Assembly (NCBI RefSeq): GCF_000337675.1
Contig: NZ_AOIB01000036.1
Location: 81,764-145,763, forward strand
Length of the DNA stretch: 64,000 bases
Source of the DNA: Natronococcus amylolyticus DSM 10524
Lineage (GTDB): Archaea > Halobacteriota > Halobacteria > Halobacteriales > Natrialbaceae
Direction of reading: 5' to 3'
Numbering within the stretch: the first letter of the stretch is position 1; each line of letters begins with the position of its first letter. The position numbers were made by a program, and so were the translations under genes. Under the pieces are notes generated by a model. That model was not told where the DNA came from and searched no databases. It was given only the letters and a program-made list of their open reading frames with translations. Below, piece after piece: positions 1-64,000 of the stretch.

Positions 1-159
1 CTCGAACCGATCGGCTTTCTCGCCACGACGGTCGCCTTTCTCGCGGCCACGCTGTACCTGTTCGGCGAGCGCAACCCGCTCGCACTCGCGGGGTACTCGC
101 TGGGCTTCGCGATCGGCGTCTGGCTCGTGTTCGTCCAGTGGCTGATGATTCCCCTGTGA
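1..159 (+). CDS. TctB-like small subunit of a tripartite tricarboxylate transporter (3' end only)
   Basis: The first 52 codons of the window are open and end at TGA 157-159. They encode two hydrophobic stretches joined by a short polar loop (residues GERNP), which fits the C-terminal end of the small TctB/DUF1468 membrane subunit. The assignment leans on context: a TctA gene begins two bases after this stop, and tctB-tctA order is usual for these solute-binding-protein-dependent carboxylate transporters. The start of the gene and any TctC binding protein lie outside the window. Confidence 0.65.
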   Translation, partial: LEPIGFLATTVAFLAATLYLFGERNPLALAGYSLGFAIGVWLVFVQWLMIPL

Positions 160-161
160 CC

Positions 162-1655
162 ATGCTCGGAGTGCTCTTTCCCGCGGCGATCGACGGCGCG
201 TTCGGCATCCTCTCGAGCCCGTACGTATTGTTCGCAATCCTGTTGGGAACGGCAGTCGGGATCGTCTTCGGCGCGATTCCCGGGTTCTCCGCGACGATGA
301 CGATCATCCTCTTTACCCCGGTGACGATCCCGTTCGAGCCGACCGTCGCGTTGATCTTTCTGGTCTCGGCCTACGGCGGGGCCATCTACGGCGGCTCGAT
401 TCCGGCGATCCTCATCAACACCCCCGGTGCGCCGGGTTCGATCGTCACCTGCTGGGACGGGTACGAACTCACGAAACAGGGCCGGGCGATCTACGCGCTC
501 GCCGTCTCGGCGATCGTCTCGGGACTCGCGGGACTGATCGCGGCGACGTTCCTGCTCGTGTTTGCCCCGCCGATCTCCGACTTCGCGCTCAACTTCGGCA
601 ACCCGGAGATGTTCCTGCTCGCGGTGTTCGCCCTGACGATCATCCCCGCGGCGAAGGGCTCGTCGCTCTCGAAGGCCCTGCTCGCCGGGGCGTTCGGGCT
701 GCTGATCGGAACGATCGGAAACGACCCGCAGCTCGCCCAACCCCGCGCCACGTTCGGCCAGACAGCGCTGCTCGAGGGCGTCGACTTCGTCGTCGTCCTC
801 ATCGGACTGTTCGTGCTGGCGGAGGTATTCTGGCTGGCCTACCGCGGAACCGTCGTCACCGGCGAAAACACCATCCAGCGTGGAGCTTCCGAGGTGTACG
901 ACGCGGCTCGAGCGGTCATCTCGCGACCGGTCGGGTTCGTCCGCGGCGCGCTCATCGGGACGTTCATCGGCTCGCTACCCGGCGCCGGCGCCGACGTGGC
1001 GAACTTCGTCTCGTACAACGAGGCCAAGCGCTGGGCGAACGACGAACTCGCCGATCGGTTCGGCACCGGGATCATCGAGGGCGTCATCGCGGCGGACTCG
1101 AGCAACAACGCCACCCAGGGCAGCGCCCTGATCCCGACGCTCACCCTCGGCATCCCCGGCAGCGGCGCGACGGCGGCGCTGCTGGGTGCGATCGCGTTGC
1201 ACGGACTCAACCCCGGTCCCGGCCTGTTCGACGCCTCGGGCGACATCGTGTACGCGATGATTCTCTCGCTGTTCGTCGGCAACGTCCTGATCCTCGTCTA
1301 CGGACTCGCCGGCTCACAGTACTTCGGGAAGCTGGCATACATTCCTATTCGCTATATCATTCCGTCGGTCGCGGTGCTCGCGGTCGTCGGCGGCTTCGCC
1401 GTCCGGAACGCGCCCGTCGACCTCTACATCGTACTCCTGTTCGGGCTGCTGGGCGTGTTGTTCGTCGTCTACGACTACCCACTGGTCAGCCTCGTGCTGG
1501 GGGTGATCCTCGGAGACATCGCCGAGTCCGGGTTCGTCACCGGCTGGCTGCTGACCGGGGAGAGCGCCACCGCGTTCCTCTTTAACAGCTCCATCGCGGT
1601 CGGCCTGCTCGCGCTCATCGCACTCTCGCTGGTCGTGACCGCGATCAAGAACTGA
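162..1655 (+). CDS. tctA: TctA-family large permease subunit
   Basis: This 497-residue protein is almost wholly hydrophobic, with about twelve membrane segments. It carries the family signatures GAIPGFSATMTIILFTP near residue 30 and YGGAIYGGSIPAILINTPG near residue 72, with a second glycine-rich copy (GSLPGAGADVANFVSYNEA, then GIPGSGATAALLGA) in the second half, as expected for the duplicated TctA fold. It forms the transport channel of a tripartite tricarboxylate transporter in the cytoplasmic membrane. I chose ATG 162, two bases after the upstream stop, over GTG 138, which overlaps that gene. The substrate cannot be read from sequence. Confidence 0.88.
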   Translation: MLGVLFPAAIDGAFGILSSPYVLFAILLGTAVGIVFGAIPGFSATMTIILFTPVTIPFEPTVALIFLVSAYGGAIYGGSIPAILINTPGAPGSIVTCWDGYELTKQGRAIYALAVSAIVSGLAGLIAATFLLVFAPPISDFALNFGNPEMFLLAVFALTIIPAAKGSSLSKALLAGAFGLLIGTIGNDPQLAQPRATFGQTALLEGVDFVVVLIGLFVLAEVFWLAYRGTVVTGENTIQRGASEVYDAARAVISRPVGFVRGALIGTFIGSLPGAGADVANFVSYNEAKRWANDELADRFGTGIIEGVIAADSSNNATQGSALIPTLTLGIPGSGATAALLGAIALHGLNPGPGLFDASGDIVYAMILSLFVGNVLILVYGLAGSQYFGKLAYIPIRYIIPSVAVLAVVGGFAVRNAPVDLYIVLLFGLLGVLFVVYDYPLVSLVLGVILGDIAESGFVTGWLLTGESATAFLFNSSIAVGLLALIALSLVVTAIKN

Positions 1656-1733
1656 CGGGCACACACCCGTCGCTACTCGGTTCGAAGCGGATCGAAAGAA
1701 CGTCGGCGATCAATCACGACGCGGTACGACCGA

Positions 1734-2102
1734 CTACGTCGCGTCGGCGACCGCGACGACCTCGTCGGAGCGCTCGAGGTCGCCGAACTCGTTCTCGGCG
1801 TGCTGGTCGTGGAACTCGAGGCGGGAGCGCGTCCAGGAGTCGGGCTCGAGCTCCTCGGCGGCGATGACGCCCTCTCGAGCCGGCAGGTCGAGTTCGTCGA
1901 CTGCCTCGTCATCCGCCAGCACCGAGTACCGGATGCTGCCGCCCTCGACACCTCCCTGGACGGAGCTAGGGAGGTGCAGCGGACGCCTGATCGAGACGGG
2001 TAGTTCGGTTTCCTCGTCCAGGTAGAGGACGAGTTCGTCGTCGTCGGTCCTCCTGAGCAGGTGATCGACGATCTCGTCCGGGGACTGCTTGTCGACCGTC
2101 AT
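1734..2102 (-). CDS. Small acidic haloarchaeal protein of unknown function, partner of the PAPS-reductase-like gene
   Basis: The 122-residue product begins MTVDKQSPDEIVDHLLRR and has no membrane segment or signal peptide. Its start lies two bases after the stop of the upstream PAPS-reductase-like gene, so the two are almost certainly co-transcribed. The segment TELPVSIRRPLHLPS, a glycine-rich turn and EELEPDSWTRSRLEFHDQHAENEFGDLE give no family match that I recognise. The operon position suggests a role in the same sulfur or nucleotide chemistry. The frame also stays open upstream, but that extension is antisense-like shadow of the neighbour. Confidence 0.7.
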   Translation of the reverse strand: MTVDKQSPDEIVDHLLRRTDDDELVLYLDEETELPVSIRRPLHLPSSVQGGVEGGSIRYSVLADDEAVDELDLPAREGVIAAEELEPDSWTRSRLEFHDQHAENEFGDLERSDEVVAVADAT

Positions 2103-2104
2103 CG

Positions 2105-2824
2105 TCAGTCGCCGGCCTCCTCCGGTTCCGTCCCGTCGCCGACCCGACGGATGCTGTCGTAGGCAAAGAGCGGGTCGCCGTCGAGGGTACACTGCTTGCA
2201 GCCGAGGCACTCGAACCCCTCGTCGTAGAGGTCGTTGTAGGGGATCTCTCGGCGCTCGTGGTACTCCCAGACGTCCTCGGTCGTCCAGTGGACGATCGGG
2301 TTTATCCGCGTTACCGCCTCTTTTTCCTCGAAGAAGTCGAGGTGCTTTCGCCACTCGTAGCTGCCCTCGCCCTCGCCGTCGTCGAGCCCCTCGTCCATCC
2401 GGTAGCCGGTGATCCAGCCGTCGTGGCCGTCGACCATCCGCTCCATCGGCGCCGACTTGAGCGTCTGACAGCAGAGTTCGGGCTTGCGCTGGTTCACGCG
2501 CGGACCGTGTTCGGCGACGAGTTCCTCGTAGCTCGAGTCGGGTTCGTACGTCTCGAACTCGACCCCGTAGTGGTCCTCGAGGGTGGCTTTCATCTCCCAG
2601 GTCGACTCGAAGTGGTTCCCGTGGTCGAGAAAGGAGAGGGTGACGTCGTTCTCGAGGTCGGCATCCGACCTCACGAGGAGATCGAGAACGGCGTTCGAGT
2701 CCTTTCCGAAGCTGCAGGTGAAGGTCGGATCGTCGAACCTGTCCCACGCCTCGTCGAGCACCTCGAGGGACTTCTCGAGCTTTTCGTCGAAGCTGGCGGA
2801 TTCGATATCGATCTCAATCGACAT
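2105..2824 (-). CDS. Phosphoadenosine phosphosulfate reductase-family protein
   Basis: The 239-residue protein has the PP-loop ATPase/PAPS-reductase fold: the nucleotide loop SFGKDSN lies at residues 38-44 and the following helix is AVLDLL. It also carries a CC pair at 118-119 and CLGCKQC at 206-212. Paired CC and CxxC motifs bind the [4Fe-4S] cluster in assimilatory APS/PAPS reductases, so the cluster ligands look present. The family reduces PAPS or APS to sulfite, but haloarchaea hold several divergent paralogues, some linked to RNA or DNA thiolation. It is first in a two-gene operon. The exact substrate is not certain. Confidence 0.8.
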   Translation of the reverse strand: MSIEIDIESASFDEKLEKSLEVLDEAWDRFDDPTFTCSFGKDSNAVLDLLVRSDADLENDVTLSFLDHGNHFESTWEMKATLEDHYGVEFETYEPDSSYEELVAEHGPRVNQRKPELCCQTLKSAPMERMVDGHDGWITGYRMDEGLDDGEGEGSYEWRKHLDFFEEKEAVTRINPIVHWTTEDVWEYHERREIPYNDLYDEGFECLGCKQCTLDGDPLFAYDSIRRVGDGTEPEEAGD

Positions 2825-3299
2825 TGGCTGGGAGGGTGAAACGACTGTACTGAACGCGTCGGTGCGACGGGTTGTGGATCATAGTACGTGTTAGTTCCGA
2901 GGCGTCTTAGGACATCATCGGGCTACGCAAGTGCATTGTGCCTGCAGATCCGGGCGACTCGAGTAGCGGGTCAGCGGCGCCGAAAACGGCAGGGTCGACG
3001 GATTCGGGACGGCGATGAAATCGTTGTGCGAGTGAAACCGAAGACGCCAGATATCCGCGGGAGAGCGGTCGGGAAAGCTGGCGAGGCTCCGTCTCGAGGG
3101 AGTGTCTCCCATGAACACGGTTCCTCGTGTGAACACGGCTGGTGAGGCCGGTAGTCGAACCGCAAGTGGTGGGCTTTCCGCCGACCGGCCGATCGGAGCC
3201 GACGACGGAATCGGGTTCGCCCGTTCGCGCGATCTCCCGCCCGGTCGGGTTTGGCGGGGATCGGTCGCGGACCGACGCTGAAAGAGTCGGTCGCAGCCG
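2825..3299. other. Intergenic stretch without a convincing gene
   Basis: This 475-base gap separates two minus-strand genes. Open frames on both strands are arginine- and serine-rich, lack haloarchaeal acidic composition and look like noise. A short direct repeat TGAACACGG occurs near 3113 and 3132. The part next to 2824 should hold the promoter of the PAPS-reductase-like operon, but no strong TATA box stands out. Confidence 0.5.
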
Positions 3300-3773
3300 T
3301 TACTCGACGACGAGGTCGCCGATCTGGTTCGTCTCGTGGTACTCGCAGACGTAGGTTACCATCTCGGGCTCGGCCGTAAACTCGAGCGAGTCGCTTTCGC
3401 CCTCGTCGTCGATGCTGTCGGTCGCCAGATCGTCGACGAGTTCGTCGTCCTCGTCCCAGATCTGGAGGTCGTGGGTGACGCCGTCGGCGTTGATCCATTC
3501 CATCGTGTACTCCTCGCCTTCCTCGAGGACGAGCGTCGGGTTCTCCTCCCCCTCAATTTCGCTCGGCTCGAGGCCCTCCCAGTGCGAGGAGTAGCCGTCG
3601 AGGACGATCTCGGTGCCGGCCTCGATCTCGAACTCGCCGTCGGCGCCGTTGCCGTTCTCCTCGTCGTCATTGTCGTCACCGTTGTCGTCGTCGCCGGCAC
3701 AGCCGGCGAGCGCGATGGCAATTGTCGATGCTCCTGCGGCCTTCAGTACTGTTCGGCGGGTGTGGTCGGTCAT
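3300..3773 (-). CDS. Tat-exported cupredoxin (plastocyanin-like) lipoprotein
   Basis: The 157-residue precursor starts MTDHTRRTVLKAAG with a twin-arginine signal and a lipobox LAGC (Cys25), then an acidic Asp/Asn/Glu linker typical of haloarchaeal lipoproteins. The cupredoxin domain spans about residues 47-157. Type 1 copper ligands are visible as His101 (GVTHDLQIW), Cys143 and His146 (YVCEYHE). The usual axial Met seven residues after the Cys is Gln150. The protein should sit on the outer membrane face as an electron carrier. The next minus-strand lipoprotein gene lies 106 bases upstream. Confidence 0.85.
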   Translation of the reverse strand: MTDHTRRTVLKAAGASTIAIALAGCAGDDDNGDDNDDEENGNGADGEFEIEAGTEIVLDGYSSHWEGLEPSEIEGEENPTLVLEEGEEYTMEWINADGVTHDLQIWDEDDELVDDLATDSIDDEGESDSLEFTAEPEMVTYVCEYHETNQIGDLVVE

Positions 3774-3879
3774 TGTCTTCGCTTCGGTGTAGACGCCGAC
3801 GTATGTTCAAGAGTGGAGTCCGTTCCCGACGGTTGGGAAATTCGACGAGTGGAGCCGAACGCCTCTCTGGGTAGGGATG

Positions 3880-5250
3880 TTATCGATCGTGAGCGTCGTT
3901 GATCGCCTCCGCGTCATCCGATCGGATCGACTCGAGGTCGTAGTGGTCCACTGGGCCCGCATTGTCCTCGCCTCGGGCCGGCTCGGCCGACAGCTCGAGG
4001 ACGTGTGCGCCGCTGACGCTGTCGCTGGCGAGGACGAACTCGCGTTCGTCGTTGTAGACGGCGCTCCAGGCGAACGGCGGCGTCGACGGGGCGACCGTCT
4101 CCTCGAGCGCCTCGACCTCGTCGACGCCGCCGAGAGTCCCGAATCGCTCGGTCGGCACCGGGTTCGTCGGATCCGTCACGTTCGCGACCCACGCGCCCTG
4201 GCGGTAGCCGCCGTCGACGAGCAGCGCCTCGTCGTCGGTGTGGACGAGGTCGTGAAAGTGGGTCGTCCACCAGAACGCCTCCGAGGAATCCATCTCGCGT
4301 GCGTCGGGCGCGTGCGTGAACCCGATCGGCTCCGGATCGTCGAGCGAGCCCTCGTCCCACCCGATGTCGAGGACGTGCTTTCCGCCAGGAACGCCGGTTT
4401 CGACCTCGTCGCCGACGATCACGAGGTCGCGCTCGGGATCGGGGTGGGCCTGGTGGCAGAGTTCGAACCCCGGCTCGCCGACCGCCTCGTAGTCGGGCCG
4501 ATCGGCGTACTCGAAGTGGCTCCGCACCGTCGGCCGCAGCGGGTCGTCGACGTCGTAGACGACGTACCCCTCACCGGGACCCATAATGTACGCCGCATGC
4601 AGGACCTCCCGGACCGGATCGTACTCGAGGTCGTGACACCCGCCCGCGGGGCCGACTGCGTCGACGAGCTCGGGCGCCGCGGGATCGCCGACGTCGACCG
4701 TGATGACGCCGACGTCGACGTTCGGGTCGAGGTCGACGAGATAGAGCACGGGCTCTTCGGGGTGGGTGGTCAGCTTGTGGACGCCCGTGTTCGGCGTCTC
4801 GAGGCGGGCGATCCGCTCGGGCTCCGTCGGGGTTCCCTCGGCCCAGCCGAAGTCGATCACCTCGAGTCCCTCCTGCCCGTTCGCGCCGTCAGCCTCCTGT
4901 GACCGGTAGTAGAGCCCCTCTCGAAGCGCGTCGAACTTGACGTCGTTCGACCGCGTCTCCGGGTTCGCGCTCTCGAGTTCGTGGGTTACCGTCGGCTCGT
5001 CGAGTTCCGAGAGGTCGACGAGCGTGCTCGCGACGTCGCTTTCTGCCGTCGGGAAGCTCCCGAGGACGCCCCACCGACCGTCGTCGCTCGCGTGGCCGAA
5101 CGTGTACATCGGCGACTCGTTCCCGAGCGTGTGACCTCGAGGGTCGATACGGCCGGGCTCACCGTCCTCGTCGGCGGCCGAACAGCCCGCGATCGGGAGC
5201 GACAGCGAGAGCGCGGCGCCGGCGGTTGCCAGGAATCGACGGCGGTTCAT
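3880..5250 (-). CDS. LVIVD-repeat beta-propeller lipoprotein
   Basis: The 456-residue precursor begins MNRRRFLATAGAALSLS with a Tat-type RRRF signal and lipobox IAGC (Cys23). The remainder contains repeated strands such as YLVDLDPNVDVGVITVDVGDP, YVVYDVDDPLRPT and WVANVTDPTNPVP, the pattern of LVIVD/YVTN-like beta-propellers. Secreted propellers often mediate protein or carbohydrate binding, but no catalytic motif is evident here. The frame is open far upstream; I chose ATG 5250 because it places the signal peptide at the N-terminus. Function is unknown. Confidence 0.82.
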   Translation of the reverse strand: MNRRRFLATAGAALSLSLPIAGCSAADEDGEPGRIDPRGHTLGNESPMYTFGHASDDGRWGVLGSFPTAESDVASTLVDLSELDEPTVTHELESANPETRSNDVKFDALREGLYYRSQEADGANGQEGLEVIDFGWAEGTPTEPERIARLETPNTGVHKLTTHPEEPVLYLVDLDPNVDVGVITVDVGDPAAPELVDAVGPAGGCHDLEYDPVREVLHAAYIMGPGEGYVVYDVDDPLRPTVRSHFEYADRPDYEAVGEPGFELCHQAHPDPERDLVIVGDEVETGVPGGKHVLDIGWDEGSLDDPEPIGFTHAPDAREMDSSEAFWWTTHFHDLVHTDDEALLVDGGYRQGAWVANVTDPTNPVPTERFGTLGGVDEVEALEETVAPSTPPFAWSAVYNDEREFVLASDSVSGAHVLELSAEPARGEDNAGPVDHYDLESIRSDDAEAINDAHDR

Positions 5251-5488
5251 ACCTCTACTCCGGACACCGCGGGAAAAAGCGTTGTTCCCGCCGGTGGCTC
5301 GCCCTCGGGCGTCTCGTGACGCGATTCTCGAGCGTCCCACGAGTGCAACTCGAGCGTCCCACGAGTACGGTTTCCGGGGGTCACTGGCGCGTGACTCCGG
5401 GTGCCGATCCCGGGAGCGTGATGTCGTTGATTCAACCGTTGTTGGAGACAAACGCAACGTTCACACCGGGTGATCGGCAGGTGATAGT

Positions 5489-6628
5489 ATGAACGTTCGC
5501 GACTACTACTTCACGGCGAAGGGAATCCAGGACCTCGTCGACACCGAACGGGACTCCCCGTCGTGCTCGCAGTCGCTCCCGCGCCGGCTCGCACTCTGGC
5601 GGCGCGGCTTTCTGAGCAGAGCCGGAGTTATCTACGACTTCGAGCGCTACGACCCGGAGGCGTTCGTCAGCGACTATCAGCGGTTCGTCCGGACGAAGAA
5701 CCTCAACGGGACGTGGTCGGTCGCGCTCTCGAACAAGCTGTTTTTCGACTGGCTGATGCGGGCCTACGGCGACCACCGCACGGTCGTCTACGGACTCGTC
5801 CGTGGCGGCCTCTTCCACGAGTTCGACGACTCCCGCGAGCCGGCACCCGCGGCAGTCGCCGGCGACGGAACGGCGGCGCTCGAGCCGGCGGTCGATTCGA
5901 GGACCGCTGTTCGCCACGAGGCCGGTGCGTGGGTCGCCGACCGGCTCGACGAGGAGGGGAAGCTGGTTCTCAAGTGGATCCGTGGCGGTGGCGGCGAGAA
6001 CGTCTTGCTCTGCTCGCGGACCGAGAGCGGCTACGAGATCAACGGCGAGCACTACGATCGTGGTGCCCTCGTCGCCAGGGTCGACGACCTCGAGAACTAC
6101 CTCGTCTGCGAGCACGTCGAGCAGGGGCCGTACGCGGCCGCTCTCTACCCCGAGACGCCCAACACGATCCGCGTGCTCACGATGTACGACGATGAGGCCG
6201 AGGAGGCGTTTATCGCGGCCGCGATCCAGCGGATGGGCTCCGATCTATCCGGTTCGATGGACAACTTCTCACAGGGCGGGCTCAGTGCCGAAATCGACGT
6301 CGAAACCGGCGAACTCGGTCTGGGTGCACAGCTTCCTTACGAGAGCGACCGCCTCGAGTGGCACACCCACCATCCCGAAACCGGAACGCGGATCCAGGGT
6401 ACGGAGGTTCCAGCCTGGGAGACGATCCGAGAGCGAGTTCTCGAGCTGGCCTCGAGCCATCCAATGCTCCCGTACGTCGGCTGGGACCTCGTGCTCACCG
6501 ACGACGAGGGCTCGTTCAAGGTCATCGAAGCGAACGATCACCCCGGACTCAAGGCGATGCAGATCAACGGCCCGCTGCTAGCTGACGAGCGCGTTCGCCG
6601 GTTCTACGAACGCCACGGGGTCTGCTAA
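5489..6628 (+). CDS. ATP-grasp enzyme, sugar-transfer-associated type
   Basis: The 379-residue protein has an N-terminal region with FVRTKNLNGTWSVALSNKLFF and an ATP-grasp core: the glycine-rich loop KWIRGGGGENVLL near residue 165, NTIRVLTMYDD near 225, and a terminal VGWDLVLTDDEGSFKVIEAN motif in which the Asp, Glu and Asn would bind Mg-ATP. It most resembles the sugar-transfer-associated ATP-grasp family, found near polysaccharide genes and thought to ligate carboxylates to amines or hydroxyls. There is no clear partner gene: it stands alone between a divergent propeller lipoprotein and a convergent small gene. Confidence 0.75.
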   Translation: MNVRDYYFTAKGIQDLVDTERDSPSCSQSLPRRLALWRRGFLSRAGVIYDFERYDPEAFVSDYQRFVRTKNLNGTWSVALSNKLFFDWLMRAYGDHRTVVYGLVRGGLFHEFDDSREPAPAAVAGDGTAALEPAVDSRTAVRHEAGAWVADRLDEEGKLVLKWIRGGGGENVLLCSRTESGYEINGEHYDRGALVARVDDLENYLVCEHVEQGPYAAALYPETPNTIRVLTMYDDEAEEAFIAAAIQRMGSDLSGSMDNFSQGGLSAEIDVETGELGLGAQLPYESDRLEWHTHHPETGTRIQGTEVPAWETIRERVLELASSHPMLPYVGWDLVLTDDEGSFKVIEANDHPGLKAMQINGPLLADERVRRFYERHGVC

Positions 6629-6703
6629 CCGCTCTTATCGCTACGATTTCTCTCGAGTGTAACTCGGTCGTCGCAAGAAAAGCGGCCAGCGGCGTTTCGG
6701 CGG

Positions 6704-7132
6704 CTACTCGACGCGTAGCTCGTCGTCGGCTTCGACGTGGTCGGCGTCCCACCGGATCGTAAACGTCGTGCTCCGTTCGGCACCGGTGTCGAGCAGGTCG
6801 GAGTCGGTGTCGACCGTGACGTCGAACGAACACGTCTGCGGCGGGTTGATCGTCGCACTCTCGTTTCCGGTGATTACGGTAACCTTGTCCCCGACGCTTC
6901 CGGCGCGGTCGCCGGTCTCGGTACCGTCGGTTCGTCGGTCCGCTCCTTCGGATCCAGTACCGGTTCCGGTCCCGGCCGTCCCCGTCGACCCGGTTCCAAC
7001 CGTCTCGGCGGTGTTCCCGCCGCGATCGGTGGCATCCGATCGCGTATCCGGATCGAGTTCGTCGGCGAACTGTCGGAGGTACGCGGCGATTTCGGAACGG
7101 GTCTGCTCCTGTGTCGACTCGAGTGTTGCCAT
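6704..7132 (-). CDS. amphi-Trp domain protein with a Gly/Thr-rich linker
   Basis: The 142-residue protein opens with an amphipathic helix (QTRSEIAAYLRQFADELD) and ends with a beta-rich part (DKVTVITGNESATINPP to FTIRWDADHVEADDELRVE) containing the single Trp. This matches the haloarchaeal amphi-Trp family, whose function is unknown. The two halves are separated by about 50 low-complexity residues rich in Gly, Thr and Asp, longer than I expect for the family. No signal peptide or membrane segment is present. Confidence 0.72.
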   Translation of the reverse strand: MATLESTQEQTRSEIAAYLRQFADELDPDTRSDATDRGGNTAETVGTGSTGTAGTGTGTGSEGADRRTDGTETGDRAGSVGDKVTVITGNESATINPPQTCSFDVTVDTDSDLLDTGAERSTTFTIRWDADHVEADDELRVE

Positions 7133-7507
7133 ACCGAACCGTCAACGGACTGGTCAATGAGTCTGAGGCTTGCACAGCAACGGCGTTTTGGCCGTCGCGA
7201 ACGGTGTCAGTATCACCGTTCGGCGCGTTCGCGAGCGAGTCGATTCGTCGAAACGTCGGTCGGTGAACGGTACGATCCTCGAGCGGGGTCTCGTCTCCGT
7301 CTCACGAGCTCGGCACACTCGAGTAGCAGGAATCAGCACGGTAGCCACCTATTGTATCTTAGGTGCCTAAGCTGAGGCACCTATTGTAGAAAGTCCGGCT
7401 ACTACGAGAGCGATCCGGAGCGAGCAGTAGCCGCCTCGGGAATCGGATCCACATAACGGTTCCTCGAGCGGGCGAGATCCGGCGAGCGGGAAAACGTGCC
7501 GGCGTAG
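7133..7507. other. Intergenic region holding the repeat block
   Basis: This 375-base gap lies between two minus-strand genes. Apart from the block at 7346-7388 and the presumed promoter of the amphi-Trp gene, I see no acidic, GC3-rich reading frame that would make a convincing gene. Confidence 0.5.
7346..7388. repeat. Short repeat block with CACCTATTGTA copies and a CTTAGG-TG-CCTAAG palindrome
   Basis: CACCTATTGTA occurs at 7346-7356 and again within AGGCACCTATTGTA at 7375-7388. Between them CTTAGGTGCCTAAG (7358-7371) is a perfect six-base inverted repeat with a two-base spacer, and AGGTGCCT/AGGCACCT (7361-7382) can also pair. A related block lies at 55213-55275 in the opposite orientation. 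The TTAGG/CCTAA half-sites recall DtxR-family metal-regulator operators; that is inference only. Confidence 0.6.
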
Positions 7508-8278
7508 TTAGGAGGAGTCGATCAGCGCGGTCACGTCGTACCCGCCCTCGAGCAAAATTTTGGCGTACCGACCGAACAGCCAGGCCAGTCCGTTGAGCGC
7601 GTGGAGGGTGAGCAGGCCAAGCAGGAGGCCGCTACCGGCGACGACGATCGCCTGCGGAAGCGTCGTAATCTCCCAGTAGCCGACCGTGAGGACCGCCTCG
7701 AACCCGACCAGCAGTTGGTTCCACGCCAGGTAAACGGTCTGGTGGAACTCGGGCGCCCGATCGGTTACGACCCCTACGTACAGCCCCGGCTGGTCGTAGT
7801 ACAGCGGCACGAGGAGCATCGCTAGCGCCGTCGACAGCCCGGTCGTGAGCACGACGAACGAGACGAGACCCAGGACGAACACCGACGGGAGGTAAACGAA
7901 CGGCGTCCAGGTCCGGAGGTCGGTCAGCAGGTCGAGCGCTTGATCCCGCCGCCGGTCGCCCTCGAGTCGACGGCTGCTGTCGATCTCGACCGGCAGCAAG
8001 AGCGTGACGAGCCAGCGTTCGAACTGGGCCGCGAGCAGCGTCACTCCCAGCACGATCGCCAGCATCGGAAGCCCGACGACCAGTATCGTGAGGCTGATGC
8101 CGACCGAGAGGCCGACGACGAGGAAGACAAAGTACGCAAGCCCGAGCGGAAAGGCAAGCAACAGGTAGCCCAGACGACGGTACGTCTCCCGTCGGACGGG
8201 GACCGAGACGAACCACCGAAGTCCGCCACGGAGTCGGTCGGCGCCGAGGTCGAGTCGCTCGGCCGTCGGAGACGCCAT
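7508..8278 (-). CDS. Membrane sensor-domain protein (PF13796-like), copy 1
   Basis: The 256-residue protein has a cytosolic N-terminus and several membrane helices: YLLLAFPLGLAYFVFLVVGLSVGISLTI, then VGLPMLAIVLGVTLLAAQFERWL, and a second hydrophobic half from residue 130. This is the pattern of the 'putative sensor' domain found in some bacterial kinases, here as a stand-alone protein without kinase. A paralogue lies at 9536-10219 with the same N-terminal YLLLAFPLGxAY signature. It is divergent from the HTH gene at 8445, which suggests membrane sensing coupled to that regulator. Confidence 0.75.
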   Translation of the reverse strand: MASPTAERLDLGADRLRGGLRWFVSVPVRRETYRRLGYLLLAFPLGLAYFVFLVVGLSVGISLTILVVGLPMLAIVLGVTLLAAQFERWLVTLLLPVEIDSSRRLEGDRRRDQALDLLTDLRTWTPFVYLPSVFVLGLVSFVVLTTGLSTALAMLLVPLYYDQPGLYVGVVTDRAPEFHQTVYLAWNQLLVGFEAVLTVGYWEITTLPQAIVVAGSGLLLGLLTLHALNGLAWLFGRYAKILLEGGYDVTALIDSS

Positions 8279-8413
8279 CTCGAGGATGACTCCCCGGCGC
8301 GGAAAAATAAACGTTCGGCCCGGTCAGCAACCACCTTCGGATCGGATCCGCTTCGAATCGGCCAGGCTCACAGTACTCGAATACGCTCGAGAGAGGTGTC
8401 GGACGGGAGACAA

Positions 8414-8421
8414 GCTTTTGT
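8414..8421 (+). promoter_or_regulatory. TATA-like element of the HTH operon
   Basis: CTTTTGTT lies 24-31 nt before ATG 8445, the standard haloarchaeal spacing for a leaderless transcript. It supports ATG 8445 as the start over the in-frame ATG at 8286. Confidence 0.45.
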
Positions 8422-8444
8422 TCTTGCTCGAGTACCACACGCCG

Positions 8445-8786
8445 ATGGCCGACGACGGCGAGGTGGACGTCGTCGAGATCCTCGGCGACGACTACGCCAA
8501 GACGATCCTCGTCCGCACCCGCGCCGAACCCCAGTCGGTCCGGGCCCTGAGCGACGCCTGCGACGCCGATCCCTCGACGATCTATCGGCGCGTCGAGCGG
8601 CTCACGGAGGCCGACCTGCTCGAGGCCCACCAGCAGCTCGATCCGGACGGCCACCACCACAAGGTGTACGCGGCCCGGCTTCGGGAAGTTCGGATCCGCC
8701 TCGCCGAGGAGGGGTACGACGTCGAGATCAAACGGGAAGAATCGGCTGCCGACCGCTTCACCAGGCTCTACGAGGGGTTCAAATGA
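8445..8786 (+). CDS. ArsR-like winged-helix regulator
   Basis: The 113-residue protein starts MADDGEVDVVEILGDDYAK and contains a helix-turn-helix, VRALSDACDADPSTIYRRVERLTEADLLEAH, followed by a beta wing and a basic C-terminal segment. It is a small DNA-binding protein of the haloarchaeal ArsR/HTH_20 type. Its stop overlaps the next start (ATGA, 8783-8786), so it is translationally coupled to two membrane paralogues. Together with the flanking sensor-domain genes it forms a likely membrane-to-DNA signalling unit. Confidence 0.82.
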   Translation: MADDGEVDVVEILGDDYAKTILVRTRAEPQSVRALSDACDADPSTIYRRVERLTEADLLEAHQQLDPDGHHHKVYAARLREVRIRLAEEGYDVEIKREESAADRFTRLYEGFK

Positions 8787-9184
8787 GTCCGCGAGCGCGT
8801 CCGACGGTCCTCGAGTTCGTGTCGACCTCGGAGCCGTGGCTGCCGGCTTGGCTCCGGTTCGGATCGATACTCGAGAATACTCCCCTGTCGACGGTCGGAG
8901 GGTCCCCGACCGTGATCGCACTGGTGTTTCTCTCGCTCGTGCTCGCGACGCTGCTGTCGGTGTACCTGGCGCTGCGGCTCTACCGCGGCTACCGCGCCGG
9001 CGGCGGGCGGGCGATGCTCCTGCTGGGCGTCGGGCTCGTGTTGTTGACGACCGTCCCGTTGCTGTTGCGCCTCGCGCTGTCGAACGTCGGGGGCGTGGCG
9101 ATCGTTTGGCAGGAGACGATCGTTACCGCCTGTCAGCTGCTCGGGCTCGTCGTGATTCTGGGGGTGATCCATGGTCGCCGTTGA
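8783..9184 (+). CDS. Small four-helix membrane protein (DUF7521-like), copy 1
   Basis: The 133-residue protein has an N-terminal soluble segment and then hydrophobic helices including VIALVFLSLVLATLLSVYLAL and RAMLLLGVGLVLLTTVPLLLR, and ends at TGA 9182-9184. The motif LYRGYRAGGGRAMLLLGVGL is matched by AYRGYRRNDSLAMFYLSVGI in the next gene, so the two are tandem paralogues. The ATG overlaps the regulator stop. I recall such proteins next to HTH regulators in haloarchaea; the function is unknown. Confidence 0.75.
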   Translation: MSPRARPTVLEFVSTSEPWLPAWLRFGSILENTPLSTVGGSPTVIALVFLSLVLATLLSVYLALRLYRGYRAGGGRAMLLLGVGLVLLTTVPLLLRLALSNVGGVAIVWQETIVTACQLLGLVVILGVIHGRR

Positions 9185-9455
9185 GCCCGCGACGGTGCTG
9201 TTCGCGACGGCGCTGGCGACCGCGATCGTCGGGCTCGTCGTCGCCGGCTACGCCTACCGTGGGTACCGTCGCAACGACAGCCTCGCGATGTTCTACCTCT
9301 CGGTCGGGATCGCGCTGATCGCCGTCGGCCCGGTCGCGGTCAGCTACGGGCTCGCCCCGCTGCTCTCGCTGTCGGACGCGGCCAGCCTGCTCGGCGTGCT
9401 CTGGGTGACCATCGCCGGACTGGTGGCGATCCTCTACTCGCTCGAGGGAACCTAG
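9171..9455 (+). CDS. Small membrane protein (DUF7521-like), copy 2
   Basis: The 94-residue product has three membrane helices and overlaps the previous gene by 14 bases. The internal motif YRGYRRNDSLAMFYLSVGIAL shows that it is a shorter paralogue lacking the soluble N-terminal segment. The tight overlap indicates a third gene in the regulator operon. It might form a heteromeric membrane complex with its neighbour; that is inferred from duplication and overlap only. Confidence 0.75.
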   Translation: MVAVEPATVLFATALATAIVGLVVAGYAYRGYRRNDSLAMFYLSVGIALIAVGPVAVSYGLAPLLSLSDAASLLGVLWVTIAGLVAILYSLEGT

Positions 9456-9535
9456 TACAAAGCTGTTTCGCACGCTGGTCGAGCCGACAGCCCGCGACCC
9501 CGTTTTACCGCCTCGGGAGCCGTCGATCCGTTCGT

Positions 9536-10219
9536 ATGCTATCCAACCGATCCGATGCCGCCGGCTCCGGCGGAGTCGTCCCGACCGAGTCGTCGAACGG
9601 GAGCGGAAGCCGTCCGTTTCGCGTCGCACCGATCGACCCCTGGACGTACCGATCGCTCGCCTACGTCCTGCTCGCGTTCCCGCTCGGGATCGCCTACCTG
9701 GTCGCGATCACCGTCGGCTTCTCGATGACCGTCGGACTGAGCCTCACGCTGCTCGGCCCGATCGCGCTGGTCGCCACGCTGCTGTCGGTCGTCGCGCTCG
9801 CCTGGCTCGACGGCGCCCTCACTCGAGGACTGCTCGCCATCGACGTTACGCCGTCCCTTCCGCCGACCGACGACGGGCTCGTTCCGTTCCTGAAACGGCT
9901 CGTGCTCGGACGAGAAACGTGGCTGGGCGCGGCGTACCTCGGCTGGAAGATCCTGCTCGGGATCGTCGGCTTCGTCGCGCTCGTCGTCGGTGTCTCGCTC
10001 GCGACGAGTCTGCTGGTCACACCCCTCGTCTACGGGACCGACCTCGTGGTGTCCGTCGGCGTCGGCGATCCGATCACGATCGGGACGCTTCCGCGAGCGC
10101 TGGGTGCCGCGACGGGCGGCCTCCTCGTCGGCCTCGGGACGCTGTACCTCGCGAACCTCCTCGGTCGCGTCTCGGCCGTCGTCGCCGCGTCGCTGCTCGA
10201 GGGCCGTGACGAGACGTGA
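9536..10219 (+). CDS. Membrane sensor-domain protein (PF13796-like), copy 2
   Basis: The 227-residue protein has a polar N-terminal 35 residues and then YRSLAYVLLAFPLGIAYLVAITVGF, the signature also present in the divergent copy at 7508-8278. About six hydrophobic helices follow. A TTTTA element near 9502 lies 30 nt before ATG 9536, so it may have its own promoter. The repeated presence of sensor-domain genes at both ends of the HTH operon suggests a dedicated membrane signalling locus. Confidence 0.75.
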   Translation: MLSNRSDAAGSGGVVPTESSNGSGSRPFRVAPIDPWTYRSLAYVLLAFPLGIAYLVAITVGFSMTVGLSLTLLGPIALVATLLSVVALAWLDGALTRGLLAIDVTPSLPPTDDGLVPFLKRLVLGRETWLGAAYLGWKILLGIVGFVALVVGVSLATSLLVTPLVYGTDLVVSVGVGDPITIGTLPRALGAATGGLLVGLGTLYLANLLGRVSAVVAASLLEGRDET

Positions 10220-10304
10220 GAGGCCGAGAAGAGTGTCGAATAAATGATATTCTCGAGCACGGGTTCGGACCCGACGAACTCCTCGAGACAAGAAGCGAAA
10301 TCGG

Positions 10305-10343
10305 CGCTAGTGACTGCTCGCCGTCGACGCTAGTGACTGCTCG
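10305..10343. repeat. Tandem 16-bp direct repeat at the 3' end of the hydrolase gene
   Basis: CGCTAGTGACTGCTCG occurs at 10305-10320 and 10328-10343. The second copy contains the stop codon of the minus-strand hydrolase. The 23-base offset looks like a recent tandem duplication. Confidence 0.7.
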
Positions 10344-11175
10344 GTGCCTCTTCTCGCTCCGCAAGTCGGCTCACGAACTCCAGTAGTTCCGCGTTGAACT
10401 TCTCGGGTTCCTCCCAGAAGGGGTTGTGTCCGCTCTCCTCGAACGTCACGAGCTCCGAACCCGGGATCTGTTCGTGCATCCACTCGCCGAGCGGTCCCGG
10501 GAATATCTTGCTCTGTTCGCCGTAGAGCAGCAGCGTCGGAACGTCGATCGGCGGTAGCTGGTCCCGGAAGTCTCGAGGAACCATGTCCTCGAGCATGGCG
10601 GTCGCGACCGAGGTCGGCGTCAGGGTCGTCCGGGCGTACATCTCGTCGAGTTGCGTTTCCGAGCGGGGGTCGGCGAAAAACGCCTGGATGATCGGCTTTG
10701 CCGCCTCGGCGCGACTCGACTCGAGACCGCCTGTGATTTCGGCGAGTCCATCCGCGGAGAACTCTCCCATGAGAGCGAACTCCCACCCGTCGTCGGAGTA
10801 GAACTTCGGGGTCTGATCGATCACGGCGATCGCTCGGACCCGCTCGTCGCCGATCTCCTCGAGGTATGTCAGTGTGATCGCGGCGCCCATCGACCAACCC
10901 ACGAGGACGGCGGACGATACGTCGAGCGACTCCATGAGGAACTCGAGATCTGCAGCGTAGTCCGAAAGCGTGTGTCGCTCGTCGGTTTTCCCCGAGAGCC
11001 CGTGTCCTCGGAGGTCGTACGTCAGGACGTGGTACTCCTCGGCGAGCGCGTCGACGTTTTTTCGCCACCAGTACTCGGAGTCACACGTCCAGCCGTGTAC
11101 GAGGACGATCGTCTCCCCCTCGCCGCGTTCCCTGTAGTACAGCGGGACACCATCTGTGGTTTCGATGTAGGCCAT
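10330..11175 (-). CDS. Alpha/beta hydrolase (serine type)
   Basis: The 281-residue protein shows the oxyanion motif VLVHGWTCDSEYW near residue 24, the nucleophile elbow VGWSMGAA near residue 92 (catalytic Ser), a probable acid Asp after the cap region (residues RVRAIAVID or VPTLLLYGEQ), and a terminal His in EESGHNPFWEEP. It is a typical cytosolic esterase or haloperoxidase-like hydrolase. It is monocistronic, with an AT-rich promoter just upstream. The substrate is unknown. Confidence 0.82.
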   Translation of the reverse strand: MAYIETTDGVPLYYRERGEGETIVLVHGWTCDSEYWWRKNVDALAEEYHVLTYDLRGHGLSGKTDERHTLSDYAADLEFLMESLDVSSAVLVGWSMGAAITLTYLEEIGDERVRAIAVIDQTPKFYSDDGWEFALMGEFSADGLAEITGGLESSRAEAAKPIIQAFFADPRSETQLDEMYARTTLTPTSVATAMLEDMVPRDFRDQLPPIDVPTLLLYGEQSKIFPGPLGEWMHEQIPGSELVTFEESGHNPFWEEPEKFNAELLEFVSRLAEREEAPSSH

Positions 11176-11182
11176 CGTATAG

Positions 11183-11212
11183 TTACGATAAATAATTATA
11201 AATACATTTCTT
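11183..11212 (-). promoter_or_regulatory. AT-rich promoter of the alpha/beta hydrolase gene
   Basis: The stretch upstream of ATG 11175 is markedly AT-rich, with TTATAATTATTTATC on the minus strand. A TATA box lies in the expected window 20-35 nt before the start. Confidence 0.5.
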
Positions 11213-11271
11213 CCCGTTTTCCGGGGTGTAGGGCGCTGAGACAGGAACTATCTTCCAGGTGTTGTATTCGG

Positions 11272-11358
11272 CTACGGTTTCCGAAATCGAACGGCCGCCA
11301 CCACGATCACCGGGAGGAGAGGAAGGGCTGCCGTCCGAGATATGATCGTGTCGTCCAT
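11272..11358 (-). CDS. Possible 28-residue membrane peptide
   Basis: Reading from ATG 11358 the product is MDDTIISRTAALPLLPVIVV followed by a short basic tail, that is one hydrophobic helix with an RFRKP end. Haloarchaea encode many single-helix peptides of this size. There is no operon partner, and the frame is open further upstream with poor composition. It may be chance. Confidence 0.25.
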   Translation of the reverse strand: MDDTIISRTAALPLLPVIVVAAVRFRKP

Positions 11359-11488
11359 TGGGCCCGGGCCTCCTTCCGCCGTCCGCCCCGAACGAGCGGG
11401 GTGCGGTGCGTTTCGGTCCGAGGCGAGCCGTACCGCTACGTACCGGAATCCCACATCGCCGTGACGGCGGCCCCCTCGCAACGCCGCC

Positions 11489-12331
11489 CTACTCCTCGAG
11501 CGTCGAGATCTCGACGCTTCCCGTGCTCGTCTCGATCCGGAGCCGCGGACCGCCCTCGCCGACGACGGCGCTGACGCGGTCGTTCTCGCGGCGATACTCC
11601 CCGAGTTCCAGCCCGTCGTCGTCGATCTCGAGACTCCCCGTGCTGGTTCGGGCCTCGAGGTCGGCGTCGATGGTCGGCGAGAGTGCGACTTCGACGCTAC
11701 CAGTGCTCGCCGTGATTGCGGTGTCGCCGTCGATCGCCGGCACCGCAGCCTCGATGCTCCCCGTGCTCGCGGTCAGGTTTCCGATGGCGTCGACGTTCGC
11801 GACGTCGATGCTTCCCGTGCTCGTTTCAGCGACGACCGTCCCGTCGACGTTCCTGATTTCGACGCTGCCGGTGCTCGAGCGAGCCTCCAGATCCCCGCCG
11901 ACGTCGGCGACGGTGACCCGACCGGTTCCCGTGAGCAGGCGATCGACCGACAGTCCGTCGGGGAGGGCGACGTCGATATCCATCGCCGGCTCGCTCTCGA
12001 ACCAGCCCGTTTCGCCGTCGTACTCGGCCCGGAACTCGAGAAGTTCCTCCTCCCGGGCGGACTCGAGGTGAAGCGCCTCGAGGTCGGTCCGGACGGAGCT
12101 GGCCTGCTTCTCGAGATCCAGCCGAATCGTCTCGCGGTCGGCACCGGTAACCGTCAGGTCGCCGACAGAGCCAGTAATCGCGATCGATTCGGCGTCGTCG
12201 GGAGCGATCGTCTCCTCGTCCGCGAGGCGTCGACCGACGAACGGCGTCGAACCGGTACAGCCGGCCAGGGCCGCCGCCCCCGCAGCGGACAGTCCACCGA
12301 GCAGTTGTCGGCGAGTGTGATTCGCTGCCAT
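11489..12331 (-). CDS. DUF4097-like beta-helix lipoprotein with STGS repeats
   Basis: The 280-residue precursor starts MAANHTRRQLLGGLSAAG, with a twin-arginine signal and lipobox LAGC. The mature part is a ladder of short repeats: SSTGSVEIRN, TSTGSIDVAN, ASTGSIEAA, ASTGSVEVAL, TSTGSLEIDD and TSTGSVEIST, spaced about 18-25 residues apart. This fits a right-handed beta-helix of the DUF4097 'putative adhesin' type displayed on the cell surface. ATG 12331 was chosen because it puts the signal at the N-terminus; the frame opens 12 codons earlier. Confidence 0.82.
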   Translation of the reverse strand: MAANHTRRQLLGGLSAAGAAALAGCTGSTPFVGRRLADEETIAPDDAESIAITGSVGDLTVTGADRETIRLDLEKQASSVRTDLEALHLESAREEELLEFRAEYDGETGWFESEPAMDIDVALPDGLSVDRLLTGTGRVTVADVGGDLEARSSTGSVEIRNVDGTVVAETSTGSIDVANVDAIGNLTASTGSIEAAVPAIDGDTAITASTGSVEVALSPTIDADLEARTSTGSLEIDDDGLELGEYRRENDRVSAVVGEGGPRLRIETSTGSVEISTLEE

Positions 12332-12636
12332 ACTCGAGTCGACGGGTGCCATCCACCTGTAAACCAAGGCAGGGCTGACGAGTCACCATACGGTCCCCAA
12401 CAGTTATATATTGGAAACTGGCCGGGTCGACTCGATCGGCTCGTCGCGGCGGCGAGAGGTACAGATTCCGGAACAGAGGCGAGTTGTGGGTCCGTTCGCG
12501 ACGACGGATTTCCGCCGACGCGAACCGAGAGGTACTTTTGTATTCGAGTGTAATATTTCGTGACCAGCAGCGCATCCCAGGTGTCTCCCGCGTTGGACGA
12601 CATTCCGTTGCTGGTTCGCAATCGTGGTTCAGTGGT

Positions 12637-12672
12637 GCCCCCCGACATCGGTCGGGGGCCTTCCTTCCTTTC
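12637..12672 (+). terminator. GC-rich hairpin followed by pyrimidine tract
   Basis: CCCCCGAC-ATCG-GTCGGGGG (eight paired bases around a four-base loop, 12639-12658) is followed by CTTCCTTCCTTTCG. It resembles a transcription terminator although no gene ends just before it on the plus strand. Confidence 0.4.
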
Positions 12673-12745
12673 GATAATCCGAAAGCGGTCAGTTCGTCGA
12701 TCTCCGAAGCGTGGCCGCTCTCGGAAACTGTGATCGATCCCACGG

Positions 12746-12755
12746 TGTTTAGTAG
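12746..12755 (+). promoter_or_regulatory. TATA-like element of the PRC-barrel gene
   Basis: TGTTTAGTAG lies 21-30 nt before ATG 12776, consistent with a leaderless transcript. Confidence 0.4.
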
Positions 12756-12775
12756 GAGTCCGCGAAACGACGAGT

Positions 12776-13015
12776 ATGGCAACCCGTTTGGCACGACAGC
12801 TTCAGGGGAAGACGATCGTCAGTATCGACGGCACCGATTTCGGGACGCTCGAGAACATCACCATGGGTGCGGAGCCCGGAACGATCGAGGAACTGGTCGT
12901 CGAACCACAGGACCACGTTCCCGGACGGATCGAACTCGACGCCGACGGCCGGTTCCGACTGCCCCTCGAGTGCATCGAGAACATCGACGACAGGATCGTC
13001 ATCAGTTCGGACTGA
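12776..13015 (+). CDS. Small PRC-barrel-domain protein
   Basis: The 79-residue protein MATRLARQLQGKTIVSIDG has the six-strand pattern of PRC-barrel proteins: GKTIVSIDGTDFGTLENI, EELVVEPQDH, ADGRFRLPLECIENIDDRIVIS. In archaea these small proteins are often linked to RNA metabolism or, as CdpB-type proteins, to cell division. It is the last gene before the replication origin. No specific partner is visible. Confidence 0.75.
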   Translation: MATRLARQLQGKTIVSIDGTDFGTLENITMGAEPGTIEELVVEPQDHVPGRIELDADGRFRLPLECIENIDDRIVISSD

Positions 13016-13124
13016 TCGAGTCGACCGCTCGTTGTGTGATTTCTTCGACCCGTTGGCCGGGAGCCGTTAGTGCGTCGGAAGGGAGTGGACGTGGGGACTG
13101 AAAGTGCGTAAGGAATAGGCGGCC

Positions 13125-13149
13125 CCTCCCCCCGTGTGCGAAATGAAAT
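13125..13149 (-). repeat. Origin recognition box 1 (inverted)
   Basis: The minus strand reads ATTTCATTTCGCACACGGGG followed by a G-rich run. This is the only copy in minus orientation and it marks the outer left edge of the origin. Confidence 0.8.
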
Positions 13150-13532
13150 CGGGTGCGAAACCGGGGGCGGGGGAGAGAGGACGGCGTAATCGACTCCCAT
13201 TGGGAGCAACGTGGATAGTATCGCCGTGCGAGAACGGACGAGTTCGACGGTTCCGCGGCCTCTTCCGATCGGTCTCGAAGCGTCGTTTTCTTCTCGAGCC
13301 GATCGGGATCCAGTACGGTTTCTGTTGCTGTAGAAAGAACATAAAACCACCGGTACTAGAGTCCTTCGTGGGCCGACACATGACATCCGAGAAGCGATCG
13401 CGCCGATCGAGAAACCGACGGCGATCACTGTGATTTCGACGCTTGGCGCCGTAAGTCCGCCCGATTCGCCGTTTTCTCGTTCTCCTCTACCACCCGGTCA
13501 CCGCCCCCCACCCCGCCCCGTTCGTGACCCCA

Positions 13533-13559
13533 ATTCATTTCGCACACGGGGGGAGGGGG
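13533..13559 (+). repeat. Origin recognition box 2
   Basis: ATTCATTTCGCACACGGGG is followed by a G-rich run (GGAGGGGG). With box 1 it forms an inverted pair about 400 bases apart. Confidence 0.82.
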
Positions 13560-13697
13560 TTGACGGAACGCTTCCTCTCGGCTCGTCCGTTCCCGCCGTC
13601 ACCGTCATCTGATCGTCCACGATATCCGACGGTCCACCTGTCTCCTTCGTCTCGGAGGCCCTCCCGTTTCCGCCATATGTCGTACGAGCAGTCACGT

Positions 13698-13733
13698 ACT
13701 GCCGTCCAGTGACCACACTGTCGTCCGGTGACG
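13698..13733 (+). repeat. Tandem 17-bp motif within the origin
   Basis: TACTGCCGTCCAGTGAC and CACTGTCGTCCGGTGAC lie next to one another and share CTGYCGTCCRGTGAC. They are unlike the ORBs and may be a second class of initiator or regulator site. Confidence 0.5.
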
Positions 13734-13802
13734 ACCGTCGTTCGCGAACTCTCCGTGCCCGGAATACGCACTCGAACTGGAGGGGATGCGAGCGGAACGA
13801 AA

Positions 13803-13823
13803 ATTCATTCGGCACGTGGGGGG
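13803..13823 (+). repeat. Origin recognition box 3 (diverged)
   Basis: ATTCATTCGGCACGTGGGGG keeps the spacing and G run of the ORB but differs at several core bases. Confidence 0.6.
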
Positions 13824-13856
13824 CTCCTCGAGTCCACACGCTCGTTTCCGGGAAGA

Positions 13857-13880
13857 ATTCATCTCGCACACGGGGTGTCC
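13857..13880 (+). repeat. Origin recognition box 4
   Basis: ATTCATCTCGCACACGGGGT is a consensus copy with the GTGT ending shared with the copies downstream of orc1. Confidence 0.82.
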
Positions 13881-13989
13881 CACCGACAACGGGTGCAGTG
13901 TCGCCGACCGTCTCCTCCTGTTCCGCTTGGCTACAGGGATCCCCCGCCAGGTGTTGCTTTCAGTCGCGTGCTTCCCTGTTCGCCCTCCG

Positions 13990-14011
13990 TATTTAATCTC
14001 GCCCACGGTTT
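13990..14011 (+). repeat. Degenerate origin recognition box
   Basis: ATTTAATCTCGCCCACGG matches the ORB core with three changes and lacks the full G run. Confidence 0.35.
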
Positions 14012-14095
14012 TCGGCCCCGAAGCGTGTTCGTGTCGTACGGACGCCCTCGACGGCGGCTGTGGCACCGTTGCTCTCGCACGCGGTACTCGTCACG

Positions 14096-14102
14096 TATTT
14101 AT
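14096..14102 (+). promoter_or_regulatory. TATA box of orc1
   Basis: TATTTAT lies 24-30 nt before ATG 14126, implying a leaderless orc1 transcript starting within the origin. Confidence 0.6.
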
Positions 14103-14125
14103 GAAGTCGGTACGAGTGACACGGT

Positions 14126-15472
14126 ATGACCGACGGCGACGATCGTCACTCCCTCTCGGAATCCATCAAGGGGCGACTGCAGGATGGCGTCCAGCAGTCG
14201 GTGTTCAGGGAGCGGGGACTGCTCGACCCCGACGCCGTCATCGACGAGGATCGGATCGTCGGTCGGGACCAGCAGCTCGAGGACATCATCACCTACCTCC
14301 GGCCCGCGCTCCAGGGGAACCGCCCGCCCAACATGTTGCTGTACGGTCCCTCGGGAACCGGGAAGTCGCTGATCATCAACGCCGTCTGCGAGCAGGTCGT
14401 CGAGCTCGCGGAGGCCCAGGGCGATCGCTTCGGCGTCATCCAGATCAACTGCCAGACGATCAAGTCCCACGACCGGGCGGTGTACCGCCTCGTCGAAAAC
14501 ACCGCGACGACGGCCGGCGTCGAGGTCGGCGTCCCCGAGAGCGGCGTCTCGACGGACCGAAAGCTGAACCGGCTGTACGGGCTGTTGAGCGAGGAGTTCG
14601 ACTCCGTCATCATCATCCTCGACGAGGTCGACCTCCTGGTCGGTCGCCAGCGCGACCCGAACGACGAACCTGCCTACTCGAAGCTGCTGTACCAGCTCTC
14701 GCGGGCCTCACAGCTCGGTCGAATCGACGGCCACGTCTCGGTCGCCGCGCTCACGAACGACCCTCGGTTCATGGAGGATCTCGACGGGCGCGCCGAGAGT
14801 TCGTTCAACCCACAGGACGTGGTCTTCTCGGATTACGACGCGAACCAGCTTCAGGCGATCCTCGACCGCCGACGCGACGCCTACCAGGACGGCGTCCTCG
14901 AGGCCGGGATCATTCCCCTGAGCGCGGCCTTCGCGGCCCAGGATCACGGCGACGCGCGGAAGGCGATCGACCTCTTTCGGAAGGCCGGCGAGATCGCGAA
15001 CCGCCAGGGCGAGGAGACGGTCCGCGAAGACCACGTGCGCGACGCCCAGCGGGAGGCCGAGCGCGATCGCACCCTGACCCAGATGCAGGGACTCTCGACC
15101 CAGAAGAAGCTCTCCCTGTACGCCACGGCGATCGTTCCCGTCCACGCCGAGCGAAGCCTGAACGCGATTCCGAGCACCGTCGCCTACCGGGTCTACCAGT
15201 ACCTGACCGAGCGGCTCGACGCCGACAAGAAGTCCCGCGACTCCTATCTTCGGTACATGACCGAGGCCGAGACGTACAACTTCATCACCTCGGAGAAACG
15301 CGGTCGCGGCTACGGTAGCGGCGTCCACAAGGAGTACACGTTCGTCGACGATCCGGCCGTCGTCGCCGAGACCTTGCAGGCCGACTTCCGCCTCGAGGAG
15401 ATCGAGGGCGAGGACGAGCTGATCCAGTCCGTCGTCAACGCACAGATCGACGAGTTCTTCGACGAAACCTGA
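14126..15472 (+). CDS. orc1: Orc1/Cdc6 replication initiator
   Basis: The 448-residue protein is an AAA+ ATPase with a C-terminal winged helix. Walker A GPSGTGKS is at residues 74-81, Walker B IIILDEVD at 163-170, sensor 1 near VAALTNDPRF, and sensor 2 in HGDARKAIDLFRKAGEIA. The winged-helix DNA-binding domain occupies roughly residues 315-440. It binds the ORB repeats that flank the gene and opens the origin for MCM loading. Haloarchaeal chromosomes carry several such initiator-origin pairs, each matched in sequence; this one is linked to TTCATYTCGCACACGGGG boxes. The start is supported by the TATA box spacing. Confidence 0.95.
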   Translation: MTDGDDRHSLSESIKGRLQDGVQQSVFRERGLLDPDAVIDEDRIVGRDQQLEDIITYLRPALQGNRPPNMLLYGPSGTGKSLIINAVCEQVVELAEAQGDRFGVIQINCQTIKSHDRAVYRLVENTATTAGVEVGVPESGVSTDRKLNRLYGLLSEEFDSVIIILDEVDLLVGRQRDPNDEPAYSKLLYQLSRASQLGRIDGHVSVAALTNDPRFMEDLDGRAESSFNPQDVVFSDYDANQLQAILDRRRDAYQDGVLEAGIIPLSAAFAAQDHGDARKAIDLFRKAGEIANRQGEETVREDHVRDAQREAERDRTLTQMQGLSTQKKLSLYATAIVPVHAERSLNAIPSTVAYRVYQYLTERLDADKKSRDSYLRYMTEAETYNFITSEKRGRGYGSGVHKEYTFVDDPAVVAETLQADFRLEEIEGEDELIQSVVNAQIDEFFDET

Positions 15473-15562
15473 GTCCGACCCGCTCTCGCTCGAGCTCGAG
15501 CCGCCAGCTCAACGATATCAGAGTGGATTTCGACACCGGAGCGGATTCCAACACCGAAGCAT

Positions 15563-15588
15563 ATTTCATCTCGCACACGGGGAGGGTG
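15563..15588 (+). repeat. Origin recognition box 5
   Basis: ATTTCATCTCGCACACGGGG is followed by AGGG. Confidence 0.82.
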
Positions 15589-15633
15589 GATCGAAACGCC
15601 GATACCGGCGAGAGCTGACCCGTCGTCCCCGCT

Positions 15634-15658
15634 AATTCATTTCGCACACGGGGTGTCG
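15634..15658 (+). repeat. Origin recognition box 6
   Basis: ATTCATTTCGCACACGGGGT is followed by GTCGG. Confidence 0.82.
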
Positions 15659-15717
15659 GGGGATTCGAGCGTCACTCGAGTCGGTTTCGGCCGATCGAGC
15701 CGGCGCTCGACCCGGAA

Positions 15718-15740
15718 AATTCATCTCGCACACGGGGTGT
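15718..15740 (+). repeat. Origin recognition box 7
   Basis: ATTCATCTCGCACACGGGGT is followed by GT; it is identical to box 4 over 20 bases. Confidence 0.82.
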
Positions 15741-15762
15741 GGTCGGCGTCGGCCGTGGCACC

Positions 15763-15787
15763 GTTTCACTTCGCACACGGGGAGTGC
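15763..15787 (+). repeat. Origin recognition box 8
   Basis: GTTTCACTTCGCACACGGGG is followed by AGTG. It is the last copy and marks the right edge of the origin. Confidence 0.8.
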
Positions 15788-15913
15788 CGGCTCGAGCGAA
15801 CCAGTCGATCAGTCTTCGCCACTCCGACCACGGGAAGCGAAACCCGGAATCAGCAACCGCCGCCTCGAACTAAAACGGTTTCAACGGGACCGGCCTTGCC
15901 ACGCACACGCCGA

Positions 15914-17116
15914 ATGAGTCGCCTGGATTCGATCCGTCGCGAGCTGGTCGGGCTGTGGGCCGGCGGCACCGGAAAGACGCTGCTGGCTATCGCGCTCGGC
16001 TGGGGGCTGTTGAACGGGACGCGGATGATCTACCCCGTCTTGCTACCTTACTTCAGCGCCGAGTTCGATCTGACGCTCTCGACGGCCGGCCTGCTCGTCA
16101 CGCTGATCTGGCTCGGCTACGCGGTCGGGCAGGTTCCAGGCGGGATGCTCGCCGATCGACACGGCGAGCGCTCCGTGCTGACCGCGAGCGTCTCGATGGT
16201 CGTCGTCGGAGTGATCGTCGTCCTGCTCTCGCCGACCGCCGCAACCCTGTTCGGCGCGACGGCCCTGGTCGGGCTGGGGCTCTCGCAGTACCCAATTGCC
16301 CGGATCACCGCGCTGTCGGATCTCTACCCCGATCGGATCGGGCGGGCGCTCGGCGTCACGATGGCGGCCGGCGACATCGGCCAGACCGTGCTACCCCCGA
16401 TCGCGAGCGTGCTGGCGGTCGCAGTTGCCTGGCGACTTGGCCTGGGCTTCGTCCTGCCGCTGCTCTGTATCACCGCGGTCGTCATCTGGCTGACGCTCCC
16501 GGCGCCCGACCCCGTCCCCGACGATGGCGACGACGACTCGAGCGAGAGCCTGCGGTACGTGATCGGCGAACTCCGCAGTCCCGTCCTCGCGATCATGGGC
16601 GTAATCCTCTTTCTCTTCATCTTCGTCTGGCAGACGTTCTCGGCCTTTTATCCGACCTATCTCGTCGAACAGAAGGGGCTGTCCTCGACGATGGCCGGAG
16701 GGCTGTTCGGTCTCTTCTTCGCAGTTGGCGTCGTCGTCAAACCGGTCGCCGGAATGGCCTACGATCGGATCGGGCTTCGGGGCTCGCTCCCGCTCGTTCT
16801 GCTGGGATCGATCGTCGGTCTCGCGCTGTTGCCGTTCGTCGACGGACTCGTCGGGCTCGTCTTCGTCACCGTCCTCTCGAGTACGATGCTCGGCTCCGGC
16901 GCGATCACGCAGTCGTACCTCGCCGAGATCATCCCGCCGGAGATCCAGGGGACGGGACTGGGCGTGATTCGCTCGAGCGCCTCCGTGCTCGGCGCCTCGG
17001 GACCGCTCGTGTTCGGCGTCGTCGCCGAGCGGGGCTACTTCGACGCCGGCTACCTCCTGCTGGCGCTGATCATCGCGCTCGGAACGCTACTGACGCTGCG
17101 GATGCCACGGGAGTAG
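15914..17116 (+). CDS. Major facilitator superfamily transporter
   Basis: The 400-residue protein has twelve predicted membrane helices in two halves with a charged central loop (DPVPDDGDDDSSESLR). The MFS loop 2-3 motif appears as GGMLADRHGERSVL near residue 75, and a related AGMAYDRIGLRGSLP is in the second half. It moves an unknown small solute by secondary transport. ATG 15914 was chosen because upstream in-frame codons run through the origin repeats. Confidence 0.85.
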   Translation: MSRLDSIRRELVGLWAGGTGKTLLAIALGWGLLNGTRMIYPVLLPYFSAEFDLTLSTAGLLVTLIWLGYAVGQVPGGMLADRHGERSVLTASVSMVVVGVIVVLLSPTAATLFGATALVGLGLSQYPIARITALSDLYPDRIGRALGVTMAAGDIGQTVLPPIASVLAVAVAWRLGLGFVLPLLCITAVVIWLTLPAPDPVPDDGDDDSSESLRYVIGELRSPVLAIMGVILFLFIFVWQTFSAFYPTYLVEQKGLSSTMAGGLFGLFFAVGVVVKPVAGMAYDRIGLRGSLPLVLLGSIVGLALLPFVDGLVGLVFVTVLSSTMLGSGAITQSYLAEIIPPEIQGTGLGVIRSSASVLGASGPLVFGVVAERGYFDAGYLLLALIIALGTLLTLRMPRE

Positions 17117-17262
17117 TTCCCAGCTGCGTTCGCCCTGTAGAAAACCACAGTTCGGCGTTCCCGTCGCTTTCGTCCACGCTGAGTTCGACCGACGGCAGCC
17201 GCGTCGTGACCGACCGAATCCACCGATAGGACTTTGCAACACGTTTCCGTCGATACCGGTCA

Positions 17263-18099
17263 GTGATTCGTCGCGCCCTCGAGACGCCGCTGTTCGACCC
17301 CTCGGTCAACGAGACGATCCGAACGGCCGTCCCCGACCCGCTTCGTCCGATCGTCGAGGCCGTGACTCACCTCGGCGATCCGGCGACGGTGCTCGTCGTC
17401 GCGCTCGGGTTCGCCTGGATCGGCTCGAGCCGCGAGCGCGGCGCCCGCGTGCTCGCGGTCGCGCTCGTCGCGTTCGCGGTGACGAACGGGCTAAAGGGGG
17501 TGTTCGTCCTCGAGCGGCCGGTCGAACAGCTCGCCTTCGCCGCGGACGACTACGGCGGCTACGCGTTTCCGAGCGGGCACGCGCTCGGGGCGGCGGCGGT
17601 CTACGGCGCGGTCGCGATCGCCGCGGAGTGGAGCAGACCGCGTCGGCGCTACGCGGTCGCCGGTCTCCTGATCGTCCTGGTCGCGCTCTCCCGGGTCGTC
17701 CTCGGCGTCCACTACGTCGGCGACGTCGTTGCCGGCGCGGCGATCGGGATCGGTATCGCCGTCGGCGTGCTGTGGCTCCCGACGATCGATCCCGGACGAC
17801 TGTTCGCACTGGCGGGCGCGTTCGCCGCGATCTCGTACGCGACGCCGGCCCGCGCGTTCATGCCGGCGACCGTCGGCGCGGCGCTGGGTGCCGTCGGCGC
17901 GTGGTACGCACTCGAGCGCCGCCCGACTCGGCTCGAGGGCAGCCACTCGGCGTTCGGTCTCGCGGCGCTCGCGATGGTCGCCGTTCGGCTGCTGTCGACA
18001 ACGCAGGGTATCCACTGGAGCCTCGAGCTCGGCGGGTACGCGATCGCGGTCGCCGTCGCCGTGGCATCAGCTCTCGGTCCCCACCGAACTCCGGAATGA
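17263..18099 (+). CDS. PAP2-superfamily membrane phosphatase
   Basis: The 278-residue protein has the three phosphatase motifs: KGVFVLERP at residues 78-86, PSGH at 103-106 and SRVVLGVHYVGD at 143-154, placed between membrane helices. Acid phosphatases of this family dephosphorylate lipid or isoprenoid phosphates at the membrane. The GTG start at 17263 is the only sensible start in frame. The gene converges with the next gene, 69 bases away. Confidence 0.87.
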   Translation: MIRRALETPLFDPSVNETIRTAVPDPLRPIVEAVTHLGDPATVLVVALGFAWIGSSRERGARVLAVALVAFAVTNGLKGVFVLERPVEQLAFAADDYGGYAFPSGHALGAAAVYGAVAIAAEWSRPRRRYAVAGLLIVLVALSRVVLGVHYVGDVVAGAAIGIGIAVGVLWLPTIDPGRLFALAGAFAAISYATPARAFMPATVGAALGAVGAWYALERRPTRLEGSHSAFGLAALAMVAVRLLSTTQGIHWSLELGGYAIAVAVAVASALGPHRTPE

Positions 18100-18168
18100 G
18101 CGAACGCTCGAGCGGGACGAGTACGAACGAACAGGGAGGCGACATCCGATCCCCGGAGGCCGAGGCGC

Positions 18169-19500
18169 TCAGTAGACGTAGTCGTCGGCCATCTGGCCGG
18201 GCGTGATCACGTCGACCTCACCCGAGTACTCGTCGAGCGCGGCGAGCGTCGATTCGAGTCCCTCGATCGCCTCGCTCTCCTCGAGCTGGTAGAAGCCGAT
18301 CGAGGTGATGCCGCCCATCTCCGCGGTCCACTCGACGAGGCTCTCGCCCTCGTCGCCGCTCGGGTTCGAGACCACCGAACAGAGGTGGGGGTTGCCGGCG
18401 TACCCCTGTGACTGGGTCTGGCCCGCAAAGGCCAAATCGTAGTTCTCCTGGACGAGTTCGTACGTCTCCTCGGTGTACTGCGAGCCGGGGAACGCGAAGA
18501 ACCGGCCGTCGTCGTCGTACCCCTCCTCCTCGAGCCACTCCGCGGGTTCGATGATGGCGTCCTCGGCCCCGATCTCGTCGATATCACCTGCCTGGGATCC
18601 GTTGGCGGTCTGACAGCCGATCGTCCATCCGTTCGACTCGAGCTCCTCGACCTGTCCGTAGGTGAGTCGGTCACCCTCGACGGCGGCGTCGTCTCGGAGT
18701 CGGTCCGGCGGGACGAACGTCGTCGCCGGGAAGTCGTACTGAGCGACCCGTGGCAGGGCCTCCTCGTAGTGGGTCTCGTAGCCGCCGTGGAACTGGAGCA
18801 TCACCGTCGGCGTCTCGGGAGTGGGGACGAAGTGGAAGTCGTCGACCCACATCTCCTCGCCGTCGGCGTCCTCGTCTTCGTCCTCGTCGTCCGCGGGCTC
18901 GCCGAACCAGCGGATGATCTGCAGGACGATGATCTCCTCCAGGTCGGGATCACCGCGAACGCGGGTGAGACCGAAGTTGTGCCGGGCCAGCGGCATATCA
19001 CCCATCACCTGCTGGCTGTACTCGACGTAGTCGCCGTCCTCGTCCTGGAGCTGGATCAACACCATTCCGCTGTCGGAGGCGGTCATGGCGAGGCCCGGGG
19101 TCACACCCCGGATGTCGATCGGCTCGTCGGTCTCGCGGCGCGCCCTGATCTGGCCGTCCTCGGAATCGGGCAGGAGCCGCGCCGACTGCGAGCCCTCGTA
19201 GTACTGTTCCGTGTCGGCCTCGACCGCACCGATGTCCTGGAACGCGCTCCAGGGGTCGAGATCCTCGAAGTCGTCGTAGGTGCCGACGAGGTCGCCGTAG
19301 TCGTCGTCCTCGTCCGTCTCTTCTTCCTCCTCCTCGGTTTCCTCGTCGTCGGTCTCCGGCTCGTCGTGGTCGTCGTCGCCGTTGGCCGCGCCGTCGTCGT
19401 AGTCCTCGTCGTCGGTCTCGCCGGGCCCGCCCATTTCGGAACAGCCGGCCAGCGCCACGACTGCTCCCGTCGCGGTCACGAGATAGGTTCGTCGGTCCAT
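18169..19500 (-). CDS. Polysaccharide-deacetylase-like lipoprotein, probably inactive
   Basis: The 443-residue precursor starts MDRRTYLVTATGAVVALAGC (RR signal, lipobox Cys20) and has a very acidic linker to residue 70. Residues 75-225 form a jelly-roll-like region. Residues 230-440 follow the NodB fold (PTVMLQFHGGYETHYEEALP, FPATTFVPPDRL, RFFAFPGSQYTEETYELV). The catalytic TFDDG motif is replaced by QFHGG at 236-240, and the His-rich metal motif by GCQTAN near 295. It is thus likely a surface carbohydrate-binding relic rather than an enzyme. Confidence 0.75.
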   Translation of the reverse strand: MDRRTYLVTATGAVVALAGCSEMGGPGETDDEDYDDGAANGDDDHDEPETDDEETEEEEEETDEDDDYGDLVGTYDDFEDLDPWSAFQDIGAVEADTEQYYEGSQSARLLPDSEDGQIRARRETDEPIDIRGVTPGLAMTASDSGMVLIQLQDEDGDYVEYSQQVMGDMPLARHNFGLTRVRGDPDLEEIIVLQIIRWFGEPADDEDEDEDADGEEMWVDDFHFVPTPETPTVMLQFHGGYETHYEEALPRVAQYDFPATTFVPPDRLRDDAAVEGDRLTYGQVEELESNGWTIGCQTANGSQAGDIDEIGAEDAIIEPAEWLEEEGYDDDGRFFAFPGSQYTEETYELVQENYDLAFAGQTQSQGYAGNPHLCSVVSNPSGDEGESLVEWTAEMGGITSIGFYQLEESEAIEGLESTLAALDEYSGEVDVITPGQMADDYVY

Positions 19501-19878
19501 TGGTCCACCCGAGACCAGCCCCGAACCACGGTTTGTTATGGACCGACCTCCCAGCTATCCGACTGGTGTTACTGTGACGATAGTAACGGTAACCGGACCG
19601 TTCGACAGATTCGCTTCGACCGTTCGGCCGAGAATCCGGGCTCGAGGCGGACGATCCGGGGACGGCGGACGTCCGGAACACCCTTCCGAAGGAGGGCATC
19701 GGCGTCGACCCGCGGTAGCCGCCGTCTGTCCGGTTTTGCCGACTCGGTTTCCGGATCGAAACGTCGACAGGTGCCACCTACCCTCGGTAGCCGAGGGCTG
19801 CGAACGGTCTCGATCGCTGACTCTACCAACTACTCGAACAAACTATATCCCGAACCGCGTTGGGTGGTGTCTACGCGC
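19501..19878. other. Divergent intergenic region with operator-like repeats
   Basis: GTTAC (19568-19572) and GTAAC (19583-19587) form an inverted repeat, followed at once by GGTAACC. A perfect seven-base hairpin CCCTCGG-TAG-CCGAGGG lies at 19781-19797. The region must contain the promoters of the deacetylase-like gene and of the acetyltransferase gene. Confidence 0.5.
19839..19848 (+). promoter_or_regulatory. TATA box of the acetyltransferase gene
   Basis: CAAACTATAT-type sequence lies 31-40 nt before ATG 19879. Confidence 0.5.
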
Positions 19879-20586
19879 ATGAGTCTCGATACCATCGTCG
19901 AACGGTCGGCCTCCGCTCTCGGCTACCCGCCGGTAACCCACGGGCTTCTCAATCGGTACTTCGACGCCACCGAACTCGAGATCGCTCCCTCGGCCCGAAT
20001 CTCGATCGGCTGCCTGCTCCGCAACCGGGTCGATATTGGGCCGTATGCCCGGCTCAGTCGGGGCTGTATCCTCGACGGTGACGTCAGCATCGGGCGACGG
20101 ACGAACCTCGAGCCCGACTGCGATCTCGTCGGCGAGGTCGAGATCGGCAACTTCTGTGCGATCGCCCGTGAGAGCACCTTCCAGCAGACTAACCACCGGA
20201 TCGACCAGCCGTCGATGCAGATCCGCCTCTACGAGGAGGTCCTCGACAGCGAGCTCCCGCCGACCGCCGATGGACCGATCTCGGTCGGCAGCGACGTCTG
20301 GATCGGGACGGGAGCGACGATCCTCTCGGGGGTGACGATCGGGGACGGCGCCGTCGTCGGCGCAGGAGCGGTCGTCACCAGAGACGTCGAACCGTACTCG
20401 ATCGTCGGGGGCGTGCCGGCCGACCGGATCGGCTGGCGGTTTCCACCGGAGATCAGATCCTGGCTGCTCGAACTCGAGTGGTGGGAGTGGAGCGATCGAC
20501 GCATCCGCAAGAACCGGGCGTTCTTCGAACGCAGACTCGACGATACCGGTGACGTCCCGTTCGCGCGGGCGGCACCGATCGACTAA
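19879..20586 (+). CDS. CatB-like hexapeptide-repeat O-acetyltransferase
   Basis: The 235-residue protein has left-handed beta-helix hexapeptide repeats (ISIGCLLRNRVDIGPYARL, VGEVEIGNFCAIARESTF, ISVGSDVWIGTGATILSGV, VTIGDGAVVGAGAVV) with the active-site-type loop QQTNHRIDQPS and the C-terminal helix RSWLLELEWWEWSDRRI typical of the xenobiotic/CatB acyltransferase group. It would acetylate a sugar or small molecule with acetyl-CoA. The TATA box and the composition break support ATG 19879; the upstream open frame is non-coding. It is divergent from the deacetylase-like lipoprotein. Confidence 0.85.
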   Translation: MSLDTIVERSASALGYPPVTHGLLNRYFDATELEIAPSARISIGCLLRNRVDIGPYARLSRGCILDGDVSIGRRTNLEPDCDLVGEVEIGNFCAIARESTFQQTNHRIDQPSMQIRLYEEVLDSELPPTADGPISVGSDVWIGTGATILSGVTIGDGAVVGAGAVVTRDVEPYSIVGGVPADRIGWRFPPEIRSWLLELEWWEWSDRRIRKNRAFFERRLDDTGDVPFARAAPID

Positions 20587-20623
20587 CGGCGTTGCGTCGC
20601 GGTCGCGGTCGTCGCTCCGATCT

Positions 20624-20755
20624 TCAGCACTCGATCGACTCGAGCGGGCCGCAGAGCTGAGCGGCCGTGAACTCGGCGATCGCGGGCGCGCCGGCCAGAA
20701 AGAGCAACAGGAGGGCGAGCGTGAGGAGGGCGATGAGCTTTCCGACCATCGCCAT
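20624..20755 (-). CDS. Small 43-residue membrane protein
   Basis: The product MAMVGKLIALLTLALLLLFL continues to a C-terminal CGPLESIEC. It has one strong hydrophobic helix that could be a signal anchor and two Cys at the end. Codon use is GC3-rich like real haloarchaeal genes. It is convergent with the acetyltransferase gene. Function unknown. Confidence 0.5.
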   Translation of the reverse strand: MAMVGKLIALLTLALLLLFLAGAPAIAEFTAAQLCGPLESIEC

Positions 20756-21011
20756 GATTGTCAACGGTTGACACGATAAGTGTATCGGGCGACCCGGGGT
20801 CGTCGGCCCGAACGAACCGGAAGTTGGGGAACCGGGACCGTGTCCGGAAGCGAGCCCACCGCCGTTCCGCAAGTCGAACGGAACGTCGGTTCGAGCAGCC
20901 GAAAAGTAACGAGAGACAAACAATAGGACTCGTCAGACTGTCTCGGCGTGACCGGGAGCCGATGGTCGCTCGGATCGCTCGACGCGATGACGGCTCCCTC
21001 GACCGCCACCG

Positions 21012-22238
21012 ATGTCAGGACGGGATCTCGGCTCCGGGGAGGGCTCGCGGCGCTCGAGCCGATGGTGGGGGCTGCTCGCGGTCGCGGTAACGCTCGTTCG
21101 AACGCAGCTGACGACGGCACGTGGTCGCACGCTCGCGACGATCCTCGTCGTCGCGCTGACGGTCGCGAACCTCGTGCTCGTCACCGGCGTCGCGCTCGCG
21201 TTGGCCGACGAGGGGGAGGCCGACCACGACGCCGACGCCCGGATCATGGCCGACGACGCCGATATTCACGGCTCGGTCACCGGCGTCGAACCGCCGCGGC
21301 TGGGCGAGAGCCCGGACCGGGCCGAACGGATCGCCGACCGCGACGGTGTCGACCACGCCTCGCCCGTCCTCCGGGAGCCGATCCGAGTCGATACCCCCGA
21401 TGCCGACGGCTCGGCGTACCTCCTGCTGGTCGGCGTCGTTCCCGGCGACGAGCCGTCGACGGTGGCGAAGCTCCCGACGAGGGGCCTCGAGGACGAACGG
21501 GCCCCCGCTGACGACGCCGCACTTGTCCTCTCGAGGACCGCCGCCGCCGAACTCGGCGTCGAACCGGGTGACGAACTCGCGCTGGAGGGCGCCGAGCACC
21601 GCGAGTCGGCGACGGTCGGCGCCGTCGAGGACGGGCCGGACGACGAACCGCCCGTCGCGCTCGTCCACCTCGAGGTCCTCCAGTCGCTGTCGGGTACCGA
21701 AGGGAGCGGACTGGCTGACGAGGTGTTGATCTGGGGCGAGGACGCCGCGATCCAGGAGGGGGCGGCCGAGGCGTACCCCGACGCCGCGCTCGAGAACGAT
21801 GGGGCAGCCGACGCTCGGGCGCTGTTCGGCGACGGCCTCGCGCTCGCGACGAGTATCCTCTCGCTGGTCGTCGCGCTCGGCGTCTGTTCGCTGCTGGTGG
21901 CGACCACCGCGGGGATGCGAGTCGAGGCCGATCGCCGGACGCTCGCGACGCTGGGCGCGGTCGGGTTCCCGACTGAAAGCCGGCTGTTGGTCGTCGCGAC
22001 GACGACGATCGCGACCGCGACTGCCGGTGCCATTCTAGGTGTGGCTCTCGGCGTTGTCGGTATCCGGGTGACGAACGCGCTCGCGACCGCGACGGTCGCT
22101 CCCGAGGCGGTCGCGGCTCTGCACCCGCTGTTGGTTCCGTACGCGCTTGCGGTCGCCGTCGTCTCGACGCTGCTCGCCCTGCCGTACCCGCTCGCACTCG
22201 CGGCCCGAACCGACGCTCTCGCGGAGGTGGGGCGGTGA
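21012..22238 (+). CDS. FtsX-like ABC transporter permease, first subunit
   Basis: The 408-residue protein has one N-terminal membrane helix (ATILVVALTVANLVLVTGVAL), a large external MacB-like domain (about residues 65-265) and three C-terminal helices beginning at LALATSILSLVVALGVCSLLV. This is the FtsX/LolE architecture of type VII ABC systems, which act mechanically on periplasmic or surface substrates rather than pumping across the membrane. Its GTGA overlap with the next gene indicates coupled translation. No ATPase gene is adjacent. Confidence 0.83.
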   Translation: MSGRDLGSGEGSRRSSRWWGLLAVAVTLVRTQLTTARGRTLATILVVALTVANLVLVTGVALALADEGEADHDADARIMADDADIHGSVTGVEPPRLGESPDRAERIADRDGVDHASPVLREPIRVDTPDADGSAYLLLVGVVPGDEPSTVAKLPTRGLEDERAPADDAALVLSRTAAAELGVEPGDELALEGAEHRESATVGAVEDGPDDEPPVALVHLEVLQSLSGTEGSGLADEVLIWGEDAAIQEGAAEAYPDAALENDGAADARALFGDGLALATSILSLVVALGVCSLLVATTAGMRVEADRRTLATLGAVGFPTESRLLVVATTTIATATAGAILGVALGVVGIRVTNALATATVAPEAVAALHPLLVPYALAVAVVSTLLALPYPLALAARTDALAEVGR

Positions 22239-23443
22239 GTCGCGCCTCGCTCGCCCGGCTTCGCGCCGTCGTCGGCCTCGGACTCGCCCAGCTTCGTCAC
22301 TCTCCGGGTCGGACCGCGCTCGCGGTCGGCGGAGTCGTGCTCGCGGTGCTCTCCGTGACGCTGCTCGCCAGCCTCGGGGTCGGCGTCGTCGAAACCGGCC
22401 AGGAGCAGTTCGACGACGCCGGCCGGGACATCTGGATCACCGGCGGCCCCGCGGCCGGCGGCGAAAACGAGGTCGTCGACGCTTCGACCGTCGCGGCCGA
22501 CCTCCGCGAGCGCGAGGGCGTCGGCGACGTCTCGACTGTTGCGATGCACGACGTCTACCTCGGCACCGATCCCGACGCGGTCGAGCCGATCGCCGCCGTC
22601 GGCGTCGAGGGCACCCACGGCCACTTCGAGTTCGAGGACGGCGACGGGTTCGACGGCGCGATGACCGCCGACGGAGACGGAGACGAGGAGAATCGCTCGA
22701 GCGTCGTCGTGCTCGATCCCGCTACCGCCGATCGGTTCGACGTCGGGGTCGGCGACACCGTCTACGTCGGCGCCGGACGCCAGGCCGTCGACGCCTACAC
22801 GGTCGTCGGCGTCGGCTCGTACTACTCGCAGTTCCTGGGAACCGAGGCCGCGACGATCCCGCTGCCCGAACTGCAATCGATGACCGGTACCGCCGGCTCG
22901 AGCCGGGCCTCGTTCGTCACGGTCAACCTCGAGGACGGCGCCGACCGCGAGGCGTTCGCCGACGACGTTCGGGCCGAGTACCCGACGTACGACGTCCGAA
23001 CTGCCGACGACCAGTTCGCTGCGATGGTGGGTGACCGACACCTCGTCGTCGCGAGCGGGGTCGCCCTCGTCGGGCTGGCGACCGTCGGCGGCGTCGCGCT
23101 GACGGCGAACCTGTTCGTACTGGTTGCCTACCAGCAACGCGAGACGCTGGCGGCGCTGCGGGCGATCGGCCTCTCGCGGCGACTGCTGGCCGGAACGGTC
23201 GGTGTTCAGGGTGCGCTCATCGGCCTCCTCGGTGGAGCGATCGGCGTCGCCGCGACGCCCGCACTCGCTGCAGGGTTGAACCGGCTCTCGACGGGCGTCA
23301 TCGGGTTCGAGCGCCTCCTCCGGACGCCCCTCGAGGTGTTCGTCCTCGGGTTCACCGTTGCGCTCGTCGTCGGGATACTCGTCGCGCTCGTCACGGGTTG
23401 GTACGCGAGCCGATCGGCGACGGTGGCAGCCCTCGAGTCCTGA
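22235..23443 (+). CDS. FtsX-like ABC transporter permease, second subunit
   Basis: The 402-residue protein repeats the same architecture: first helix LAVGGVVLAVLSVTLLASLGV, an external domain to about residue 265, and three helices ending in TGWYASRSATVAALES. The GTG start overlaps the stop of the first permease (22235-22238), so the two should form a heterodimer. The only LolD-type ATPase in the window is at 52200-52973 and may serve them. Confidence 0.83.
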   Translation: MSRASLARLRAVVGLGLAQLRHSPGRTALAVGGVVLAVLSVTLLASLGVGVVETGQEQFDDAGRDIWITGGPAAGGENEVVDASTVAADLREREGVGDVSTVAMHDVYLGTDPDAVEPIAAVGVEGTHGHFEFEDGDGFDGAMTADGDGDEENRSSVVVLDPATADRFDVGVGDTVYVGAGRQAVDAYTVVGVGSYYSQFLGTEAATIPLPELQSMTGTAGSSRASFVTVNLEDGADREAFADDVRAEYPTYDVRTADDQFAAMVGDRHLVVASGVALVGLATVGGVALTANLFVLVAYQQRETLAALRAIGLSRRLLAGTVGVQGALIGLLGGAIGVAATPALAAGLNRLSTGVIGFERLLRTPLEVFVLGFTVALVVGILVALVTGWYASRSATVAALES

Positions 23444-23489
23444 GCCGAACCAGGTCCGTTATAGGCGTCGCTCCCATCGCTCGAACCGT

Positions 23490-24056
23490 ATGTGGCCGCT
23501 CGGACACGCAGCTATCGGCTATCTCTGTTACACGCTCGCGACGCGAACCCGGTTCGACCGGTCCCCGGGTGGAATCGCCGTCCTCGCACTCCTGGTCGGC
23601 ACCCAGTTTCCCGATCTGATCGACAAACCCCTGGCGTGGTACCTGGGTGTGATTCCGACCGGCCGAACCCTCGCACACTCCCTGCTGTTTCTGGTTCCGG
23701 TTTCGGTCGGCGTCTACCTCCTCGCACGGCGGTACGGCCGTCCCGAGTACGGGTTCGCGTTCGGACTCGGTGCGATCTCGCACACGCTGGTCGACGCCCT
23801 GCCGGCGCTGTGGGGTGGGACCGATCCGAGCTTCCTGCTGTGGCCCGCCCTTCCCGTCGAGGGCTACGAGTCGGGCGCGCCAACAGTAACCGCCCTCTTC
23901 CTCGAGTCGCTGAGCGACCCCTACTTCCTCTCGGAGTTCGCCTTCGCGGCCGTCGCACTCATCGTCTGGCGACGCGACGGCTATCCCGGACTCGCGGCCG
24001 TCCGAACGCTGCTCGAGCGCGTCCTTCCCGATCGTTCGGCGCGCGACTCGAGCTGA
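23490..24056 (+). CDS. DUF457/YdjM-like membrane metal-dependent hydrolase
   Basis: The 188-residue protein begins MWPLGHAAIGYLCYTLATRT and has about five membrane helices. Motifs GHAAIGY, GTQFPDLIDKP, RTLAHSLLF and ISHTLVDALPALW supply the conserved His and Asp residues of the YdjM/DUF457 family of membrane hydrolases. A GTTATAGG element near 23458 lies about 30 nt before the ATG and fixes the start. The substrate is unknown. Confidence 0.8.
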   Translation: MWPLGHAAIGYLCYTLATRTRFDRSPGGIAVLALLVGTQFPDLIDKPLAWYLGVIPTGRTLAHSLLFLVPVSVGVYLLARRYGRPEYGFAFGLGAISHTLVDALPALWGGTDPSFLLWPALPVEGYESGAPTVTALFLESLSDPYFLSEFAFAAVALIVWRRDGYPGLAAVRTLLERVLPDRSARDSS

Positions 24057-24489
24057 CCGCCCACCGAGCCGACCGTCGGTTCCTCGCACGTTCTCAAGAT
24101 ACTCAATCGGTCGACAGAACTATTTCCGCGTGAGTGGTCGACGTGACTGCGGGGAATACGATTGCCGGAAACCGACCGTTAGGGCACGGGCCGGCGAGAA
24201 CCGGCTATCCGTGTGATCGATGTCCGACGCCGACGGACCGTGTCGACGCTCGCGTCGAGTCCCGCTCGACGGCGTCGACCGTTTTCGAGCCGATAGTACT
24301 TCGTCGTCTCGTCCGGCAGATCCGATCACAGCTCGCTTCGCTGACGTGTACGTCTGAACCACCCTAAATCGAGCGCTTTGGCGGTCTCGAACTCCCTGGG
24401 TGCCGTCGCAGACTCCGAGCGTTCATCCCGCCCCCTCGTAATCACTCTCTGTTAGCAACGCCCACTTTGTGGGCGAGAGACCGGTCCTG
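24057..24489. other. Intergenic region without recognised gene
   Basis: A 433-base gap between convergent genes. The open frames on both strands here are Arg/Ser/Thr-rich and do not look like haloarchaeal proteins. It holds the hairpin at 24459-24475, and I see nothing else. Confidence 0.5.
24459..24475 (-). terminator. Hairpin after glmS
   Basis: CGCCCAC-AAA-GTGGGCG (minus strand) is a perfect seven-base stem with a three-base loop, located 15 bases after the glmS stop. It is a likely terminator or RNA 3'-end structure. Confidence 0.5.
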
Positions 24490-26289
24490 CTACTCTACCG
24501 TGACGCTTTTCGCCAGGTTTCGAGGCTTGTCGATCGACCGACCCAGCTCGTGGGCCGTCCAGTAGGCGACCCGCTGAAGCTGGACGTTCGCGACCATCGA
24601 GCTCGTGATCTCGCCGGCCGACGGCACCTCGAGGACGTGGTCGGCGTAGCGCCCGACCTCCGATCGGCCGTCGGTGATAGCGACGACCGGTGTCCCCCGA
24701 GCCTCGACCTCCTTGACGTTCCCGATGGTCTTCTCCGCGCGGCGACCGTCGCCGGTGACGATCGCAAACACCGGCGTCTGTTCGGTGACGAGTGCGAGCG
24801 GTCCGTGTTTGAGTTCGCCGGCCGCGAACCCCTCGGCGTGTTTGTACGTGATCTCCTTCATCTTCAGCGCGCCCTCGAGGGCGACTGGGTAGTGATACCC
24901 TCGTCCGATGAAGAAGTAGGCGCTCGCGTCGGCGTACGTCGAGGCGACCTCGCGGGCGGCGTCCTCGTCGAGGACGGACTGGATTCGGTCTGGCACCGAT
25001 CGCAGTTCGCGGACCAGATCACGGGAGCGGTGGTTGCTCAACGCGGCTGCGAGCATCGTCAACGCGGCCTGCTGGGAGGCGAAGGTCTTCGTCGCGGCGA
25101 CGCTGATCTCCGGTCCGGCCCGGATGTACAGCACGCGGTCGGTCTCGCGGGCGGCCGAACTGCCGACGACGTTCGTCACGGCGACCGTCGTCGCGCCGGC
25201 GGCGTTCGCCTCCCGGAGCGCGCGCAGGGTATCCGCGGTCTCGCCGCTCTGGGTGACGCCAACGACGACGGAGTCGGTGTCGATCGGCATCGTCTCCGCC
25301 TCGAACTCGCTGGCCAGGTAGGCGTGGGCCGGCACGCCCCACTCCCGAAACAGCTGTGCGCCGAACAGCGCCGCGTGGTAGGAGGTGCCACAGGCGACGA
25401 ACGTTACGGGCGGGTTCAGCTCGAACCCCTCGAACTCCTCGAGAGTAACCCGGCCGCTGAGCTCGTCGAGGCGTCCCCGGAAACACTCCCGGAGCGCCGA
25501 CGGCTGCTCGTTGATCTCCTTTCGCATGTAGTGGTCGTAGCCGCTCTTGCCGGCGTCCTCGGGATCCCACTCGATCGTCTCGATCGAGGTTTCGACGACC
25601 CGGCCCTCGCTGTCGGTGACCGAGATCTCGTCGCCCTCGAGCCGGGCGAACTCGCCGTCCTCGAGATAGATCACGCGGTCGGTGAACTCGATGAACGCGG
25701 GCACGTCGCTGGCGAGGTAGGTGCCGTCGTCGGCGAGGCCGAGTACCAGCGGCGACTCGTGTCGCGCGGCGTACACCGTCTCGGAGCCCGCGAAAACCGC
25801 GGCGACGGCGTAGCTTCCCTCGAGTCGGTCGATCGCCGCGCGGAACGCGGCCTCGTGGTCGAGCCCGTCCTCGAGGAAGCCGGCGATCAGATGAGGGATG
25901 ACCTCGGTGTCGGTCTCGCTGCGAAAGTCGATGCCCTCGGCCGAGAGCTCGTCGCGCAGCCCCTGGTAGTTTTCGATGATCCCGTTGTGGACGACCGCGA
26001 CCCGGTTTTCGGCGTCCGTGTGAGGGTGGGCGTTGCGGTCCGACGGCGGCCCGTGGGTGCTCCAGCGGGTGTGGCCGATCCCCGTAGTCTGGTTGCCGAT
26101 GTCGGCACCCGCCAGCGCGTTCTCGAGCGCCGAGAGCTCGCCCTGGCGCTTGTGGACATCGAGTTTGCCGTCGGCCAGCGCGATTCCTGCCGAGTCGTAC
26201 CCCCGGTACTCGAGCTGGGAGAGGCCGTGAAGCAAGACGTCGGCCGCGTTCGAGCGATCGGCGCCGACGTAGCCAATGATCCCGCACAT
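24490..26289 (-). CDS. glmS: Glutamine-fructose-6-phosphate aminotransferase (isomerizing)
   Basis: The 599-residue protein starts MCGIIGYVGADRSNAADVLL, so that after Met removal Cys becomes the N-terminal nucleophile of the glutaminase domain. RYSTHG-type motif GHTRWSTHGPPSDRNAHPH follows near residue 70. Two SIS sugar-isomerase domains occupy the C-terminal half (VACGTSYHAAL, VTQSGETADTL, FIGRGYHYPVALEGALKMKE), and the end PRNLAKSVTVE is the conserved tail. It makes glucosamine-6-phosphate for amino-sugar and surface glycan synthesis. ATG 26289 overlaps the stop of the upstream GlmU-like gene (TGATG), so the two are co-expressed. Confidence 0.96.
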   Translation of the reverse strand: MCGIIGYVGADRSNAADVLLHGLSQLEYRGYDSAGIALADGKLDVHKRQGELSALENALAGADIGNQTTGIGHTRWSTHGPPSDRNAHPHTDAENRVAVVHNGIIENYQGLRDELSAEGIDFRSETDTEVIPHLIAGFLEDGLDHEAAFRAAIDRLEGSYAVAAVFAGSETVYAARHESPLVLGLADDGTYLASDVPAFIEFTDRVIYLEDGEFARLEGDEISVTDSEGRVVETSIETIEWDPEDAGKSGYDHYMRKEINEQPSALRECFRGRLDELSGRVTLEEFEGFELNPPVTFVACGTSYHAALFGAQLFREWGVPAHAYLASEFEAETMPIDTDSVVVGVTQSGETADTLRALREANAAGATTVAVTNVVGSSAARETDRVLYIRAGPEISVAATKTFASQQAALTMLAAALSNHRSRDLVRELRSVPDRIQSVLDEDAAREVASTYADASAYFFIGRGYHYPVALEGALKMKEITYKHAEGFAAGELKHGPLALVTEQTPVFAIVTGDGRRAEKTIGNVKEVEARGTPVVAITDGRSEVGRYADHVLEVPSAGEITSSMVANVQLQRVAYWTAHELGRSIDKPRNLAKSVTVE

Positions 26290-27458
26290 CAGCTCCACAC
26301 CTCCGCGTCGGCGACGATGGTTCCGCTGACGGTCGACCCCCCGTGACAGACCGCGCCGTGGCCGACGACAGTCCCTGGCTCGTAGGTCACCCCACCGATG
26401 TCGCGAACGTGATCGGCCAGCACCGCGCCGAGGATCGTCTCCCGGTGAACGCGGTCGCCGATCTCGACGTCACTCGGGCCGCCGGCGACGGTCGAGTTCG
26501 GACCGATCCCGACACCTCGTCCGGTGACGCAGTCTCGTATCGTCGCGCCGTTGTCGACGCGGGTGTCGGCGTCGAGCACCGACCGCTCGACCGTCGCGTT
26601 CGAGCCGATGGTGACGTTCTCGCCCAGAGAGACGTTCGGTCCGACGACCGCGCCGGGACCGACGACGCAGTCGTCGTCGATCACGACCGGTTCGAGCACC
26701 GTTGCGTCCTCGTGGACGGACGCGCTGTCGGCGATCCGCCGTTCCTCGCCGTCCTCGAGTAAGTCGTCGGCGATCCGCAGCAGGTCCCACGGGTAGGTGG
26801 CGTCGATCCAGGTTCCCTCGGAGACGACCCCTCGAACCTCCTCGCCGACTTCGAGCAGCGTCGCGATCCCGTCGACCAGCGACTGCTCGCCGTCGCGGGG
26901 CTCGCTCCGGCGAATCGCCTCGAAGATCGACGGCTCGAAGGCGTAGACGCCGGCGTTGAGCTGGTAGCCCCGATCGTCTCGCGGGTTCTCGACGATTTCC
27001 GTCACCGCACCGTCCTCGAGGAGTACGCCGCCGTACCTGGTAACGTTGGCTCGGCGGACCAGCCCGAGCGTTGCCGTCGCCGGCTCGCGGTCGTGGGCCG
27101 CGATGACGTCCTCGATGATCCGGCTGTCGATCAGCTGGTCGCCGTTGACGACGAGGGTCGACCCCTCGGTCGCCGGCTCGGCCGCGAGTAGCGCGTGGCC
27201 GCTGCCGAGCTGTTTGTCCTGCGTGACGTAGGTCAGCGGCACGTCCCGGTAGCTCGGGCCGAACTCGGACTGGACCCGTGTCCGGCGGTAGCCGACGACG
27301 ACCGTGATGTCGGTGACGCCGGCGTCGATCAGCGCGTCGAAGACGTGCTCGAGAATCGGTTTCGTCGCCGCCGGAAGCATCGGCTTCGGCCGGTGGGTGG
27401 TCAGCGGCCGAAGTCGTCTCCCCTCCCCTGCCGCGAGCACCACTGCGGAGTATCCCAT
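26289..27458 (-). CDS. GlmU-like bifunctional sugar-1-phosphate nucleotidylyltransferase/acetyltransferase
   Basis: The 389-residue protein has an N-terminal nucleotidyltransferase domain (LAAGEGRRLRPLTTHRPKPML at residues 8-28; NGDQLID near 105) and a C-terminal left-handed beta-helix (VVGPGAVVGPNVSLGENVTIGSNATV). In archaea this fusion makes UDP-GlcNAc or dTDP-glucose; coupling to glmS favours the GlcN-1-P acetyl/uridylyltransferase role. A TATA-like CTATTATT at 27481-27488 lies 23-30 nt before the start. Confidence 0.87.
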   Translation of the reverse strand: MGYSAVVLAAGEGRRLRPLTTHRPKPMLPAATKPILEHVFDALIDAGVTDITVVVGYRRTRVQSEFGPSYRDVPLTYVTQDKQLGSGHALLAAEPATEGSTLVVNGDQLIDSRIIEDVIAAHDREPATATLGLVRRANVTRYGGVLLEDGAVTEIVENPRDDRGYQLNAGVYAFEPSIFEAIRRSEPRDGEQSLVDGIATLLEVGEEVRGVVSEGTWIDATYPWDLLRIADDLLEDGEERRIADSASVHEDATVLEPVVIDDDCVVGPGAVVGPNVSLGENVTIGSNATVERSVLDADTRVDNGATIRDCVTGRGVGIGPNSTVAGGPSDVEIGDRVHRETILGAVLADHVRDIGGVTYEPGTVVGHGAVCHGGSTVSGTIVADAEVWS

Positions 27459-27774
27459 GTCTGTTGACAGCTAGCAGCAGCTATTATTCCTTTCGACTGG
27501 GGATTCCGGTCGTATCGACTCCAGTTTCCGACGGCGTCGCCATCGGTGGCGCTCGAGGCCACTCGAGGGGTTATGCGGTGTCGCGAGTACGGTCGCTCCG
27601 TCGGTGCAACATCTGTTGATCGGATCGGTGCCGGACTCGATGGGTGTATATAATTATCCGTGACCTGTCCAGCTTCTTCGCCGGTTTCGATGCTGCAACA
27701 CCCGTTAGATGGCCAGTTATTCCTGGAAGCCGGTCAATTACAGAGTGTGATATGCTCATCGGTCCAACTGCGCT
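27459..27774. other. Divergent promoter region between the GlmU-like gene and the curlin-like gene
   Basis: This 316-base region contains the minus-strand TATA box at 27481-27488 and a strong AT-rich TATATAATTA stretch near 27646-27656 facing the plus-strand gene. The latter is 120 bases before ATG 27775, which would leave an unusually long leader. No gene is seen. Confidence 0.5.
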
Positions 27775-29397
27775 ATGGCAGAAAAGAACACGAACCGCGG
27801 CACGATGAAGCGGAGAGGGTATCTCAAAGGACTCGCAGCGGGCGGACTCGGCGTCGGGACGCTTTCTGTCGCGAGCACCCGTGCGCATGCGGATACGGGT
27901 AAGGACGACGAGAAGAAGAACGACGAGAAGGAGGAGGAAGCGAAGACGCACGATCTCAAGGGCGACGATCTGTACCTGATCTTCGGCGCCGACTCGTCCG
28001 AGAAGGATCTCGGCGGCTGGGTCGACAAGCACCGCGACGAGATCAACGGCGACTCACAGGAGTCCCTCCCGAACGTCATCCAGTACCAGGAGGTCTCCCA
28101 GCTCAACGTGCTCCAGCAGGGCAACGCCGTCAGCATCGCCATCGACGGCGCCGACGCGACGGCCGTCCAGGAGACCGAGCAGGACAACGTCAACGTCCAG
28201 GACGCGAGCGCGGAGTCGATAGACAGCTCATACGAGACGCGAGACGAGACGTTCTACGACCCCAGTCGAGTGCACATCGTCTTCGCCGAGGAGACCGGCT
28301 GCCGGACGTTCTCCGGCTGGGTCTCCAGAGAGGACACCTACGAGAACGGAGCGTCCGCCACCGCGACGATCGAGCAGGAACAGACCGTCGATCAGTTCAA
28401 CTACAACAGCCAGAGCACGTCGATGGCGGTCGCCGAGAAAGGGAGCTGCGCCCGGTCCTACCAGCGTAGCTGGCAGGCAAACGAGAACTACCAGCACGCC
28501 GAGGCCGTCGCGGCGAACATCGGCGAGGGTGACCGACAGGGAGCCGAGGCGTCGGTCGAGCAGGCCCAGGACGTCTCTCAGCTCAACGTCAGCGAACAGG
28601 GCGTCGCCATCGCGATCGCCGTCGGTAAGTGCAGCACCGCGGAGGCCTACCAGCTGAGCTCCCAGCTCAACGTCAACGAGCAGACCGCCGACGCGACGGC
28701 GATCAGCTTCGGCTTCCGGTCGCCCGACGATATCCTCAAGTGCGCCGAGATGGAGGGCGAGCTTCCGGAAGACGCCGTGGAGCGAACGGACGACGGCAAG
28801 GCTCAGTCGAACGGCCAGGCATCGGCGGAGATCACGCAGGTCCAGTGCGTCGGCCAGGAGAACATCAACCTGCAAAACGCCGCCATCGCTCTCGCCAAGA
28901 AAGACAGCGACGCGACCGCCCGACAGGTGAGCTACCAGGGCAACTTCAACGCGCAGGTGGCCACCGCGGAGGGGCTGAACGTCAGCGACGGACGCTGCAG
29001 CGCGTCTACGGTGCTCAACGGCGCCGCCACCAACGACGACGGCTCCTGGGCGCTGGCCTACGAGAACGGCGACAGCGACGTCGACCTCGAGGAGGCCGCT
29101 GCCGGGATCGACCAGTACCAGTTCGTCGAGCAAGTGAACGTCAACGAGCAGTTCAGCGCGATCGCCTACGCCACCCGCTGCGGCGAGGCGACGGCCGAAC
29201 AGCTGAACTACCAGGCGAACCAGAACGTCCAGGTGACCGAGGCGCGCGCGGTCGGCGATGGCGACGGCGAGGAAAAAGACGAGAAGGACGAGAAGAAGGG
29301 TAAGAAGGACGACAAAGGGAAGAAGGACGAGAAGAAGAACGGCAAGGACAAGGAGAAGAAAGACAAGAAGGACGAGAAGAAAAAGACGAAGCACTAA
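27775..29397 (+). CDS. Tat-exported curlin-like repeat protein, candidate functional amyloid
   Basis: The 540-residue precursor has a twin-arginine signal (KRRGYLKG at 12-19, hydrophobic core, AHA cleavage near 39). Five repeats of about 45 residues lie near 101-145, 199-243, 261-307, 354-398 and 445-489. Each repeat has two strands of the type SQLNVxxQG...AxAxxxQ, as in VSQLNVLQQGNAVSIAI and SSQLNVNEQTADATA, the Gln/Asn ladder of curlin. Two copies of a motif GWV (LYLIFGADSSEKDLGGWV near 66-83; VHIVFAEETGCRTFSGWV near 166-183) precede the first two repeats. Most repeats carry a Cys. The tail (500-540) is almost all Lys, Asp and Glu, unusually Lys-rich for a haloarchaeon. ATG 27805 is an alternative start. 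Confidence 0.8.
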   Translation: MAEKNTNRGTMKRRGYLKGLAAGGLGVGTLSVASTRAHADTGKDDEKKNDEKEEEAKTHDLKGDDLYLIFGADSSEKDLGGWVDKHRDEINGDSQESLPNVIQYQEVSQLNVLQQGNAVSIAIDGADATAVQETEQDNVNVQDASAESIDSSYETRDETFYDPSRVHIVFAEETGCRTFSGWVSREDTYENGASATATIEQEQTVDQFNYNSQSTSMAVAEKGSCARSYQRSWQANENYQHAEAVAANIGEGDRQGAEASVEQAQDVSQLNVSEQGVAIAIAVGKCSTAEAYQLSSQLNVNEQTADATAISFGFRSPDDILKCAEMEGELPEDAVERTDDGKAQSNGQASAEITQVQCVGQENINLQNAAIALAKKDSDATARQVSYQGNFNAQVATAEGLNVSDGRCSASTVLNGAATNDDGSWALAYENGDSDVDLEEAAAGIDQYQFVEQVNVNEQFSAIAYATRCGEATAEQLNYQANQNVQVTEARAVGDGDGEEKDEKDEKKGKKDDKGKKDEKKNGKDKEKKDKKDEKKKTKH

Positions 29398-29587
29398 GAC
29401 GTAGACGATCGCTCACCGTTCGAACTTTCTATACGCCGATCAGACCGTAGCCGTCGGCTCGTTTCCGCTCGCGAACCCGTCTCGAGCGGAAGTTACTCCT
29501 CCAACGTTTATCGTCGCCCGCCGGAGTCAACCGGGACAAACTCGGGTAGCTACGTTCGGTACGCCGCTGCGTTGAAAACCAGCCGAT

Positions 29588-29815
29588 TCAGTCCCGATCG
29601 GTCTCGCTCCAGTCGCAGTCCTGACACTTCTGCCCCGTCACGAACTCCGTCACCGACGGCATGTAACCGACCTCGAGGACGTCCCCGCCGCAGTCGGGAC
29701 ACTCCCTGTCGGCCTCTTCGATCGCCTCGGCGTCCATGACGGAGTCGTCCTCGATGAGCTCCGCGAGTTTCTTCGCCGTGACCATTCGTCCCTGAACGAC
29801 GCGATTTTCGCTCAC
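29588..29815 (-). CDS. Small zinc-ribbon protein (DUF5795-like)
   Basis: The 75-residue protein has a helical N-terminal half (VTAAKKLAELIEDDSVMDAEAI-like, starting MSENRVVQGRM) and a CPDCGG...CQDCDW pair that should bind one zinc ion. I recall this layout as the haloarchaeal DUF5795 family. It is divergent from the hydrolase at 29921. Function unknown. Confidence 0.75.
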   Translation of the reverse strand: MSENRVVQGRMVTAKKLAELIEDDSVMDAEAIEEADRECPDCGGDVLEVGYMPSVTEFVTGQKCQDCDWSETDRD

Positions 29816-29920
29816 GCTCGAGTGTGTGGCCCCAATACCCCTAAGCGTTTCTCGGTCGACCCGCGATCCCGGATGCGGTCAGGGCCAACTCCTATCGGGC
29901 TGTCGGACGGAACAATACCT

Positions 29921-30757
29921 ATGGAACACGACGAGTGGACCGACCGGCTCGAGTCGACGACGGTGACCGTCGACGGCCACGACCTCGAGATGGCGTACGC
30001 CGACGAGGGCGAGGGCCAGCCTCTGGTCTTCCTCCACGGGATACCGACCTCGTCGTACCTCTGGCGGCAGGTTGCGCTCGAGTTCACCGACGACTATCGT
30101 GTGATCGTCCCCGACATGATCGGCTACGGCGAGTCGACGATGGACGACCGGTTCGACCGTTCGATTCGGGCCCAGGAGCAGGCGGTCGCCGACCTGTTCG
30201 ACCAGCTCGGCCTCGACTCGGTTTCCTTCGTCGGCCACGACCTCGGCGGCGGGGTCGGCCTGCGCTACGCCGTCCACGAACCAGAGTCGGTCGACGAGCT
30301 CGTGCTCTCGAACGCCGTCTGCTACGACTCTTGGCCGATCGAGACGATCGTCGATCTCGGGCTCCCGTCGACGATCGACGAGATGAGCGTCGACGAGCTG
30401 ACCGACACGCTCGAGTCGGTGTTTCGCGGGACGCTGTACGGTGACGACGCCGACGACGCCTTCGTCGAGGGGATGGTCGACCAGTGGGCCTCCGAAGAGG
30501 GGATGGTCTCGCTGTCCCGGAACGCGATCGGCACGAACACGAGCCACACGACCGAGATCGACCCCGCCGAGGTGACCGCCCGCACGCTCCTATTGTGGGG
30601 CGCCGAGGACGAGTTCCAGCCGATCGAGTACGCCGAGCGCCTCGAGCGCGATATCGACGGCGCCGACCTCGTCGGGCTCGAGGAAGCGAACCACTGGGTG
30701 CCTGAAGACCGACCCGAGGCCTACCGCGAGGAGCTGCGGTCGTTCCTCGAGGATTAG
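29921..30757 (+). CDS. Alpha/beta hydrolase with Asp nucleophile (epoxide hydrolase/dehalogenase type)
   Basis: The 278-residue protein carries LVFLHGIPTSSYLWRQ near residue 34 and a nucleophile elbow VGHDLGGG near residue 105, in which Asp takes the nucleophile position, as in epoxide hydrolases and haloalkane dehalogenases. The base His is in EEANHWVPEDRP near the end. The HGxPTSSYLWR segment resembles dehalogenases, but the halide-binding Asn and Trp positions are Ile and Leu, so dehalogenation is doubtful. ATG 29921 is preferred to the earlier in-frame ATG, which overlaps promoter space shared with the divergent gene. Confidence 0.8.
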   Translation: MEHDEWTDRLESTTVTVDGHDLEMAYADEGEGQPLVFLHGIPTSSYLWRQVALEFTDDYRVIVPDMIGYGESTMDDRFDRSIRAQEQAVADLFDQLGLDSVSFVGHDLGGGVGLRYAVHEPESVDELVLSNAVCYDSWPIETIVDLGLPSTIDEMSVDELTDTLESVFRGTLYGDDADDAFVEGMVDQWASEEGMVSLSRNAIGTNTSHTTEIDPAEVTARTLLLWGAEDEFQPIEYAERLERDIDGADLVGLEEANHWVPEDRPEAYREELRSFLED

Positions 30758-30849
30758 TCGGTAGCTGAGGCGACGGGTTCTGTATCCTGCCTGAGTCGCG
30801 ACCGAATATGCCGAATCGTTACGTGGCGCGTGCGAGTGGAACGCCCCGG

Positions 30850-31100
30850 CCTCGAGTCTACACCCCTGACTAACCACCGCCGAGTGGGACTGAAAGGGGT
30901 TTTCCCGGTAGTGGCGACGGTATCAGTCCTGTTCACACGAACACAGGGGTTCGCCACCCCCTCCCCAGCCGATTCACTCGCTTTGCTCACGGCTTCCGCC
31001 GTTCGCATTGCCGCGGCGCACAGCGCCGCGCTCCGCTCGCTCATCCCTCGCGTAGGTTCGGACGACGGCTCGCGCCCTGCTGCGCTCGCCGTCGCCAAGC
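30850..31100 (+). repeat. Intergenic repeat element, copy A
   Basis: The element begins with CCTCGAGTCTACACCCCTGA, then GTGGGACTGAAAGGGG (30884-30899), and continues with CACACGAACAC and CCTCCCCAGCCGATT-type segments to a CGCTCCGCTCGCTCATCC stretch. A second copy with the same order of conserved blocks lies in inverted orientation at 37620-37968. An open frame crosses it (30830-31144, with NHRRVGLKG near the start) and matches a frame in copy B, but the composition is basic and I treat it as a DNA/RNA element. Confidence 0.65.
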
Positions 31101-31192
31101 ACGCGCCACCGCAGGAGAGTTCGTTGAACCAAAGTGACTCATAGTTGGCCTGTGCTGAATATACAGTGACTTTCGCTCACGACACTTACAGA

Positions 31193-31203
31193 CCCAATAT
31201 AAA
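31193..31203 (+). promoter_or_regulatory. TATA box of the two-small-gene operon
   Basis: CCAATATAAAC lies 28-38 nt before ATG 31231, and a GGGAGAG Shine-Dalgarno-like run lies a few bases before that ATG. Confidence 0.55.
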
Positions 31204-31230
31204 CGGATTATTCGATTAAGGGAGAGACCA

Positions 31231-31401
31231 ATGCGGGTACGACCGGTACATGTTGGTATGGCACACAAGCACCGTGCCGATGACCGAGGCAGCGACACTG
31301 AACCAAAATTCTACCTCCCTGCCGGGAACACCCCACCGTTCTATGCCAGTTCCCTCGAGCGCCTCTGGGCGTCGCTATTCGACCAATACGTTGAATCATC
31401 A
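31231..31401 (+). CDS. Small 57-residue soluble protein, first of an overlapping pair (stop codon follows at 31402-31404)
   Basis: The product starts MRVRPVHVGMAHKHRADDRG and ends LERLWASLFDQYVESS; the TAA is at 31402-31404. A TATA box and a GGGAGAG ribosome-binding site precede the ATG, which is unusual among the mostly leaderless genes here. The stop overlaps the next start by one base (TAATG). Codon GC3 is lower than in the neighbours. No family recognised. An internal ATG at 31258 is an alternative. Confidence 0.5.
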
Positions 31402-31403
31402 TA

Positions 31404-31562
31404 ATGAGTGTCTCTGGGATGTTACCACAATTTGGCGAACTCCTCGATGGAGAGGAAATGACTGGCAAACAGGCAGCGCTAATAGTGGCTGTTTGGATGG
31501 GAGCGACCGCCGTCTTCGGACTGATTTCCTATATTCTCGTGTTCGTCATTATGGGTGCGTGA
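31404..31562 (+). CDS. Small 52-residue single-pass membrane protein, second of the pair
   Basis: The product starts MSVSGMLPQFGELLDGEEMT and continues through a single strong membrane helix (AALIVAVWMGATAVFGLISY and more) to TGA 31560-31562. The acidic N-terminal segment followed by a helix is typical of small regulatory or accessory membrane proteins. Overlap with the preceding ORF implies translational coupling. Function unknown. Confidence 0.6.
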   Translation: MSVSGMLPQFGELLDGEEMTGKQAALIVAVWMGATAVFGLISYILVFVIMGA

Positions 31563-31629
31563 GTACTGCTTGCGCTGTCTCTCAGTCGTATGCGAGTTTC
31601 ACACCAGAAGAGTCGTACTAGGTCTACCG

Positions 31630-32793
31630 CTATCGATCGACGTCCCTGCCGCTCTCCCAGCCCCGTGGCGAGTTGTTCAGTCGCTCGCAGCCCCCGTCGG
31701 TGACGGCGACGAGGTCCTCGATCCGCACCCCGAATTCGCCCTCGAGGTAGATCCCCGGCTCGACGGAAAAGACCATTCCGGGCTCGAGCTCGCGGTCGTT
31801 GCCCGCGGTGATGTACGGCGGCTCGTGGACCTCGAGGCCGACGCCGTGGCCCGTGCGGTGGACGAAGGCGTCGCCGTAGCCCGCCTCGTCGATCACCGAG
31901 CGAGCGACGCGGTCGATCTCGCCGGCCTCGACGCCGGGTTCGACAGCCTCGACGGCTGCCCGCTGGGCCTCGCGAACGGCCTCGTGAACCCGTTCGTACT
32001 CCGCGGGCGGTTCGCCGACGACGATCGTTCGGGTCTGGTCACCCGGATACCGCGCGGTTCCCGCCTCGAGGTCGCTCCCGACGAACGCGCCGAAGTCCAG
32101 CACGATCGGCTCGCCTCGTTCGATCTCGCGATCGCCGGGGTGGTGGTGGGGGCGGGCGCCGTTCGGCCCGGCGGCTACAATCGTCTCGAAGGCAGGCTCC
32201 CCGCCACCCTCCGCTGCCAGCAGCGAGTCGATCTCGCTCGCGAGTTCGGCCTCGGTCGTCCCGACCAGCTCCTCGCCGCGGGATCTGATCTCGAGGGAGA
32301 CGCGGTCGGCGATTTCGCCCGCCCGGCGAAGCGCCGCGAGCTCGGTCTCGTCTTTGCGGATGCGAAGCTCCTCGAGGGCCGCGCTCGCGAGGCCGAACTC
32401 GGCGCCGGGGAGCAGCGAGCGCAGGTCGTGGTTGAACGTCGTCCACATGCGGTCGTCGAGCAACACGGTTGGCTCGTCGGCACTGTCTGCGCTCTCGAGC
32501 GCCATTCCCTCGAGAACGTCCTCGACGACGGCCAGCGGGTCCGTCTCATCGTCCCAGAGTCTGACGTTCGCAACGCCGAGGGACTCGAGCTGTGCCCCGT
32601 ACATCGCGGGCGCGACGATCGCGGGCGCCCCGTCTCGTGGAACGAACAGCAGGAAGTGGCGCTCGGAGGGCGACTCGACGAACCCCGTTAGATAAGTGAG
32701 GTTCGGGCTCGGAAAGCAGATGAGTAGCTCCGCGCCGACGGTCTCGAGTCGGCGCCGACAGGCCTCGATGCGGGCGTCGAACGGGGGGTGCAT
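31630..32793 (-). CDS. M24-family metallopeptidase (Xaa-Pro dipeptidase-like)
   Basis: The 387-residue protein has an N-terminal creatinase-like domain and a C-terminal pita-bread domain. Metal ligands are visible as LDFGA and GDQTRT (two Asp), GHGVGLEVHE (His), VEPGIYLEG and RIEDLV (two Glu). The spacing between the two Asp is about eight residues longer than usual because of an insertion (VGSDLEAGTA). It should hydrolyse Xaa-Pro dipeptides in the cytosol. It is a single gene, divergent from otsA. Confidence 0.9.
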   Translation of the reverse strand: MHPPFDARIEACRRRLETVGAELLICFPSPNLTYLTGFVESPSERHFLLFVPRDGAPAIVAPAMYGAQLESLGVANVRLWDDETDPLAVVEDVLEGMALESADSADEPTVLLDDRMWTTFNHDLRSLLPGAEFGLASAALEELRIRKDETELAALRRAGEIADRVSLEIRSRGEELVGTTEAELASEIDSLLAAEGGGEPAFETIVAAGPNGARPHHHPGDREIERGEPIVLDFGAFVGSDLEAGTARYPGDQTRTIVVGEPPAEYERVHEAVREAQRAAVEAVEPGVEAGEIDRVARSVIDEAGYGDAFVHRTGHGVGLEVHEPPYITAGNDRELEPGMVFSVEPGIYLEGEFGVRIEDLVAVTDGGCERLNNSPRGWESGRDVDR

Positions 32794-32956
32794 ACCTCGA
32801 GGGTTTCGGCCGTCTCGAAAAGAGCGTTCGGGTCACGGTGTCGAACGGACGGCGTAGTGACGGGTCTCCCGGCCGAAACGACACCAGGGGGTATTAGAGG
32901 CCCATGCGGGTGCAAGCCGCGAACCGACCCGCTAGGGACCTGTTTCCCTTCAGCGA

Positions 32957-34600
32957 ATGCGAAATACGGAGCACCGGCTGCCCGACGGACGGACCGACGG
33001 GCGACGTGCGGACGGGGGGAGCCGCCCCGACGAGACGGACGACGATGACAACGGTCCGGGCTGTCCGGGGTCGCTAATCGTCGTCTCGAACCGTCAGCCG
33101 TACCGCCACGAGTACGAGTCCGAATCGGAGGGCGACGACGGATCCATCGTCGTCGACGAGCCCGCTGGCGGGCTGACCGCCGGACTGGACCCGGTCGTTC
33201 AGGAGGCAAACGGGACCTGGATCGCCTGGGGCGACGGCGAGGCCGACTTCGCGGTCACCGACGCGAACGACTGTGTCTCCGTCCCCCCCGGGGAAGACGC
33301 CTACACCCTCCACCGAATCGACCTTTCGGAGGAAGCGGTCAGCTCCTACTACTACGGGTTCAGTAACCAGGTTCTCTGGCCGCTCTGTCACGAGTTCCCC
33401 GACCTGATCGAGGAGCGAGGCGACTGGGCGAACGACTTCGAGTGGTACCGAACCGTCAACGAGCGGTTCGCCGACGCCGTCGCCGAGCACGCGACGGCCG
33501 AGTCGATCGTCTGGATCCAGGACTACCACTTCGGGCTCGCGCCGCGGCTGATCCGCGAGCGGATCCCGAAGGCCGCGACGATCGCACACTTCTGGCACAT
33601 TCCGTGGCCGACGCCGGAGACGTTCGCGGAGTGTCCCGTCAGCGAGGAGCTCCTCGAGGGACTGCTCGGCAACGACCTGCTGGGATTTCACGTCGATCGG
33701 TACGCGCGGCTGTTCCTCGAGTGCGTCGAGCAGTACCTCGACGGCGCGGTCGTCGACCACGAGGAGTGGCTCGTCGACTACGACGAGGGGACGACCCGGC
33801 TGGCGACTGCGGCGATGGGGATCGACGCCGAAACATACGACGAGCACGCCCGAGCAGTCGAAGATCCGGACGCGCTGCTCGAGGAGTTCGGCGTCTCTCC
33901 CGAGGTCACGCTCGGACTCGGCGTCGACCGCCTCGATTACTCGAAGGGGATCCCCGAACGTCTCGCCGCCCTCGAGCGCTTCTTCGAGCGCAATCCCGAT
34001 CGACGCGGGGAGTTTACGTTCCTCCAGAAGGCGACGCCCTCCCGAACCGGCATTCCGGCCTACGAACGGCTCGGCGACCTCGTTCGAAGCGAGGTTACCC
34101 GAATCAACAGCCGATTCGGCACGGACGACTGGCAGCCGATCGTCTACACCGAGGAGTACGTCCCCCAGGAGAAGCTCTGTGGCCTCTACCGGCGGGCCGA
34201 CGTCATGGTCATCAGTCCGCTGCTGGACGGGATGAACCTCGTCGCCCAGGAGTTCGTCGCCTCCTGTGTCGGCGAGGGTTCCGCCAGCGGAGCGGCGCCG
34301 GGCGAGCCCCACGGTGACGGCGTCCTGTTGTTGAGCGAGCGAACCGGCGCCCACGAACGGCTCGGCGCCGACGCGGTGACGATCGATCCGACCGACACCG
34401 ACGCGTTCGCCGCCGAACTCGAGACCGCGCTGGCGATGCCGGCCAGCGAGCGCCGACGTCGGATGCGGTCGATGCGGACCGACGTGTTCGAGGCCGACCT
34501 CGAGGCGTGGATGGACAGCCAGTTCGACTCGATCCGACGCCTGCACGACCCGAGCGAGTCGAACGACGACGATCCCGGCGCGCGGACCCCACAGATATAA
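32957..34600 (+). CDS. otsA: Trehalose-6-phosphate synthase
   Basis: The 547-residue GT20 glycosyltransferase has a 38-residue acidic extension before LIVVSNRQPY. Family motifs follow: GGLTAGLDPVV, NQVLWPLCHEF, WIQDYHFGLAPRLIRE, FWHIPWPTPE, LGVDRLDYSKGIPERL, and SPLLDGMNLVAQEF. It joins a nucleotide-glucose to glucose-6-phosphate. The next gene begins one base after its stop and encodes the phosphatase, so together they make trehalose, a compatible solute. An earlier start is unlikely, as the upstream sequence is divergent promoter. Confidence 0.94.
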   Translation: MRNTEHRLPDGRTDGRRADGGSRPDETDDDDNGPGCPGSLIVVSNRQPYRHEYESESEGDDGSIVVDEPAGGLTAGLDPVVQEANGTWIAWGDGEADFAVTDANDCVSVPPGEDAYTLHRIDLSEEAVSSYYYGFSNQVLWPLCHEFPDLIEERGDWANDFEWYRTVNERFADAVAEHATAESIVWIQDYHFGLAPRLIRERIPKAATIAHFWHIPWPTPETFAECPVSEELLEGLLGNDLLGFHVDRYARLFLECVEQYLDGAVVDHEEWLVDYDEGTTRLATAAMGIDAETYDEHARAVEDPDALLEEFGVSPEVTLGLGVDRLDYSKGIPERLAALERFFERNPDRRGEFTFLQKATPSRTGIPAYERLGDLVRSEVTRINSRFGTDDWQPIVYTEEYVPQEKLCGLYRRADVMVISPLLDGMNLVAQEFVASCVGEGSASGAAPGEPHGDGVLLLSERTGAHERLGADAVTIDPTDTDAFAAELETALAMPASERRRRMRSMRTDVFEADLEAWMDSQFDSIRRLHDPSESNDDDPGARTPQI

Positions 34601-34601
34601 C

Positions 34602-35426
34602 ATGCAACAGCAGCGAACGAAGCCGAACCCGATCGACGAACTCCGACCCCGAATCCGGACGCGACTCGAGGAGGCGACGGAACTCCTGTTGTGTCTCGAC
34701 TTCGACGGTACGCTGGCGCCGATCGTCGACGATCCCGACGAGGCGGCCCCGACGCGGGCCGTCAGTAACGTTCTCGAGAAGATCACCGACGAGCCGGACG
34801 TGACGACGGCGATCGTCAGCGGGCGCGGGCTCGCCGACGTTCGAGAGCGGGTCGACGGCCCGCGGATCTACGCAGGGAACCACGGCCTCGAACTCGAGCG
34901 CGGTGATTCGGTCGCGGTCCACCCGATCGCCCGAAAGCGCGCCGCGCGCGTCGACGCCGTCTGCGAGGCCCTCGAGATCGCCCTCGATCCGGTTCCGAAC
35001 GCCCGCGTCGAGAACAAGCGCCTGACCGCCACGGTCCACTATCGGTCGGTGCCCGAACCCGCGAGACCGCAGGTCGAGCGACTCACCCGCGAGACCGTCT
35101 CCCGGTTCGGCGGCGAGGGCCTCGAGCTCTCGACCGGGAAGGCAATCCTCGAGATCGGCCCCTCGATCGACTGGGGGAAGGGAAACGCCGTCGGGATGCT
35201 CGTCGCCGACCGCTCGGACGGAACGGTGCCGATCTACATCGGCGACGACGTCACCGACGAGTCCGCGTTTCGAACCGTCGAACCCCGGGGCGTCGGCGTC
35301 CGCGTCGGCGACGACGCGCCGACAGCCGCGTCGGGGCGCGTCCGCTCGCCCGAGCAGGTCGCCTCGTTACTCGAGTGGTTCGCGACGACGGGCGTCGAAC
35401 GGGTTCGGAACGGACCAGTGCCGTGA
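34602..35426 (+). CDS. otsB: Trehalose-6-phosphate phosphatase
   Basis: The 274-residue HAD-family enzyme has motif I LLCLDFDGTLAP near residue 29, motif II TTAIVSGRG near 68, and motif IV YIGDDVTDESAF near 210, with GKAILEIGPSIDWGKGNAV as the TPP-specific segment. It removes phosphate from trehalose-6-phosphate made by the upstream otsA product. The one-base gap shows a single operon. Confidence 0.93.
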   Translation: MQQQRTKPNPIDELRPRIRTRLEEATELLLCLDFDGTLAPIVDDPDEAAPTRAVSNVLEKITDEPDVTTAIVSGRGLADVRERVDGPRIYAGNHGLELERGDSVAVHPIARKRAARVDAVCEALEIALDPVPNARVENKRLTATVHYRSVPEPARPQVERLTRETVSRFGGEGLELSTGKAILEIGPSIDWGKGNAVGMLVADRSDGTVPIYIGDDVTDESAFRTVEPRGVGVRVGDDAPTAASGRVRSPEQVASLLEWFATTGVERVRNGPVP

Positions 35427-35559
35427 CGAGTCAGACTTCTGATGGTCAGTAGCTGATCGGCCGAAAACTCGCTTTTGTGGGGCCAGAAACGCTGGGGAGT
35501 TCGATATGTCACTCCGAACGGGTCGACCGGTCGGAGTCGAAAGAATTAGTCACCACTGG

Positions 35560-35567
35560 AAATATAG
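35560..35567 (+). promoter_or_regulatory. TATA box of the wHTH regulator gene
   Basis: AAATATAG lies 24-31 nt before GTG 35591 and supports that start. Confidence 0.5.
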
Positions 35568-35590
35568 TGCAGATGCGAGCGTGACAGAGA

Positions 35591-35896
35591 GTGAAACTAC
35601 GACAACCAACTGACTTCCTGATCCTCGAGGAGCTCGAGGACAAGGGACGCAACGTCGCGACCAACCTGGCGGCCCACACCGGCAAGAGCCGCAAGAACAT
35701 CAACACCCGTCTGCCGGTGCTCGAAGACTACGGGCTCGTCGAAAAGATCGGTCCGGCCGAGCGCTCCGGGCTCTACGAGATCACGTCGCTCGGGCGGGCG
35801 GCGCTGGTCTACCGCGACCAGTACGACGAGACCGACGACTTCGAGTCGCTCATCGAGGGGCCGTCCCCGGATATCGACGAGTCGGCCGGCGAGTAG
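35591..35896 (+). CDS. Winged-helix regulator (phiH1-repressor/MarR-like)
   Basis: The 101-residue protein begins at GTG with MKLRQPTDFLILEELEDKGR, and a HTH follows: NVATNLAAHTGKSRKNINTRLPVLEDYGLVEKIG, with a wing ending YEITSLGRAALVYRDQY. This is the small haloarchaeal repressor type found with viruses and metabolic genes. It follows otsB by 165 bases and could regulate the trehalose genes or an unlinked target. Confidence 0.82.
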   Translation: MKLRQPTDFLILEELEDKGRNVATNLAAHTGKSRKNINTRLPVLEDYGLVEKIGPAERSGLYEITSLGRAALVYRDQYDETDDFESLIEGPSPDIDESAGE

Positions 35897-35961
35897 GGAA
35901 GTTTCGCCCGCGGCGAGAACGAAGCGGACGAGGAGTAGGTTCCCCGTCGCTTCCGGGCCAG

Positions 35962-36774
35962 CTACAGCGTCAAGCCGCCGCTGTAGGACTCGAGCTCCCG
36001 TCTCGAGCACGTCGAGAACGTCAGGCTCAGCGCCCGATCACGTCCCGCCGTCGACGGATAGACGGTACCACAGCGCGACCGATCCTGTTTGTAGTCCGGA
36101 TCCCAGGCGTAGCTGCTGAGCATCGGCGTCGCGACGACGGTCTCCTCGCTTCGGAAGGCGACCCCGTGATCGTGCTCGAGCCCGAGCGCGTGTCCGATCT
36201 CGTGCAACAGGATCTGGATCGTCCGGGTCGGGCGCTCGTTGGGAACGGTCCGGTGGACCACCTCGCCGTCCCGAACCGTTCCAAGCTCCGCGATCGGCGG
36301 CAGCGTCGCGAGGTAACGGGCGCCGCCGACGGACGCGACGTGGGGCAGCGCGAACCCGGTCGGTGCGGTCGTCATCTGGCCGTCCGTGACGAGCAGGTTG
36401 ACGTCCGAAACCGGGTCGACGTCGCCGACCCCGACCGCCCCCGACGCCAGCGTCGTGGGCCACTCGCCGCCGCTGGTCACGCGGGCGCCGTCCTCCGTCG
36501 AGACCGCGACCGTTCCGCCGACTGACAGCTCGAGCTCCCAGTGCTCGTCGGAAAGCAACGCCTTGAGGTAATCGCGGACGCGGTCGGCGATCCCGTCGTA
36601 CCCCGCGGCTCGATCGGAAAACCAGAGTCGAACCTCGAGGCGGTCGGTCGGCTCCCGCCTCGCGTAGCCGAGCGTTCCGACGGTGGCGACCGAGGCGGTC
36701 GACCCGGCCAGCCCGACCAGCAGCTGGCGCCGCGTCAGGGCCGGTCTCTCGTCGCTCGCTCCCTCGTCGTTCAT
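35962..36774 (-). CDS. Secreted zinc metalloprotease (metzincin type)
   Basis: The 270-residue precursor has a Tat signal (TRRQLLVGLAGSTAS) and no lipobox Cys. The zinc site HEIGHALGLEHDH near residue 190 is the complete metzincin HExxHxxGxxH, and a Met-turn-like TPMLSSYAWDP follows. It should be an extracellular or membrane-anchored protease resembling matrixin- or archaeal secreted metzincins. Two Cys in the C-terminal tail (RCGTVY, TCSRREL) could form a disulfide. Confidence 0.85.
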   Translation of the reverse strand: MNDEGASDERPALTRRQLLVGLAGSTASVATVGTLGYARREPTDRLEVRLWFSDRAAGYDGIADRVRDYLKALLSDEHWELELSVGGTVAVSTEDGARVTSGGEWPTTLASGAVGVGDVDPVSDVNLLVTDGQMTTAPTGFALPHVASVGGARYLATLPPIAELGTVRDGEVVHRTVPNERPTRTIQILLHEIGHALGLEHDHGVAFRSEETVVATPMLSSYAWDPDYKQDRSRCGTVYPSTAGRDRALSLTFSTCSRRELESYSGGLTL

Positions 36775-36854
36775 GTTCGCTGAAATCGATCTCGGCGTGT
36801 GTTTGGCGACCCCTACGAACTACGATGGCTCGCCCTAAAACGGTTGCATTCGGA

Positions 36855-37160
36855 CTATTGACCGTCAGGGAACCCGTACTGTCGGTCTCGGAGCCGACGA
36901 CACCGCTGTCGCGTCCGGACGACGCGGGCGGCCTCGCCCTCGAGCCGAACCTCGGCTCGAGCCGGCAGCGCCCCGGGGTCGACCGGGGCGAGCAACAGGA
37001 GTTCGCCCGACTCCGTTTCGACCAGTTGTCGGTCGGGGTCGTCCTGTCGGAGACAGCACTTCCAGTCACCCGCTCGGATTCTGCGAGTGACCTCCCAGCC
37101 GGTGTAGTAGCTCCCGTCGGACCCCTCGAGAACCGTTTCGGTCCGCAGCTCCTCGCTCAC
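36855..37160 (-). CDS. Conserved-looking 101-residue haloarchaeal protein
   Basis: The product MSEELRTETVLEGSDGSYYT has a beta-rich pattern with KCCLRQDDPDRQLVETESGELLLLAPVDP, then a basic C-terminal segment. Codon use fits a real gene up to about residue 80. There is no recognised domain. It lies head-to-tail behind the metzincin gene with an 80-base gap. Confidence 0.5.
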   Translation of the reverse strand: MSEELRTETVLEGSDGSYYTGWEVTRRIRAGDWKCCLRQDDPDRQLVETESGELLLLAPVDPGALPARAEVRLEGEAARVVRTRQRCRRLRDRQYGFPDGQ

Positions 37161-38052
37161 GCGTTCTCCCCCGGCAGCGCTCGAGCCGCTTCTCGCCGTC
37201 CTCGTTCTCGGTCGCTCATCACTCGAGTCGAGTCGGGCCGGTCCTATCGTCGGTCGGGTTAACAGTTGCGACAGTTATACGTGGCTGAGTGTCCCCAATC
37301 CGGAACTGATCCGATCGGCTGACGGTCGTTTTGTCGATACCCTCGAGCAGCAAACATCACTCCCGACGTCTCTACCTCCTGTCCGGGGTGACACGGGATC
37401 GGAACTGGCCGTAGAGCCAAATAGCGATTCCGGACCGAGCAATTGTCGGTAGCGATAGTTGACAACGCGATTCTTCACCCAGGGTTTGGTGTGAAGTTCG
37501 CGTTCAGTACAGGTGAACAACGCATCAGCTCAGTCCGACCATCCCACCTGCAGTGGCGCGCGCTGTCGACGGGCCGAACGTCAGTGAGGACGGTCGACGA
37601 TGCTGTGCGAGGTCTTCGCGAGTAACACGAGCGAATGGCTTGGCAGAGCTTGCTCTGCCAGTGGATGAGCGAGCGCAGCGAGTGAGCGTAGCGCGGAACC
37701 TACGGTTCCGCGGACCATGCGAACGGGCGCTGCGCGCCCGTGAGCAGAAATCGGTTGGGGAGGACGTGGCAATCCCGCGTGTTCGTGCGAGTAGAACCTG
37801 CTACTCGTCAGTATCACCCGAAAGCCCCTGGCCCGCTGGAGGGGCTGCGGCTCGCTGCGCGCTTCCCTCGCTCCGCTCAGTCCAGTGCTTACTTCGCCTC
37901 GCACCTCCAGCGGGCCAGCCCCTTTCAGTCCCACCCAACGGTGATTAGCCGGGGCTGCAGACTCGAGGACGAACATTCCATTCGCATACGCAATTACCGC
38001 GTTCGAGTCGGTTCAGCCGTCGTTCCGAATCCCGAGCTCGTACTCCGATCGA
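37161..38052. other. Long intergenic region with repeat copy B
   Basis: This 890-base region holds the inverted copy of the repeat at 37620-37968. The 37260-37540 part is AT-richer, with only weak short frames (for example a minus-strand frame with LHTKPWVKNRVVNYRYRQLL), possibly decayed mobile DNA. No gene is supported. Confidence 0.5.
37620..37968 (-). repeat. Intergenic repeat element, copy B, with a long internal hairpin
   Basis: On the minus strand the element runs CCTCGAGTCTGCAGCCCCGG, GTGGGACTGAAAGGGG, then a hairpin with perfect 15-base arms (CTGGCCCGCTGGAGG at 37828-37842 and its complement at 37904-37918, 61-base loop), then CGCACGAACACGCGGG and CCTCCCCAACCGATT. The order and sequence match copy A except for the hairpin, which copy A lacks. 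Confidence 0.65.
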
Positions 38053-38703
38053 TCAGTAGAGAAAGGTGTGCAGCGCCGAGAGCAGCTTTCGCTCGATCCG
38101 ACGGAGGTGGTCGTCTACTGCTCGTCGGCTGATTCCCAGTTCGGCCCCGAGTTGCTCGCTCGTCGTCTCCCGGGGAATCTCGTAGTAGCCGCCCTCGATT
38201 GCCAGCGAGAGGACCTCGCGCTGGCGGGCCGTCAGCTCCGGCAGCGTCTCCTCGAGCGAAACCAGCGGGGACGACCGGGCGGGAACGCCGACCTCGCGTT
38301 TGCGCAGGACCTCGACGTCGAACCCGTCCTCGAGGAGAGCGGCGTAGAGATCGGTGAGGTTCTCGGGGTCGAGCGCGAGGATTCGACAGTGTTTCCGCCC
38401 GTCCTCGTACCGCAGCGGCGGGAGCAACAGGCAGTCGTGGGACTCGAGGTATCGTTCGATATGTGAGGTCTCGTGTCGCTTCAGACAGGAACCCGTAATG
38501 ACGACCGTCTCGCCGTCCCCGCGGACGCAGTCCTCGATTCCGATATCTTCCCGGACCCGAGAGAGCACCGGCTCGGCCGACGAGCCGACGACGTAGAGGA
38601 GGTCCGCGTGGTCGTTACACCAGAGTTCGATCCGGCAGTCGGTCCCGTCGGTCGGCGCGGTGTAGGCGCTCGAGTCGGCGATAGCGACGGTCGCCTCGTA
38701 CAT
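38053..38703 (-). CDS. HTH_10 (Bat-type) transcription activator, likely hut regulator
   Basis: The 216-residue protein has an N-terminal ligand or regulatory domain ([37 protein letters not shown]) and a C-terminal HTH_10 ([55 protein letters not shown]). It is divergent from hutU with only 85 bases between the starts, and one TATA element is placed to serve both genes. This suggests that it controls histidine degradation; that is inference from context. Confidence 0.83.
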
Positions 38704-38726
38704 GCATACCGATACGCAGCCGACCT

Positions 38727-38736
38727 ATTATAAATC
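38727..38736. promoter_or_regulatory. Shared TATA element between the regulator and hutU
   Basis: TATTATAAAT lies 24-33 nt before the minus-strand ATG 38703 and would place a plus-strand transcript start about 28 nt before ATG 38789. It reads as a usable TATA box in both directions. Confidence 0.5.
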
Positions 38737-38788
38737 CACTTCCGTACGGAACACCGATGGTGTTGGTTCCCCGAACCGTGCTATCGGT

Positions 38789-40540
38789 ATGGACAGCGAC
38801 CGACGATCGACGCTCGGGGACGCCCCACCGAGCGACCAGTGGCAGGAGTACCGCGGCTCGCCGACGGGAACGGACCTCGAGTGTGCGGGCTGGCGTCAGG
38901 AGGCCGCCTTCCGGATGCTGAACAACAACCTCGATCCCGACGTCGCCGAGCGACCCGAGGACCTGGTCGTCTACGGCGGCACGGGGCGAGCAGCCCGGTC
39001 GTGGGACGCCTACGACGCGATCTGTGCCGAACTTCGGGAACTGGGCGACGAGGAGACCTTACTGGTTCAGTCGGGCAAACCCGTCGGCCGCTTCGAGACC
39101 CACGAGCGCGCCCCCCGAGTACTGATCGCGAACTCGAACCTCGTCGGCAACTGGGACGACTGGGAGCACTTCCACGAACTCGAGGCCGAGGGCAAGATCA
39201 TGTACGGCCAGATGACTGCGGGCTCGTGGGCCTACATCGGCACCCAGGGGATCATCCAGGGCACCTACGAGACCCTCGCGGAGCTGTCGAGCCAGCACTA
39301 CCCCGACACGGAGGGACTCGAGGGTACGATCGTCGTCACGGGCGGCCTCGGCGGGATGGGCGGCGCCCAGCCCCTCGCAGTGACGATGAACGGCGGCGTC
39401 TGCATCGCCGCCGAGGTCGACGAGTCGCGGATCGATCGGCGCCTCGAGACGGGCTACTGTCAGGAGAAGACCGACGACCTGGACGTAGCGATCGAGAACG
39501 CGAAAGCTGCTGCCGAGGCCGGCGAGCCCTACAGCATCGCCGTCCACACCAACGCCGCCGACATGCTCGAGGCGATGCTCGAGCGCGAGTTCCTCCCCGA
39601 CGTCGTCACCGACCAGACCAGTGCCCACGACGAACTCGAGGGCTACTACCCCTCGGGCTACACGGTCGAAGCAGCCGACCAGCTCCGAGAGGACGACCCC
39701 GAGACGTACGTCGCCGAGAGTCTCGACACCATGGAACGCCACGTCGACGCCATTCTCGCGATCCAAGACGAGGGCGCGATCGCCGTCGAGTACGGCAACA
39801 ACATTCGCGGACAGGTGCAGGAACACCGCGGCCACGAGTCGGCGTTCGACTTCCCCGGGTTCGTCCCCGCCTACATTCGGCCGCTGTTCTGTCGCGGGAA
39901 GGGACCGTTCCGCTGGGTTGCCCTCTCGGGCGACCCCGCCGACATCCACCGGACCGACGACGCCGTCCGCGAGCTGTTTCCCGCAAAGGACCACCTGCAC
40001 CGCTGGATCGACCTCGCACAGGAGCAAGTCGAGTTTCAGGGCCTGCCCTCGAGGGTCTGCTGGCTCGGGTACAGCACCGACGGCGAGGGCGACGAGGGGC
40101 TCACCGAGCGCGCTCGCTTCGCCCTGCGGATCAACGACCTGGTCGCCGACGGCGAGATCTCGGCGCCGATCGTCGTCACGCGGGACCACCTCGATGCCGG
40201 CTCCGTCGCGAGCCCGAACCGCGAGACTGAGGCGATGCGCGACGGCACCGACGCCGTCGCCGACTGGCCGATCCTCAACGCCCTGCTCAACTGCGCGGCC
40301 GGCGCCGACATCGTCAGCGTCCACGACGGCGGCGGCGTCGGCATCGGCAACTCGCTGCACACGAACAACCACGTCGTGCTCGACGGTTCGGAACTCGCGG
40401 CCGAGAAGGCGAAACGGGTGTTCACCACCGATCCGGGGATGGGCGTGATCCGTCATGCAGACGCCGGCTACGAGGACGCGCTCGAGGAGGCCCGCGAGTC
40501 GAACGTCCACGTCCCGATGGCGGAGGGCGATCGCTCGTGA
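38789..40540 (+). CDS. hutU: Urocanate hydratase
   Basis: The 583-residue protein starts [20 protein letters not shown] and has the family motifs [34 protein letters not shown], the NAD-binding [20 protein letters not shown] with the following EVDE, and [17 protein letters not shown]. It converts urocanate to imidazolonepropionate, the second step of histidine breakdown, in the cytosol. ATG 38789 was chosen from the TATA position; the frame opens further upstream. Its stop overlaps hutG (GTGA). Confidence 0.95.
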
Positions 40541-41514
40541 GCGGAACCGATCGGTTCGCGACCAACCCCGACTGGGCGTCGACCGGCGGCTGGGATGTCC
40601 TCGCGGGCGGCGACGCGAACGACGAACTGTTCGGCGACGTCGTCGAACGAGTCGCCCTCGAGACGGGCGACTACGAGGCCGTCCTCGTCGGCGAACCCTA
40701 CGATGGCGCGGTCATCGGCCGACAGGGCGCCCGCGAGGGGCCGCCCGCGATCCGACGTTCGCTCGCCCGAACCAAGACCCACCACTTCGACGGTGGTCCC
40801 CTCGAGGGAGTCGCGGATCTCGGCGACGTCGCCTCACTGGTCGAGACGCTCGAGGACGAGGCAGGCGAGCCGGTGTCGGCGGTCCAGACCGAACTCCGCG
40901 AGACGACTCGGCTCGTCCACGAGCGCGACGCGCTCCCGGTCTTCCTCGGCGGCGACAACTCCCTGACCTACCCGAACGTCGCGCCGCTGCTCGAGTCGGG
41001 TACCGTCGGCGTCATCAACTTCGACGCCCACCTCGACGTCCGCGCGGTCGACGGCGAGCCCACGAGCGGGACGCCGTACCGACAGCTCCTCGAGGACGGC
41101 CTCGACGGCTACGCCTGCGTCGGCGCTCGACACTTCGAGACCTCCACCGCGTACCACGATTTCCTCCACGAGCGCGGGGGAGAGGTCGTTACCGCCGAAG
41201 AGGTGGGCGACGACGTCGTCGCGGCTGCGGATCGAGCTCTCGAGATCGTCGGCGACGTCGACGCCCTCTACGTCAGCGTCGACTGTGACGTCCTCGACGC
41301 GAGCGCTGCACCCGGCGTGAGCGCACCGACGCCGGGCGGACTGCGTACTCGGGAGCTGTTCCGACTGCTACGGCTGCTCGCGAGCGACGACCGGGTTGCC
41401 GGCTTCGAAATCGTCGAGTGCGCTCCGCCGCTGGATCGAGAGGGGCTGACGGCCGACGCGGCGGCTCGTGCGATCGCGCACTTCCTCGCGGGGTACATGG
41501 AGGGACGACGATGA
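40537..41514 (+). CDS. hutG: Formimidoylglutamase (ureohydrolase family)
   Basis: The 325-residue protein belongs to the arginase/agmatinase family. Mn-ligand motifs [10 protein letters not shown] near residue 161 and [14 protein letters not shown] near 247 are intact, with APTPGG after. The first motif, usually GGDHS, reads GGDNS at 138-142, so one metal-ligand His is Asn. It releases formamide from N-formimino-glutamate to give glutamate. It sits between hutU and hutI with four-base overlaps at both ends. Confidence 0.9.
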
Positions 41515-42788
41515 GCGGGCCAGCCGAGGACGCCGACTCCAGGACGGACAGCGCGAACGGCGATACCTGCGTCGTCTACGGCATCGACGAACTCGTCGTC
41601 GGACCCTCGAGGAACGAGTCCGACGACACACCCCTCGAGATCCGCGAGGACGCCGCCCTCGTCGCGGTCGACGGCGAGGTCATCGCCGTCGGCTCGAGCG
41701 AGGACGTGACCCGCGAGTATCCGCCCGAGAACGCCGAGACGGCGATCGACGCCGACGGGCGGGCGGTCGTCCCCGGCTTCGTCGATCCCCACACGCACGC
41801 CGTCTTCGCCGGGGATCGGTCCGACGAGTTCGAGGCGAAGTTACGAGGGAAGGAGTACCAGGAGATCCTCGCCGAGGGCGGCGGCATCCTCCGGACCGTC
41901 CGAGCGGTCCGGGAGGCGAGCGACGACCAGTTAGTCGCGAACCTCACTGGGCACCTCGAGACGATGCTCGCCCACGGGACGACGACCGTCGAGGTCAAGT
42001 CGGGGTACGGACTCGACACCGAGACCGAACTTCGACAGCTCGAGGCGATCGACCGCGCCGACGCCGCCCAGCCGGTCGACCTCGTGGCGACGTTCATGGG
42101 CGCCCATGCGGTCCCCAATGACCGGGAGGCAGAGGGCTACGTCGACGAGGTCGTCGAGGAGCAGCTTCCCGCGATCGCCAACCAGGGGATCGCGACCTTT
42201 TGCGACGTCTTCTGCGAGGAGGGTGTCTTCGACGTCGCCCAGTCGCGACGGGTGCTCGAGGCGGGACTCGAACACGGCCTCACCCCGAAGGTCCACGCCG
42301 AGGAGTTCGTTCGCCTCGGCGGGGCGGAGCTTGCGGCCGAACTCGGTGCTGCGAGTGCCGACCACCTGCTGCACGCCAACGAGGACGACGTCGAGGCGCT
42401 AGTCGAGAACGGAGTCGTGCCCGTCCTGTTACCCGGAACCGCGTTCGGTCTCGGCGAGGCCTACGCCGACGCGCGGGCGTTCCTCGAGGCCGGCGCGCCC
42501 GTCGCGCTGGCGACCGATTTCAACCCGAACTGTCATTCGCGGAGTATGGAGTTCACGCAGACCCTCGGCGCGGTCGAGATGGGGATGACGCCCGCGGAGG
42601 CGCTGCTCGCGTCGACACACAGCGCCGCGCTGGCGCTCGACCTCGAGGACGGAACGGGGACGCTGCGGGAGGGTGCGCCGGCCGACGCCGTCGTGCTCGA
42701 GGCGCCGTCGTTCGCCCACCTCGCCTACCGGTTTGACACGACGGCCGTCGATGTGGTGGTCAAGGCCGGGGAGGTGGTCGTCGAATGA
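41511..42788 (+). CDS. hutI: Imidazolonepropionase
   Basis: The 425-residue amidohydrolase has metal-binding [10 protein letters not shown] (His94, His96), [37 protein letters not shown] and the Asp motif [13 protein letters not shown]. It hydrolyses imidazolonepropionate to formiminoglutamate, the third step of the pathway. ATG 41511 overlaps the hutG stop (ATGA). A polar, disordered-looking N-terminal 18 residues precede the first strand. Confidence 0.94.
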
Positions 42789-42862
42789 CGGTCGCGAGTA
42801 TCACAATGGCTCCGACCGCAACCACGCCGGGACCGATCGAACCGAAACCGCAGGAAAGCGCC

Positions 42863-43216
42863 TCAGTAAGTGATGACTTCGTAGCCGTCGCTGACGAGCG
42901 AGTGGATGCTCGGATGCCCCTCGTACTCGTCGGCCGGCTCGGCCTCGCTCGCCTCAACCTCGTCCTCGACGTCGTAGGCGCCCGCGCAGTAGTCACAGAC
43001 CTGCGCGTGCTCGGCGACCTGCGCGTACAGCGCGTGGTAGTCGTGGTCCTCGTCCTCGAGTTCGCCGACCCACTGGGTGCCGGCGCCGTCGAAGAGGATC
43101 TCGACGTCGTCGCCGGCGTCGTCGAACTCCTTCGCTGTCTGGAGGGCGTTGACGACGCGGCCGAGGTCGGACGCCGATTCGGTTCCTGCGAGCACGACGA
43201 TTGCTGCGTCTGGCAT
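42863..43216 (-). CDS. DsrE-family protein, antisense within the hut cluster
   Basis: The 117-residue protein MPDAAIVVLAGTESASDLGR shows the DsrE/F fold pattern: VVLAGTES, a helix (RVVNALQTAKEFDDAG), DVEILFDGAGTQWVGELED, and CDYCAGAYDVEDEV with two Cys. DsrE-like proteins act as sulfur carriers or small regulatory proteins. It lies on the opposite strand between hutI and hutH, leaving hutH with its own upstream region. Confidence 0.82.
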   Translation of the reverse strand: MPDAAIVVLAGTESASDLGRVVNALQTAKEFDDAGDDVEILFDGAGTQWVGELEDEDHDYHALYAQVAEHAQVCDYCAGAYDVEDEVEASEAEPADEYEGHPSIHSLVSDGYEVITY

Positions 43217-43305
43217 ACGACCAGCACTCGGGAGTCCGCACGTATTTCCGTTGGGCGCTCGTGTGCGGGCCGCCCACTGGCGATGGCCGCGGGAGGTGGT
43301 CGCCG

Positions 43306-44922
43306 ATGACCGTCGTGCTCGACGGCGAGTCGCTGTCCCCGGAGGACGTCGCCGCGGTGGCGCGCGACGATGCCCGGCTCGAGATCGACGAAGCGGCCCG
43401 AGAGCGACTCAGGGAGTCCCGCGCCCGCGTCGAGGACGTCATCGAGAGCGGCGAGGCCGTCTACGGGCTCAACACCGGATTCGGCGAGCTGGTCGACGAA
43501 CGCATCCCGCCCGAGGAGATCGAACAGCTCCAGACGAACCTGCTGCGCAGCCACGCCGCCGGAGCGGGTCGCGAACTCGAGCGCGAGGAGGTCCGTGCGA
43601 TGCTAGTCGCCCGGATCAACGCCCTCGTGACGGGCTACTCGGGGATTCGCGAAACCGTCGTCGACCACCTCGTCGCGATCTGTAACGAAGGGGTCCATCC
43701 GGTCGTCAGGTCCCGTGGCAGTCTCGGCGCCAGCGGCGACCTCGCGCCGCTCGCACACATGTCGCTGGTGCTGATCGGCGAGGGCGAAGCGGTCGTCGAG
43801 GGATCGAACGAGGAGGGCGGTAAGCGGTGCTCCGGCGCCGACGCCCTTGCCGAGATCGGCCTCGAGCCCCTCTCCCTGCAGCCCAAGGAGGGGCTCGCGC
43901 TCATCAACGGCACCCAGCTGACCGCCGGCCTGGCTGCGCTCGCGGTCGTCGACGGAGAACGGCTCGTGCGCGGTGCGGACGCGGCGGGCGCGCTGACGAT
44001 CGAAACTTCCCTCGGAACGACGGCGACGGCCGCTCGAGCGATTCACGAGGCCCGGCCGCACACGGGCCAGCTCGAGAGTGCGCGCGAAGTTCGACGACTC
44101 ACCGCCGGCAGCGAGATCGTCGAGGCCCACCGCAACTGCGACCGGGTGCAGGACGCCTACTCGCTGCGGTGTCTCCCGCAGGTTCACGGCGCCGTTCGGG
44201 ACGCCCTGAGCCACCTTCGGGACGCCGTCTCCATCGAACTCAACAGCGCAACGGACAACCCACTGGTGTTCGCGGGCGACCGCGTCGACGACCGTGCGTC
44301 GGGCACCGAACGCGCGGCGATCCTCTCGGGCGGCAACTTCCACGGCGCGCCGCTGGCGCTGCGCCTCGAGTACGCCCGTCTCGCGCTGACCGACCTGGCG
44401 GCGATCAGCGAGCGACGGATCGACCGCCTGCTAAATCCCAACCTGCAGGAACCCCATCTCCCGCCGTTTCTCGCCGCCGACAGCGGCGTCGAGTCGGGGT
44501 ATATGATCGCCCAGTACACCGCGGCGGCACTGCTCAACGAGCTGCGCTCGATTGGCGCCGCCTCCGCCGACAACACGCCAGTCAGCGGCGGCCAGGAGGA
44601 TCACGTCAGCATGAGCGGCCAGTCCGCGCTCAACGCTCGGCGGGCCGTCGAGAACGCTACGCAGGTCGTCGCAGCCGAATTCGTCTGTGGCGCCCAGGCC
44701 GCCGACTACGTCGACGACGCCTTCGAGACCGACGAGCCGCTGTCGCTCGGCGTCGGGACGAGCGCCGTCTACGACTTGGTTCGGGAGGTCGTCCCGTCGC
44801 TCGAGGCGGATCGGCCGGTTCACACCGACGTCGATCGGGTCGCGACACTGCTCGAGCGAGGGCTGCTCGACGAGACGATCGAGCGCGCCACCGGCGACTC
44901 GCCGTCGATCGACGACGACTAA
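43306..44922 (+). CDS. hutH: Histidine ammonia-lyase
   Basis: The 538-residue protein has the MIO-forming Ala-Ser-Gly at 142-144 within GSLGASGDLAPLAHM, the catalytic Tyr loop AVYGLNTGFGEL near 51-62, and the lyase motifs QPKEGLALINGTQ, NSATDNPLVF and GGNFHGAPLALRLEYARLAL. It removes ammonia from histidine to give urocanate, the first step of the pathway. It is separated from hutUGI by the antisense DsrE gene, and ATG 43306 lies 89 bases after the DsrE start. Confidence 0.96.
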   Translation: MTVVLDGESLSPEDVAAVARDDARLEIDEAARERLRESRARVEDVIESGEAVYGLNTGFGELVDERIPPEEIEQLQTNLLRSHAAGAGRELEREEVRAMLVARINALVTGYSGIRETVVDHLVAICNEGVHPVVRSRGSLGASGDLAPLAHMSLVLIGEGEAVVEGSNEEGGKRCSGADALAEIGLEPLSLQPKEGLALINGTQLTAGLAALAVVDGERLVRGADAAGALTIETSLGTTATAARAIHEARPHTGQLESAREVRRLTAGSEIVEAHRNCDRVQDAYSLRCLPQVHGAVRDALSHLRDAVSIELNSATDNPLVFAGDRVDDRASGTERAAILSGGNFHGAPLALRLEYARLALTDLAAISERRIDRLLNPNLQEPHLPPFLAADSGVESGYMIAQYTAAALLNELRSIGAASADNTPVSGGQEDHVSMSGQSALNARRAVENATQVVAAEFVCGAQAADYVDDAFETDEPLSLGVGTSAVYDLVREVVPSLEADRPVHTDVDRVATLLERGLLDETIERATGDSPSIDDD

Positions 44923-45082
44923 TCGTCATAGACCGACGGCGCAACCCTCGTCCCGTCGGTCGATTTGCGCACTGTTATCCCGCTCGAGCACCTACCCGAA
45001 CCCGCCTTCGTTGGTCGAAGGCACCGGCACGACGGGGACCGTTCGAAACACCACCACCTACCGTTTCCCTCGCCGCCGGTTT

Positions 45083-47080
45083 CTATACAGTGCCGCCGCT
45101 CTCCTCGAAGAGTTCGCCCAGAACCGTCTTCAGCCCCTTCCGGAGGTGCTGGTGCATCGTCGGCGGCGAGACGTCCATCGCCTCCGCGATCTCCTCGCCC
45201 GTACTCTCCCGTGGCCAGTCGAAGAAGCCGCTGTAGTAGGCCAGCCGAAGCGTCGTGAGCTGTCGGTCCGTCAGCTTACCGAACACGTCGTCGCGGCGCT
45301 CGGCGGCGGTTCTGACCGGGTGGTCGACTTCCCGACGCGCCTCGAGTTTGGTGTCCTCGTAGACGAACTTCAGCGCCTCGGCGACCTCGCGGACGTCGGC
45401 GTCTCGAGGGACTTCGATCAGAAGGGACGCGGAGCCGTTCTCGACGACGATGTCCCGGATCGTCGCACCGTGGTGGGCGAGCGTGCGGACGCCCGACTCC
45501 CCCATTCGGATCTCGAGCGTGCAGCTGTCGGTGCCGTCGTAGATGAGCCGACACTCCTCGATGGAGTCGTGATCCTCGGCCTCCTCGAGGACGGTTTCGC
45601 CGTCGAGCCCGTCGACGGTCACGTACTGGAAGATCCGACCGTCGGCGGTCGAGCCCGCCCACTCGAGCGCGATCGTACAGTCGTACTCCGTCGTCAGGTC
45701 GAACGCGAGCGTCTCGCCGCCGTCGATCCGGAACTCGAGTTCGAGGACGGTGTCGGAAAACAGCAGCTGGCGGTTCTTGACGGCACTGATGGTGAAGCCG
45801 GTCGTCTCGCCGAGTAGCTGGAACCCGCTTCGCTCGCTCTCGCTGAAGGTGTCGTTTCGGTTCGCGACGACGGCGAGGACGCCGTAGGTCGTCCCGCCGT
45901 GGCTGATCGGGACGACGACCGCCGCGTCGATCCCGTCCGCGCGGGCCGCCTCGCGAAGCTCCTCGGGAACCGAGTCGTCGCCGAGCACGTCGTCTATCAC
46001 CTGAATCTCGCCGCTTCTGACGGCGTGCTGGGCCGGTCGCTGGTCCTCGGGGTCGCAGCTCTCGACGGCCTCGAGGTAGGTCTCGGCCGTCCCGGCGCCG
46101 GTCCGATACGAGAGTTCACCCTCGCCCGTCCGTTCGGCGATCCAGGCGCCGCAGTACAGCTCCGACTCGACGAGCTGTTCGCAGACCTTCCGTTCGATGG
46201 CCGCCTGGGTCGGCGCCTCGACGAGGGTCTCGATCACTTGCCGGACAACCTGATTGATCCGGTTGACCGTCTCGAGGCGGTCCTGACGGGATTGCAGCCG
46301 TCGTTCGCGTTGGGCCCGCTCGGTGATATCCCTGGCCAGCCAGACGACCGCGCGCTGGCCGTCGATCCGTCGCTCGATGGGGACGACCCGCGCCTCGTAC
46401 CGGCGCCAGCCCTCGGTCGTATCGGCGCCGTACTCGATGGACTGAATCGCGCCGGTTTCGATCGCCCGCTCGAGACACGACTGCAGTCGTTCGGCGACGT
46501 CCGCGGGAAACACCGACTCGAGGGACTTGCCGACGAGTTCGCCGGCCGCAGTCGTGTACAGCGTCGCCGTATCCGGGCGAACCTTCGACTCGAGGTAGGT
46601 GCCGTCCTCCCCGATGACGAACGCCTCGTCGGGGAGCTCGTTCGCCAGGATGCGGTGGTACTCTGCGGTCTCGTCGGCCGGGAGCTCGGTGATCGCATCG
46701 ATAATCCGGTTGACCTTCGCCTCGGGCTCGTCGGCCGTGACGTACTCGGTCGCACCCGCTCGCAGCGCCGCCGCTGCGGTGTGTTCGTCTCCCTTGGCGG
46801 GCGCAACGACGACCGGTGTCGCCTGGGTTGCCGACTGCACTCGAGCGAGAACGGACCGAATCGTCGCCGGATCGTCGGCCTCGAGGACGATTCCGGAGGG
46901 GACCTCGCCCTCACTGGCTGTCTCCCGGAGCGACTCGAGCGCTCGATCGGGGGGGATCGTTCGGACATCGAACGAAGCGACTGTCTCGATCGCCGCCGAC
47001 AGTTCGCTATCGGGCGATTCGGTGATCAGGGCGACCGTGGCGTCGTTGGTTACGTCTTGCATGGCGTCTCGGTTCTCCAC
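45083..47080 (-). CDS. Bat-type multi-domain sensor and transcription activator (receiver-like, PAS, GAF, BAT, HTH_10)
   Basis: The 665-residue protein has an N-terminal receiver-like segment (VALITESPDSELSAAIETV, GIVLEADDP, PVVVAPAKGDEHTAAAALRAGATEYV), a PAS domain near 140-265 with VVWLARDITERAQRE, a GAF domain near 280-430 (ESELYCGAWIAERTGEG, DGIDAAVVVPISHGGTTYGVL), a BAT regulatory segment and a C-terminal HTH_10 (KLTDRQLTTLRLAYYSGFFDWPRESTGEEIAEAMDVSPPTMHQHLRKGL). Such proteins sense redox or light-related signals and activate genes directly. The target is unknown. ATG 47062 is an alternative start. Confidence 0.85.
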   Translation of the reverse strand: MENRDAMQDVTNDATVALITESPDSELSAAIETVASFDVRTIPPDRALESLRETASEGEVPSGIVLEADDPATIRSVLARVQSATQATPVVVAPAKGDEHTAAAALRAGATEYVTADEPEAKVNRIIDAITELPADETAEYHRILANELPDEAFVIGEDGTYLESKVRPDTATLYTTAAGELVGKSLESVFPADVAERLQSCLERAIETGAIQSIEYGADTTEGWRRYEARVVPIERRIDGQRAVVWLARDITERAQRERRLQSRQDRLETVNRINQVVRQVIETLVEAPTQAAIERKVCEQLVESELYCGAWIAERTGEGELSYRTGAGTAETYLEAVESCDPEDQRPAQHAVRSGEIQVIDDVLGDDSVPEELREAARADGIDAAVVVPISHGGTTYGVLAVVANRNDTFSESERSGFQLLGETTGFTISAVKNRQLLFSDTVLELEFRIDGGETLAFDLTTEYDCTIALEWAGSTADGRIFQYVTVDGLDGETVLEEAEDHDSIEECRLIYDGTDSCTLEIRMGESGVRTLAHHGATIRDIVVENGSASLLIEVPRDADVREVAEALKFVYEDTKLEARREVDHPVRTAAERRDDVFGKLTDRQLTTLRLAYYSGFFDWPRESTGEEIAEAMDVSPPTMHQHLRKGLKTVLGELFEESGGTV

Positions 47081-47222
47081 GCGGTTGCGTACTCGAAGAG
47101 AGTCATCGGGCAGCGATGTAAGTGCTTGCCATTCGCACCACTCATAGCCGGGAGAAGTCGTCTCGACCGACCACGATCGACGGCTCGGTCAGGAGAAGTC
47201 GAGCTGCGGGGATTTCGTCGGT

Positions 47223-47474
47223 TTAGAGTTCGCCCTGTTCCTTGAGATCCTCGATGATGTCGTCGACGAACGCCTCGGGGTTCTCGTAGGGGAAATCCCC
47301 GCCCGAGGTTTTGGTGTTGAGCTCCATCGCGGTCATCGAGAAGTCGCCCGATTCGAACTTCGTTCCGGGGCCGTTCGGGAGGGCCGGAACGAGGTCCATC
47401 GGGCTCGAGATGGGGTAGTCTGCGCCTTCGAACGCGTCGATCATCTGGTTACGGAGTTCGGATTCGTCTGCCAT
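47223..47474 (-). CDS. MTH865-like small protein
   Basis: The 83-residue protein has the pattern of the archaeal MTH865 family: MADESELRNQMIDAFEGADYP, SPMDLVPALPNGPGTKFESGD, SMTAMEL, FPYENPEAFVDDIIEDLKEQG. The function of this EF-hand-like fold is unknown. An AT-rich TTTATTATTTATC-type promoter lies at 47493-47506, 19-32 nt before the start. Confidence 0.85.
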   Translation of the reverse strand: MADESELRNQMIDAFEGADYPISSPMDLVPALPNGPGTKFESGDFSMTAMELNTKTSGGDFPYENPEAFVDDIIEDLKEQGEL

Positions 47475-47578
47475 CGCGTCCCCCTATTGCGGATGATAAA
47501 TAATAAACCTGTTGTGAACTCCAAGCAGCCGACTGCGCGTTCGTTTCTCGACGCCCGAAACAGTAATGAGTCGCCGGT

Positions 47579-47965
47579 ATGAAGAGTTTCGGTATGGCGA
47601 AAGATACCGTCAGATATCCGGACGCGGTCGTCGATCAGATCGACGCCCTCGTCGACGACGGTATGTTCGAGAGCAAGTCCGAGTTCTACCGCTTCTCCGC
47701 GGAGTACGTGCTCACCCTCGTCGATCCGGACCACGACGTCGAGACGTTCAACTTCGACGAGATCAAGGCCGAACTCGACATCCCGGAGGAGACCGAGTCC
47801 GCCGCCGACGGCGGCACCCGCTTCCTCGAGGCGGTCATCACCGTCCGCAAACACGGACTCCGTGGCGACTACGAGGCGGCCGAGCAGTTCATCGATGACC
47901 ACTACGAGCCGACCGAACAGGAGTGTCTCGTGCTCGAGGAGCTACTCGGCACCTATCGCACGTAG
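47579..47965 (+). CDS. Ribbon-helix-helix (CopG-type) DNA-binding protein
   Basis: The 128-residue protein begins MKSFGMAKDTVRYPDAVVDQ, with the strand-helix-helix KDTVRYPDAVVDQIDALVDDGMFESKSEFYRFSAEYVL, as in haloarchaeal RHH regulators. A longer C-terminal helical region follows (LEAVITVRKHGLRGDYEAAEQFIDDHYEPTEQE). ATG 47594 would trim five residues and gives the usual RHH start. It is convergent with cobQ, five bases away. Confidence 0.8.
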   Translation: MKSFGMAKDTVRYPDAVVDQIDALVDDGMFESKSEFYRFSAEYVLTLVDPDHDVETFNFDEIKAELDIPEETESAADGGTRFLEAVITVRKHGLRGDYEAAEQFIDDHYEPTEQECLVLEELLGTYRT

Positions 47966-47970
47966 TCTCG

Positions 47971-49554
47971 TTACGTCTCGAACGGCGCACCCAGTTTCTC
48001 GAGTGCGACGTTCTCGGCGACCAGCGACGCGGCCCGATCCGCGGGGCGTCGTCCGCCCGTTCCGTCCTCGGCCGATCCGCCGTCGGGGCGGTTGATCCCC
48101 GCCGAGTCCGCGACGGCCTCGAGAAACGCCTCCCGAACGGGCGCCGAATCGAACAGTCCGTGGAGGTAGGTTCCCAGCACTGAGCCGCGAGCCGCGCCGG
48201 TCTCGCCGAGCGGTCGCTCGACCGCCTCGAGCGCCCGCGTGCGGCCGGCGTGGATCTCGTACCCCCGGGCCGTCGCGCCGTCGGCACCCGCGAGCAGCGG
48301 CGAGCCCGAGCCGTCGACGGTCACGGCGGTGCGCTCGAGGCGTTTTTCGGGTTCGAAACGAGTCTCGACCGAAAGCAGACCCAGCCCTTCGAGGACGTCC
48401 TCGTCGCCGACGCCCTCGAGCGCGGCGTTCGTGATCCGCTCGCCCAGTAGCTGGTAGCCGCCACAGAGGCCGACGACCGGGCCCGAGAACCGCTCGAGGG
48501 CCGGACCGACGGGCGACGCCCGGAGCGCCCGCAGGTCGTCGACGGTGTTTTTCGTTCCGGGGAGGACGACCGCGTCCGCGTCGGCCAGGGGATTCGGATC
48601 CACGTCCTCCCCGCTCTCCTCGAGGGGAACGAACTCGACCGAGACGCCGGGCTCGGCCGAAAGCGCCTCGAGGTCGGTCGCGTTCGAGAGCCGCGGAAGT
48701 CGAGGCACCGCGATCGTCAGTCGCCGCTCTGCGGGGACGCCGTCGTCGTCGCCGAGAACGCCCCGCTCGCCCGGTCCTGGCAGTCCGACGCTGTCCTCCT
48801 CGGGCAGCCCTGGATCGTCGTAGGGGAGCACGCCAAGGATCGGAACCCCGGTTCGGGACTCGATCTCCTCAATGCCGGGCTCGAGCAGCGCGGGATCGCC
48901 CCGGAACTTCGTGATAACGGCGCCGACGACCCGTTCGCGGATATCGTCGGGCAGCAGTTCGATCGTGCCATAGAGGCTCGCGAAGGCCCCGCCGCGCTCG
49001 ATGTCGACCAGTAGGAGAACGTCGGCGTTGGCGAAGCGGGCTGTCTCGAGGTTCGCCAGATCCCGATCGTGGAGGTTGATCTCGGCGATGCTGCCCGCAC
49101 CCTCGGCGACGATCACGTCGTGGTCGGCGGCCAGTCGGCGGTGAGCCGCGACGGCCGCCTCGCGGGCCTCGTGCCAGTATTCCTCGTAGTAACTGCCTGC
49201 GGGAACGTGCTCGCGGGCCCGACCCTCGACGACGAGCTGGCTCTCGCCGTCCCCGCGGGGCTTGAGCAGAACGGGGTTGCAGTCGGTCGTCGGCGCGATT
49301 CGTGCCGCTCGAGCCTGAACGAACTGGGAGACGCCGATCTCGCCCCATCGGTCGTTCCCGTCGCTCGTCCCGTCTCCGTCCGAGTCGTCGTTCGTCTCCG
49401 GACGGACCACGACCCGGGCGTTGTTACTCATGTTCTGTGCCTTGTATGGCGCGACCGAGACGCCCCGGTCGGTAAGGTGTCGACAGAGGCCCGCGACCAC
49501 GGTCGACTTGCCGACGTGGCTCGCGGTGCCGGCGACGAGAAGCGTCCGCGTCAT
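47971..49554 (-). CDS. cobQ: Cobyric acid synthase
   Basis: The 527-residue protein has an N-terminal dethiobiotin-synthetase-like ATPase domain ([70 protein letters not shown]) and a C-terminal class I glutamine amidotransferase with Cys in [10 protein letters not shown] and His in GTYLHGLFD. It amidates four side chains of the corrin ring in cobalamin synthesis. The cobA/cobO gene lies nearby at 51025-51708 on the same strand. Confidence 0.94.
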
Positions 49555-49602
49555 TGCTCCGAACTCGAGCGGGGCAGGGTATCGTCCTGTTGGTTCGAGC
49601 GA

Positions 49603-49824
49603 TTACTCCTCGCTGTCCTCGTCGGCTTCCTCCCCGCGGTGTCCGCTGCCGTCGAAGGTGACCTCTTCCTCCGGATGTGGCTCGATGTGGCTCAGGATCT
49701 CGTGGGGAACGTAGCCGATGTTGTACCCCTCCTCGTTGTGGAGGACGACACCCTGTTCGTACTCCCGGAAGTCGAAGCAGTTGATCTCCTCGTAGGCGTT
49801 GCCCGGTTTGTAGACGACCTTCAT
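49603..49824 (-). CDS. Small haloarchaeal protein of unknown function (73 residues)
   Basis: The product begins MKVVYKPGNAYEEINCFDFR and continues EYEQGVVLHNEEGYNIGYVPHEIL, a beta-rich core followed by an acidic tail (HRGEEADEDSEE). The frame is open upstream, but the composition changes there, so ATG 49824 is preferred. It is 48 bases upstream of cobQ and in the same direction, possibly in one transcript. Confidence 0.72.
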   Translation of the reverse strand: MKVVYKPGNAYEEINCFDFREYEQGVVLHNEEGYNIGYVPHEILSHIEPHPEEEVTFDGSGHRGEEADEDSEE

Positions 49825-49970
49825 ACGTCTCACATTGCACGGGTTTCGGGTTTTCCCTCCCCTTGCAGTCGAAAGGCGCTTTCGACGCTTCTGACAGGTT
49901 CTCGAATTGACGGGATCGAATCCGATCAGTGACTGCCGTTCTGACCCGTACGGATTATTGGAAGTCGTCT

Positions 49971-50006
49971 CCCGCACAACCGCGGGCCATCTCGCGGTTA
50001 CGCCGG
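49971..50006. repeat. 3' stem-loop element, copy 1
   Basis: An imperfect 14-base inverted repeat (CCCGCACAACCGCG / CGCGGTTACGCCGG, eight-base loop) lies 22 bases after the stop of the minus-strand hydrolase. It shares CGGTTACGCCGG and flanking bases with the element at 53830-53864. Confidence 0.6.
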
Positions 50007-50028
50007 TAGATCGTTTCGGCAGACCGTC

Positions 50029-50919
50029 TCACCCCTCGAGGAACGACTCGACCTCTCGAAGCAGCTGGTCGCGGTCGTCGATGAGCGGCGAGTGGCCACA
50101 GCCCGCCAGCTCGACGAACGTCGCGGTCTCACCAAGGTCCGCGAGCGTCTCCTCGATCATCGCCTCGGTGATGACCAGGTCGTCCTCGCCGCGCAGGACG
50201 AGGGTGTCGGCCTCGACGTCGGAGGCCCGTCCGGAGCCCTCCACGATGCCGTTGTGCTCGTCGCTCATGTTGAACCGCGTGAGGGCGTAGTCGACGTCGA
50301 CGAGGTTTCGCTGGGTGAACATGTCCGCGACGTACTCGTCGTAGCGCTCGGGGTCGGGTTCGTCGTTGACGTAGATGAGCTGGTTCCAGATCGCTTTCAT
50401 CGTCGCCACGTCCTCGCGCTCGTAGGCCTCGAGGACGGGCGCGACCTGGACGGGGTCGGCTGCGATCTCCTCGCGAGTCGTCAGCACCTCGTCGGTCGGA
50501 TTCCCGTTCTCGTCCTTTCGGTAGATCGGGTAGCCGCGCGTGCTGGCGGGCGCGAGCAGAACGAGTTTTCGTACTCGGTCGGGATGGGTCGCGGCGTACT
50601 CCATCGCGACCCCGCCGCCGGTCGACCACCCCCAGAGGTGGAACCGCTCGAGGCCGAGTTCGTCGACGAACAGCGCGAGGTCCCCCGCGAAGTCCGCGAG
50701 CGAGTCGATCGGCTCCTCGTAGCTCGACTCGCCGAACCCGCGCATGTCCATCGCGTACAGCGCGTAGCGGTCGTCCATCGCCTCGAGGACGACGTCCCAG
50801 TGTTTCGAGGAGGTCATGTTGCCGTGTAACAGGACGACCGGAATCGACCCGCCGTCGCGTTCGCGGTAGCCGATCGTCTCGCCGTTCGGGAGGTCGACGG
50901 TCTCGAGGGTGACTGTCAT
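50029..50919 (-). CDS. Alpha/beta hydrolase
   Basis: The 296-residue protein shows VVLLHGNMTSSKHWD near residue 28, the nucleophile elbow LWGWSTGGGVAMEY near residue 95 (catalytic Ser), and the His motif ELAGCGHSPLIDD near the C-terminus. It resembles cytosolic lipases and C-C hydrolases of the family. It lies between cobalamin genes, but no functional link is apparent. It is followed by a stem-loop. Confidence 0.82.
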   Translation of the reverse strand: MTVTLETVDLPNGETIGYRERDGGSIPVVLLHGNMTSSKHWDVVLEAMDDRYALYAMDMRGFGESSYEEPIDSLADFAGDLALFVDELGLERFHLWGWSTGGGVAMEYAATHPDRVRKLVLLAPASTRGYPIYRKDENGNPTDEVLTTREEIAADPVQVAPVLEAYEREDVATMKAIWNQLIYVNDEPDPERYDEYVADMFTQRNLVDVDYALTRFNMSDEHNGIVEGSGRASDVEADTLVLRGEDDLVITEAMIEETLADLGETATFVELAGCGHSPLIDDRDQLLREVESFLEG

Positions 50920-51024
50920 ATGCTGCTACTGTGCGATCGACAACATAAGTACACTGGCGGCGCTCGAGGAGGCGGCGTCGTTATTACGATTCATAGTCCC
51001 GTGCGATCGGCAGACGGCGAGGGC

Positions 51025-51708
51025 TCAGTACTCCGTTCCCTGCCGCGCGCGCTGGCCGTCCTCGATCGGATGGCGAACCTTCCGGACGTTCGTGATCAGG
51101 TCCGCGCGGTCCTCGAGGTACGTCGGTTCCTCGTGGCTGCCCGACAACACCAGCTCGAGGTCGTCGGGTTTGGCGTCGATCAGCTCGCGGACGTCGTCCT
51201 CGCCGATCAGCCCGCGGTCGGCTGCGTACAGCACCTCGTCGAGGATCAGCATATGGACCCCCGACTCGGGATCGGCTGCGAGGTCAAGCGGTGCCGAGAG
51301 GTCGGCGTCGTCTGCCGCCGCGAGTAGCTCGCGGGCGCGTTCGAGGCCCGCTTCGGCCTCCGCCTGGTGGTCGGCGTCCTCGCTGCCGTCGGCCATCCCG
51401 TGCCAGCCGTAGTGACCGAGGTTCTCGTAGCTCATCCCCGGCAGCGCCTCGATCGCGTTGTACTCGCCGCGAACGGCGTCGACGCTCGAGGCGCCGCCCT
51501 TCATGAACTGAAGCAGGTGGACGCGGTAGCCGTGGCCGGCCGCACGCATTCCCATCCCGAGCGCGGCGGTCGTCTTCCCCTTCCCGTCGCCCCACCAGAC
51601 CTGGACGAGCCCGAACTCCTCGGGCGCCGCGGGTTCGATGCGTTCGGCTTCGGGAGTTCGACCCCCTCCCGGCGTGCTCTCGAGAACGTTCTCAGAGTCG
51701 TCGCTCAT
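51025..51708 (-). CDS. cobA: Cob(I)yrinic acid a,c-diamide adenosyltransferase
   Basis: The 227-residue protein (also named cobO) has the P-loop GDGKGKTTAALGMGMRAAGHG near residue 40 preceded by VQVWW, and the family segments VHLLQFMKGG, LGHYGWHG and MLILDEVLYAADRGLI. It adenosylates the cobalt of corrinoids. It is the second cobalamin gene of the window. The first 30 residues are polar and probably flexible. Confidence 0.92.
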   Translation of the reverse strand: MSDDSENVLESTPGGGRTPEAERIEPAAPEEFGLVQVWWGDGKGKTTAALGMGMRAAGHGYRVHLLQFMKGGASSVDAVRGEYNAIEALPGMSYENLGHYGWHGMADGSEDADHQAEAEAGLERARELLAAADDADLSAPLDLAADPESGVHMLILDEVLYAADRGLIGEDDVRELIDAKPDDLELVLSGSHEEPTYLEDRADLITNVRKVRHPIEDGQRARQGTEY

Positions 51709-51769
51709 ACGCTGGCTCTGGAGCGCCGGCTACATGTAGCTACCACATCCAGGATAGCCGACCAAACGT

Positions 51770-51779
51770 GTCTTTAGGC
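51770..51779 (+). promoter_or_regulatory. TATA-like element of the HTH gene at 51806
   Basis: GTCTTTAGGC lies 27-36 nt before ATG 51806. Confidence 0.4.
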
Positions 51780-51805
51780 TTCGCTTCCAAGTCGGGTGTA
51801 CCCGT

Positions 51806-52162
51806 ATGCCACTCGAGTTCTCCTCGTCGGACGACGCCCCTTCGCGCGAGCACGTCTTCGGCGTGCTAACCGACGACGACTGTCGGGCGATCATCGCGAC
51901 GCTCGAGGAGCCACGGACGGTCGCGGAGACCGCCGAGGAGATCGACCGTCCCCTCTCGACGACCTACCGGAAGCTCGATCGACTGACCGAGGCAGGACTG
52001 GTCAGGGAGACGGTCGGGGTCGGCCGGAGCCGAAGCCGAAAATCCCGGTACGTCGCGGACTTCGATCGGGTCGCGATCGGGCTCGACGACGACCGATCGC
52101 TCCGCGTCGACGTCGAGAACTCGAGCAACCCGCTGGTTGGCCTCTGGACGCAGGATTCGTAA
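51806..52162 (+). CDS. ArsR-like winged-helix regulator
   Basis: The 118-residue protein contains HVFGVLTDDDCRAIIATLEEPRTVAETAEEIDRPLSTTYRKLDRLTEAGLVRE, a classical winged helix, and a basic wing SRSRKSRYVADFDRV. Proteins of this type in haloarchaea are often encoded beside the transporter they control; here the neighbour is an ABC ATPase on the opposite strand, convergent at 37 bases. Confidence 0.82.
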   Translation: MPLEFSSSDDAPSREHVFGVLTDDDCRAIIATLEEPRTVAETAEEIDRPLSTTYRKLDRLTEAGLVRETVGVGRSRSRKSRYVADFDRVAIGLDDDRSLRVDVENSSNPLVGLWTQDS

Positions 52163-52199
52163 ACCGATCGAGTACCGTTTCGAACGACTTCGGAGAGAG

Positions 52200-52973
52200 T
52201 CATCGCTCGCCCGAGACCACTCGCCCGTCGCGGAGCGTGACCACTCGGTCGGCCACGGCGAGGGTCTCGGCGTCGTGAGAGGCGACCAGCGTCGCCCGGC
52301 CCCGGCCGATATCGGTCAGCGCCTCGAGCACCGTCTCGCCGGTTGCAGTATCTAGCTCGCCGGTCGGCTCGTCGGCGACGATCACGTCGGGATCGGTCGC
52401 CAGCGCCCGCGCGATCGCGACCCGCTGTCGCTCGCCCCCGCTCAGTTCGCCCGGGAGGTGCGTTACCCGGTTCTCGAGGCCGACCCGCTCGAGCAGTCGC
52501 CTCGCTCGCTCGCGACGTCGCCCCTTCGGAACGCCGGCCTGCACCAGCGGAAGCGCGACGTTCGCCCGCGCGGACAGCGCGGGGAGGAGGTGAAACCGCT
52601 GGAAGACGATCCCGACGCGTTCGCGCCGGAGACGGGTCCGCCGCCGGTCCGACAGCGCCGCCACATCGGTTCCGTGTAGCGCGACCGTCCCCGCCGTCGG
52701 CACCAACAGCCCGGCGACGGCGTGGAGGATCGTCGACTTCCCGCTCCCGCTCGGTCCCTCGAGGCCGACGATCTCGCCGGCCTCGACCGACAGTGAGACG
52801 TCCTCGAGTGCCGTCACCGTTCGATCCGACCGGGAGCGGAATCCGCCCCCGCTCCCGGTCCCGTACTCGTGGCTCACGCCCTCGAGCCGAACGGCCGCCG
52901 TCGGTTCGCTCTCATCGGCGCGGTTCGGTGTCGGTGACGCGGTCTCTCGAAGCGCTCGGTTGCTGATCGTCAC
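52200..52973 (-). CDS. LolD/MacB-type ABC transporter ATPase
   Basis: The 257-residue protein has Walker A GPSGSGKST at 73-81, a Q-loop FQRFHLLPALSARANVALPL, signature LSGGERQRVAIARAL, Walker B VIVADEPTGELD and the H-loop SHDAETLAVAD. The pattern matches ATPases paired with FtsX-like permeases. No permease is adjacent; two FtsX-like permeases occur at 21012-23443. GTG 52973 was chosen because the frame upstream is Arg-rich; a later start is possible. Confidence 0.85.
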   Translation of the reverse strand: MTISNRALRETASPTPNRADESEPTAAVRLEGVSHEYGTGSGGGFRSRSDRTVTALEDVSLSVEAGEIVGLEGPSGSGKSTILHAVAGLLVPTAGTVALHGTDVAALSDRRRTRLRRERVGIVFQRFHLLPALSARANVALPLVQAGVPKGRRRERARRLLERVGLENRVTHLPGELSGGERQRVAIARALATDPDVIVADEPTGELDTATGETVLEALTDIGRGRATLVASHDAETLAVADRVVTLRDGRVVSGER

Positions 52974-53516
52974 GGAGTTTCGTCGGAGTCGACGGCGCCG
53001 CGGCGCATTGTTTCGGTGCGGTTTCTGTATCGCAAGGAGTGGTTTACGACTCGGCGTCCGACTCGATCTCCGTACCGGCCACCGGACGGACGGTGGCACC
53101 GCTCTCCGGTGTTTGAGCGGACAGCCGCCGGTATCGAGCCGAAGGCTCCCCCTACTCGTTGAGACGAGTGGCTTCGAGAACGGAACGGGCGGACGCGACG
53201 CTACGGGCTGTAGCCCGGCGACTGGACCTCGATCGTCTCGGAGACGTTCTCGAGCTGCTCGCCGATGGTCGCCACGAAGTCATCGACTGGCCGTGCGGTT
53301 ACGACGTCTTCCGGACCGAGTTTGTCGACTGGCATATGGGTCGACTCACGCCGCCAGTCCTTGTGACGCCACGGCATTCGAGTAGGCGCAAGACCGACGC
53401 GGTACGGTGCGGCTGGCGGCCCTCTGTTTCCGGCGGCTGACCGGCGAGATACGTCGGATCGGACGGCCGGATGCTGCGGGGGTAGTGCTTACGGTTGGTG
53501 GGTGCCTAGCCGAACC
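52974..53516. other. Intergenic region with one possible small gene
   Basis: The 543-base gap contains the minus-strand small ORF at 53201-53335. The rest shows basic, noisy frames and no clear structure. Confidence 0.45.
53201..53335 (-). CDS. Possible 44-residue acidic protein
   Basis: From ATG 53335 the product is MPVDKLGPEDVVTARPVDDF, then VATIGEQLENVSETIEVQSP and GYSP. It has ten acidic against two basic residues and about 80 percent G/C in third positions, as expected for a real haloarchaeal gene. A plus-strand frame over the same stretch is more basic. No family recognised. Confidence 0.4.
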   Translation of the reverse strand: MPVDKLGPEDVVTARPVDDFVATIGEQLENVSETIEVQSPGYSP

Positions 53517-53756
53517 ATGCGAGTCCCAAAACAGCTCCGAGACGGTCACACCGAGGATGCGGTCGTCCGCGAAATCGAGGACGAGAACGGCAACGTGATC
53601 ACCGTCGACTTCGGCTCCGACGCCGCCGACATGTCCGTCGACGTCGTCGACGAGACGGTGATCGTCGTCATGGACAATCGGCAGTTCCAGTTCGATCTGC
53701 CCGCCGGCGCGACCGAGGTGTCCGCGAACAACGGGATCCTAACGATCTCCGAGTGA
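53517..53756 (+). CDS. Small Hsp20-like protein (79 residues)
   Basis: The protein begins MRVPKQLRDGHTEDAVVREI and ends FDLPAGATEVSANNGILTISE, which resembles the C-terminal half of the alpha-crystallin fold. Residues in between form the strands NVITVDFG, VDVVDETVIVVM, RQFQF. It is probably a minimal Hsp20-like or binding protein. ATG 53517 is the natural start; the five upstream codons are in the same frame but atypical. Confidence 0.72.
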   Translation: MRVPKQLRDGHTEDAVVREIEDENGNVITVDFGSDAADMSVDVVDETVIVVMDNRQFQFDLPAGATEVSANNGILTISE

Positions 53757-53829
53757 CGGGCTGCGGACGGTCGGCGTCTCCCCGAGCGACCGCGTCGCTC
53801 GAGTTTCATACGGTTTACTGGAGCCATTT

Positions 53830-53864
53830 CCGGCGTAACCGCGACCGGGCGGCGGTTACGCCGG
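53830..53864. repeat. 3' stem-loop element, copy 2
   Basis: Perfect 13-base arms CCGGCGTAACCGC and GCGGTTACGCCGG enclose a nine-base loop. The element lies 22 bases after the msrA stop on the minus strand, the same position as copy 1 relative to the hydrolase. Confidence 0.75.
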
Positions 53865-53886
53865 CAAATCGGTACAGCAATCCGTA

Positions 53887-54420
53887 TCAGTTCTCGGGCG
53901 TCGCCTTCGCGGCGAACTTTTCACGGACCTTCTCGACCTTCGGCGCCGCGTGCATCGAGCAGTAGGCGTCGTTGGGATTCTTCTCGAAGTAGTTCTGATG
54001 GTACTCCTCGGCCTCGTAAAAGGTGTCGAGCGGCTCGATCTCGGTGACGATCCCCTCGTAGAGCCCCTCCTTTTCGAGCTCCTCGGCGAAGGCTCGAGCG
54101 GTCTCGAGCTGGTTGTCGTCGTGGGCGTAGATCGCCGAGCGGTACTGGCTGCCGATGTCGGGACCCTCGCGGTCCTTCGTGGTCGGGTCGTGGATCGTAA
54201 AGAAGACCTCAAGCAGGTCCTCGTAGGCGACCGTCTCGGGATCGTACTCGAGCTGGACGACCTCCGCGTGGCCCGTCGACCCCGAACAGACCGCCCTGTA
54301 GGTCGGGTTCTCGGTGTGACCGCCGGCGTACCCCGAGGTCACGGATTCGACGCCCTCGAGCTGCTCGAAGGCCGCTTCGACACACCAGAAACAGCCGCCG
54401 CCGAACGTGGCTCGTTCCAT
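53887..54420 (-). CDS. msrA: Peptide-methionine (S)-S-oxide reductase
   Basis: The 177-residue protein begins MERATFGGGCFWCVEAAFEQ with the catalytic Cys10 in GCFWC. The family segments GYAGGHTENPTYRAVCSGSTGHAEVVQLEYDP and DIGSQYRSAIY follow, with a C-terminal YHQNYFEKNP and one recycling-type Cys (DAYCSMH). It repairs oxidised methionine using thioredoxin. The open frame upstream of ATG 54420 is not coding-like. Confidence 0.95.
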   Translation of the reverse strand: MERATFGGGCFWCVEAAFEQLEGVESVTSGYAGGHTENPTYRAVCSGSTGHAEVVQLEYDPETVAYEDLLEVFFTIHDPTTKDREGPDIGSQYRSAIYAHDDNQLETARAFAEELEKEGLYEGIVTEIEPLDTFYEAEEYHQNYFEKNPNDAYCSMHAAPKVEKVREKFAAKATPEN

Positions 54421-54465
54421 GGACGGTCGTAGGGAACGAGCGCGCAAAGACCTGACGGGACCCCG

Positions 54466-55131
54466 TTAGCGCTCGGCCGTCCGCCAGGTCAGCAGCGCTC
54501 CCTCGCCGACGCGCTCGAGGCCCTCGAGCTCGAGGGTGGGAAACTCCGCGACGAACCCCTCGCCGTCGGCCAGCGTCGGGGCGTCCCGTCCGCCGATGAC
54601 CTTCGGGCCGACGAACACCCGCAGTTCGTCGACGAGCCCGACCTCGAACAGCGAGAAGATGAGTTCGCCCCCGCCCTCGACCATGATCCGATCGAGGCCC
54701 TGGCCCTGCAGCGTCGCGAACGTCCGGAGGAGGTCGACGCGGTCGTCGCCGGCCGTGATCAACTCGGCGCGATTCGAGAGGTCCATTCGGTCGTCGATCG
54801 TCGCCCGCTCGCTCGTACAGACGTAGGTTGTCGCGGCATCGTCGAGGACGGCCGCGTCCAGCGGGGTCCGCCCTGTCGAGTCGACGACCACGCGGGCGGG
54901 GTGCGCGGGCTCGCCGCGGTCGCGTCGGTCGGCGATCAGCGACTCCTCTTTGACGGTGAGGTGGGGGTCGTCGGCAAGGACGGTGCCGACGCCGACGACG
55001 ACGGCGTCGCTGTCGGCCCGGAGGCGGTCCATCCGCGCGAAGTCCTCGTCGCCGCTGATGGCGATCTGTTCGCGGCGTCTCGAGGAGAGCTTCCCGTCCG
55101 CGCTCATGGCGGCGTTGACGACGACGTGCAT
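54466..55131 (-). CDS. Diaminohydroxyphosphoribosylamino-pyrimidine reductase-like (RibD C-terminal family)
   Basis: The 221-residue protein begins MHVVVNAAMSADGKLSSRRR and has the RibD-reductase motifs DADAVVVGVGTVLADDPHLT, PARVVVDSTGR and IMVEGGGELIFSLFEVGLVDEL. Archaeal stand-alone forms reduce 2,5-diamino-6-ribosylamino-pyrimidinone phosphate with NADPH in riboflavin/F420 synthesis. It is divergent from the vapBC region and upstream of msrA on the same strand. Confidence 0.87.
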   Translation of the reverse strand: MHVVVNAAMSADGKLSSRRREQIAISGDEDFARMDRLRADSDAVVVGVGTVLADDPHLTVKEESLIADRRDRGEPAHPARVVVDSTGRTPLDAAVLDDAATTYVCTSERATIDDRMDLSNRAELITAGDDRVDLLRTFATLQGQGLDRIMVEGGGELIFSLFEVGLVDELRVFVGPKVIGGRDAPTLADGEGFVAEFPTLELEGLERVGEGALLTWRTAER

Positions 55132-55212
55132 ACCTCCTGTGGGAGGCGGCTCCTAAAGAAGGCGCGGGTGAGCGTGGCGGAGCGCTCGAGGGGGTAGATA
55201 GTGAGGGTGCGT

Positions 55213-55275
55213 GAGGTACAATAGGTGCCTGAGCCAGCTACTTCATCTAGCTTAGGTGGGCCAGGTACAATAGGC
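55213..55275 (+). repeat. TACAATAGG repeat block, related to 7346-7388
   Basis: GGTACAATAGGTGCCT (55215-55230) and GGTACAATAGG (55264-55274) are 49 bases apart. The first matches the reverse complement of 7373-7388 over TACAATAGGTGCCT. An inverted AGCTA/TAGCT lies in between. Confidence 0.6.
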
Positions 55276-55440
55276 GAGCCGAGCGTTGGGTTAGCTGGGA
55301 TCGGTTCGAGGGGTACCACGAGACCGAAGAGCAGGCGGATGAATTCGAGGTGAAGATCGAGGAGACCGACGATCTGACCGACAAAGAGATCGAAACCGTC
55401 GAGGAGACGGTCGGCGAGCGACGCCGAAACGCTTACTCTC
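55251..55440 (+). pseudogene. Possible remnant of an acidic coding sequence
   Basis: A frame without a start codon reads RAERWVSWDRFEGYHETEEQ, then ADEFEVKIEETDDLTDKEIE and TVEETVGERRRN, with haloarchaeal composition, and then turns into noise before the vapB start. It begins at the second TACAATAGG motif. It could be the tail of a lost gene. Confidence 0.3.
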
Positions 55441-55461
55441 GTTCCCACCGTCCGTGGGAGT

Positions 55462-55746
55462 ATGCCGACGGTAGACTCGAAGGGGCGGATCGTCCTCCCG
55501 AAGGAGGTCCGAGAGCGGTTCGACATCGAGCCTGGAACCGAGGTGGAGGTTAGCACCGAGGACGGGAAGGTAGTCGTCGAACCCGAGACCGATCCAGAGG
55601 TGGTCCTCGAGCGACTGGATGCGCTCGTCGAGGAGGCCACAGCCGACCGGACCCGACGCGACTACGAGGATCTCGACGCCCTCGCCAGGGACCACGCGGA
55701 GACGATTCGCCGACAGGCCCAACGAGTAGACGACGATGGAGAGTGA
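55462..55746 (+). CDS. vapB: AbrB/MazE-like antitoxin (VapB type)
   Basis: The 94-residue protein starts MPTVDSKGRIVLPKEVRERF, the swapped-hairpin AbrB DNA-binding fold (DIEPGTEVEVSTEDGKVVVEPE), and ends in a charged helix that would wrap the toxin. Its last 11 bases overlap the downstream PIN gene. As an antitoxin it would bind and neutralise the toxin and repress its own operon. Confidence 0.85.
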   Translation: MPTVDSKGRIVLPKEVRERFDIEPGTEVEVSTEDGKVVVEPETDPEVVLERLDALVEEATADRTRRDYEDLDALARDHAETIRRQAQRVDDDGE

Positions 55747-56200
55747 CGGACCGTACCTCTTCGACGTCGGCGTCGTCGCCCTCGCCCACGCCGGAACGCC
55801 GGTCAGCGAATCCGCCCTCTCGCCGCTCCGGGACGCGATAACGGGCGAAATCGACGGCGTCGTTCCGTACGCCGCGGTCGTCGGCGCACACCACGTGCTC
55901 TCGTCGTACTACGGTTTTTCGAACGAACGGGCGTCGGAACTTATGCGGAACCTGATGGATGCGAGACGCGTCCACTGGTACGACGAGATGCCGGAAGACG
56001 TCGTCCGCTCGGGATTCTCGCTCGCCGGTGCGCTGAATATCGAGGGGTGGGACGGCTACTACGCGGAGGTCGCTCGCTCCGAGGGAATCAGCACGATTCT
56101 GACGCTCGACGACGACTTCGATGCGGTCGAGACCGTGACGGCAGAGGTCGTCCTCACCCCCGAGGAGTTTGCCACGCTCAACGAGTGCCTTGGATACTGA
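55736..56200 (+). CDS. vapC: PIN-domain toxin (VapC type)
   Basis: The 154-residue protein has a PIN-like pattern: the first acidic motif LFDVGVVALAH near residue 8, then LDARRVHWYDEM-type region and GWDGYYAEVARSEGISTILTLDDDFD with clustered Asp residues near 116-130. PIN ribonucleases cut RNA, often tRNA. The 11-base overlap with vapB supports a toxin-antitoxin module. Confidence 0.83.
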   Translation: MESDGPYLFDVGVVALAHAGTPVSESALSPLRDAITGEIDGVVPYAAVVGAHHVLSSYYGFSNERASELMRNLMDARRVHWYDEMPEDVVRSGFSLAGALNIEGWDGYYAEVARSEGISTILTLDDDFDAVETVTAEVVLTPEEFATLNECLGY

Positions 56201-56230
56201 ACCGAGCGCAGTAGGCGAGGCACAGCGCGC

Positions 56231-56440
56231 TCACACGCCCCGCCGCGGATCGTCGCTCGAGCCAAGCAAAATCCGATACACGACGTACCCCACGAGCAGC
56301 GCGAATCCGAACGTGGCGACGGTTTCGGCGAACCAGATGACGGCGTACAGCGCCCGCGTGAGGATCCGGACGGTGACGAGGCCGCCGAAGATCAGGGCGA
56401 CGAAGGCGAGTCCGCCCAGCGCCGCGCCGATGCGTTCCAT
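56231..56440 (-). CDS. Small two-helix membrane protein (69 residues)
   Basis: The product starts MERIGAALGGLAFVALIFGG and has two hydrophobic helices (residues 8-28 and 34-60) with a short polar tail SSDDPRRGV. It lies convergent to the vapC gene and divergent from the rpa operon. No family recognised. Confidence 0.65.
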   Translation of the reverse strand: MERIGAALGGLAFVALIFGGLVTVRILTRALYAVIWFAETVATFGFALLVGYVVYRILLGSSDDPRRGV

Positions 56441-56536
56441 ACCCGCCGTTCACGAACCGACGGGATGAACGTACCGTTTGCTCGCCGTCTCGAGGGTCAC
56501 CCACCCGGATTTCACTTCCGGCGCGTTCCGGGAACG

Positions 56537-56545
56537 CTTTTTAAG
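56537..56545 (+). promoter_or_regulatory. TATA box of the rpa operon
   Basis: CTTTTTAAG lies 22-30 nt before ATG 56567, indicating a leaderless transcript and fixing the rpa start. Confidence 0.6.
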
Positions 56546-56566
56546 CCCCCGACCGAAGTGCCGGTG

Positions 56567-57853
56567 ATGGAACTCGACGATCATGCCGAGGAGCTCGCCT
56601 CCGACCTCGGTGTCGACAAAGAGGAGGTCAAATCGGACCTGCAGAACCTGGTGGAGTACAGCGTCCCGGTCGACGAGGCCAAACAGAGCCTGCGCCGGAA
56701 GTACGGCGACGGCTCGAGCGGCGGGGGCGGAACCCCCTCGGCGAAGAACGTCGCCGACATCACTCCCGAGGACGGGTCGGTTACCGTCACAGGAACCGTC
56801 CTCACGGCGGGCAAGCGCTCGATCCGCTACCAGGGAAGCGACCACGTTATCGTGGAGGGCCAACTGGCCGACGAGACCGGACGGATCGACTACACCGCTT
56901 GGGAGGACTTCGGCTTCGAGGCGGGCGACACGATCACCGCGGGCAACGCGGGCGTCCGCGAGTGGGACGGCGAGCCCGAACTCAACGTGGGCGAGAGCAC
57001 CGCGCTCTCCTTCGAGAGCGACTCCCTCGAAATCTCTGACGAGATTTCCTACGAGATCGGCGGCGAGGCCGAACTCACCGACCTCGAGGCGGGCGACCGG
57101 GCCCGAACCCTCGAGGTCGCGGTTCTCGAGTGTGAACGCCGGACGATCGACGGCCGCGACGGCGAGACGGAGATCCTGAGCGGCGTCCTCGGCGACGAGA
57201 GCGGCCGACTGCCCTTTACGAACTGGGATCCGGTCCCCGAGATCGAGGAAGGCGCGTCGGTCCGCATCGAGAACGCCTACGTCCAGGAGTTCCGCGGCGT
57301 CCCCGAGGTCAACGTCTCGGAGTTCTCGGGAGTCTCCGCGCTCGAGCGAGAGATCGACGTCGGCAGCGACGCGACGACGATGGACGTCGGCGAGGCCGTC
57401 CGCACGGGCGGGATCTACGACGTCGAACTCGTTGGCAACGCGCTCGCGATCCGGGACGGCTCGGGACTCATCCAGCGCTGTCCGGAGTGCTATCGCGTGA
57501 TCCAGAAGGGCCAGTGTCGAACCCACGGCGACGTCGACGGGATCGACGACCTGCGGGTGAAGGCGATCCTCGACGACGGGACGGGGACCGTCACGGCCAT
57601 CCTCGACGACGAGCTGACACAGCAGGTCTACGGCGGGGACCTCGAGGACGCCCTCGAGGCCGCCCGCGAGGCGATGGATCAGGAGGTCGTCGCCGACGAA
57701 ATCCGCGAGAACGTCGTCGGCCGCGAGTACCGCGTGCGGGGTCACCTCTCGGTCGACGAGTACGGCGCCAACCTCGATGCCGAGACCTTCGAGGAGAGCG
57801 ACGACGATCCCGCCGCGCGTGCGTCGGCCTTCCTCGAGGAGGTGGACGCATGA
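56567..57853 (+). CDS. rpa: Replication protein A, single-stranded-DNA-binding subunit
   Basis: The 428-residue protein has a short helical N-terminus (MELDDHAEELASDLGVDKEE), then three OB folds beginning at GSVTVTGTVLTAGKRSIRYQ, RTLEVAVLECERRTIDGRDG and TGGIYDVELVGNALAIRDGS, and a zinc finger CPECYRVIQKGQCRTHG. It coats single-stranded DNA in replication and repair. The stop overlaps the start of the RPA-associated gene (ATGA, 57850-57853), as in other haloarchaeal rpa operons. Confidence 0.93.
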   Translation: MELDDHAEELASDLGVDKEEVKSDLQNLVEYSVPVDEAKQSLRRKYGDGSSGGGGTPSAKNVADITPEDGSVTVTGTVLTAGKRSIRYQGSDHVIVEGQLADETGRIDYTAWEDFGFEAGDTITAGNAGVREWDGEPELNVGESTALSFESDSLEISDEISYEIGGEAELTDLEAGDRARTLEVAVLECERRTIDGRDGETEILSGVLGDESGRLPFTNWDPVPEIEEGASVRIENAYVQEFRGVPEVNVSEFSGVSALEREIDVGSDATTMDVGEAVRTGGIYDVELVGNALAIRDGSGLIQRCPECYRVIQKGQCRTHGDVDGIDDLRVKAILDDGTGTVTAILDDELTQQVYGGDLEDALEAAREAMDQEVVADEIRENVVGREYRVRGHLSVDEYGANLDAETFEESDDDPAARASAFLEEVDA

Positions 57854-59601
57854 GCGCGAACGACGACGAGAGCAGCGAGGAGATTCCGGGACGGGAGATC
57901 GCCTACCGCCTGTTCGCCGCCGAGTACGACGACGCCTCGCTCTCGTACGCCGAAAGCGACGAGGAGCGAGCGCCCAACTACGTGATCACGCCGACGGGTG
58001 CGCGGCTCAACCGCGTGTTCGTCGCCGGCACGCTCACCGAGGTCACGTCGGTCAACGACGAGATGGTGCGGGCCCGCGTCGTCGATCCGACGGGCGCGTT
58101 CGTCGTCTACGCCGGCCAGTACCAGCCCGACGAGCTGGCGACCCTCGAGTCGATCGAGCCGCCCGCGTTCGTCGCCGTCACCGGGAAGGCCCGAACCTTC
58201 CAGCCCGACGACGCCGACCGGGTTTACACCTCGATCCGACCCGAGTCGATCGCGACGGTCGACGCCGACACCCGCGACCGCTGGGTCGTCAGCGCCGCCG
58301 AACAGACCCTCGAGCGGATCGGCGCCTACGCGGCCGCGACGAGCCTCGATGCGGACGGCGACGTCCTCGCAGATGCGCTTGCCGAGGAGGGCGTCGAATC
58401 CGGCCTCGCCGACGGCATCCCGCTCGCGATGGACCACTATGGGACGACGCCGGACTACCTCGCCGCGCTCCGCGACTGTGCGCTCGAGGCCTGCGAGGTC
58501 GTCGCGGGCGAGCGTGACCAAGTGGGCGGCCTCGCGCTCGACCCCGACGGCTCGAGTCCGGAGTACGGTGCGACGTTCGACTCGCTGGCGGCCCTGGGGT
58601 CGATCGAGCCCGACGAATCCGCCGTCGCGACCGCTGCCGAGGACGACGCTCCCGACCCCGCCGAGGTAACTGCGGGCGAGGACGAGCCGGAACCGGTGGC
58701 GACGGCCACGGCCGACGAGTTCACCGCGAGCGAGGACGTTCCGACCGACGCCGCCGGCGAGGACCCGGCGTTCGACGCCGACGAGTCCGACGCGGTGTCC
58801 ACCGAGACCGACGCTCCCGACCCGAGCGAGGTAACCGCCGGCGAGGACGAACCGGAGCAGGTGACGACAGCGACGGCCGACGAGTTCGCCGCCGCTGAGG
58901 AGGTGCCTGCCGACGCAGAGACGAACGTCGAAGGCGAGACCGACATCGGTAGCGACGACCCGTCCGCAGAACCCGAAGCCGCGACCGAGACCGACGATCT
59001 CGAGTTCGACGACGTCGAGGCCGACGAGTTCGGAGCCGACGACGAGCTCGAATCGCCGTCCGCGACCGACGAGAGTGACGACGACGAGCTCGGCGACTTC
59101 GACGGCGGCGGGATGTACGAGATGGACGACGACGAGCGCGAACAGCTCGAGGAGGAGTTCGGCGCGGAGTTCGCGACGGGAACGGAGGTCGACGACCCCG
59201 GCGAGAACGATATCGATGTCCCCGAGCCGGACACTGACACCGACGCCGGGACTGACGAGGAACTCGGTGAGGCCTCGGACCTCGAGTCGGAGACCGAACC
59301 GGATCCCGAGCCCGAACCCGAACCGGAGACGGATGCCGTCTCGAGTGCCGACGAGCCGGACGCCGACAACGAGACCGACACGGACGACGACGAGGAGCCG
59401 GCGTCGGTCGACCTCGAGGCGGCAGTCGTCGAGACGATGTCCGAACTGGACGACGGCGACGGCGCGGACCGATCCACGGTCGTCGAAACCGTCGCATCCG
59501 AGACCGGCGTCGACGAGGACACCGTCGAGGACGCCATCGAGGAGGCCCTGATGGGCGGGCAGTGTTACGAACCCGCCGACGGAACGCTGAAGGCGATCTG
59601 A
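57850..59601 (+). CDS. RPA-associated protein with tandem acidic repeats
   Basis: The 583-residue protein has an N-terminal OB fold (residues 45-130, LNRVFVAGTLTEVTSVNDEM and VTGKARTFQPDD), a helical part and a long acidic region, then a C-terminal RPA32-like winged helix (VVETMSELDDGDGADRSTVV). A 36-residue segment at 266-301 (DAPDPAEVTAGEDEPEPV...) is repeated at 321-356 with few changes. RPA-associated proteins act with the upstream RPA; the acidic repeats could be a binding or linker region. Confidence 0.88.
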   Translation: MSANDDESSEEIPGREIAYRLFAAEYDDASLSYAESDEERAPNYVITPTGARLNRVFVAGTLTEVTSVNDEMVRARVVDPTGAFVVYAGQYQPDELATLESIEPPAFVAVTGKARTFQPDDADRVYTSIRPESIATVDADTRDRWVVSAAEQTLERIGAYAAATSLDADGDVLADALAEEGVESGLADGIPLAMDHYGTTPDYLAALRDCALEACEVVAGERDQVGGLALDPDGSSPEYGATFDSLAALGSIEPDESAVATAAEDDAPDPAEVTAGEDEPEPVATATADEFTASEDVPTDAAGEDPAFDADESDAVSTETDAPDPSEVTAGEDEPEQVTTATADEFAAAEEVPADAETNVEGETDIGSDDPSAEPEAATETDDLEFDDVEADEFGADDELESPSATDESDDDELGDFDGGGMYEMDDDEREQLEEEFGAEFATGTEVDDPGENDIDVPEPDTDTDAGTDEELGEASDLESETEPDPEPEPEPETDAVSSADEPDADNETDTDDDEEPASVDLEAAVVETMSELDDGDGADRSTVVETVASETGVDEDTVEDAIEEALMGGQCYEPADGTLKAI

Positions 59602-59608
59602 TCGGACG

Positions 59609-60400
59609 ATGGGGGACGACGCGAGCCGCCCGGAGCCGGCCGTCGAACCCGTTCCCGGCGAGCCGGCCGCCGTCGCGACGGTCGGCGACGAGCGCGCGCT
59701 GTTGCTCGCGGACTACCACGCCGGCTACGAGGCCGGCCTGCGCGTCGAGCGCGGCGTCGACGTCCCCAGCCAGGCGCCGGACCGCCGCGAACGACTGCTT
59801 GCCCTGCTCGAGCGAACCGGCGTCGACCGGCTGGTCGTCCTCGGCGACCTGATGCACTCGATCGGCGACCCCGGCGGCGCCGAGCGCGGCGAGCTCGAGG
59901 TGCTGTTCGAGTCGCTCCCGTCGACGGTCGAGGCGACGGTGGTAAAGGGGAACCACGACGGCGGGATCGAGGACTGGGTCGGGGACGCAACGGTGGTTCC
60001 GGGCGCCGGAACGGCGATCGGATCGGTCGGCGTCTGTCACGGCCATACCTGGCCCGCGCCGTCAGCCCTCGAGACGGACGTACTTTGTCTGGGCCACGAA
60101 CACCCCTGCGTGCGCCTCGAGGACGAGGTCGGCGGCAGCCAAGTCGAACCGGTGTGGCTCCGCGGTCGGCTCGATCCCGAACCGTTTCGGGACCGAGCGG
60201 AGTACGCGGCCCTCTCCTGGTTCGACGGAGGAACGCCCCCGCGAGTGATCGTGCTGCCGGCGTTCAACGACCTCGTCGGCGGCACGTGGGTGAACGTTCC
60301 GGGCCAGTCCTTTCTCTCACCGTTTCTCCCCGACGGGCTCGCGGCGGGCGAGGCGTACCTGCTCGACGGCACCCGACTCGGCCCCTACCGCGACCTCTAG
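59609..60400 (+). CDS. RPA-operon metallophosphoesterase (COG1407 type)
   Basis: The 263-residue protein shows the metallophosphoesterase motifs LLLADYHAGYE near residue 31, VVLGDLMH near 75, VKGNHDGG near 113, CHGHTWP near 145 and CLGHEHP near 161. In haloarchaea a COG1407 phosphoesterase (rpe) commonly follows rpa and the RPA-associated gene, which fits the seven-base gap here. Its substrate, possibly a nucleic-acid end, is unknown. Confidence 0.88.
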   Translation: MGDDASRPEPAVEPVPGEPAAVATVGDERALLLADYHAGYEAGLRVERGVDVPSQAPDRRERLLALLERTGVDRLVVLGDLMHSIGDPGGAERGELEVLFESLPSTVEATVVKGNHDGGIEDWVGDATVVPGAGTAIGSVGVCHGHTWPAPSALETDVLCLGHEHPCVRLEDEVGGSQVEPVWLRGRLDPEPFRDRAEYAALSWFDGGTPPRVIVLPAFNDLVGGTWVNVPGQSFLSPFLPDGLAAGEAYLLDGTRLGPYRDL

Positions 60401-60466
60401 CAACGTCGATCCCAGCGACTGGGAACGCCCGGAACGGGTAGTACCGATCCGCCGCAAACGACCGCT

Positions 60467-60952
60467 ATGAGCGACGCTGCTACCCGAGCGCTCGAGCGCC
60501 CGATCCGTCTCGTCGGGACCCGAACGACGACCCTCGACGGGACCGACCTCGCCGCGCTCGAACACCGGAGCCGCGAGATCGAGATCGTCTGTGCCACGGG
60601 CGACCGGTTCACCGAACGCTGGCGGGGCGTGCCGATTCCGACCCTGCTCGAGTCGGCTGCGCCCTCGCCGGAGACGACCCACCTGCTCGTCGACTCCCGG
60701 GACGGGCTCCGAGCCTGCGTTGCCGTCGAGGACGCCCTCGAGGGGCTGCTCGCGGTTGCGAAGGGCGGCCGACCGCTCTCGACGGTTGGGGACCACGTGA
60801 CGCGGTTCGTCGCGCCCGGCGTCGACGGCGTCCGGACGGTCAAGGGCGTCGCGCGCGCCGAGGCGGCGACGCTCGCTCCCGGTGAGGATCCCGAGTCATA
60901 CGAACGATGGGGGGAGTCGGCGGACAAGCACCCCGGCGGCCAGCGCATGTAG
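60467..60952 (+). CDS. Molybdopterin-binding-domain oxidoreductase-like protein
   Basis: The 161-residue protein matches part of the oxidoreductase molybdopterin-binding fold: IEIVCATGDRFTERWRGVPIPTLLESA and TVGDHVTRFVAPGVDG. Full SUOX-type enzymes are longer and have the cofactor-binding Cys at the CAG motif; here Cys in VCATGDR fits that position. It is small and may bind the cofactor only as a partner, or be a degenerate domain. Confidence 0.68.
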   Translation: MSDAATRALERPIRLVGTRTTTLDGTDLAALEHRSREIEIVCATGDRFTERWRGVPIPTLLESAAPSPETTHLLVDSRDGLRACVAVEDALEGLLAVAKGGRPLSTVGDHVTRFVAPGVDGVRTVKGVARAEAATLAPGEDPESYERWGESADKHPGGQRM

Positions 60953-60990
60953 GCCGAATCGCCATCCCTCGGCCGCGGAAAGGATGGCGT

Positions 60991-61275
60991 ATGTCGCTCG
61001 AAACGTACCGACTCGAGGTCCGAAAGTCAGATGCAGGGCTCGACGCCGACGTCTACGACAGCGAGGAACTGATCGCGGAGTCGACCCACATCTCCTACGA
61101 CGACTTCGACGTCGAGAGTCCGGATCGCGACAGAGACGTCTCCCGGAGCGAGGAGGTAACGGCCGACGTCACGGAACTCGACGTTCAGGTCCAGCGAGAC
61201 GACGCCGGCTTCGCGTTCGAACTGCTCGGCGACCGGGAGACGCTGGCGACGGTCCGAGTCGACGACAAGGAGTAG
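60991..61275 (+). CDS. Conserved-looking 94-residue acidic protein
   Basis: The product starts MSLETYRLEVRKSDAGLDAD and is beta-rich and acidic, ending LLGDRETLATVRVDDKE. A GGAAAGG run before the ATG resembles a ribosome-binding site. It follows the molybdopterin-domain gene by 38 bases and may be in its transcript. No family recognised. Confidence 0.65.
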   Translation: MSLETYRLEVRKSDAGLDADVYDSEELIAESTHISYDDFDVESPDRDRDVSRSEEVTADVTELDVQVQRDDAGFAFELLGDRETLATVRVDDKE

Positions 61276-61279
61276 CCGC

Positions 61280-61570
61280 TCACGCGCGTTCCGTTTTCGA
61301 TCTGATCTCGTCGCCCTCCCGCCACTGGTAGTAGCGATACTCCTCGCCGTCGACCGCCATCGTGGACACCGTCGCCCGCTCGGGGACGCCGCTCGGGTAC
61401 GTGTCGTCGTCTCTGTCAGACGGGCGAGATTCCGCCCAGGTCGCCAGCGCGTCAGCGTGATCGGCGACGGACCGGATCGTCTCGGGGTCGGAGTCGGCGA
61501 GCGCTTCGAGGACCGTGCGTAGCTCCGGCTCGAGGTCGTCCGGCGGTGTCGGTTTGTCGGACGGCTCCAT
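61280..61570 (-). CDS. Small haloarchaeal protein (96 residues)
   Basis: The product starts MEPSDKPTPPDDLEPELRTV, has a helix (LEALADSDPETIRSVADHADALATWAE) and a short beta tail with the sequence EEYRYYQWREGDEIRSKTE. It converges with the preceding gene four bases away, and lies 69 bases downstream of glnA's end in the same direction. Function unknown. Confidence 0.7.
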   Translation of the reverse strand: MEPSDKPTPPDDLEPELRTVLEALADSDPETIRSVADHADALATWAESRPSDRDDDTYPSGVPERATVSTMAVDGEEYRYYQWREGDEIRSKTERA

Positions 61571-61639
61571 CGTCGGACCCGTTCGGTCGCGAACGTAAAA
61601 AACGCGAAGAATCGATCGTCGGCGGTTCGTCGTCGTCGC

Positions 61640-62995
61640 TCAGTACTTCTCGAGGTAGCGCTCGAGTTCCCAGTCGGAGACGTCGATGAGGTACTCCTCG
61701 AACTCCTGGCGCTTGGCCTCGACGAACTTCTCGGCGATGTGCTCGCCCAGGGCGTCGTAGACGACCTCGTCCTCTTCCAGGGCGTCGACGGCAGCGCTGA
61801 GGTTCGACGGCAGCGTCTCGATGCCGTACTCCTCGCGCTTCTGCTCGTCGAAGTCGTAAATGTTTTCGCGAACCGGATCGGGGCAGTCGAGATCGTTCTC
61901 GATCCCGTCGAGACCCGCGTGGATCATGGTCGCAATCGCGAGGTAGGGGTTACACGAGGGGTCGGGCGAACGAAGTTCGACGCGCGAGGCGGCGGGAACG
62001 CGGGCGGCCGGCTTGCGGATCAGCGACGAGCGGTTACGGTCCGACCAGGCGACGTACACCGGGGCCTCGTAGCCGGGAACGAGACGCTTGTAGCTGTTGA
62101 CCGTGGGGTTCGCGACGGCCGTGATCGCCGGCGCGTGCTCGAGCAGACCGGCCGTGAACGCGTGGGCCTCGTCGCTCAGGTTGAACTCGTCGTCCTCGTC
62201 GTGGAAGGCGTTCTCGCCGTCCTCGGTGAACAGCGAGATGTGGGTGTGCATGCCCGAGCCGTTGACCTTCGGGATCGGTTTCGGCATGAACGTCGCGTGG
62301 TAGCCGTGCTGGGCGGCGATCGCCCGGACGACGGTCCGGAACGTTCCGACGTTGTCGGCCGTCGTCAGCGCGTCGTCGTACTCGAAGTTGATCTCGTGTT
62401 GACCCTGCGCGACCTCGTGGTGACTCGCCTCGACCTCGAAGCCCATGTCCTCGAGGCCGTAGATGATATCACGGCGAACGTCCTGGGCGAGGTCCTTCGG
62501 TGCAAGGTCGAAGTAGCCGCCGTGGTCGTTGGTCTCGGTCGTCGCGTGACCGTCCTCGTCCTCCTCGAACAGGAAGAACTCCGGCTCGGGGGCGGCGTTG
62601 ACGGTGTACCCCATTTCGTTGGCGCGGTCGAGCGCCTGCTTGAGGACGTACCGCGGATCGCCCTCGAACGGCTCGCCCGTCGAGGTGTCGATCACGTCAC
62701 AGATCATCCGTGCGGCGGCGCTGTCCTCCTTGTCTCTCCAGGGGAGGACGGCGAACGTCTCGGGGTCGGGCTTGAGGCGCATGTCCGACTCCTGAATGCG
62801 GACGAAGCCCTCGATCGAGGAGCCGTCGAAGTAGATCCCTTCGGTGAACGCCTTCTCGGCCTGGCGGGCCGGAACGGAGACGTTCTTCACCGTGCCGAGA
62901 ATGTCCGTAAACTGCAGGCGAAGGAAGTCGACGCCCTTCGATTCGATCTGCTCCAGTACGTCCTGCTCTGCTGTGGTCAGGTTCCCATCTGACAT
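61640..62995 (-). CDS. glnA: Glutamine synthetase, type I
   Basis: The 451-residue protein has the GlnA beta-grasp domain ([18 protein letters not shown]) and catalytic motifs [13 protein letters not shown], the Glu/His-rich [59 protein letters not shown], and [16 protein letters not shown]. It adds ammonia to glutamate. The length fits the archaeal type I subunit. The NRSSLIRKP segment is the adenylylation-type loop region but lacks the Tyr. A TATA-like TTTAATA lies at 63026-63033 on the minus strand. Confidence 0.96.
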
Positions 62996-63174
62996 TTTCT
63001 ACTCGACTTCTCCAACGGATCCCACTATTAAAGCTCTACTGTTGTGGGCGAATATACTCGAGTCGAAACAGAGTTGGACAATCGTAAATTCAGCCCATCG
63101 TCAGACGGGGATCGGGTCGAAAGACGGCGGGGAATCGGAGGGAAAAGCTTCGAACGTCGAACCGATACCGACGA

Positions 63175-63477
63175 TCACCGGTCCTTGCGGTGTTCCGAAG
63201 GCCCCATCGAGGCCCGCGCTCCGACGCCGACGCTCGCCCGCCAGACCGAGACCGAGGTCCTGACGACCCGGCTCCACGCCTCGACGGGGCTGGGATCGTC
63301 GTTCCCGCGTGGTCGCTCGTCGAGAACAGTTTCGCAGTCCGGACAGACGAGCGCGATCTCCTCGCCTCGCGGGTCGCGAACCCAGTCACCACCGATGGGG
63401 CTTGCGTGGTCGCACCTCCAGCAGTATAACATCGTCTTCCGCCCGTCGGGCGGCTTGCGGTCGTGGCTGATACTCAT
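63175..63477 (-). CDS. Small zinc-ribbon protein
   Basis: The 100-residue product starts MSISHDRKPPDGRKTMLYCW. It has CWRCDHASPIGG and CPDCETVLDE, two CxxC pairs that should hold zinc, and a basic C-terminal tail of doubtful quality. The ATG at 63432 (MLYCWRCDH) is an alternative start. It lies 180 bases upstream of the glnA start and in the same direction. Function unknown. Confidence 0.55.
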   Translation of the reverse strand: MSISHDRKPPDGRKTMLYCWRCDHASPIGGDWVRDPRGEEIALVCPDCETVLDERPRGNDDPSPVEAWSRVVRTSVSVWRASVGVGARASMGPSEHRKDR

Positions 63478-63564
63478 TGCGAGTCAGTAGGGAATCGACG
63501 CGTAAAGCCCCTTTTCTCAATGATCGTTCCTTCCACTGATTCGGGCGAATTTGTCACACGAACT

Positions 63565-63595
63565 CGTCCGTCAGCCGGTTTCTGGGTGACGGACG
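63565..63595. promoter_or_regulatory. Perfect nine-base inverted repeat upstream of the thioredoxin-like gene
   Basis: CGTCCGTCA (63565-63573) and TGACGGACG (63587-63595) flank 13 bases. TCACACGAA occurs on both sides. The layout resembles an operator or a structured leader, 120-150 nt before ATG 63714. Confidence 0.45.
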
Positions 63596-63713
63596 TTCAC
63601 ACGAATTCGATTCTTCCGCCCGAACGGTCAGCAGGCCTGTCGTTCACGTCGTGTCGACTTCGAGCGTCGACTACCGACGCTACCGGTTTCAGTCCCGAGC
63701 GTCTACCCGTGGT

Positions 63714-64000
63714 ATGGACGAGTCAGCGAAACCGGCGCGCCTCGAGGACGGGACCGACCTCGAGGCGTTCGTCGACAAGCACGATGTCGCTCTCGTGGAG
63801 TTCTACACGAAGGGCTGCGAGCGGTGCAACGCGATGGTCCCGGTGCTCGGGAACGTCGCTCGCGTCACCGACGTTTCCATCGCTCTCCTCAACCCGGGCA
63901 ACGACATCACGCTCGTCGATCGGTTCGACATCCGCTCGGTGCCGACGCTCGTGTTGTTCGAAGACGGCGAGGAGATCGGGCGACTCGCCGAGGGATTCGT
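63714..64000 (+). CDS. Thioredoxin-like protein (5' part, cut by the window end)
   Basis: The visible 95 codons start MDESAKPARLEDGTDLEAFV and have a thioredoxin fold with VEFYTKGCERCNAMVPVLGNV; the redox pair is CERC instead of CGPC. The cis-Pro segment VPTLVLFEDGEEIGR is present. It should be a cytosolic disulfide reductase or a relative with different redox potential. The 3' end is outside the window. Confidence 0.85.
   Translation, partial: MDESAKPARLEDGTDLEAFVDKHDVALVEFYTKGCERCNAMVPVLGNVARVTDVSIALLNPGNDITLVDRFDIRSVPTLVLFEDGEEIGRLAEGF

Follow-up and report, generated by a model that had tools for sequence, protein, structure and literature searches.

A five-unit repeat gene and its surroundings

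The analysed window comprises 64,000 nucleotides of Natronococcus amylolyticus DSM 10524 and includes a gene for a 540-aa protein with five Gln/Asn repeat units (Table 1). Its divergent neighbours, a GlmU-like nucleotidyltransferase gene and glmS, had been recognised in an earlier reading of the sequence alone, and their Pfam domains agree. The region between the divergent genes carries TATATAATTAT near 27647, a possible TATA box. The nucleotidyltransferase/glmS pair is also found near the long genes of four other loci (L095, L096, L098 and L101); it lies close to five-unit genes in Natronococcus, and other arrangements are seen in Natronorubrum and Halobiforma.

Table 1 Positions of the repeat gene, its parts and its divergent neighbours in the window.
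Feature	Position	Strand	Basis
glmS (SIS + glutamine amidotransferase)	24490..26298	-	Pfam PF01380, PF13522
GlmU-like nucleotidyltransferase with hexapeptide repeats, divergent neighbour	26289..27458	-	Pfam PF00483, PF24894
316-bp divergent intergenic region, GlmU-like gene / repeat gene	27459..27774	.	Sequence
Long five-unit Gln/Asn-ladder protein gene, 540 aa	27775..29397	+	ORF translation, no internal stops
Twin-arginine signal peptide, KRRGYLKG ... AHA|D	27775..27891	+	Sequence; weak TIGR01409/TIGR02811 matches; Tat motif common to nearly all its clade
First small N-terminal element, LYLIFGAD...GWV, FG invariant	27961..28059	+	Homologue alignments
Repeat unit 1, residues 95-150	28057..28224	+	Ladder motif + unit profile
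Second small element, VHIVFAEE...SGWV	28252..28335	+	G181 invariant (60/60), W182 57/60
Repeat unit 2, residues 193-248	28351..28518	+	Ladder motif + unit profile
Repeat unit 3, residues 255-311	28537..28707	+	Ladder motif + unit profile
Linker between units 3 and 4, short predicted helix 317-323	28711..28809	+	AlphaFold
Repeat unit 4, residues 347-402	28813..28980	+	Ladder motif + unit profile
Repeat unit 5, residues 439-494	29089..29256	+	Ladder motif + unit profile
Lys/Asp/Glu tail, residues 496-540, predicted disordered	29260..29394	+	AlphaFold + composition

The twin-arginine (Tat) signal with an AxA site, as the sequence-only reading had described it, was found at residues 12-19 (motif) and 37-40 (cleavage site), and a short charged stretch separates it from the first small element. 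The tail holds 21 Lys, 9 Asp and 7 Glu in 45 residues and has a net charge of +5 versus -52 for the core, which bears out the contrast with the usual acidic haloarchaeal composition drawn in that reading. GWV is present twice as reported (81-83 and 181-183). Conservation is confined to the second copy, the position of residue 82 being Tyr, Trp or Phe across 60 homologues. Cys was likewise said to occur in most repeats and is present at residues 176, 225, 286, 323, 358, 408 and 469, but only a minority of homologues retain these residues, so there is no conserved Cys ladder. One Cys per repeat and a double GWV were therefore dropped as family features.

Conserved units, homologues and small partners

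The sequence-only reading counted five repeats of about 45 residues; the number stands, but each unit is 55-57 aa long and consists of two half-repeats of 27-28 residues with a QxxxQxNxNxQ core. Linkers of 6-44 aa lie between the units. The motif Q...Q.N occurs ten times in even pairs (residues 105, 132, 203, 230, 265, 293, 357, 384, 449 and 476). When residues 41-495 were shuffled 5000 times, it appeared 0.25 times on average and never more than 4 times. Approximately 300 halves of each type from the 60 homologues yielded the consensus A-x-A-x-V-x-Q-x-Q-x-V-x-Q-x-N-x-N-x-Q-x-x-A-x-A-x-A for the first half and A-x-A-x-Q-x-S-x-Q-x-N-x-N-x-Q-x-G-x-A-x-A-x-N for the second. In the shared core, Gln and Asn show 97-100% conservation, except for one first-half Asn (81%), and the positions alternating with them vary freely. 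Exactly five units were found in 59 of the 60 long proteins, and the ladder is nearly invariant in two homologue alignments (34 and 60 sequences).

The 540-aa gene is under purifying selection, with dN/dS values of 0.16 and 0.26 against two close relatives and zero nonsynonymous changes in ladder codons in the same comparisons. The Gln/Asn ladder that had been proposed is thus real, and both the core conservation and the unchanged ladder codons indicate that homologues preserve it. In the Natronococcus genome (~4.4 Mb) there is a second long copy (73% identical), and protein identity to Natronococcus sp. A-GB1 is 96-97%. With its five conserved units of two half-repeats each and its export signals, the product is best explained as a secreted structural protein.

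Homologues occur in most Natrialbaceae, in Haladaptatus and in a few other haloarchaea. A whole-genome search recovered them from 31 of 61 genomes, all within the window's family, and the unit profile, run across the whole class, was positive in 51 of 242 genomes, 48 of those in the same family. The named loci belong to Natrialbaceae genera, Haladaptatus, Halogranum, Halegenticoccus, Halocatena, Halomicrococcus and Halalkalicoccus. Several are plasmid-borne, and the plasmid copies are annotated solely as hypothetical protein or via PGF-CTERM. Pfam and NCBIfam scans assigned no family apart from PGF-CTERM, an anchor carried by a few long proteins, and weak Tat models. In the maximum-likelihood tree, a mainly Tat clade of 23 rows, to which the window's protein belongs, is split from a Sec clade of 37 rows (support 99/93); this tally counts L073 as Sec although its N-terminus, LGRRGYLKG, is of the Tat type. 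Versions from both clades are present together in some genomes. Besides the small partners described below, clustering of gene neighbourhoods revealed no shared secretion or assembly gene and mainly housekeeping synteny around Sec-clade genes.

A Bacillota MAG (L125, Thermincola ferriacetica) carries three tandem genes with the same Gln/Asn units and without signal peptides (7971-10283, + strand); these may perhaps encode spore-surface proteins. No further bacterial relative was detected in the 10 genomes of that class that were searched, nor any relative in viral contigs and phage records.

In many genomes, the long gene is accompanied by genes for secreted proteins of ~90-200 residues that contain one unit or degenerate half-repeats and commonly start with a MKRTLTITLTVALIGSLMFMGFAGTAAA-like signal. 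The best of these small partners reach E ~1e-10 with an HMM built only from long-protein half-repeats, and many in Natrialbaceae either score weakly (E 1e-5 to 0.05) or were identified from their signal peptide and composition. Both their units and those of the Bacillota proteins align with long-protein units at identical invariant Gln and Asn. At 29 of 61 loci, mostly from the Sec clade, small partners are located upstream of the long gene in divergent orientation. The genome of Haladaptatus salinisoli gives over 20 unit matches and includes five secreted single-unit or part-unit genes in tandem, an array that contains no five-unit gene (L126, 7863-9849, + strand). No single-unit partner was detected at the window locus or elsewhere in its own genome, where two long copies are present.

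Predicted structure and comparison with known amyloids

Two AlphaFold runs, whose input alignments were family-only (60 relatives), both predicted that each unit forms one pair of strands 22-30 residues long, with no other regular structure in the repeats. Confidence was low (mean pLDDT 54.8 and 63.3; pTM 0.54 and 0.61) and differed among the five models. Against 350,542 PDB chains, Foldseek ranked CsgA first for the whole model, weakly (E 0.029); for the repeat region its three best-ranked chains were FapC, CsgA and FapC (E 0.02, 0.08 and 0.7). None of these weak matches is significant by itself, and they give no global superposition. VIA-align placed SufD/SufB (Z 8-10) above CsgA (Z 7.8) for the first model, with S-layer RsaA and adhesin solenoids also among the matches, and returned FapC alone (Z 3.6) for the repeat-only model. 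Sequence-profile searches of PDB chains gave nothing usable. Structure prediction, suggested earlier as a check, thus delivered the long paired strands and put CsgA and FapC at the top of the Foldseek ranking, but at low confidence and through weak individual matches. These data fit a beta-solenoid rather than prove one, and the structural matches suggest that the units may stack.

The claim that the repeats are curlin-like by sequence fails; as an analogy, the comparison with curli stands. The curlin model PF07012 matched none of the 60 homologues and nothing in the window's own genome. A curlin HMM built from E. coli CsgA/B and Haloterrigena-type curlin repeats gave the family a median of -0.6 bits, versus 0.4 for shuffles and 104 for CsgA, which is in its training set; in the reverse search, the ladder-family HMMs failed to match CsgA or CsgB. 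Published CsgA repeats have ~23 residues and N-x-psi-x-psi-x-Q motifs (PMC10192328), and curlin repeats of ~22-23 residues differ in both motif and length from the halves and units of this family. What the family shares with CsgA/CsgB are strands of alternating residues with Gln/Asn ladders, and long and small subunit genes that lie close together in many genomes. CsgG (PF03783) was absent from 37 related genomes (the E. coli control was positive), consistent with the earlier remark that no CsgG-like secretion gene is near, and as is to be expected where there is no outer membrane.

FapC almost invariably has three repeats, which are stacked via Asn/Gln networks (PMC12822426). The family resembles it in having few long imperfect repeats in a fixed number, variable linkers and a conserved, presumably hydrogen-bonded Asn/Gln network, but differs in the number of repeats (five rather than three) and in export by Tat or Sec in cells lacking an outer membrane; no Fap-type secretion system was noticed nearby. 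No sequence similarity to FapC was detected, as the unit profile matches no PDB chain up to E 10 and FapC structures are in the PDB.

True curlin proteins do occur in haloarchaea. Two Haloterrigena-type proteins scored above the Pfam cut-off for PF07012 (L127, 1300-2106, - strand; L128, 925-1617, + strand) and have tandem DADVDQxNxAxVxQDGxN repeats behind an MKRTL-type signal peptide. Like the ladder family they are haloarchaeal, secreted and built of Gln/Asn repeats, but their repeats are genuine curlin repeats and the ladder-family HMM does not match them. The one unnamed archaeal protein with curli-like repeats reported by Dueholm et al. in 2012 (PMC3521004) is more likely to be of this type than a member of the ladder family. 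The sheath proteins of Methanospirillum and Methanosaeta (MspA) are likewise archaeal amyloid-like extracellular proteins, a likeness based on literature descriptions only (PMC6242892, PMC10593813).

A candidate cell-surface fibre and its alternatives

Haloferax volcanii biofilms stain for amyloid, and the 2014 study suggested HVO_1403 only by homology (PMC4180959); that gene has since been listed as unconfirmed (PMC12520557). The haloarchaeal biofilm amyloid lacks a confirmed gene, and the ladder family offers named, testable genes in many culturable Natrialbaceae and Haladaptatus species. The ladder protein is, in our view, a good candidate for an archaeal fibre of the cell surface that has yet to be described. 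The possible archaeal surface amyloid of the sequence-only reading is partly supported, by its conserved ladder, its predicted paired strands and its novelty, no description of the family having been found in the literature searched (subscription papers and preprints lay mostly outside its reach), but loses its curlin identity.

The reading we prefer, at a probability of roughly 0.5, is a secreted ladder beta-solenoid whose copies stack to form a fibre of the surface or matrix. Its design is best read as FapC/CsgA-like, evolved separately or very anciently and unrelated in sequence; known here from genes and predicted structures, the family would work like CsgA and FapC while being neither. 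Alternate residues (Ala, Val/Ile, Gln and Asn) would face inwards, each unit forming two long strands packed face to face, and the five units may together build a stacked beta-solenoid in which Gln/Asn ladders supply the hydrogen bonds that hold it. Open strand edges at its ends would allow subunits to stack into cell-surface or biofilm-matrix fibres. Where single-unit secreted partners are present, they may join the long protein or be nucleated by it, and versions with PGF-CTERM would tether the fibre to the membrane. The window's clade has Tat export and no anchor; there the charged, Lys-rich tail may bind the protein to acidic polymers of the surface. The repeat, the conservation of its ladder, the constant unit number, the secretion signals, the partner genes and the anchors are observed; the steps from solenoid stacking and polymerisation to the role of the small proteins and tail binding are those that we infer. 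If this is true, the family would show export and anchoring of ladder fibres without an outer membrane; the single-unit secreted proteins divergent to the long gene and the PGF-CTERM anchors on some long proteins are newly found here.

A more specific version, quite possible and held tentatively, is a two-component archaeal fibre in which single-unit secreted proteins polymerise on a five-unit protein that serves as their nucleator, anchor or adaptor; it would use no dedicated secretion channel and be unrelated in sequence to curli/Fap, its repeat also occurring, without signal peptides, in one Bacillota genome. The main reason to be cautious about any fibre is the Tat export of the window's clade: Tat ordinarily carries proteins that are already folded, and an aggregation-prone chain would then need control in the cytoplasm. 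For that clade, Tat export also speaks against the curli mechanism having been copied directly.

That same Tat signal favours the main rival, a secreted beta-solenoid that stays monomeric, as an adhesin or an S-layer-associated spacer, and whose ladder does no more than keep the fold stable at high salt. The unit number fixed at five, the insertions between units, the VIA-align matches to SufD/SufB, RsaA and adhesin solenoids and the PGF-CTERM anchors of some homologues point the same way. Low AlphaFold confidence, the weak structural matches, the SufD/SufB scores above CsgA and the missing single-unit partner in the window's own genome count against a fibre as well. However, free single-unit secreted relatives make little sense for a monomeric solenoid and resemble stackable subunits, and the closest Foldseek ranks are functional amyloids. 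We regard the monomer as possible but somewhat doubtful.

The two other alternatives are weaker. A repeat of cell-wall or spore-coat type, binding polymer or mineral through its repeat face, would suit both the glmS and GlmU-like pair near the long genes and the Bacillota relatives, which lack signal peptides and adjoin what we take, by eye, to be a YheC/YheD-like spore-coat-associated protein and a CapA-like protein; it is unlikely, since outward residues are variable and the conserved ones are expected inside. Least probable, and already disfavoured, is a true curlin (CsgA/B) member that diverged past the Pfam model. Its alternating polar and small strands with a Gln/Asn ladder do resemble the published curlin motif, and the Haloterrigena-type curlin proteins have a similar short signal peptide, but the failed PF07012, curlin HMM and reverse searches and a unit of 55-57 rather than 22-23 residues all speak against it.

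Elsewhere in the window, adjoining genes for trehalose-phosphate synthase (GT20) and trehalose-phosphatase (32957-35426, + strand) may provide a trehalose osmolyte pathway.

Follow-up and report, generated by a model that had tools for sequence, protein, structure and literature searches.

A pair of overlapping tiny genes in a haloarchaeon, probably run from a reusable promoter-plus-leader cassette tied to a BAT/HTH_10 regulator

The window analysed here is a stretch of 64,000 nucleotides within contig C36 of a 4.4-Mb haloarchaeal genome (G000). Two frames, which we call ORF1 (31231-31404, 57 codons) and ORF2 (31404-31562, 52 codons), have one base in common within TAATG, and both the coordinates and the overlap agree with what the initial annotation described. 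They are preceded by CCAATATAAAC at 31194-31204 and by GGGAGAG at 31220-31226. The G+C content of 31231-31562 is 53.3% compared to 66.4% for the whole window, a value equally low in only 0.5% of 332-nt windows, in agreement with the lower G+C described initially. The features of the locus are as follows.

31160-31580, forward strand: unit common to the five pair-bearing genomes (approximate limits; identity is at background level outside)
31199-31227, forward strand: conserved core-promoter element common to ORF1 copies, with a TATA box at about 31198-31203 and TTAAG at 31216-31220
31231-31257, forward strand: N-terminal extension of ORF1 from an upstream ATG (ambiguous start), open in all five ORF2-linked copies
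31258-31404, forward strand: ORF1, a member of an undescribed, BAT/HTH_10-linked family; 48 aa when read from the family start, 57 aa when read from 31231
31402-31406, forward strand: TAATG stop/start overlap of ORF1 and ORF2, exact in the window, L072 and L082, TGATG in G205 and TACTG in A-GB1
31404-31420, forward strand: capture junction, the first five ORF2 codons being derived from an EamA gene start, by comparison with the EamA start ATGGGTTTCCCTGAGAT
31404-31562, forward strand: ORF2, 52 aa with one predicted transmembrane helix, as judged from homology, selection and a structure model

The neighbours of the pair, an alpha/beta hydrolase (29921-30757), an M24 peptidase on the opposite strand (31630-32793) and a trehalose-phosphate synthase and phosphatase, have no obvious common function. 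Positions 27775-29397 of the window encode a 540-aa protein of QLNVNEQ-like repeats with a lysine-rich tail. The repeat copy that the segment was said to follow ('repeat copy A', 30831-30907) is real, with an inverted copy at 37911-37986 (78% identity), and the region 30760-31180 is part of a dispersed intergenic repeat, with 42 matches across the genome when the window is counted; however, the repeat copy lies about 320 nt upstream of the pair, outside the module. A scan for bacterial-type promoters and terminators gave nothing useful.

Searches of Pfam and NCBIfam returned no family above cut-off for either ORF1 or ORF2, a Pfam search with the 19 and 27 alignment members gave only three stray single-member matches (E 0.025-0.07), and no credible relative of either protein was found among solved structures. 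No publication on the module was found in the literature covered, which excludes most subscription journals. ORF2 belongs to a family detected in 16 of the 243 genomes of the order with a single sequence and in 53 with a profile, with three copies in the genome of the window. Positions M1, L14, G16, T20, G21, A24 and W31 (numbered as in the window copy) are invariant, and the dN/dS of about 0.15 among the five pair genomes and 0.18 among nine close copies is a clear sign, at the level of sequence, of purifying selection. The structure model (mean pLDDT 80) consists of a short N-terminal helix (3-14) and a long hydrophobic helix (21-50), and a fold search against the PDB gave no match. With a GRAVY of +1.14 and this one long predicted helix, the second product may well be the single-pass membrane protein that it had been taken for. 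Both frames are short and unannotated in some relatives, which leaves room for the suspicion that they arose by chance in intergenic DNA that is richer in A+T. We consider this scarcely credible: ORF1 and ORF2 both have homologues across genera, ORF2 is under purifying selection and ORF1 is without premature stops, and the conservation of both frames already refutes it.

The ORF1 family (45-49 aa) was present in 24 of the 243 genomes in a single-sequence search, and a profile search added three weak matches, in G055, G121 and G147. The homologue in G147, a distant one, has as neighbours a GcvT (66% identical) and a gene that looks EamA-like from its sequence. In an alignment of 27 members the family start falls on the second ATG (31258). 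Only 9 of the 37 ORF1 copies with a recognised element, including all five that are ORF2-linked, have the upstream ATG (31231 in the window) in frame with an open path into ORF1, and recognition missed 11 of 48 copies (L132 and L134 being weak matches without the element, the other nine recognisable variants). The 57-codon frame of the initial annotation is therefore a possible reading in the window, where it is open from 31231, but not a general one, and relatives start at 31258 with 48 codons. ORF1 was modelled with low confidence (mean pLDDT 63.6), and its single fold match among viral models (E 6.6) was dismissed as meaningless.

Codon evidence for a selected ORF1 product is mixed. Haloarcula copies have a dN/dS of 0.33, with 33/25/62 changes at the first, second and third codon positions, whereas the 18 Natrialbaceae-type copies have a dN/dS of about 0.68 and a flat distribution of changes (60/56/66), which lends weak support to a selected product there. 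At nine of the same Natrialbaceae-type loci, pN was 0.158 for ORF1 compared to 0.045 for EamA and 0.048 for the regulator described below. Premature stops are absent from the sets of 18, 11 and all 43 aligned copies, for which an unconstrained frame would be expected to give 7.7, 5.3 and 25.9, respectively; this result is favoured by the copies having been found as open frames and by the omission of one decayed copy of this genome. That decayed copy (L007/L059) entered neither the codon counts nor the class tree, and classes and trees also exclude the weak matches L132-L134.

Upstream of ORF1 copies lies ATAANNNGRTTATWCGMTTAAGNNASAGA or a close variant of it. Pairwise identity averages 0.96 across the central 20 columns of this element in classes A and D, and across its second half in class C. 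The TATA box noted earlier gains support because it falls inside this almost invariant element. A search of four genomes allowing up to three mismatches found eight places, all of them ORF1 copies (one a relic), and none with a reversed control. Matches obtained from the DNA pattern independently of open reading frames in the contig collection were all haloarchaeal (19/19), with ORF1 at 18 of the 19 sites. At the remaining locus, L071, the element immediately precedes a thiolase gene, and GcvT and the regulator lie upstream of it; the contig ends inside GcvT, and an ORF1 before GcvT is possible there. The GGGAGAG proposed as a Shine-Dalgarno sequence did not survive comparison, as Haloarcula copies have GCTACAGA instead and it lies 30 nt from the family start codon at 31258; it keeps no conserved spacing before a start codon.

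The conservation upstream of ORF1 could also indicate an RNA element, such as a riboswitch-like leader, rather than a promoter or operator. It extends beyond the presumed transcription start, and synonymous divergence in the pair genomes is low for ORF1 (pS 0.15, compared to 0.39 for ORF2). Nevertheless, it is strongest between the TATA box and the presumed transcription start, no stable or covarying fold was found (z-scores of -0.5, -0.2, 0.6 and 0.9; covariation term of -1.1 kcal/mol), and Rfam has no match within the window. We therefore regard an RNA element as unlikely, and treat the sequence as a candidate promoter element below.

A 221-aa protein with BAT and HTH_10 domains accompanies the ORF1 family. 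In the two copies of this regulator tested, HTH_10 scored above cut-off in both and BAT in one, the other reaching 25.5 against a cut-off of 25.8. At E <1e-100 the regulator is found in 24 of the 243 genomes, which are the same 24 that carry ORF1, and in every one of them (24/24) it lies within 2.5 kb of an ORF1 copy on the same contig. If the labels were independent, such a match would have a probability of 1e-33 by genome and 9e-13 by genus, both of which are too small because the genomes are related. One further genome, the 25th, encodes a regulator of 55% identity but lacks ORF1 (G111). Although the family stands near a regulator, the pair in the window does not: in this genome the regulator is encoded on contig C31, next to a further ORF1 copy with an EamA transporter behind it, and in A-GB1 and A-GB7, which carry ORF1-ORF2, it is likewise elsewhere, beside ORF1-EamA (L074, L085). 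The ORF1-EamA copy on C31 adjoins a gene for a Cas12f1-like TNB domain protein (TnpB-like; L138, 6609-7880). No intact element was found upstream of the regulator gene, where the TTAAGCTAC half was present in 4 of 36 upstream regions, and autoregulation through the same element was rejected as a candidate on this partial motif.

The gene behind ORF1 varies, being an EamA transporter, a GcvT/DmdA-like enzyme, the regulator or ORF2 (6, 3, 6 and 3, respectively, of the 19 named element loci, the nineteenth locus being the one without ORF1). Spacing differs with the cargo: stop and start overlap in front of EamA, mostly 8-10 nt separate ORF1 from GcvT, and 157-281 nt separate it from the regulator; at the named loci these distances are 10 nt for GcvT and 174-281 nt for the regulator. 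In Haloarcula there is no overlapping cargo, and the next gene is about 170-260 nt away. The regulator occurs within the retrieved stretch in 6/6 loci of the EamA class, 2/3 of the GcvT class (one a 75-aa fragment) and 6/6 of the regulator class, but in 0/3 of the ORF2 class; it is thus present, whole, cut by the end of the stretch or as the one 75-aa fragment, in 14 of 15 non-pair loci compared to none of three pair loci, and it is also present at L071. In the genome of the window the ORF1 in front of GcvT has decayed, while the GcvT frame itself stays open (L139, contig C36, 6248-6361, before a long GcvT-like frame; the element is still readable). Two tandem ORF1 copies precede a single GcvT-like gene at L155 in G138 (5912-6274). 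On a Haloarcula plasmid (L066, 348-3519), genes annotated as DUF6691, YeeE/YedE, MBL-fold, TusA and DsrE-like lie just upstream of ORF1-GcvT.

These arrangements may indicate that ORF1 is a leader cistron only, of which the translation matters and not the product: ribosomes would be delivered to the overlapping cargo start, and the regulator alone would regulate. The stop/start overlap with EamA and ORF2, the decayed ORF1 before GcvT in this genome, and the combination in Natrialbaceae of a flat codon-position pattern and high dN/dS with 18 copies free of premature stops would all be consistent with such a role. On the other hand, ORF1 in Haloarcula lacks overlapping cargo and yet has the low dN/dS and the excess of third-position changes given above, and distant homologues retain YLPG and ER..LFRRR-like motifs. 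A role as leader only is therefore a possibility that we hold to be less likely than not by some way, and we return below to the reading in which the ORF1 product also has a function.

Five genomes carry the ORF1-ORF2 pair, at four unrelated locations, and within the order set it is found in 2 of the 243 genomes. This conservation, judged by sequence comparison, supports the proposed operon of two tiny genes, and the same-strand stop/start overlap is kept in four of the five pair-bearing genomes. A check of whether ORF1 and ORF2 always occur together gave a negative answer, as each without the other is the rule. Given their small size, their order and overlap, and the one membrane helix in ORF2, the two might have formed a toxin-antitoxin-like system, with a membrane-acting tiny protein and a soluble tiny partner. 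This we consider very improbable: the two genes are not inherited together (ORF2 is found in 53/243 genomes, ORF1 in 24/243 and the pair in 2/243), and their joining appears to be a single capture.

The evidence for capture lies at the start of ORF2. Its first 17 bases differ from the EamA start ATGGGTTTCCCTGAGAT (L031, L078) at one position in L072, L082 and G205 and at four in the window and A-GB1, while solo ORF2 genes begin differently and resemble the pair ORF2 only from about TGCTGTCACAATTT onward. In a tree of promoter and ORF1 DNA, the five pair genomes group as a single clade (100/98) that falls within the EamA-linked copies; the ORF2 protein tree lacks the support needed to distinguish a single from a multiple origin. 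The flanks of the pair are common to the window and A-GB1 only, L072, L082 and G205 being elsewhere. Taken together, the junction, the nested clade and the unlike flanks indicate that an ORF2 gene acquired promoter, ORF1 and start region in a single capture, within Natrialbaceae, and that the resulting unit of about 400 nt then spread or was rearranged. In A-GB1 the overlap is now TACTG, so that translation of ORF2 would have to begin at an ATG further in or at a less common start codon. The suggestion of a horizontally acquired module thus holds in part. The unit does sit at four unrelated locations in five genomes, but it arose within Natrialbaceae by promoter capture, and no association with a transposase, integrase or virus was found: phages and viral contigs gave no match to the module, and a scan of eight neighbour proteins of pair loci revealed no transposase domain.

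We propose that the window carries a two-gene operon which is probably run from a reusable haloarchaeal promoter-plus-leader cassette, tied to the 221-aa BAT/HTH_10 regulator and captured by a solo ORF2. The conservation, the co-occurrence, the element, the variable cargo, the chimeric junction and the nested tree are observed; the steps that join them are as follows. The cassette would consist of the conserved core-promoter element and ORF1. In a Natrialbaceae ancestor, promoter, ORF1 and the first five EamA codons would have been fused in frame with a solo ORF2 gene, a capture that would place a small membrane protein in the regulon of the regulator. The regulator would control transcription at the element, a putative operator, and ribosomes ending ORF1 may reinitiate at the overlapping EamA or ORF2 start, by analogy with gene pairs of Haloferax volcanii. 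The ORF1 product could be a small partner assisting the regulator, on the model of Brz and Brb with Bat; this is the weakest step, suggested by co-occurrence and the selection pattern in Haloarcula. Against the proposal stand the flat ORF1 pattern in Natrialbaceae, the decayed ORF1 before GcvT, the overlap lost in A-GB1, the regulator without ORF1 in G111 and the missing intact element upstream of the regulator gene. A more far-reaching version is doubtful, although it may be correct: a portable promoter-leader cassette owned by the regulator would stand before at least four unlike genes (a transporter, a demethylase-like enzyme, a tiny membrane protein and a thiolase), with the leader product as the regulator's small partner and a modular regulon built by capturing promoter, first cistron and start region together.

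Scattered binding sites are the usual basis for inferring how genes join a regulon. At this locus the junction falls within the opening codons of the cargo, and it shows that promoter, first cistron and start region were transferred together to a gene unrelated to them. Haloarchaea have many BAT/HTH_10 regulators that are uncharacterised, and for one of these there is now a small protein with perfect co-occurrence, which opens direct tests of what such regulators, and tiny archaeal proteins, do.

Among known systems, the nearest is that of Bat, Brz and Brb, which control the bop gene in Halobacterium salinarum and in which tiny proteins encoded beside or overlapping related genes act with the Bat regulator (PMC3184054). 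Brz contains a zinc finger, and the pI of 11.4 given for Brb makes it strongly basic (PMC3184054), whereas ORF1 has neither property, with no cysteine and a pI of 5.4-6.8; the regulator here has 221 aa, and the cargo is different. Termination-reinitiation has been demonstrated for overlapping gene pairs in Haloferax volcanii, which are alike in their same-strand stop/start overlap (PMC6728339). In the present case the coupling is putative, the cargo behind ORF1 is exchangeable and the junction lies within the first codons of the cargo. ORF2 resembles KPN_two_small (NF033853) as a tiny single-helix protein, but scores 13 bits against a cut-off of 33. The neighbour enzyme of one class is of the GCV_T family, like the DmdA/GcvT aminomethyltransferases, with PRK12486 as its best NCBIfam model and 3tfh as its best solved relative; at 239.5 bits against a cut-off of 410 (PRK12486), it is not a member by that test. 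A physiological theme of methylated osmolytes or C1 transfer is suggested by this DmdA-like neighbour alone, which falls below the DmdA model cut-off. Compared with these systems, the locus is a small-protein operon tied to a Bat-class regulator, distinguished by a reusable cassette and a visible capture junction.
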